Virus record (IMG/VR): IMGVR_UViG_3300044302_000046
Location: 1-22,229 of that record
Direction: 5' to 3' (one strand)
DNA length: 22,229 nt
DNA from: a virus
In this document: piece by piece, positions 1 through 22,229 of the stretch
Layout: each line of letters opens with the position of its first letter
Numbering within the stretch: the first letter of the stretch is position 1
The notes under the pieces: generated by a model
Database searches by the model: none
Told to the model about the DNA's origin: nothing
Seen by the model: the letters and a program-made list of their open reading frames with translations, nothing else
Made by a program: the position numbers and the translations under genes

Positions 1-51
1 GAGAGCACTTCAACTGTAACCAAGGGTAGAATGCCACAGTTTCAAAATTAA
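1..51 (+). CDS. C-terminal end of an upstream gene (partial)
   Basis: Frame 1 is open from the first base and reads ESTSTVTKGRMPQFQN before a TAA at 49-51. It is followed by a 45-base spacer with a strong ribosome binding site for the next gene. Only 16 residues are visible, so no family can be assigned. In phages the gene just before the decoration and capsid genes is often a scaffold or protease, but that is position-based inference only. Confidence 0.5.
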   Translation, partial: ESTSTVTKGRMPQFQN

Positions 52-96
52 GAGTCTACTGTTTATTCTACTCATCTTTAAAAAGGAGAATGTAGT

Positions 97-684
97 ATGA
101 CTACTACTAAAGCCCTAAACGGTCTCACTCCTTCGCGTAGATACTCTGCTGGTGCTAACACCGTGCAGACAAGAAACTATCGGATTGCATCTGGTCTTGC
201 ATCAAACATCTTTACGGGTGATTTGGTCCATGTAAGATCAGGTAACGTACAACCCGTTAGTAGTGGTAACGGCAACGTAAACGCTCCTATTGGAGTTTTC
301 ATGGGTTGTTACTATGAAGAAGACGGTGAGCCAAAGTTCCGTCAACATTGGCCCACGGGAACTTCTGCAAGTAATGCCTACGCGATTGTTTGTGATGATC
401 CTCAAGCAACTTTTGAAGTTCAGTGTGACGCCAGTTCTTCTGTTGGTGATATCATGGAACATAACTTTGAAGCTACTCTCGGTGCGGGTTCTACCTTCAC
501 TGGTCGTTCAGGGTTTGGTCTTGATATTTCAACACGTACAAGTGGTGTAGCGGCTATGTTCCGTATCATTGACTTTGTTGATACCCCGGGTAACGACATT
601 GACAATGGAGCAGAAGCAGCTTTCCCAATCGCTGAAGTTCAACTTATCCACCACCAGTTGACCCGTGTTTCATCTGGCGCGTAA
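97..684 (+). CDS. Probable head decoration protein
   Basis: This 195-residue protein lies just before the major capsid gene and has its own strong ribosome binding site (AAGGAG at 83-88, 8 bases before ATG). It has no signal peptide or membrane segment. Its middle part (residues about 37-80: GDLVHVRSGNVQPV, then PIGVFMGCYYEEDGEPKF) resembles a conserved small virion protein that I know from marine phages next to the capsid gene. It is rich in beta-prone and Gly/Ser/Thr residues, as expected of a capsid-surface protein. Arginine is mostly coded by CGT, unlike most genes downstream, which fits high expression. The decoration role is inferred from position and composition; a minor head or head-stabilising protein is the alternative. 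Confidence 0.6.
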   Translation: MTTTKALNGLTPSRRYSAGANTVQTRNYRIASGLASNIFTGDLVHVRSGNVQPVSSGNGNVNAPIGVFMGCYYEEDGEPKFRQHWPTGTSASNAYAIVCDDPQATFEVQCDASSSVGDIMEHNFEATLGAGSTFTGRSGFGLDISTRTSGVAAMFRIIDFVDTPGNDIDNGAEAAFPIAEVQLIHHQLTRVSSGA

Positions 685-703
685 CCTGAAAGGAGCTTAG
701 ACA

Positions 704-1618
704 ATGGCTATAAATAGAGCTAGTATTGCCAAGCAGCTTCTGCCGGGCCTTAATGCCGTTTTCGGTATGGAGTATGGAGAAGTTGCTGATGAATACAGTG
801 TTCTCTTTGAAGTAGAGAACTCTGACCGTGCATTTGAAGAAGAGGTTCTCTTCACTGGTTTCGGCACTGCACCTGTCAAGGGTGAAGGCGCTGCTGTCCA
901 GTTTGACAATGCACAAGAAAGTTACACTGCAAGATATACGGCTGAAACGATAGCTTTGGCCTTTGCAGTTACGGAAGAGGCAATGGAAGACAACCTGTAT
1001 GACACGTTTGCCAAGCTGCGTGCCAGAGGGCTTGCTCGTTCCATGGCTAACACCAAGCAGACTAAAGCTGCTGATGTTTTCAACAACGGTTTCAACACCT
1101 CCTTCACGGGCGGTGATGGACAACCTCTCTTCAGTGCCAGCCACCCAACGGTTGGTGATGGAAACCAGAGCAACCTGATTGGTTCCGCTGGTACGGTTGA
1201 CCTTTCTGAAGCAGCGTTGGAGACAGCATTGATTAGTATTCAGACGATTAAGGATGATCGTGGTATTCTTGTAGGTGGAAATGCAGTATCCCTGCACGTT
1301 GCACCGGGGAACCAGTTCACGGCAGACCGTGTGCTGAATAGCCCGTATCAACCTAACACGGCTGATAACAACATCAACGCTATCAACCATCAAGGAATGA
1401 TCCCACAGGGTTATTCTGTGAACAAGCGTTTCCAAGACTCGGATGCGTTCTTCATTAAAACTGACGTTCCAAACGGAACGAAGATGTTTGTAAGAGCACC
1501 GCTTGCCACTAAGATGGAGCCTGACTTTGACACGGGTAACCTCCGTTTCAAAGCTAGAGAGCGTTACAGCTTTGGTTTCTCGGACTGGAGAGGATTCTTC
1601 GGTTCACAAGGAGCCTAA
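704..1618 (+). CDS. Major capsid protein (HK97-fold, Mu gpT-like)
   Basis: This 304-residue protein has the size and pattern of the Mu gpT-like group of HK97-fold major capsid proteins. An N-terminal helix (ASIAKQLLPGLNAVFG) is followed by a stretch with GEGAAVQFDNAQESYTARY (residues 66-84), a helix-rich segment (TEEAMEDNLYDTFAKLRARG), then GQPLFSASHPT, which is typical of gpT-like coats. The C-terminal beta-rich segment ends in a Trp/Phe-rich tail. It would assemble into the icosahedral or prolate head shell. The ribosome binding site AAAGGAG (689-695) lies 8 bases before ATG, and codon use is richer in CGT for Arg than in later genes. A strong terminator follows directly. No cleaved prohead domain is obvious, so scaffolding is presumably encoded upstream, outside the window. 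Confidence 0.85.
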   Translation: MAINRASIAKQLLPGLNAVFGMEYGEVADEYSVLFEVENSDRAFEEEVLFTGFGTAPVKGEGAAVQFDNAQESYTARYTAETIALAFAVTEEAMEDNLYDTFAKLRARGLARSMANTKQTKAADVFNNGFNTSFTGGDGQPLFSASHPTVGDGNQSNLIGSAGTVDLSEAALETALISIQTIKDDRGILVGGNAVSLHVAPGNQFTADRVLNSPYQPNTADNNINAINHQGMIPQGYSVNKRFQDSDAFFIKTDVPNGTKMFVRAPLATKMEPDFDTGNLRFKARERYSFGFSDWRGFFGSQGA

Positions 1619-1628
1619 GTACTTTAGT

Positions 1629-1667
1629 GTGGAGGGGCTGAGATATGCCTCTCCACTACTTTTTTTT
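1629..1667 (+). terminator. Intrinsic terminator after the capsid gene
   Basis: GTGGAGGGGC (1629-1638) pairs with GCCTCTCCAC (1647-1656) to give a 10-bp stem with one G-U pair and an 8-base loop. A run of eight T residues follows at 1660-1667. This is a textbook Rho-independent terminator 10 bases after the capsid stop codon, and it probably sets a high ratio of capsid transcript to downstream transcripts. Confidence 0.85.
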
Positions 1668-1719
1668 CAACATATTTGAATGGCACCTAGGGTGCTGGTC
1701 TTAGAAAGGACTGTTCATT

Positions 1720-2484
1720 ATGTCTACACATTTTCCAAACGGTGTCACAAACGTAACCAAAGAGTCTACGTTTGGTGACTTAAAAGAAATGGTCCCGAAC
1801 AAGTACACCACGTTCTGGGCAGACTTTGTAACCCCTGCTGATTTAGGCGCACCTTCTTTTAATGGTGGAGCAGCTGGTGCGGTCTCTTGTAATATGTGGG
1901 ATATCACTGTGGTAGATAGTGGAGGAGATACTGCCTCTGTTATTTCTTGCACAGACGGTGCAGGAGGTTTCCTTACAATTACTACAGATGACGCAGAGAA
2001 TGACGGGGTTGCCCTTCAATCAAAAGTAGAACCTTTTAACATTGACGAAAGCAAAGAAACTTTCTTTGAAACACGCCTCAAGGTAGGTGACGCCACACAA
2101 ACAGATTGGCTCTGTGGTCTTGCAATTAAGGATACAACTCCTTTTGCGGGTCTTTCAGACTCTATCACGTTTAAGTGTGATGATGAGAGTACAGCTATTC
2201 GTCTGGTCTCTGAAACAAATATGTCAGGTTCAATTGTTTCTGCCTCTGTCACGGCAGTTGCTTCCATGACAGACGATACCTTTGTAAAACTAGGCTATCA
2301 CTTTGACGGTTTTAGTAATATCAAAGTGTACACTGACGATGTTCATGTTGCTACCCTAAGTGTGGTATCAGGTACTAATCTTGTCACAGACGAAGATATG
2401 GCTCCTATTGTTGCGGTGCTTACAGGTGAAGCAGCTGCTAATACAATTACGGTTGACTATATCTCTGCAATGCAAGAGAAGTAA
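1720..2484 (+). CDS. Virion protein with a concanavalin/LamG-like beta-sandwich
   Basis: This 254-residue protein begins at ATG 1720 with AAAGGA at 1705-1710. No signal peptide or membrane segment is seen. After about 45 residues it shows a lectin-like sandwich pattern: alternating beta strands such as FFETRLKVGDATQTDWLCGLAIKD, then DSITFKCDD, FVKLGYHFDGFSNIKVYTDD and NTITVDYI. The pattern 'xxExRxKxxD...xWxxGLxxxD...VKLGxxxDG..I.VYxDD' is typical of LamG/concanavalin-like domains in phage head and tail proteins. Its place between the capsid and connector genes favours a head-surface or head-fibre protein that may bind carbohydrate. That role is inferred. It lies between two terminator-like hairpins, so it may be transcribed as a largely separate unit. 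Confidence 0.6.
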   Translation: MSTHFPNGVTNVTKESTFGDLKEMVPNKYTTFWADFVTPADLGAPSFNGGAAGAVSCNMWDITVVDSGGDTASVISCTDGAGGFLTITTDDAENDGVALQSKVEPFNIDESKETFFETRLKVGDATQTDWLCGLAIKDTTPFAGLSDSITFKCDDESTAIRLVSETNMSGSIVSASVTAVASMTDDTFVKLGYHFDGFSNIKVYTDDVHVATLSVVSGTNLVTDEDMAPIVAVLTGEAAANTITVDYISAMQEK

Positions 2485-2495
2485 TAAGCTGAACC

Positions 2496-2524
2496 TTGGA
2501 AAGCCAACAGCTTTGATCTATAAT
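2496..2524 (+). promoter_or_regulatory. Candidate sigma70-type promoter
   Basis: TTGGAA (2496-2501, 4 of 6 matches to the -35 consensus) and TATAAT (2519-2524, perfect -10) are separated by exactly 17 bases, all in a non-coding gap. The expected start of transcription, near 2531, would be just inside the left arm of the hairpin at 2527-2553. The promoter would drive the gene at 2575 and the long run of genes beyond it. Confidence 0.55.
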
Positions 2525-2526
2525 AG

Positions 2527-2561
2527 GGGGAGGATCAGGAGATGGTTCTCCCCTTTCTTTT
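2527..2561 (+). terminator. Terminator-like hairpin with T-rich tail
   Basis: GGGGAG (2527-2532) pairs with CTCCCC (2548-2553), extendable inward by about four weaker pairs that include G-U. The T-rich tail TTTCTTTT follows at 2554-2561. It ends directly before the ribosome binding site TAGGAG (2561-2566) of the next gene. It could stop or attenuate transcripts coming from upstream. Confidence 0.6.
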
Positions 2562-2574
2562 AGGAGAAAAATAA

Positions 2575-2874
2575 ATGACAACTACACTTAAAATTGCACA
2601 GGTAGAAGGTGGTGCAGGAGGTAATGGCCTCATGGTTGATGCCAAGTCCAGTGTAACTCTGGCAGATACCAGAATCAGGCTTTATACTTTTGCCGTCACC
2701 GTTGCCTCTGAAATTGTAATTGGAGACAAGAAAGGTGTTGTGATCAAACAACCTGCCTTAACTGCCAATACAGCAGATAATGTTTACATAGGGGATGATG
2801 GGGTAAGGTGTGAAGGTAATGTCTCTGTTGCTGGTATCAGTGACGGTGGTAAAATTTACGTTTACTATGGCTAA
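2575..2874 (+). CDS. Small beta-rich virion protein of unknown function
   Basis: This 99-residue protein starts at ATG 2575, 8 bases after TAGGAG. It contains no helix-rich or membrane segment. It is made of short hydrophobic beta-type strands: IRLYTFAVTVASEIVIGDKKGVV, then DNVYIGDDGVRCEGN, and a C-terminal GGKIYVYYG. The Gly-rich opening (EGGAGGNGLM) may be a flexible arm. Small beta-barrel-like proteins of this type are often head-decorating or head-completion proteins, but I do not recognise a named family. It is the first gene after the promoter and hairpin at 2496-2561, and its stop codon is only 5 bases before the next start, so the two genes are likely co-translated. Confidence 0.6.
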   Translation: MTTTLKIAQVEGGAGGNGLMVDAKSSVTLADTRIRLYTFAVTVASEIVIGDKKGVVIKQPALTANTADNVYIGDDGVRCEGNVSVAGISDGGKIYVYYG

Positions 2875-2879
2875 CCCAG

Positions 2880-3533
2880 ATGGATTTTAACTCTCTTGTC
2901 AGCGCAATTGTAGAGACCACTGAGAATGATGGCTCAGAGTTTCTAGGTGCTCTTCCTAATATGATACAGAGAGCACAGGATAAGATGATGAATGACCTAG
3001 ATGATCAGGGTCTTGTCTCTTACGCCAGTGTAGCTGTATCTTCTGGAACTGCAGAAGTATCTGTGCCTAGTGGTGGAGAGATCATCAAGACCTTTACCAT
3101 AGAGGTCAGTGGTTCCAGAACTCAGTTGAAGCATAGACCCTATGAGTATATGCTAGACTACTGGCCAGTCTCAGCTTCCACAGGTACACCTAGGTACTAC
3201 GGCTTTAAGACTAACACAGAAATCAGAGTAGCGCCTACACCTTCTGCCACGGTAGACTCTCAGATAGGATTCATTGCACAGATTACAACTATTACATCTG
3301 CAAGTCCTACCAACTACTTTACGCAGCACTGTCAGAATGCGCTCTTCTTTGCCACCATGATAGAAGCTTCTCTCTTTATGAAAAGCTTTAACACAACTCA
3401 GGCGTGGCAACAAGAGTACCAAGGAGAGATAGACAGGTTAAGAAACAGAGCCAGAAGAAGTAGACAGGATGACATGCAGCTTAACACAAGTCCAGCTGGT
3501 GGTCCTAATACACTTATTGCAGGGAGTAATTAA
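2880..3533 (+). CDS. Phage adaptor (head-tail connector) protein
   Basis: This 217-residue protein has the layout of gp6/SU10-type adaptor proteins that form the ring below the portal. The N-terminal helices include FLGALPNMIQRAQDKMMNDLDDQGL. A central beta region contains SVPSGGEIIKTFTI. Then come EYMLDYWP and GTPRYYGFKTNTEIRVAPTP, followed by C-terminal helices (CQNALFFATMIEASLFMKS, TQAWQQEYQGEIDRLRNRARRSRQDD). The strings 'P.YY.......i...P.P' and 'a...eas.f.k......WqqeY' are hallmarks I associate with this family. No Shine-Dalgarno sequence is clear, and the 5-base gap to the upstream gene suggests translational coupling. It acts in the virion connector. A second, more divergent adaptor-like gene lies at 5292. 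Confidence 0.75.
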   Translation: MDFNSLVSAIVETTENDGSEFLGALPNMIQRAQDKMMNDLDDQGLVSYASVAVSSGTAEVSVPSGGEIIKTFTIEVSGSRTQLKHRPYEYMLDYWPVSASTGTPRYYGFKTNTEIRVAPTPSATVDSQIGFIAQITTITSASPTNYFTQHCQNALFFATMIEASLFMKSFNTTQAWQQEYQGEIDRLRNRARRSRQDDMQLNTSPAGGPNTLIAGSN

Positions 3534-3535
3534 TT

Positions 3536-4525
3536 ATGGCAGTTCCAGTTGATTATGATAAAAGAAAAAAAAGAGGAAGTTCTGCAGCGTTGGGTAAAAA
3601 ACCAGACCCTTATAAATCTATTAGAGATGGTAATAAACAAAAGGTAAAGGGCCAAGCTAATGTTCCTACTGCTAGGCAAAAAAAGGCAGCGGGAAAGTTA
3701 GCTGCTTCAGTAGTAGGAGGTCCTCTTGCTGGTAAACTTATAGGCAAAGCTGCTACAAAACTAGCAGGAGTTGGTAAAAATATTGGTAGAGTGTCTAGAA
3801 AACAACCAACTAGGGCGAATACTGGACAGTTTAAAAAACCTTCTAAGGTAGAATCAACAGTGGGGCAAGCTGTTAAACAGGTAAAAGAGAGTAGACCTGT
3901 TCAAAATATTAAAAATGTTTCCAGAGGAGGAACAGCTGTTACTAAAACAGGAAAGTACAGAAAACCTAATGTTGTTGAAAAAGTTGCCAGAGATGTAGGC
4001 AGATCAAAAAGGGGAGAATCTAAATCTGTTTTTGTAACTCCTAAAGGAAAACCTAGTACAACAGCTAAAGGAGTTTTAGGTATTGGAGCAGCTGCAGGAG
4101 CGGCAAACGTAGGATCTCGGTTATATGATTCTGTAGATCCTATGCCTAAAAATAAAAAAGTAGATACTACTAAACCTAAAGTAAACAAAGAATCTAGTGT
4201 TAATAAGATAAGTGGTTATCAACCAGATCCTACTTCATCACCTAAAATTACATCTAAACCTAAAGCTAAAAAATCTAAAGCTAAAGATACAGATACTGGT
4301 TATAAGTTCTATGGTAAAAAGGGTACTGGCCTAGGAGACTTCTCTAGAAAATATGGTATTAAGTACGCCACTCAAGAGCAAATGGATAAAGACTTTGATC
4401 TGAGTGATGGAGAAAAAGCAGGGGGCAGACCCGGAAGAGGTAAGATGAAGACCCAAGGTATGAACCGTAGTAAACGCAGCGGCTTCTCTGGTAGAGGTTC
4501 AGGCGCAGCACAGAGAGGATTTTAA
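3536..4525 (+). CDS. Very basic, low-complexity virion-associated protein
   Basis: This 329-residue protein is dominated by Lys, Arg, Gly, Ser, Thr and Pro. It has many short KKP, KPK and KSKAK tracts, repeated units like TKTGKYRKPNVVEKVARDVG, and a Gly/Arg-rich end (SKRSGFSGRGSGAAQRGF). Two short Ala/Gly-rich apolar stretches (about residues 55-80 and 182-195) are the only non-polar parts. It has no signal peptide. It is more AT-rich than its neighbours, with much AAA and AGA. I recognise no named domain. The charge suggests contact with DNA or RNA inside the head or at the connector, or an ejected internal protein. That role is inferred from composition and from its place between connector genes. 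Confidence 0.6.
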   Translation: MAVPVDYDKRKKRGSSAALGKKPDPYKSIRDGNKQKVKGQANVPTARQKKAAGKLAASVVGGPLAGKLIGKAATKLAGVGKNIGRVSRKQPTRANTGQFKKPSKVESTVGQAVKQVKESRPVQNIKNVSRGGTAVTKTGKYRKPNVVEKVARDVGRSKRGESKSVFVTPKGKPSTTAKGVLGIGAAAGAANVGSRLYDSVDPMPKNKKVDTTKPKVNKESSVNKISGYQPDPTSSPKITSKPKAKKSKAKDTDTGYKFYGKKGTGLGDFSRKYGIKYATQEQMDKDFDLSDGEKAGGRPGRGKMKTQGMNRSKRSGFSGRGSGAAQRGF

Positions 4526-4527
4526 TC

Positions 4528-4695
4528 ATGGCTGAAACACTTAAAGAAAAAAAACTAGAAGCTTTTAATAAACCACAAACTTCAAAGGATATAGACCAGA
4601 ATCCTCCGACTTCTACAAAGATGTTGGATGCAATCGTAGGTAGGCCCACTGGTCAAGGTTATGGGGCTGCAAGGAAAGGACCAAACATTGTCTGA
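4528..4695 (+). CDS. Small hypothetical protein (55 residues)
   Basis: ATG at 4528 is two bases after the previous stop codon. The frame stays open for 55 codons to TGA at 4693-4695: MAETLKEKKLEAFNKPQTSK, then a polar middle, and an end with GRPTGQGYGAARKGPNIV. It is polar and basic with no membrane segment. The Gly/Arg end resembles that of the preceding basic protein. Its stop overlaps the TTG start of the next small gene, which suggests coupled translation. The function is unknown. Confidence 0.5.
   Translation: MAETLKEKKLEAFNKPQTSKDIDQNPPTSTKMLDAIVGRPTGQGYGAARKGPNIV
4671..4679 (+). promoter_or_regulatory. Ribosome binding site that decides a TTG start
   Basis: AAGGAAAGG (4671-4679) ends 8 bases before TTG at 4688. 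It lies inside the preceding small gene. This is the main reason to prefer TTG 4688 over the in-frame ATG at 4661, which has no well-spaced site. Confidence 0.6.
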
Positions 4696-4810
4696 CGAAT
4701 ATACAACAGAGAAAGCGTGCGGCAACCCCTCTTGCCAATGCACAGGGTGTGATGATTGTTCTTGTTCTAAAGAAGGGGGGTGTGACTGTACACAACCAAC
4801 TGGAGAATAG
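4688..4810 (+). CDS. Cysteine-rich metallothionein-like miniprotein
   Basis: The frame from TTG 4688 to TAG 4808-4810 encodes 40 residues. Eight are cysteines, at positions 11, 16, 18, 21, 24, 26, 32 and 34, in the segment CGNPSCQCTGCDDCSC followed by a C-D-C pair. The closely spaced CxC and CxxC pairs, the absence of aromatic residues in the cysteine region, and the acidic tails are the composition of metallothioneins, which bind Zn, Cu or Cd through thiolates. An AAGGAAAGG site precedes the start and the gene overlaps the upstream stop codon. Metal binding is inferred. A disulfide-rich or Zn-finger-like virion peptide is the alternative. An upstream in-frame ATG at 4661 would give 49 residues but is less well supported. 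Confidence 0.6.
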   Translation: MSDEYTTEKACGNPSCQCTGCDDCSCSKEGGCDCTQPTGE

Positions 4811-4821
4811 AAAGGATATGA

Positions 4822-5100
4822 ATGGTGGAGGACTTTAGTGTATTTCAGGCTATTTCAGATTACGGGCTTGCCATAGTTGCCACCATAGGAGCGGGTGCAG
4901 CAGCTTGGAAACTTTTGCATTTTATGCTTAGAGATGTAGCAACCGCGCTAAAGAGTCAAGATGAAATTATAATTGCTCTGATAGACAAGAGTAACAGAGT
5001 AGAAACTTTAATACAAAGAATGGACTCTAAGCTAGACACAGTTCTACAACATAGCTCAGATCCCTTATTAAAAGAATCAAAAGAAAGGTATAGGTCCTAA
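4822..5100 (+). CDS. Single-span membrane protein with C-terminal coiled coil
   Basis: This 92-residue protein starts at ATG 4822, after AAAGGA at 4812-4816. Residues about 13-36 (YGLAIVATIGAGAAAWKLLHFML) form one hydrophobic span. The rest is a charged amphipathic helix, with heptad-like spacing in IIIALIDKSNRVETLIQRMDSKLDTVL. This layout fits small phage membrane proteins such as holins, antiholins or spanin-like inner-membrane parts, but no catalytic or lipobox motif is present. There is no endolysin next to it in the window, so a lysis role is only a guess. Its TAA overlaps the ATG of the next gene. Confidence 0.6.
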   Translation: MVEDFSVFQAISDYGLAIVATIGAGAAAWKLLHFMLRDVATALKSQDEIIIALIDKSNRVETLIQRMDSKLDTVLQHSSDPLLKESKERYRS

Positions 5101-5288
5101 TGGCTTTTGAAAAATTTGACCTCACGGTAAAACCTTTTGGATCAAAGAAAGTTAAGGTAACGCAGGAGCTACCTTCTGGTAGGCGTGTGCCTTATATGAA
5201 ATCTAAACCTGCTCAGTATGCTGGAGGAGGTCCTATTGAGTATGCTGTGGGTGGTCCTGTGAAACCAGCGTGGATGAGGAATAGATAA
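5100..5288 (+). CDS. Small Gly/Pro-rich hypothetical protein
   Basis: This 62-residue protein has its ATG overlapping the stop codon of the upstream gene (TAATG), so it is probably translated by reinitiation. The N-terminal half is basic (KKVKVTQELPSGRRVPYMKS). The C-terminal half has a short Gly-rich repeat (YAGGGPIEYAVGGPV). Such GGPV/GGG segments are frequent in small marine-phage proteins of unknown function. No domain is recognised. Four bases separate it from the next gene, which is connector-like, so a small virion protein is possible. Confidence 0.5.
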   Translation: MAFEKFDLTVKPFGSKKVKVTQELPSGRRVPYMKSKPAQYAGGGPIEYAVGGPVKPAWMRNR

Positions 5289-5291
5289 GTC

Positions 5292-5981
5292 ATGGCAGTT
5301 GCAACTACATCAGACTTTGACGCTACCTTCTTTATAGACGAGGTGATAGAAGAAGCCTTTGCCATGATAGGAGGAGAGCCAGAACTAGGTAATGATGGTA
5401 TCACTGCCAGACGTTCTCTTAATCTTTTGCTTACTGATTGGCAGAACAGGGGCGTCCTTCTCTGGGGTACAGATATAAAGTCTACTGTTCTGACTGAGAA
5501 CGTAGCTGAGTATACTCTAGACGATGACACAGTAGATGTTCTCAACGGGTACATCAGGTTGTCTTCTAACTCTAATGACTTTCAGATGAACCGTATGTCT
5601 TACGAAGAATACGAAGCTATCACCAACAAAGCTACAGCAGGAAGACCTACTCAGTTTGCCAGCCTTAAAGGCAGAGACAACATGAAGATATATGTCTTTC
5701 CTGTTCCTGATGCAGCAGATACCTATACCTTTAGACAGTACAGAATGAAGCGTCTGAAAGATGTTAACAGAAGTGCTCTGGAAAATGCAGATGTTCCTTT
5801 CAGATTTCTTCCCTGTCTCACTGTAGGTCTTGCTTACTACCTAAGTCTCAAGAGACCTAATGTTCCCACAGAACGTATCACCATGCTCCAAGCTCATTAC
5901 GAAAGTCTTTTAGGCACTGCTCTGGAAGCAGACAAAGAACGGGTAAGTTTGTTTATCTCTCCAAGATTAAGGATAGTATAG
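5292..5981 (+). CDS. Tail adaptor / P22 gp4-like connector protein
   Basis: This 229-residue protein has features of the P22 gp4/SU10-type tail accessory (adaptor) family. It opens with a helix (FIDEVIEEAFAMIGGEPELG). It continues with ARRSLNLLLTDWQNRGVLLW, a very characteristic 'a...Ln.ll.dWq.rG..lW' motif, then a beta region (TVLTENVAEYTLDDDTVDVL), GRPTQFASLKG, and the pattern 'i.vfPvPdaad.Ytf...r.kr'. C-terminal helices (FLPCLTVGLAYYLSLKRP) complete the fold. It would extend the portal ring and bind the gp10-like tail protein encoded at 18607. No strong ribosome binding site is seen, and the close spacing suggests coupling. It is the best-recognised connector protein here, though the exact subfamily cannot be fixed by eye. 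Confidence 0.75.
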   Translation: MAVATTSDFDATFFIDEVIEEAFAMIGGEPELGNDGITARRSLNLLLTDWQNRGVLLWGTDIKSTVLTENVAEYTLDDDTVDVLNGYIRLSSNSNDFQMNRMSYEEYEAITNKATAGRPTQFASLKGRDNMKIYVFPVPDAADTYTFRQYRMKRLKDVNRSALENADVPFRFLPCLTVGLAYYLSLKRPNVPTERITMLQAHYESLLGTALEADKERVSLFISPRLRIV

Positions 5982-5982
5982 A

Positions 5983-6402
5983 ATGGCTAAACTCTGCCCC
6001 AAAGGAAAGGCAGCGGCTAAACGTAAGTTTGATGTTTACCCTTCAGCTTATGCAAATATGTACGCCTCTGCTGTTTGTTCTGGTAAGGTCAAACCCGGGG
6101 GAAAGAAAAAAGGAAAGAAGAAAAAACTTGTAGGAGCCAAGACAGGAGGTGGTCTTAGAAAGTGGGTAGGTGAAGAGTGGGTAGACATAGGCGCTCCTAA
6201 GAAGAACGGTAAGTTTCAACCTTGTGGTAGAAAGTCTGCCACAGGTTCCAAAAGAAAATACCCTAAGTGTGTTCCGCTGGCCAAGGCAAAACGTATGACA
6301 GCTGGACAAAAAAAGTCTGCTGTTCAACGTAAAAGATCAGTGAAGCAAGGTGTAGGTGGTAAGCCTACCAATGTTAAAACTTTTGCAAAGAAGAAAAGGT
6401 GA
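5983..6402 (+). CDS. Basic Cys/Lys-rich protein of a viral family of unknown function
   Basis: This 139-residue protein starts one base after the previous stop codon. AAGGA at 5969-5973 is its likely ribosome binding site. Two parts are visible. Residues 4-40 (LCPKGKAAAKRKFDVYPSAY, then ANMYASAVCSGKVKPGG) match a small motif seen in many marine phage and giant-virus proteins. Residues 58-120 carry LRKWVGEEWVDIG, PCGR, YPKCVPLAKAKRM and SAVQRKR. The parts are joined by a poly-Lys linker. Four cysteines (5, 32, 81, 96) could make a metal site. The fold and function are not known to me. A nucleic-acid-binding or DNA-packing role is inferred from charge only. Its TGA overlaps the start of the next, similarly basic gene. 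Confidence 0.65.
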   Translation: MAKLCPKGKAAAKRKFDVYPSAYANMYASAVCSGKVKPGGKKKGKKKKLVGAKTGGGLRKWVGEEWVDIGAPKKNGKFQPCGRKSATGSKRKYPKCVPLAKAKRMTAGQKKSAVQRKRSVKQGVGGKPTNVKTFAKKKR

Positions 6403-6698
6403 TGGCAGTTAAGAAACGAAAAGGTACTATGAAAGGTCATAGCATCAGCGGTGGACAGAAAAGACCTACCAAAGCTGGTGCAGGTATGACCAAGAAGGGT
6501 GTGGCAAAGTACCGGAGAGACAACCCGGGTAGTAAGCTAAAGACAGCTGTTACCGGATCTGTGAAGAAGGGTAGTAAGGATGCAAACAGACGTAAGAGCT
6601 ACTGCGCCAGATCTGCAGGTCAAATGAAGAAGTTTCCCAAAGCTGCAAAGAATCCTAACTCAAGACTAAGACAAGCTAGAAAAAGGTGGAAATGTTAA
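6402..6698 (+). CDS. Basic small protein, DUF6321-like
   Basis: This 98-residue protein opens MAVKKRKGTMKGHS. ATG at 6402 is preferred over GTG at 6399 because it overlaps the previous TGA in the usual ATGA manner. The core AGAGMTKKGVAKYRRDNPGS, followed by KLKTAV, and the tail RRKSYCARSAGQMKKFPK with PNSRLRQARKRWKC form a signature common to many phage and viral proteins. I recall it as DUF6321, but the Pfam name should be checked. About one third of residues are Lys or Arg. Two cysteines (68, 98) are present. Biochemical function is unknown. It is one of four basic proteins in this region and may bind nucleic acid in the virion. Confidence 0.65.
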   Translation: MAVKKRKGTMKGHSISGGQKRPTKAGAGMTKKGVAKYRRDNPGSKLKTAVTGSVKKGSKDANRRKSYCARSAGQMKKFPKAAKNPNSRLRQARKRWKC

Positions 6699-6986
6699 AT
6701 GGCTACACCAATAGGTAAGAAAGCATTCTTTATCAGTGATAGATCAGGGTTTCGTTTTCCTCTTGATCAAAGAGTCAAAGAACCCGGAACAGAGTTTATT
6801 GTTGCAAAGAGTGAAAGCGATGGTATTTTTAATCTTGTAACAGACCCACAAAATAGGGTAAAATTTCCAGTAGACAAAGAATTTATCAGAGATGCAAGAC
6901 CACCTAGTAATGAAGATAGAAATAAAAGCTGGGAAACTGTTACAACTAAATGGGAAGATACTACCACTGAATGGAACTTTATATAA
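6699..6986 (+). CDS. Conserved small phage protein of unknown function
   Basis: This 95-residue protein begins directly after the previous stop codon. The N-terminal part GKKAFFISDRSGFRFPLDQR, followed by VKEPGTEF, resembles a family of small proteins found in marine-phage structural blocks, with a '.fa..DRsGfryp....v.E' pattern and a later 'RDARPP'. The C-terminal end is rich in Trp and Thr (WETVTTKWEDTTTEWNFI) and may be a beta hairpin or binding tail. It is not basic, unlike its neighbours on both sides. No enzyme motif is visible. A virion role is inferred from the neighbourhood. Confidence 0.55.
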   Translation: MATPIGKKAFFISDRSGFRFPLDQRVKEPGTEFIVAKSESDGIFNLVTDPQNRVKFPVDKEFIRDARPPSNEDRNKSWETVTTKWEDTTTEWNFI

Positions 6987-7001
6987 AAGGAGTTGAGAGC
7001 A

Positions 7002-7259
7002 ATGGCAAGAGCTTATTTCAATGCAAAGAAAGTTACTAAGAAACCTGCTGCTAAGAAGAAGAAGAAAGTTACCAGCCGTCAAGGGTATAAGGCTAGAGAA
7101 GACGAAAGTTTGGCAATGCGTAGGGGTAAAGGTTCTTCCAAAACGCAGAGCTATAAGTCTAGAAGAGATGAAGCTCAAGGAGCCAGAAAAAAGAAGAGCA
7201 GTAAGAAAGAAAAAAGAAGTCCAGTATACGGTTTGAAAAGGAAAAGCCGTAAGAAATAG
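7002..7259 (+). CDS. Lys/Arg-rich small protein with a repeated YKxRxDE motif
   Basis: The start is set at ATG 7002, 9 bases after AAAAGGAG (6985-6992). A TTG at 6993 would add three residues but lies on the ribosome binding site. The 85-residue protein is about 40% Lys or Arg. It contains two related copies of a short unit, YKAREDESLAMRRG and YKSRRDEAQGARKK, about 24 residues apart. I have seen the 'YK.RrDEs.g.r' unit in small marine-phage proteins with no known role. High charge and lack of a hydrophobic core suggest a disordered nucleic-acid-binding peptide. It closes the run of basic genes before the fibre genes. Confidence 0.55.
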   Translation: MARAYFNAKKVTKKPAAKKKKKVTSRQGYKAREDESLAMRRGKGSSKTQSYKSRRDEAQGARKKKSSKKEKRSPVYGLKRKSRKK

Positions 7260-7280
7260 AGACTAAAGGAATAATTTATT

Positions 7281-7979
7281 ATGGCTGATCTAACAAACCA
7301 ACTGATAGCTAATACTTATAAGGATCTGCTGCAAGTCAACGCAGAAAATCCTAACGATGGTCTTGATGGAACAGTCAGGACTATTCAAGACGGGGGAGGA
7401 ACTGCTGGCCCTATTGCCATGAGTACGGCACAGTTAAATGTCACGGGCCAGTTTGCTCTCCGAGGTACAGTTCTCACTGCTACGGCAGATCAGCTTAATA
7501 ACTTAGCCCTTGGTGGATTTACTACTTTTACTGCTAATGATGGGACAATCCTCCTGACAGAGGAAGGTACTTCTGTTAGTACTGCCACCACCAGTGTCAC
7601 CGCTAGAGTTAACCCTTCTCTTAGTCTTACAGACCTAACTGCCACTGCCATAGGTGGGGCCAGTGTATCTGCCACTAGTTTACTTGCTGGGGTCTTGACT
7701 TATCCTTCTTCTGCTGGTAACAATGGTCAAGTCTTACAGACCAATGGAACTAATACATTAAGTTTTGTAGATGCAGGAGCAGGAGGTGGTTTCTTTAAAG
7801 GTGACAACGGGGATACGGGTGATCCCACCACAGGACCGGGAGATATCTTCCGTATCAACGAGCAGGAGTTAAACACAGATACCGTTATCACCACCATAGA
7901 GAATGGTTCAGGAACAGGTCCTATAACGGTAGCTTCTGGAACTACTTTAACTGTCAACGGTAATCTTACACTGATATAA
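7281..7979 (+). CDS. Tail-fibre-like / virion structural protein
   Basis: This 232-residue protein starts at ATG 7281, 10 bases after AAAGGA. Its N-terminal segment MADLTNQLIANTYKDLLQVN, followed by GLDGTVRTIQDGGG, is a recurrent opening of marine podovirus fibre-like proteins. The body is rich in Ser, Thr, Ala, Gly and Val, with many beta-prone segments. It has the phrase YPSSAGNNGQVLQTNGTNTLSFV, which is often seen in trimeric fibre shafts. No enzyme motif is present. The C-terminal end (GTTLTVNGNLTLI) could be a beta-helix or shaft element. It probably forms part of a fibre that the next gene extends. The exact virion position is inferred. Confidence 0.6.
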   Translation: MADLTNQLIANTYKDLLQVNAENPNDGLDGTVRTIQDGGGTAGPIAMSTAQLNVTGQFALRGTVLTATADQLNNLALGGFTTFTANDGTILLTEEGTSVSTATTSVTARVNPSLSLTDLTATAIGGASVSATSLLAGVLTYPSSAGNNGQVLQTNGTNTLSFVDAGAGGGFFKGDNGDTGDPTTGPGDIFRINEQELNTDTVITTIENGSGTGPITVASGTTLTVNGNLTLI

Positions 7980-7991
7980 GAGGATTGAACA

Positions 7992-8729
7992 ATGAGTACA
8001 TTAAAAGCAGATACTGTCACAGCCGCCTCCGCTAATAGTGATCTTAATCTTAGCGGTAACGGCACAGGTAATGTAAACTTAGCAACGGGAACTGAGCTAA
8101 ACGGTACCGCTCTCACTTCTACATTTATAGCTTCTGGTGGTAGTGGTTCTGGTTCTGGTCTTACAGATCTTAACGCCTCTAACTTAGCCAGCGGCACCGT
8201 TCCAGACGCAAGATTCCCTGCTACCCTTCCAGCTGCCAGCGGTGCTAATCTTACTGCTTTAGACGCCTCTAACCTAGGCAGTGGAACTGTCCCAGATGCC
8301 CGGTTTCCTGCCACTCTCCCCGCCGCCAGTGGTGCTAACCTTACTTCTCTCGCTGCAGCAGCAATATCCGCTGGAACAGTGAGCGAAATAAATCTAAAGG
8401 ACTACGGTGAAATTACAAATGCTATTGGATCAATAGGAGGTGGTACTCAAGATATTGACATTAGCCTAGGTAACAATGTAACAGCTACCGTTGACACAGC
8501 TACCACTACTTTTACTTTTAGTAACCCCACTGCTAGTGATGAACTCTGTGGCTTTACACTCTTCCTCACCAACGGAGGTTCACAAACTGTAAACTGGCCA
8601 GCATCTGTTGACTTTCCCGGGGGTACTGCTCCTACTCTTACAGCCGCTGGATTAGATATTTTAGTTTTTGTAACTACAGATGGTGGAACTACTTACCATG
8701 GAATGGCAGCTAGTTTAGATAGTAAGTAG
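7992..8729 (+). CDS. Tail-fibre-like protein with 30-residue repeats
   Basis: This 245-residue protein begins MSTLKADTVTAASANSDLNL, a common beginning of marine phage fibre proteins. Residues 57-116 hold two nearly identical 30-residue units with the core NLASGTVPDARFPATLPAAS, and a degenerate third unit starts after them. The C-terminal 100 residues (DIDISLGNNVTATVDTATTT, then the pattern 'F.LfLtnGGSqTVnWPaSVdfPGGTAPTLT') form a beta-rich domain. A related domain is found at the C terminus of the protein at 17707. It has no signal peptide. It probably forms a fibre shaft plus tip; its receptor is unknown. The stop codon overlaps the ribosome binding site (AGGAG, 8728-8732) of the next gene. 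Confidence 0.65.
   Translation: MSTLKADTVTAASANSDLNLSGNGTGNVNLATGTELNGTALTSTFIASGGSGSGSGLTDLNASNLASGTVPDARFPATLPAASGANLTALDASNLGSGTVPDARFPATLPAASGANLTSLAAAAISAGTVSEINLKDYGEITNAIGSIGGGTQDIDISLGNNVTATVDTATTTFTFSNPTASDELCGFTLFLTNGGSQTVNWPASVDFPGGTAPTLTAAGLDILVFVTTDGGTTYHGMAASLDSK
8160..8339 (+). repeat. Two tandem 90-base repeats inside the fibre gene
   Basis: Copies at 8160-8249 and 8250-8339 encode almost the same 30 residues (LT.L.ASNL.SGTVPDARFP, then ATLPAASGAN) but differ at many third codon positions. A partial third copy continues to about 8381. Protein identity is higher than DNA identity, so selection has kept the peptide unit. Confidence 0.85.
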
Positions 8730-8739
8730 GAGAACCTAG

Positions 8740-9993
8740 ATGCCTAATGTAAAAAAAGCTTTAATGGCAGCAGCTGGTGCTGGTGGTGGTATTGACTACG
8801 GCAATAAAAAACTTTTTGTCTGGGGTGCAAATACTAATGGTGGTTTAGGACTAGGCAACACCACTGATCTCTCCTCTCCTGTTCAACTAGGAGCCACAGG
8901 AGATTGGCAACGAGCCTGTGTAAGTGGTAAAGGACATTCTTTATTTCTAAAACCTAACGGAACTATGTGGTCTTGTGGTGATGGTGTTAACGGTGCAACA
9001 GGACATGGTAATCAAACTGATCTTTCATCTCCTGTTCAGATAGGCGCTTTAGATACTTGGGCTTGGATTAATACCACACGGCAAGGAGATGGTGGTGGTG
9101 TTAGACCTAGATCAGCGGCTATAAAAACTGATGGAACTCTCTGGATGTGGGGGGCTGGCTCGTATGGTGCACTAGGACAAGGTGACACTGCTTCTCACTA
9201 TTCTCCAGTTCAAGTAGGTGCTTTGACCAATTGGAAAAAAGTTTCATTCGGAAGAGATTTTTGTATAGCTCTCAAAACTGATGGAACCATATGGTCATGG
9301 GGGCGTAACACAGCTGGCCAACTGGGAACGGGTACAGCCCCCGGCGTCAATGCTTCCTCTCCTGTTCAAATAGGCTCACTTACAACTTGGATTGATGTAG
9401 CTGGTGGTGGAAACGCATGGGCGGGAATTAGATCTGATGGTAAGACGTACTGCTGTGGTAATAATTACTATGGTAACTTAGGAAATAATGAACGAGGTGG
9501 GTCGGGAGGTGCTCCTAATCAGTCTAGTCCTGTCCTAGTTGTAGGAGGTCAAACTTTTACAAGTATAGCGTCTGCGTATGCTGTGGTTATCGGAGTACAA
9601 GCAGACGGTACTATGTTTTCTTGGGGGAGAAACTACAGAGGTGGGTGCGGTATAGGGTTAGGACCCGGAGTAGGTTTTGGTGCAAGTGTAAGTAGTCCTG
9701 TTCAGATTGGTTCTTTAACAAATTGGGCAGGATTTGGAGTAAAAAATGCAGATGGTGATTCTATCCTGGGATTTGGTGGTCTTGGCCAGACGGCAGTAGC
9801 TGCTAATGGAACAAGTTTTGCAAAAGTAAAAACTGATGGTACCCTCTGGTCATGGGGGAATGGCGGTGCAGGAGCAATAGGAGTAGGTAACACTACTAAT
9901 TATTCTTCTCCTGTTCAAGTAGGTTCATCTACTAAATGGTTATCTTCTTATACTGGTTACGCCTCTGCTTGGGCATTTGAACAGGCAGACTAG
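8740..9993 (+). CDS. RCC1-repeat seven-bladed propeller, probable tail adhesin (copy 1)
   Basis: This 417-residue protein opens with a short leader, MPNVKKALMAAAGAGGG, and then has seven repeats of the RCC1 type. The key points are WGANTNGGLG, CGDGVNGATG, WGAGSYGALG, WGRNTAGQLG, CGNNYYGNLG, WGRNYRGGCG and WGNGGAGAIG. Most are followed by 'SSPVQ.G....W' and preceded by 'KTDGTLW.W'. Seven repeats is the number for a closed RCC1-family propeller. No protein-exchange-factor role is expected here. In phages such propellers are likely binding heads on tail proteins. No signal peptide or membrane span is present. A paralogue with the same leader lies immediately downstream, which suggests gene duplication or receptor-binding variants. 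Receptor binding is inferred. Confidence 0.75.
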   Translation: MPNVKKALMAAAGAGGGIDYGNKKLFVWGANTNGGLGLGNTTDLSSPVQLGATGDWQRACVSGKGHSLFLKPNGTMWSCGDGVNGATGHGNQTDLSSPVQIGALDTWAWINTTRQGDGGGVRPRSAAIKTDGTLWMWGAGSYGALGQGDTASHYSPVQVGALTNWKKVSFGRDFCIALKTDGTIWSWGRNTAGQLGTGTAPGVNASSPVQIGSLTTWIDVAGGGNAWAGIRSDGKTYCCGNNYYGNLGNNERGGSGGAPNQSSPVLVVGGQTFTSIASAYAVVIGVQADGTMFSWGRNYRGGCGIGLGPGVGFGASVSSPVQIGSLTNWAGFGVKNADGDSILGFGGLGQTAVAANGTSFAKVKTDGTLWSWGNGGAGAIGVGNTTNYSSPVQVGSSTKWLSSYTGYASAWAFEQAD

Positions 9994-10003
9994 GAAATAA
10001 TAA

Positions 10004-11191
10004 ATGCCTAATGTAAAAAAAGTACTCATGGGAGCAGCTGGCGCTGGTGGTGGCAATGAAGTCTATGCTTGGGGAAGAGGAAATCAGGGCAACCTAGCGC
10101 AAGGAGGTACGGATGTAAATAATTCTTCCTCTCCTGTTTTAATAGCAGGTTTATCTCCATCAAACTTTGCCTTTAGTGGTTTCAATGGTTTTGCTATTCA
10201 AGATGGAAATTTATATAGCTGGGGTACTTATAATTTGGGAGTGCTCGGTGATGATGGAGCCACTGTCTACCCACCCGGTAAAAGATTTGCTCCTCCTTTT
10301 GCTACAGTTGCAGGAACTCAAGGCTTTGCAAAGCTAAGTGAAGGTAATGGTGGTTTCTGGTTTCATGCCGTAAAAACTGATGGTACTCTCTGGGCATGGG
10401 GTGATAACACCAAGGGACAGCTGGGTGACGGTACCAATGTTACTAAATCATCTCCGGTGCAAATTGGTGCTCTGACAGATTGGGGTTCAACTTGCAAAAT
10501 AAGAGGATCTCTAGACGCCACCACAGCCTTAAAAGCAGACGGTTCTCTCTGGGCATGGGGTAGAAATAGATTTGGTGCTCTAGGTGTTAATCAGCCGGGT
10601 TCCGGTGGAACATATGATATTTCTTCTCCAGTTCAAATAACCACCGGAGTAGCTGACTTTACAGTTTTAAGATACGGTGGTGCACTTGTTAAAACTAATG
10701 GAGAACTTTGGACTTGGGGAAGAGGTACCAAAGGACAATTAGGTAACGGTACATCTGGGTACTCTGGAATAGCAAAAAGTTCTCCGATTCAAGTGGGTGC
10801 TCTAACAGATTGGTCCAAGCTTGCTGCTACAAACTCCACTCTTCACTGCGTTAAAACTGATGGTACTCTCTGGGCATGGGGAGCGGGTACCTATGGACCT
10901 AATGCAGGAACCAATGTTTCTTCTCCTGTACAGATCGGTGCTCTGACAGATTGGGCAACTCCTGATTCTAACACTGATGCGTACCTAGGCTGGTGTGTTA
11001 AAACTGATGGAACTCTGTGGGGATGGGGTATACAAAAGTACGGACTATTTCAAAATGCTGGAATAGGTACTGGAGACCAGACAGTTAGCTCACCTGTTCA
11101 AGTAGGAACTCAAACACACTACGGTTCACCTAATAAATTTAAAGGTGCTGGTGGTGGAAGAACAGTGGCAAGGGTAATGTATATAGAATGA
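10004..11191 (+). CDS. RCC1-repeat seven-bladed propeller, probable tail adhesin (copy 2)
   Basis: This 395-residue paralogue of the preceding gene begins MPNVKKVLMGAAGAGGG. Seven RCC1 units are visible: WGRGNQGNLA, WGTYNLGVLG, WGDNTKGQLG, WGRNRFGALG, WGRGTKGQLG, WGAGTYGPNA and WGIQKYGLFQ. The spacer SSPVQIGALTDW recurs. Repeat 2 is irregular and has a longer loop (VYPPGKRFAPPFATVAG). The two paralogues differ most in loop length and in the segments between repeats, which is where a propeller would contact its ligand. Its stop codon overlaps the start of the sulfotransferase gene (ATGA), so expression of the adhesin and the modifying enzyme is coupled. Confidence 0.75.
   Translation: MPNVKKVLMGAAGAGGGNEVYAWGRGNQGNLAQGGTDVNNSSSPVLIAGLSPSNFAFSGFNGFAIQDGNLYSWGTYNLGVLGDDGATVYPPGKRFAPPFATVAGTQGFAKLSEGNGGFWFHAVKTDGTLWAWGDNTKGQLGDGTNVTKSSPVQIGALTDWGSTCKIRGSLDATTALKADGSLWAWGRNRFGALGVNQPGSGGTYDISSPVQITTGVADFTVLRYGGALVKTNGELWTWGRGTKGQLGNGTSGYSGIAKSSPIQVGALTDWSKLAATNSTLHCVKTDGTLWAWGAGTYGPNAGTNVSSPVQIGALTDWATPDSNTDAYLGWCVKTDGTLWGWGIQKYGLFQNAGIGTGDQTVSSPVQVGTQTHYGSPNKFKGAGGGRTVARVMYIE
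10373..10881 (+). repeat. Direct DNA repeat within the RCC1 gene
   Basis: A 29-base sequence at 10373-10401 recurs exactly at 10853-10881. It encodes KTDGTLWAWG, and imperfect copies occur near 9123, 9829 and 10998. It could allow recombination that changes the number or identity of propeller blades. Confidence 0.7.
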
Positions 11192-12888
11192 TTTACTTAG
11201 CATCACTTCCTAGATCAGGTTCAACTCTACTCACCTCTTTATTAAATCAAAGAGGAGATACTTACGCTACTCCCACTAGTAATCTCTCTGATACAATGGG
11301 AGCAGCTGTAAGAGAGTGGGAGCACAATCCAACTACTAAGGCCACCAACGGTACAGAAGAAGACTTGATCCGTATTCTCAAGGGTATCTCTGATAGTAGA
11401 TACAATACAGAGAAGATGGTATTTGACAAGAGCCGTAGCTGGGCAGATCCTCAAATTATAGAAACTATTTCTAAATTTCAAGAGGTAAAAATAGTAGCCA
11501 CGGTGCGTCCCACTGTTGAGTGTCTGGCATCTTTTGTTAACATATCAAAGCCAGAAGATATAAATGAATTTTTTAAAGGTCCATTGGTAAATCATTTCTT
11601 TAGTTCTTATCACATTTTAAAAGCAGGGTACGAGGCTTACCCAGATAAGTTTCTTCTTATTGAATACGATGAACTGGTAAATGATACACAAAATCAGATG
11701 GACCGTATATCTGAGTTTGTAGGGACTACTAAGTTTATCCATGACTTAAACAATGTACCAGCTAGTAAAGAACAAGATGAAGCATGGGGCATAGAAGATC
11801 TACACGCTGTACGTCCAGTAGTTTCAAACCGCAACCTAGATGTAGTTTCTATTCTAGGAGAAAATCTAGCCAAGCGTTTTGAAGGTGGTGAGTTCTGGAA
11901 TGATAAACCTGAACCAGTACGAGAACCTGACTTACTAGATCTGCAAGTTGAAGCAGGTCTACGAGGTGATTTTGAAAAAGGTTGGGAGATTGCACAGCAA
12001 GCAGATCCTGCTGATAACCGTGCATCCTTTAATCGTGGATGGTACGAACTACGCCTAGGCAATCTTCAGAAAGGGCATAAGCTCTTAGACCAAGGGCGGT
12101 TAGAGGATGTTTTTGGAAATAGAAAAACATCAGGTATGCCTACGTGGAAGGGAGAAAAAGGAACTGTTCTGTTAAACCTAGAAGGAGGTCTAGGTGATCA
12201 GGTGCATGGCTTTAGATTTGCCAAGGATATAGAACAGAGAGGGTGCAAAGTTGTTATCTCTTGTTCTGCTGAACTTGCTCCTATCTTTGCAGAGCAATTT
12301 ATCACGGTGCAACATGAAGCAGCAGGTGGAGTATACCACGATTACTACTGTCCTTCTATGTCAGCTGTCCTTCCCTTGGGGTATGAGTACAGTGATCTAA
12401 AAGGAGATGCTTATATATCTAGAACAGCTGAACTCATCAAAGGTAGAGTAGGAGTTCGTTGGCAGGGTAATCCTAGATTTGAGCACGAACAACATAGATT
12501 GTTTCCTGCTAATTTAATGTTTGATGCGGTGAAAGGTACCGACTGTGTTTCTCTTCAAAGAGATGAAGGTGTTGAACTAAAACCTAGTTGGATGGCTCAA
12601 GCAAATGTAGAAGACTGGAATGCAACTAGGCGTTCTATTAGTGAGTGTGAACTGGTGGTGACCAGTTGTACCTCTACTGCACACCTAGCAGGTGCCATGG
12701 GAGTTGAAACTTGGATCGTCACTCCTCTCTTAGCTTATTACTTATGGGCGTTGCCTATACCTACCTCACCATACTATAATAGCGTTACCCTCTACAGACA
12801 GGAAAAATACGGTGACTGGTCTGCACCGTTTGAACACATTAAGGAGAAACTACAATGTTATATGCACACGTTGAAGACGGCAGCGTAA
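11188..12888 (+). CDS. Sulfotransferase fused to a TPR / GT9-like glycosyltransferase
   Basis: This 566-residue protein appears to carry two enzymes. Residues 1 to about 235 form a sulfotransferase domain. LPRSGSTLLTSLLNQ (7-21) is the 5'-phosphosulfate loop that binds PAPS. KIVATVRPTVECLASF (101-116) is the 3'-phosphate region, where R107 and S115 have the eight-residue spacing of the classical Arg/Ser pair. Residues 250-305 are TPR-like (GDFEKGWEIAQ, NRGWYELRLGNLQKGHKLL). Residues 320-560 look like a GT-B glycosyltransferase of the GT9 type, with GGLGDQVHGFRFAKDI (333-348), GVRWQGNP (422-429) and CELVVTSCTSTAHLAGAMG (487-505). The gene overlaps the RCC1 gene before it by four bases. The acceptor is unknown; host surface glycans or the neighbouring adhesins are candidates. 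The sulfotransferase call is firm, the glycosyltransferase call less so. Confidence 0.75.
   Translation: MIYLASLPRSGSTLLTSLLNQRGDTYATPTSNLSDTMGAAVREWEHNPTTKATNGTEEDLIRILKGISDSRYNTEKMVFDKSRSWADPQIIETISKFQEVKIVATVRPTVECLASFVNISKPEDINEFFKGPLVNHFFSSYHILKAGYEAYPDKFLLIEYDELVNDTQNQMDRISEFVGTTKFIHDLNNVPASKEQDEAWGIEDLHAVRPVVSNRNLDVVSILGENLAKRFEGGEFWNDKPEPVREPDLLDLQVEAGLRGDFEKGWEIAQQADPADNRASFNRGWYELRLGNLQKGHKLLDQGRLEDVFGNRKTSGMPTWKGEKGTVLLNLEGGLGDQVHGFRFAKDIEQRGCKVVISCSAELAPIFAEQFITVQHEAAGGVYHDYYCPSMSAVLPLGYEYSDLKGDAYISRTAELIKGRVGVRWQGNPRFEHEQHRLFPANLMFDAVKGTDCVSLQRDEGVELKPSWMAQANVEDWNATRRSISECELVVTSCTSTAHLAGAMGVETWIVTPLLAYYLWALPIPTSPYYNSVTLYRQEKYGDWSAPFEHIKEKLQCYMHTLKTAA
12841..12846 (+). promoter_or_regulatory. 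Internal ribosome binding site for the overlapping gene
   Basis: AAGGAG lies inside the 3' end of the sulfotransferase/glycosyltransferase gene, 8 bases before the ATG at 12855. It supports a true 34-base overlap of the two genes. Confidence 0.7.
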
Positions 12889-13259
12889 CTTACATGGGAA
12901 CGCTCCCAAAGAATTGGCGTAATACTTCTAATTTAGATAAGGTAAGTGATAGTGTTTTTTTAAAGAGCCTAGGTTGGGTACCTTTGATAGAGAAGCCAGC
13001 TACTATAGGAGAAAATGAAGTCTCTGATGGGTGGGTTCAAACTATTACTAAAGAGTCTGTCACTACCACTGAAAGAAAACGTGACATGACTAAAGAAGAG
13101 AAAGAAGCTAGAACTAGAAACAATGCTCTAACAGAAATTGGAAGACTTGAAGCACTAGAAACTCCTACAAGAATAGCAGAAGCTGTCCTCACAGAAGAAG
13201 GAAAAGCTTGGCTACAGGTTAACAGAGATTTAATAGCAGTTGAAAGAGCAAAGTTGTAG
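12855..13259 (+). CDS. Tail-fibre-assembly-like protein
   Basis: This 134-residue protein starts within the previous gene, in another frame, and has a good internal ribosome binding site. The N-terminal half (MLYAHVEDGSVTYMGTLPKN, then LKSLGWVPLIEK) has the small beta fold of phage tail-assembly and DUF4376-like proteins: a 'W/Y-A...dg.v....lPk.w.n.sn......s...l..lGW.P' pattern. The C-terminal half is a charged helix (TKEEKEARTRNNALTEIGRL) ending in ALETPTRIAEAVLTEEGKAW. The opening pattern recurs in the 186-residue protein at 16538, also placed just after receptor-binding genes. It may be a chaperone for fibre folding or a small virion part. This is a family-level inference. Confidence 0.5.
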   Translation: MLYAHVEDGSVTYMGTLPKNWRNTSNLDKVSDSVFLKSLGWVPLIEKPATIGENEVSDGWVQTITKESVTTTERKRDMTKEEKEARTRNNALTEIGRLEALETPTRIAEAVLTEEGKAWLQVNRDLIAVERAKL

Positions 13260-13260
13260 A

Positions 13261-14016
13261 ATGATATTTAAAAAGAAAATTCTTGTGATGGGCCTACCGG
13301 GGTCAGGCAAAAGCCACCTTGCAGAAGCTCTGGCCAAAGGACTGAACGGTGTCTGGATTAATGCAGATAAAGTAAGAGAGCAGTATGATGATTGGGACTT
13401 TACTCCAGAAGGGAGAATGCGTCAAGCAATGCGTATGAAGTTTTTATCTGACGGTGCTAATATGGCAGGACAAGTTGCTGTTGCTGATTTTATTTGTCCT
13501 ACTGAAAAAGCCAGAGAAGAGTTTGGTGCAGACTTTACTATCTGGATGGATACAATTAAAGAGGGACGCTTTGAAGATACTAATTTAATGTTTGAAGAAC
13601 CGAGTAAATGTGACTATCATATAACAAAGTGGCTTACAGATATCAATGAGTTACTGACAACAATTAACAACGGAAAAAGAATGGACCGACAAAAACCAAC
13701 TGTTCAGATGTTAGGACGTTATCAACCTTGGCACGCTGGACACAGAGAACTTTTTAAGAAAGCTCACGCTAAGACTGGGCAAGTTATAATTATGGTAAGA
13801 GACACAGGTGAAGAGTATTTTGATTGGAGTTACCTTGTAAAGGATTTGACAGAGCACAACTTTACCTACGGTGTAGACTATGAGATTATGCACGTTCCTA
13901 ATATTGTAAACATTACATATGGGAGAGATGTTGGATACAAAATTGAACAGGAGCATCTGGGTGAAGAGATAGAAAGCATCTCAGCAACAGATATTAGACT
14001 CGCAATGGCTAAGTAA
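13261..14016 (+). CDS. APS-kinase-like / nucleotidylyltransferase fusion protein
   Basis: This 251-residue protein starts at ATG 13261, one base after the previous stop codon. A TTG at 13240 would add seven residues inside the previous gene and is less likely. Residues 1 to about 135 are APS-kinase-like, with a Walker A GLPGSGKS (11-18), NADKVRE (34-40), DFTPEGR (46-52) in place of the usual GFSxxDR, and VAVADFICP (72-80), matching the FISP segment. Residues about 146-251 form a nucleotidylyltransferase domain with GRYQPWHAGH (152-161, containing the HxGH catalytic motif) and ISATDIR (240-246). The combination suggests synthesis of PAPS from ATP and sulfate through an ATP-sulfurylase-like and an APS kinase step. 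The transferase half could instead use NMN, CTP or another substrate. It lies close to the sulfotransferase gene, which would use PAPS. Confidence 0.7.
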   Translation: MIFKKKILVMGLPGSGKSHLAEALAKGLNGVWINADKVREQYDDWDFTPEGRMRQAMRMKFLSDGANMAGQVAVADFICPTEKAREEFGADFTIWMDTIKEGRFEDTNLMFEEPSKCDYHITKWLTDINELLTTINNGKRMDRQKPTVQMLGRYQPWHAGHRELFKKAHAKTGQVIIMVRDTGEEYFDWSYLVKDLTEHNFTYGVDYEIMHVPNIVNITYGRDVGYKIEQEHLGEEIESISATDIRLAMAK

Positions 14017-14018
14017 AC

Positions 14019-16517
14019 ATGAGTACTTTTAATAATCTTCTTTTAATGGGAGCAGAAGCTACCGCTGAATCTGGTGGGGGCGGAGGGGGTGGTGATACTC
14101 CTTTCTCAACTACACTAATCCCTAACTCTGTCTGGTTTGATGGGTCTGCAGATAGTATGGAAACTGGCTCACTCTCTGCTCAAGTTGATTCTGGAAATTT
14201 TGTTGTAGCTACGTGGATGCAAAGAAATAATTTTTCAATTGCAGACCAAGCTTGGTTTGAGTTATTTAATTCTAGTACAAGCAGATCTGGGATAGGTTTT
14301 TTAAATTCTGATAATACATTAGCATGGAGACAAGATTTCTTTTTTAGAGAAACAACGGATGCTGCTTACAGAGACATAGCTTGGTACCATATCATAGTAA
14401 GTGTTCAACCGACTAACTCTGGTACGACTAATGGAGATGGTTGTCAAATATTTATAAACGGCATTCTCCAAGATTCTACCACAGTTGTTAGCGGTGATGG
14501 TTATGGTCCTACATTTAGTCCTCAATCTCAGGGCTATATTTTTATTCTTGGAAAAGGAAATCCTAGCGGTGGTTCTGCTCATTTTAAAGGATATCTAGCA
14601 CAAACAGTTTATCTAGACGGTCATTCTATACAAGCTGGAGATGTATCAGTTAGTGATTTTTTGTCTACTCAAACTTTTGGTACAAATGGAACTCAGTTTA
14701 TTCCTAAGTCTAATGCTGATGTAGCGTTACTTGCCAGTAATGCAGGGGCTAATTCTTTTTGTTTAGACTATTCTAATTCTTCAGCTTTGGGTAATGACAT
14801 AAGCACTAAAGGAAATGATTTTACTCCTACCAGCATGACAAGTGCTAACCAGTCAGGTAACACTCCTTCTAAGATGTACGCTACAATGAACCCACTAATA
14901 CCTAGTAGCTCTACACTAACATTTGCTGAAGGTAACAGAAGAGTTACTGCTGCAGCTGGTGGAGATGGTGGAATATTTTCAACTCTTCCACTACCTACCA
15001 CAGGCACCACAGAATTTCAAATGACTACGAACAACGGTGACGGTAGAGTAGGTATTACTTGTTATGATAACCTTTTAGCATCTGCATCAAATGCTTCAGA
15101 CAATGCGTTTGGTGGTTCAGCTGTAGGCTTTGATGCAGGGTATGCTTATGCTGAAAATGGAACATTAAGAATAAGAACTCAAAGTTCCCAAAGCTCACCT
15201 GCTTTTGGAGGTGTTTGGTCTACCAATGATGTTATAACTGTTAGATATAATGCTGATGCTAATGAGTTAAACTTTTTAAAGAACAATGTAGCGCAAGGAA
15301 CAACGGTATCTACTGAAGCAGGTCTTACCTACTATGCCTGTATTTCCCGCTTTAATAACTATGATTGTACCTTTCATTTTGACGAGGCAGAGTTTCCTCA
15401 CACCATAGGAGTAGGTAACAAAACAATTAACACAGCAGACCTAGCCACTCCAAGTTTCCAAGGTAAGGACTTCTTTGATGCTACCCTCTACACTGGTAAC
15501 AGTGCTACTCAAACTGTAGGAGGCGGGAGTGATTCTAAGTTTACAGCCTCTGCTTGGATAAAAAGTAGAAGCGCCACCTCTAGTAATATGCTCTATGACA
15601 GGGTAAGAGGAGCAGCAACTGACTTACACTCTAACGCCCCAGATGCACAAGTATTTGACGCAGATACTCTGACAAGCTTTTTACAAAGGGGTGGGCAGTT
15701 AGGTGCAGATTCACAGGTAAACCTTAACACTGGTACCTTTGTCCTCTGGCAGTGGTTGGCAGGTAGTTCTGCAACCAGTGGCGTGACTAATGGAACAGGT
15801 GCTACCACCAGCACACTTATTACATCAGCGGCTCAAAACTTTTCAGTAGGTACATTTACTGGAACAGGCGCTTTTACAACAGTGGGTCACTCACTAGGAG
15901 GTGTGCCAGACGCTATCTTTGTAAAGAATGCCACCACTGGTTCCACTAACTGGGCAGTATATATAAAGAACATCACAGGTATAAATGGAAATCCTGAGAA
16001 TAATTTTATAGAATTAAACACTACTACGGTGGCAACTGCTAGTAGTACAGCATGGGCTAGTATTGCGCCTACCTCTACAGTTTTTTCCCTAGGTGCTGGT
16101 AATAATCAAACAAATCAATCCGGTGCAACTATGTCTTTTATGGCATTTAGATCTATTCCCGGTGTCTGTAAAGTAGGATCGTACACAGGTACTGGAACAA
16201 CTAGTGGTCCTTTTGTAAACTTTGAGTTTAAACCACGTTGGGTTTTAATAAGACGGGCTGACAGCGGAGGAGATCCTTGGTGTATCATAGACACGGCGAG
16301 GACTCCGTTTAATTCTAGTACTGCTCCGTTAGTTTTACGTCCTAATACAACAGATATAGATACATCAGGAACACTGGGGTCTGTTGACTTTCTTGCCAAT
16401 GGTATTAAGTTTAATAGCATAACCAGTGCAGGGAATGGATCACTGGGTAATTATGTTTATATTGCTATGGCAGACATAGGTGGCCATGGTACACTACCAC
16501 CAATATACGGCGTATAG
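14019..16517 (+). CDS. Large LamG-type tail adhesin
   Basis: This 832-residue protein begins MSTFNNLLLMGAEATAESGG and a Gly-rich linker, recalling the leader of the two RCC1 proteins. Residues about 32-215 form a LamG/concanavalin-like domain (VWFDGSADSMETGS, FVVATWMQRNN, GCQIFINGILQD, FKGYLAQTVYLDGHSI). Residues about 300-455 form a SPRY-like segment (GRVGITCYD, DVITVRYNADANELNFLKNN). Residues 485-822 contain three units of about 110 residues with the pattern 'YTGtG...v......P....K...S...W...D..RG', related to a phage tail domain I recall as DUF7483. Such proteins form the outer tail and bind surface carbohydrates. There is no enzyme motif and no signal peptide. It starts two bases after the kinase gene. 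The target glycan is unknown. Confidence 0.7.
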   Translation: MSTFNNLLLMGAEATAESGGGGGGGDTPFSTTLIPNSVWFDGSADSMETGSLSAQVDSGNFVVATWMQRNNFSIADQAWFELFNSSTSRSGIGFLNSDNTLAWRQDFFFRETTDAAYRDIAWYHIIVSVQPTNSGTTNGDGCQIFINGILQDSTTVVSGDGYGPTFSPQSQGYIFILGKGNPSGGSAHFKGYLAQTVYLDGHSIQAGDVSVSDFLSTQTFGTNGTQFIPKSNADVALLASNAGANSFCLDYSNSSALGNDISTKGNDFTPTSMTSANQSGNTPSKMYATMNPLIPSSSTLTFAEGNRRVTAAAGGDGGIFSTLPLPTTGTTEFQMTTNNGDGRVGITCYDNLLASASNASDNAFGGSAVGFDAGYAYAENGTLRIRTQSSQSSPAFGGVWSTNDVITVRYNADANELNFLKNNVAQGTTVSTEAGLTYYACISRFNNYDCTFHFDEAEFPHTIGVGNKTINTADLATPSFQGKDFFDATLYTGNSATQTVGGGSDSKFTASAWIKSRSATSSNMLYDRVRGAATDLHSNAPDAQVFDADTLTSFLQRGGQLGADSQVNLNTGTFVLWQWLAGSSATSGVTNGTGATTSTLITSAAQNFSVGTFTGTGAFTTVGHSLGGVPDAIFVKNATTGSTNWAVYIKNITGINGNPENNFIELNTTTVATASSTAWASIAPTSTVFSLGAGNNQTNQSGATMSFMAFRSIPGVCKVGSYTGTGTTSGPFVNFEFKPRWVLIRRADSGGDPWCIIDTARTPFNSSTAPLVLRPNTTDIDTSGTLGSVDFLANGIKFNSITSAGNGSLGNYVYIAMADIGGHGTLPPIYGV

Positions 16518-16537
16518 ACTACGAAAGGAAATTAGAA

Positions 16538-17098
16538 ATGTGGGCAAGAACATCAGGTAATCAAGTATTAGAGATTATCCGAGTGCCTAAAGGTATGAAG
16601 ATTAATGGGGTTCAATACCCTAAAACTATCTTTACTGATGCTTGGACAGATGCAGAAAGAAAAGCGATAGGTATTGTACCTTATGAGTACACAGGTAAGC
16701 GGCGAAATGATATGTTTTATACAACCTCTGAATCTGCTCCTATTGTGCTAGATCACAAGGTAACTGTTACCAGAACTACAACTGCCAGAGAACTACCTGA
16801 TATTAAAGCTACAATGAAGAGTCAGATTAATGCTGTTCTTGCTGCTTGGTTGGGAGAAACCGATTGGTACTTTATCAGAAAGGCAGACAACGGTACACCT
16901 GTACCTGATGATATTGCCAAGTGGAGAAATGATCTTAGGGCCAGAGCACTGGTACTGGAAGCTGGTGTGGATAGTAAGAAAAATGTAGCAGGTCTAGAAG
17001 CCATGACCATTGTAACTCCTGAAATGCTAGAGGATGATATAGAGGCTGTATCAGAAATTAAGGACTGGCCTGTTAACCCAAGAAAAGGTGGTGTATAA
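16538..17098 (+). CDS. Tail-assembly / DUF4376-like protein
   Basis: This 186-residue protein starts at ATG 16538, after AAAGGAA. Its N-terminal part (WARTSGNQVLEIIRVPKGMK, followed by INGVQYPKTIFTDAW and GIVPYEY) has the pattern of small tail proteins: 'w......v.eii..Pkg..inG..yP..ift.w...er...GivPye'. Residues 100-150 (LGETDWYFIRKADNGTPVPD, then DIAKWRNDLRARA) match the 'l..tDWy.iRka..gt.vP.di..wR...R' motif frequent in phage tail-assembly proteins. It is probably a chaperone or adaptor for the adhesin at 14019. It resembles the smaller protein at 12855 in layout. Confidence in the family is moderate and in the function low. Confidence 0.6.
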   Translation: MWARTSGNQVLEIIRVPKGMKINGVQYPKTIFTDAWTDAERKAIGIVPYEYTGKRRNDMFYTTSESAPIVLDHKVTVTRTTTARELPDIKATMKSQINAVLAAWLGETDWYFIRKADNGTPVPDDIAKWRNDLRARALVLEAGVDSKKNVAGLEAMTIVTPEMLEDDIEAVSEIKDWPVNPRKGGV

Positions 17099-17101
17099 TA
17101 C

Positions 17102-17479
17102 ATGAAAGCACTAACCAAAGTACTGGCAGTTCTGTGCCTAATATTAACATCTTCTAGTTCTGTACTGGCTGAAGAAACGTGGGTTAAAGGAGATCCAATA
17201 CTTACTTTCTTTATCTGTGCCAAAGAAAAAGATATAATGGACGTAGCTCTGGCAGATTCTAAAGATCTAGAAACTTACAGTCAACAGTTACTAGAAAAAA
17301 GTATTACGCAAAGCTGCTTTAAACTAGCACCTCCGCAAAAGTTTATAGTTGCAGAGGTTATAACAACTTATACAGACCACCAAAATAAGGCTACCTGTGT
17401 ACTAAAAATAAAAGCAAGAAGTAACAAAGACCTTGTAGGCTACGTTGTAGCTGCAGGTATCCCGGGTAAAGGAATCTAA
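17102..17479 (+). CDS. Secreted (periplasmic) small protein of unknown function
   Basis: This 125-residue protein has a clear signal peptide. MKALTK is followed by a hydrophobic core (VLAVLCLIL) and a likely cleavage site after SSSSVLA, giving a mature start EETWVKGD. There is no lipobox Cys, so it is not a lipoprotein. The mature part has three Cys (FFICAKEKDI, SCFKLAPP, ATCVLKIKA) and a beta-rich second half. I do not recognise a family. Export to the host periplasm, or a receptor- or lysis-related role, is possible. A phage late gene with a signal peptide next to a small membrane protein could be part of a lysis or exclusion set, but no enzyme motif supports this. Confidence 0.55.
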   Translation: MKALTKVLAVLCLILTSSSSVLAEETWVKGDPILTFFICAKEKDIMDVALADSKDLETYSQQLLEKSITQSCFKLAPPQKFIVAEVITTYTDHQNKATCVLKIKARSNKDLVGYVVAAGIPGKGI

Positions 17480-17481
17480 AG

Positions 17482-17688
17482 ATGCCAGACTTAACTGATG
17501 TAGAGATAGGTAAGATGTTACAAGCTGTAGATCAGTTGAGTAAAGAAGTTGACAGGTTAACCATCAGGCTTGACCAACTTGAAAGTCAACTTGACAAAGG
17601 CAAAGGAGTTCTTCTAGGAGTGTTCATAGTAGCCTCTGGTTTAGGAGCAGCTATGTCTGCTATTATACAGAAAGTATTCACGTATTAA
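17482..17688 (+). CDS. Coiled-coil protein with a C-terminal membrane span
   Basis: This 68-residue protein has a helix with heptad-like spacing (VDQLSKEVDRLTIRLDQLES) over residues about 9-40. A single hydrophobic span follows (GVLLGVFIVASGLGAAMSAI, about 43-62) and then a short basic tail (IQKVFTY). This is the reverse order of the protein at 4822 (span first, coiled coil second). The layout suits a holin-like or antiholin-like protein or a membrane anchor. No other function can be read. It is two bases after the previous stop codon, and its expression is probably coupled to that of the secreted protein. Confidence 0.55.
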   Translation: MPDLTDVEIGKMLQAVDQLSKEVDRLTIRLDQLESQLDKGKGVLLGVFIVASGLGAAMSAIIQKVFTY

Positions 17689-17706
17689 AGTAAGGAAGAT
17701 AGTACC

Positions 17707-18597
17707 ATGGCGTTTACCACTAGAATACGATTAGAAAAGCAAGCAGACGGGGCTAACCCTAACTCTTGGGGAACTGTGCTCAATAACAATGTCATTGATC
17801 TTGTTGATGATGCCATAGCTGCCTATGTCACAGTATCTCTGTCTTCTATAGATGTAACCTTAACCAATCTTGACGGCACCACTGACCAAGCCAGAAGTGC
17901 TTTTCTTGAACTACAAGGAACTTTGACCAATGATGTTAATGTCGTCATCCCTCAACAATCTAAAGGATACTTTATCAGAAACCAAACTGTTCCATCAAGC
18001 AGTGAAACTACAAAGATTAAAACTCTGGCAGGTCAGGGTGCAACTGTGGGGGTCAGTTCAGATGGATGGTTTGTTTGTGACGGGGTGTCTGTTCATCAGC
18101 CCAATGCCACTGGTCTAGGACTAGGCACAGCTGCAGATCTTAACATTGGTACTGCAGATGCAAACCTTATTCCAGTATCCACTGCAGATGTTAGGTATGT
18201 TAGAACCTCTGTCTCCTCTACAATTCCATCAGCAAAAACATTTACCAGTGCCACCACCTTTACAGCCCCTGTGGTTGGACCAGTTGTCTCTCTTACAGAT
18301 GCTGCTTCTATAGCTGTTAACATGGCTCTGGGAAATAACTTTGCCATAACACTGGCAGGTAACAGAACACTGGGTGCACCTGCTGGTGTAACACCGGGAC
18401 AGACAGGTTATATCTACGTGGTACAGGATGGCACAGGCAGTAGAACGCTTTCCTTTGCCACTGCCTATGTTTTTGTAAGTGGTACGGCTCCCACTATGAG
18501 CACAGCTGCTAATGCTGTTGATCTTTTGGTTTACAATGCAAGAACTACCACTGCTATATCAACCCTAGTTATTAAAGCCTTGGCTACTGCACCCTAG
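17707..18597 (+). CDS. Tail-fibre-like protein
   Basis: This 296-residue protein begins MAFTTRIRLEKQADGANPNS, followed by WGTVLNNNVIDLVDDAIAAY. This is a widespread N terminus of marine-phage fibre proteins ('RL.kQ..GenPn.WGtvLNnnvi.liddAiagy'). It continues with DGTTDQARSAFLELQGTLTN and YFIRNQT, GWFVCDGVSVH. The C-terminal 100 residues (SLTDAASIAVNMALGNNFAI, AGNRTLGAPAGVTPGQTGYI, then QDGTGSRTLSFATAYVF) share the pattern of the C terminus of the protein at 7992, which suggests exchange of tip domains. No enzyme motif is present. It lies just before the gp10-like protein and would attach to the tail hub, which is inferred. Confidence 0.65.
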   Translation: MAFTTRIRLEKQADGANPNSWGTVLNNNVIDLVDDAIAAYVTVSLSSIDVTLTNLDGTTDQARSAFLELQGTLTNDVNVVIPQQSKGYFIRNQTVPSSSETTKIKTLAGQGATVGVSSDGWFVCDGVSVHQPNATGLGLGTAADLNIGTADANLIPVSTADVRYVRTSVSSTIPSAKTFTSATTFTAPVVGPVVSLTDAASIAVNMALGNNFAITLAGNRTLGAPAGVTPGQTGYIYVVQDGTGSRTLSFATAYVFVSGTAPTMSTAANAVDLLVYNARTTTAISTLVIKALATAP

Positions 18598-18606
18598 GAG
18601 TTATAA

Positions 18607-20706
18607 GTGTCTACACTATCACAAACAAAAAAGCTTAATTTTAGGCCGGGAATACACAGAGAATCTACGCAGTATGCGGAGCAAGGTTCTTGGTATGACG
18701 GTAATAGAGTTAGGTTTAGGGACAAAAAACCTGAGAATATCAGAGGTTGGGACGTTAAAACTTCTGGTTCTATTCTAGGCACAGGTAGAGATCTCATCAC
18801 ATGGCAAGATAATATTACTCAGCAGCATATAGCTATTGGAACTGAGAAGGCTCTCTATCTTTATCAAGGAACAAAAACCTTTAACATCACACCTGTCAGA
18901 GCCAGTGTATCTTTGACCAATGCCTTTGGAACACAGGCAAACAATGTAAGAGTTTGTGTCTCAGATACAGGGCATGGACTAGCCTCTGGTGATTTTGCTG
19001 TCTTTACTTCTTCCTCTGTTGCCACTGACTTTTCTTTTAACGCTATGTTTCCTGTCAGTGTTATCAATGCAAATGTCTATGCTTTTGATGCTTCTACCTC
19101 TGCACCTGATACCAATACAGCAGCAGGAGAAGCCACAGTTCAATACCTTATACCCACTGCTGCTTCTGTTGGTATCACAGGCACAGGCTACGGAGCAGCA
19201 GCTTATAATGCACAGGTGTTTACCTCTGTGGTTCTGACCAGTGTTATCAATGTGGTAGCTGCAACAGTTGCGGTTAGTATAACTAGCCCTAGTCATAATT
19301 TAGAGATTGATGACTTTGTTTATTTTACCACTGCAACAACAGTGGGAGGAAACATTCTTCTTACAGACTCTACCTTTGGTGGTCCTATCTTTCAGGTGGT
19401 GTCAGCAGAAGATGCTAACAACTTTACCATTAATTCTTTAGTTAATGCAGCTGGCACAAGTTCAGGAGTAGGTCTAGCAACAGCACAGTTCCTTGTAGAT
19501 GTTAGTACCACGGCAGGATTTAGAACATGGAACTCTCCTGCTGTATCATCTGCTATTAGTTTTGTCCCTGCTAACTGGCAGCTAGATACCTTTGGAGAGA
19601 TACTCCTTTCAAACAAAAGAGGAATGGGACTAAACCAGTGGTTTCCTACTTCAGGTGGAACAGCCAGAGCCTTTCCTGTTACCAATGCACCTGTGAGTAT
19701 TAACTCATTTGTTGTCTCTCCTAATGATAGGCACGTTATTTGCTTTGGTTGTTCCACTGTGGCAGGTGTAAAAGATCCTCTACTTGTAAGATGGTCAGAT
19801 CAAAATGATTATACTAATTGGACTCCTTCTATCAGTTCTACATCAGGAGAAAATACCCTGTCAGGTGGTACTGAGATTGTGCAAGGTATCAGAAGCAGAA
19901 ACCAGATTGCAATTCTTACTGACCATGTTCTATATGGTATGCGTTTTACTGGTCCTCCTTTTATCTTTTCTTTTACTGAACTAGGAACAGGGTGTGGAGG
20001 AGTTAGTCAGCACGGTGGTACTGACATGGACGGTACTCCTGTATGGATGGGCTTTAATAACTTCTTTGCTTTTGATGGCAGGGTAAGAAGATTAGATTGT
20101 ACTGTGAGAAGACATATCTTTAGTGATATTAATAGATCTGAGATGAATAAAATATACGCAGGTGTTAACTCAGAGTTCAAAGAGATTACGTGGCTCTATC
20201 CATCTGCTGATTCTACAGAATGTAACAGGTATGTTTCTTGGTCCATGGAAGAAAACTATTGGGTCTATGGAGAAGCTATCTGGACTACGTGGAGTGACAG
20301 AGGTGTATATGATAACGTGGTTAACACCGGAACATCTGTGGGTGTCACTCGTATATATGACAATGAAATTCCAAATACCTTTACTGGGAAAGGGTTGAAG
20401 ATAGATTCCTTTATTGAAAGTGCTGACTTTGGCATAGGTGATGGGAATGAAATGCTCTTTGTTGACAGGTTAATTCCTGATATAGAGATTAACAACGGAC
20501 AGGTTTCTTTTACAATTCAAACCAAAGAGTTTCCCAATGGGCAACTAAAAACAAAAGGACCTTTTAATCTTACTCAGAATATAGAGACAGTTAGGTTTAG
20601 AAGTAGGGGTAGACAGGCAAGAATTAAGATAGAGAATGATGCCACAGGAACTGAATGGAGATACGGAGATCTAAGATTAGACATACAAGAAGACGGTCTC
20701 AGGTAG
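18607..20706 (+). CDS. P22 gp10-like tail hub / DNA stabilisation protein
   Basis: This 699-residue protein starts at GTG 18607, 6 bases after TAGGAG at 18595-18600, which overlaps the previous stop codon. The beginning (LNFRPGIHRESTQYAEQGSW, then WYDGNRVRFRDKKPENIRGW, 29-48) is typical of the gp10-like tail accessory family. A long beta-rich middle follows (about residues 95-300). The second half contains VRWSDQNDYTNWTPS, GTGCGGVSQHGGTDMDGTPV, WMGFNNFFAFDGRVRRLDC, IFSDINR and SEFKEITWLYPSADSTECNR with WSMEENYWVYG. All fit the pattern 'cG......iD....W.s...ff.ydG.v..l.c.v...if.din' of this family. It would bind the adaptor ring from 5292 and close the DNA exit channel. The long insert in the first half may be lineage-specific. 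Confidence 0.75.
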   Translation: MSTLSQTKKLNFRPGIHRESTQYAEQGSWYDGNRVRFRDKKPENIRGWDVKTSGSILGTGRDLITWQDNITQQHIAIGTEKALYLYQGTKTFNITPVRASVSLTNAFGTQANNVRVCVSDTGHGLASGDFAVFTSSSVATDFSFNAMFPVSVINANVYAFDASTSAPDTNTAAGEATVQYLIPTAASVGITGTGYGAAAYNAQVFTSVVLTSVINVVAATVAVSITSPSHNLEIDDFVYFTTATTVGGNILLTDSTFGGPIFQVVSAEDANNFTINSLVNAAGTSSGVGLATAQFLVDVSTTAGFRTWNSPAVSSAISFVPANWQLDTFGEILLSNKRGMGLNQWFPTSGGTARAFPVTNAPVSINSFVVSPNDRHVICFGCSTVAGVKDPLLVRWSDQNDYTNWTPSISSTSGENTLSGGTEIVQGIRSRNQIAILTDHVLYGMRFTGPPFIFSFTELGTGCGGVSQHGGTDMDGTPVWMGFNNFFAFDGRVRRLDCTVRRHIFSDINRSEMNKIYAGVNSEFKEITWLYPSADSTECNRYVSWSMEENYWVYGEAIWTTWSDRGVYDNVVNTGTSVGVTRIYDNEIPNTFTGKGLKIDSFIESADFGIGDGNEMLFVDRLIPDIEINNGQVSFTIQTKEFPNGQLKTKGPFNLTQNIETVRFRSRGRQARIKIENDATGTEWRYGDLRLDIQEDGLR

Positions 20707-20712
20707 GTACAG

Positions 20713-21012
20713 ATGGCAGCAGTTTATCCTACTCTTCCTGATCTATATAGACTAACAGACGCTGAACTAATAGAAGCTTACTCAGAGATGAGGCAGTGGG
20801 CAGACTCTCTGATTAACGAACTGGAAGGAAGAGACCTAGAAAGTTCTAGAACAGGTACTGTTAGAATTAACAGACAGGTATCTGTTGGTGAGCTAGGTCA
20901 AGCAAATGCAGGAGATATAGTATACGAAAGAAAAACAGGTAAGTTTAAGGGTTATGTAAGCGTAGCAGGGACTACCATTGGTTGGTCAGAATTTAATTCA
21001 TTTACACCGTAG
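20713..21012 (+). CDS. Small conserved marine-phage protein of unknown function
   Basis: This 99-residue protein starts 6 bases after the gp10-like gene. The first half is helical and acidic (YPTLPDLYRLTDAELIEAYS, then EMRQWADSLINELEGRD). The second half is a beta domain (RINRQVSVGELGQANAGDIV, then YERKTGKFKGYVSVAGTTIGW). The pattern with a coiled N-terminal region and a small beta C-terminal region is one I have seen in similar phage structural blocks, but without a known function. It may be a tail-tip or chaperone-like protein. There is no signal peptide or membrane span. Confidence 0.55.
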   Translation: MAAVYPTLPDLYRLTDAELIEAYSEMRQWADSLINELEGRDLESSRTGTVRINRQVSVGELGQANAGDIVYERKTGKFKGYVSVAGTTIGWSEFNSFTP

Positions 21013-21023
21013 GTTAGATTAAA

Positions 21024-21437
21024 ATGAACTATGATATGAACACACTACTATCTATGATGGGAGCATCACCTGCACCTTCTCCTCAAGGTACTGTGATACC
21101 TCCTATTGTTTCTGTTCCTATACCTACAGCTTCTCTGGGAGGAAGAATAGTACCTCCTCCTTCTGCGCCTCAAGCACAGGCAGACTACGATTATATGCTT
21201 AATACTCTTAAAACTACTCCACTATACCCCGGGGCAAACTTTGCTAATGTTGGCATGGAAGGGTATAATACATTAGAGAATATACAAGAAAACCAAGGAC
21301 TCTCTCCGTTTGATCAAAGCCAAAGGTCCATGATAACAGGGTCCAGTACAGGCCAGTTATCACAGACCACTGCTAATCCCGGTAATCAGCAAGGAGGTCT
21401 GGCCAGCTTAACGGATAAAATAGGAGCCATGTCATAA
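21024..21437 (+). CDS. Pro/Gln-rich low-complexity protein
   Basis: This 137-residue protein begins MNYDMNTLLSMMGASPAPSP. Residues 15-55 are rich in Pro, Ile and Val (VIPPIVSVPIPTAS, IVPPPSAPQAQ). The remainder is polar and Gln/Asn/Ser/Gly-rich (QSQRSMITGSSTGQLSQTTA). No fold, enzyme motif or membrane span is visible, and the protein may be mostly disordered. Its TAA overlaps the ATG of the next gene (TAATG), so translation is coupled. It could be an ejected or internal virion protein, given its neighbour, but this is inference. Confidence 0.5.
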   Translation: MNYDMNTLLSMMGASPAPSPQGTVIPPIVSVPIPTASLGGRIVPPPSAPQAQADYDYMLNTLKTTPLYPGANFANVGMEGYNTLENIQENQGLSPFDQSQRSMITGSSTGQLSQTTANPGNQQGGLASLTDKIGAMS

Positions 21438-22229
21438 TGAATACAGTGCAAAATCCTAGGATGCAAGCAGAAGCTCTCAAGCGTATGGGCAGGGGTCCTG
21501 ATACGCAGCTTATTCACATGACTGACTCAGAGATAGATGCCCTCAATGGTCTCTCTGGTCTGGTGTTTAATGAGCCACTGAGAACAAACCCAGAGACAGG
21601 TCTTCCAGAGGCAGGTATATTTAAGAAGTTGCTTCCCACGGTCCTTGCCATAGGTGCGTCTGCTTTCTTAGGTCCCATGGCTGGCGCTGCACTAGGAGGT
21701 GGCACAGCTACTGCTTTGACTACTGGAATAGGTACAGGTCTGGCAGGATTTGGAGGGCACCTTGCAGGGCAAGCTTTGACAGGACAGGACCTAGACTTTG
21801 GCAGAGCCGCACTGGCAGGTGTAGGTTCAGGTCTAACTTCTGGCCTAGGATTTAGTGCTGCACCAGCGAATGCTGCAACAACAGCAGGGCAAATTTCTCC
21901 TATTGGGGATTTTGAAGCAGCTATGGCAGGAGCACCCGGAAGCTTTAATCCTGCTACTACTGTTCCTGTAGACACTACTTTTGATGCTTTTATACCTCCT
22001 GCAGCTGTTGATCCTGCTTCAGGCCCTATGACTATTGATGTTGCTGGTGACCCGTCAAGTTACACAGACTTAATAAGATCACCTACAGAAGTTGGTGAGT
22101 TCTTAATGGAGAAACCCATACCCAGACTAGCCCTTCCTCTGGGTATGGCAGCAATAACAGGAGAGTTTGATGAGCCTTTACCAGCAACAGGACCCCAAGG
22201 TTACACAAGAGAACCCTTTAATCCTAAGA
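21437..22229 (+). CDS. Ala/Gly-rich probable internal or membrane-interacting virion protein (partial)
   Basis: The frame opens at ATG 21437, overlapping the previous stop codon, and runs with no stop to the last full codon at 22228, giving 264 residues; the 3' end is missing. The sequence begins MNTVQNPRMQAEALKRMGRG and then has an acidic helix. Residues about 57-115 are a long glycine-zipper-like apolar stretch: KKLLPTVLAIGASAFLGPMA, GAALGGGTATALTTGIGTGL and AGFGGHLAGQAL. Similar stretches occur in phage internal proteins that are ejected and insert into the host membrane. After that the sequence is rich in Ala, Pro and Ser (AAPANAATTAGQ, PATTVPVDTTFDA). A role in genome ejection is plausible but inferred. 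Alternatives are a tail-tip protein or a structural spacer. Confidence 0.55.
   Translation, partial: MNTVQNPRMQAEALKRMGRGPDTQLIHMTDSEIDALNGLSGLVFNEPLRTNPETGLPEAGIFKKLLPTVLAIGASAFLGPMAGAALGGGTATALTTGIGTGLAGFGGHLAGQALTGQDLDFGRAALAGVGSGLTSGLGFSAAPANAATTAGQISPIGDFEAAMAGAPGSFNPATTVPVDTTFDAFIPPAAVDPASGPMTIDVAGDPSSYTDLIRSPTEVGEFLMEKPIPRLALPLGMAAITGEFDEPLPATGPQGYTREPFNPK

Follow-up and report, generated by a model that had tools for sequence, protein, structure and literature searches.

A short cysteine-rich frame in the late module of a family of marine phages is almost certainly a genuine, conserved and previously unnamed protein gene, judging from its gene order and its pattern of codon change. 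The window, by which is meant the whole stretch of DNA that was analysed, is a 22,229-base IMG/VR virus record. The predicted product is metallothionein-like in every feature that can be read from a sequence. A late-phage analogue of metallothionein, involved in metal buffering, would be the best explanation of the gene as a whole, with a probability of roughly 60%.

Position, product and start codon

The cysteine-rich frame lies between a 55-aa gene and a 92-aa gene (Table 1), and runs from either ATG 4661 or TTG 4688 to a TAG stop at 4808–4810. A 40-residue, eight-cysteine frame with a TTG start, as described in the original prediction, is present in the sequence, and the ribosome-binding site proposed for it can be recognised as a Shine–Dalgarno-like stretch 8 nt ahead of the TTG. 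Read from this codon, the product is (M)SDEYTTEKACGNPSCQCTGCDDCSCSKEGGCDCTQPTGE. It has one Tyr and is devoid of Trp, Phe, Leu, Ile, Val and His.

Table 1. Coordinates of the cysteine-rich gene, its start signals and its neighbours in the window
Feature	Position	Strand	Remarks
Upstream 55-aa gene	4528–4695	+	N-terminal part variable; C-terminal motif GRxTGQGYGAARKGPxxV-stop kept
Shine–Dalgarno-like AAGGAAAGG	4671–4679	+	8 nt before TTG 4688; within the upstream coding frame
TTG start codon	4688–4690	+	Kept in nearly all relatives
Cys-rich metallothionein-like gene, 40 aa	4688–4810	+	Recognised by frame, conservation, synteny and codon-level selection
Cys core, residues 11–34 (all 8 Cys): C-x4-C-x-C-x2-C-x2-C-x-C-x5-C-x-C	4718–4789	+	pN/pS 0.03 at Cys columns; TGT/TGC switches
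92-aa gene, PHROG 18771 (unknown function)	4822–5100	+	Hydrophobic N-terminal segment, then a polar, probably coiled-coil part
SU10-type head-tail adaptor gene	5292–5981	+	PF24175; marks the late structural module

The choice between the two possible starts is settled by comparison of relatives, which points to TTG 4688 and not ATG 4661 as the start codon. The ATG occurs in the window and a few relatives only, and most relatives have no ATG there. An AGG- or AAGG-type sequence is found in the relatives at the position that matches AAGGAAAGG of the window. TTG is the sole usual start available to two clades (L015–L021 and L034–L040), where a stop codon stands just 5' of it and the stretch up to the first Cys offers neither ATG nor GTG. 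L024/L043 lack the small upstream gene, and here the TTG comes immediately after the stop codon of the preceding gene. In two further pairs of loci (L022/L309 and L355/L356), the TTG has been exchanged for an ATG with its own Shine–Dalgarno sequence, AAGGAGG or TAGGAGG. The upstream stops, the lost upstream gene and the separately equipped ATG starts thus provide separate lines of evidence for translation of the frame, which presumably takes place in vivo.

In the window, the cysteine-rich gene begins at TTG 4688 before the upstream gene has ended (stop TGA 4693–4695), so that the two share 8 nt. The cysteine-rich gene is best regarded as a TTG-started late gene, probably coupled in translation to the upstream gene that it overlaps. 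The 55-aa gene is missing or replaced in this place in both L024/L043 and L022/L309. The gene that precedes it in the window ends in GRGSGAAQRGF (4480–4525), which resembles the C-terminal motif of the 55-aa product, as if this were a tail tag common to several late proteins.

The late module can be recognised by two head–tail/adaptor genes (2880 and 5292) that flank the cysteine-rich gene. The major capsid protein is 53–58% identical to those of Pelagibacter phages HTVC023P and HTVC027P, Roseobacter phages CRP-901 and CRP-902, phage DSL-LC04, and others. Promoter- and terminator-like sites are not in excess within the module, which fits its co-transcription. The module also contains a run of small, very basic proteins rich in Lys and Arg (3536–4525, 5983–6402, 6399–6698, and 6993–7259), with DUF5872 and DUF6321 among them; elsewhere in phages, the DUF6321 part stands at the C-terminus of proteins that are far longer (PHROG 10346, 525 positions). 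Further downstream, two adjacent and related proteins (8740–9993 and 10004–11191) carry many RCC1-like repeats of the SPVQIGALTDW...LKTDGTLWxWG type.

Conservation and selection

Cysteine density alone was rejected as proof of a gene. Cys accounts for 22 of the 3607 residues (0.6%) in 19 other proteins of the window, and at this frequency eight or more Cys would fall in 40 residues with a probability of approximately 1e-10. Stop-free runs dense in Cys are, however, also present in non-coding and antisense frames, both in the window and in related phages. Because such runs are common in antisense frames, evidence from conservation is needed. The same runs are what could be said for a chance frame without function, an explanation that is contradicted by selection on the Cys codons, synteny and independently acquired starts (see above), and is extremely improbable.

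Searches of IMG/VR returned 9 loci with the peptide as query and 41 with the peptide alignment, while the downstream 92-aa gene returned 41 loci and its alignment 67. The homologous frame in related phages on which the original prediction had been made to depend was found directly 5' of the 92-aa gene in 65 of the 65 IMG/VR loci that include upstream sequence, as it is in the window. The gap between the two genes is 11–16 nt in the relatives.

The family comprises 31 distinct proteins. Six of the Cys columns are invariant, and in each of the remaining two 28 of the 31 proteins have Cys; the other residues drift, N-P and G near the cysteines being partly conserved. The second finding that would have counted against the original prediction, cysteines that are not conserved, was not made either. 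Cys3 is replaced by His in three distinct proteins representing nine loci (NPNCGHEKC; L344 and others), and Cys6 by Ser in another three proteins. The number of Cys per clade is 7, 8, 9 or 10: one has been lost from the L034–L040 clade (CSS), a ninth is found in a divergent clade (EPCxxxxCxC), and a tenth in L341/L342. On average, Cys makes up 21% of residues, and Phe, Trp and Tyr together less than 1%.

Codon-level comparison of the 31 distinct proteins gave a pS of 0.85 and a pN of 0.025 at the Cys columns, with a pN/pS of 0.645 at the other core codons and 0.90 in the flanks; the values come from plain pairwise counting that uses no tree, but the contrast between them is large. Synonymous switches between TGT and TGC have occurred at seven of the eight Cys codons. 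None of the members has an internal stop. The other two forward frames are stopped in 13 and in all 31 of the 31, and being closed in this way, they leave no overlapping gene to explain the cysteines. One sequence (L301) was entered with a wrong internal ATG start, which does not affect the Cys counts. Conserved synteny and codon-level selection confined to the cysteines together bear out the proposal of a real, conserved gene.

Proposed metal binding and alternative roles

Functional metallothioneins are small, have approximately 20% Cys or more in CxC and CxxC arrangements, contain few or no aromatic residues, and have ligands under selection while other residues are free to vary. All of these features are found in the family. 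With almost no hydrophobic residues, the 40-residue peptide should fold only around metal ions, and its eight Cys thiolates would, by analogy, hold approximately two to three Zn(II) or Cd(II), or a larger number of Cu(I). AlphaFold2, run on a 16-member alignment, returned a model with low confidence scores (mean pLDDT 64, pTM 0.30), which speaks neither for nor against a cluster. A cluster of eight thiolates is not obligatory, since the L034–L040 clade has lost one Cys.

The restriction of selection to thiols, together with the exchange of Cys for His, points to metal–thiolate coordination rather than to disulfides or a binding surface, and is in line with the metallothionein-like character originally suggested. 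Near-exclusive selection on thiols resembles that in metallothioneins, and is unlike that expected for a folded or surface-binding protein. Replacement of Cys by His is expected for metal sites and speaks against disulfides, the drift of non-Cys residues argues against a docking surface, and the variable number of Cys and the lack of a hydrophobic core both fit thiolate coordination of metal.

A redox or disulfide peptide, in which the cysteines would scavenge oxidants or form cross-links and metal would have no role, is likewise expected to be Cys-rich, and the PDB profile search matched only disulfide-rich peptides, albeit weakly and without significance (E 0.9 or worse). However, having no hydrophobic signal peptide, the product should remain in the reducing cytosol. 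The CxC and CxxC spacing, the His found in place of one Cys in nine loci, and the existence of odd Cys numbers (7 and 9) also make this role very unlikely.

The reading ranked second after metal buffering is a small structural or adaptor peptide resembling a zinc knuckle. With one or two Zn bound, it would adopt a fixed shape and dock on a partner from the phage or the host, such as a virion part, the polymerase, the ribosome or the 92-aa neighbour. The location of the gene within a head–tail structural module, the constant partner gene 11–16 nt away, and the partly conserved N-P and G around the cysteines are all compatible with such an adaptor. Yet a pN/pS of about 0.65 in the non-Cys core and about 0.9 in the flanks leaves no conserved docking surface, the number and spacing of Cys differ among clades, and an aromatic or hydrophobic core is absent. 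An adaptor is a rather unlikely alternative.

The constant 92-aa neighbour, a probable membrane protein, could also indicate a more specific joint function. The peptide might, for example, be a metal- or redox-sensing partner of this product, acting as a lysis or membrane protein, and so set the timing of lysis. The pair is kept in 65 of 65 loci even where the gene upstream has been exchanged or has disappeared, but the 92-aa protein is annotated only as of 'unknown function', small phage genes often keep their order without acting jointly, and similar Cys peptides of a wider class (see below) also occur in unrelated phages. Such a partnership is highly improbable.

Metal buffering is retained as the first-choice role. 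Late in infection, the peptide would most likely bind and buffer thiophilic metals inside the host cell, zinc in the first place and copper in the second. This is the weakest step of the proposal, and the odds on it are about even.

Known families and cellular counterparts

Peptides of the window and its relatives have no credible match in Pfam, NCBIfam or PHROG at E-values up to 10, although a composition filter may hide weak matches. For PF02069 (SmtA/BmtA; cut-off 33 bits), hmmscan gave no match to the peptide or anywhere in the window record, the composition filter of HMMER being harsh on such peptides; the positive control, Synechococcus elongatus, did give a match. There is thus no support for placing the peptide in a known metallothionein family. 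The window peptide and SmtA/BmtA are both short and Cys-rich with CxC and CxxC units. However, the phage peptide is shorter, has another layout of Cys, belongs to a late phage operon, and lacks a match to PF02069. In SmtA, His can be used as a metal ligand beside Cys.

The pattern CxNPxCxCxxCxxCxC was matched 21 times among GTDB representatives, but all of these matches proved on translation to be chance out-of-frame or unrelated runs, and no cellular homologue with the Cys spacing of the window was found in GTDB. INPHARED contained no DNA or protein match, though the low-complexity filter of BLAST may mask such queries. A search of a limited body of literature found no paper on phage metallothioneins; a report may nevertheless exist, and no priority is claimed.

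Among cellular organisms of the sea, marine Synechococcus banks zinc with a metallothionein under the control of Zur (PMC9337993). Such a function is therefore plausible in this environment, although kinship with the phage peptide is not implied.

Cysteine-rich frames in other phages

In viral contigs, the pattern CxNPxCxCxxCxC occurs at no fewer than 120 loci, compared with 45 for a reversed-pattern control. This enrichment by count is modest, so the case for a wider class rests on its translations, and most of those among the matches listed are short, M-started peptides of similar look. CxNPxCxC peptides of 20–50 aa with repeated CxC/CxxC units are present in phages unrelated to the window (L278, L258, L238, L217, L249, and many others). 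Parts of the L278 contig resemble marine T4-like phages. Among 369 genomes of the class to which G001 belongs, the shorter wider-class pattern was matched once, by a sequence unlike the wider-class peptides.

Wider-class peptides, such as those of L278 (MCNNPDCECEDCTCDPCNCSKENPCGC...) and L258 (MKNVCDNPNCECENCTCENCNC), open with C-x-N-P-x-C-x-C and are dense in CxC/CxxC, as is the window peptide, but they differ from the window family in spacing, in the phages that carry them, and in gene neighbours. L341/L342 (and L284) have the synteny and operon of the window but the spacing of the wider class. L341/L342 thus bridge the two groups; beyond these bridging members, homology of the wider class to the window family is not proven.

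Similar Cys-rich segments are also seen within larger proteins. A basic phage protein of about 200 aa (L281, ORF from 1415, + strand; L262, ORF from 8222, + strand) has a CNNPGCDCDPCTCGPNCSCG insert, a metallothionein-like segment, and its match to PHROG 23027 lies outside the Cys part. A thioredoxin-like protein of 332 aa (L212, - strand ORF) with an N-terminal CSNPNCNCNPCLCEDRQCG is possibly another larger protein that makes use of CxNPxCxC.

A parallel frame exists in an isolate, Pelagibacter phage HTVC023P. This unannotated 54-aa Cys-rich frame, FCFECHHDCHCDKICPKCSCYTC (L147:23232–23396; record 29014–29178), fills the gap between gp44 and gp45, and the small frame that follows overlaps its stop codon. 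Its lack of annotation is in line with the original remark that standard gene callers can overlook such genes. Across two IMG/VR relatives (L409/L410), 11 residues have changed, none of them a Cys. HTVC023P and the window phage have a related capsid protein (54% identity), a late module, and overlapping small genes in common. However, sequence similarity between the two Cys-rich peptides is absent, and the HTVC023P frame may have arisen independently, by convergence. Nothing convincing was found when Cys-rich frames were sought in HTVC008M, HTVC027P, CRP-901, DSL-LC04, and 023Pt_psg01.

Implications for phage biology

The gene described here is conserved among phages and unnamed in the profile libraries searched, and it comes from the ocean, where zinc and copper can limit or poison cells. 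A broader proposal, tentative and rather doubtful, is that several marine phage lineages carry a large, mostly unannotated and virus-specific class of metallothionein-like CxNPxCxC peptides, without a counterpart in the sampled bacterial genomes, that controls zinc or copper in infected cells. In the window lineage, pairing with a membrane protein might then feed metal status into late assembly or lysis.

Constancy of thiols while the rest of the peptide drifts offers a comparative rule for finding similar mini-genes. If the peptide binds metal, the handling of trace metals would join the effects that lytic marine phages have on their hosts, and could alter how much metal is released at lysis and how much is retained in particles.
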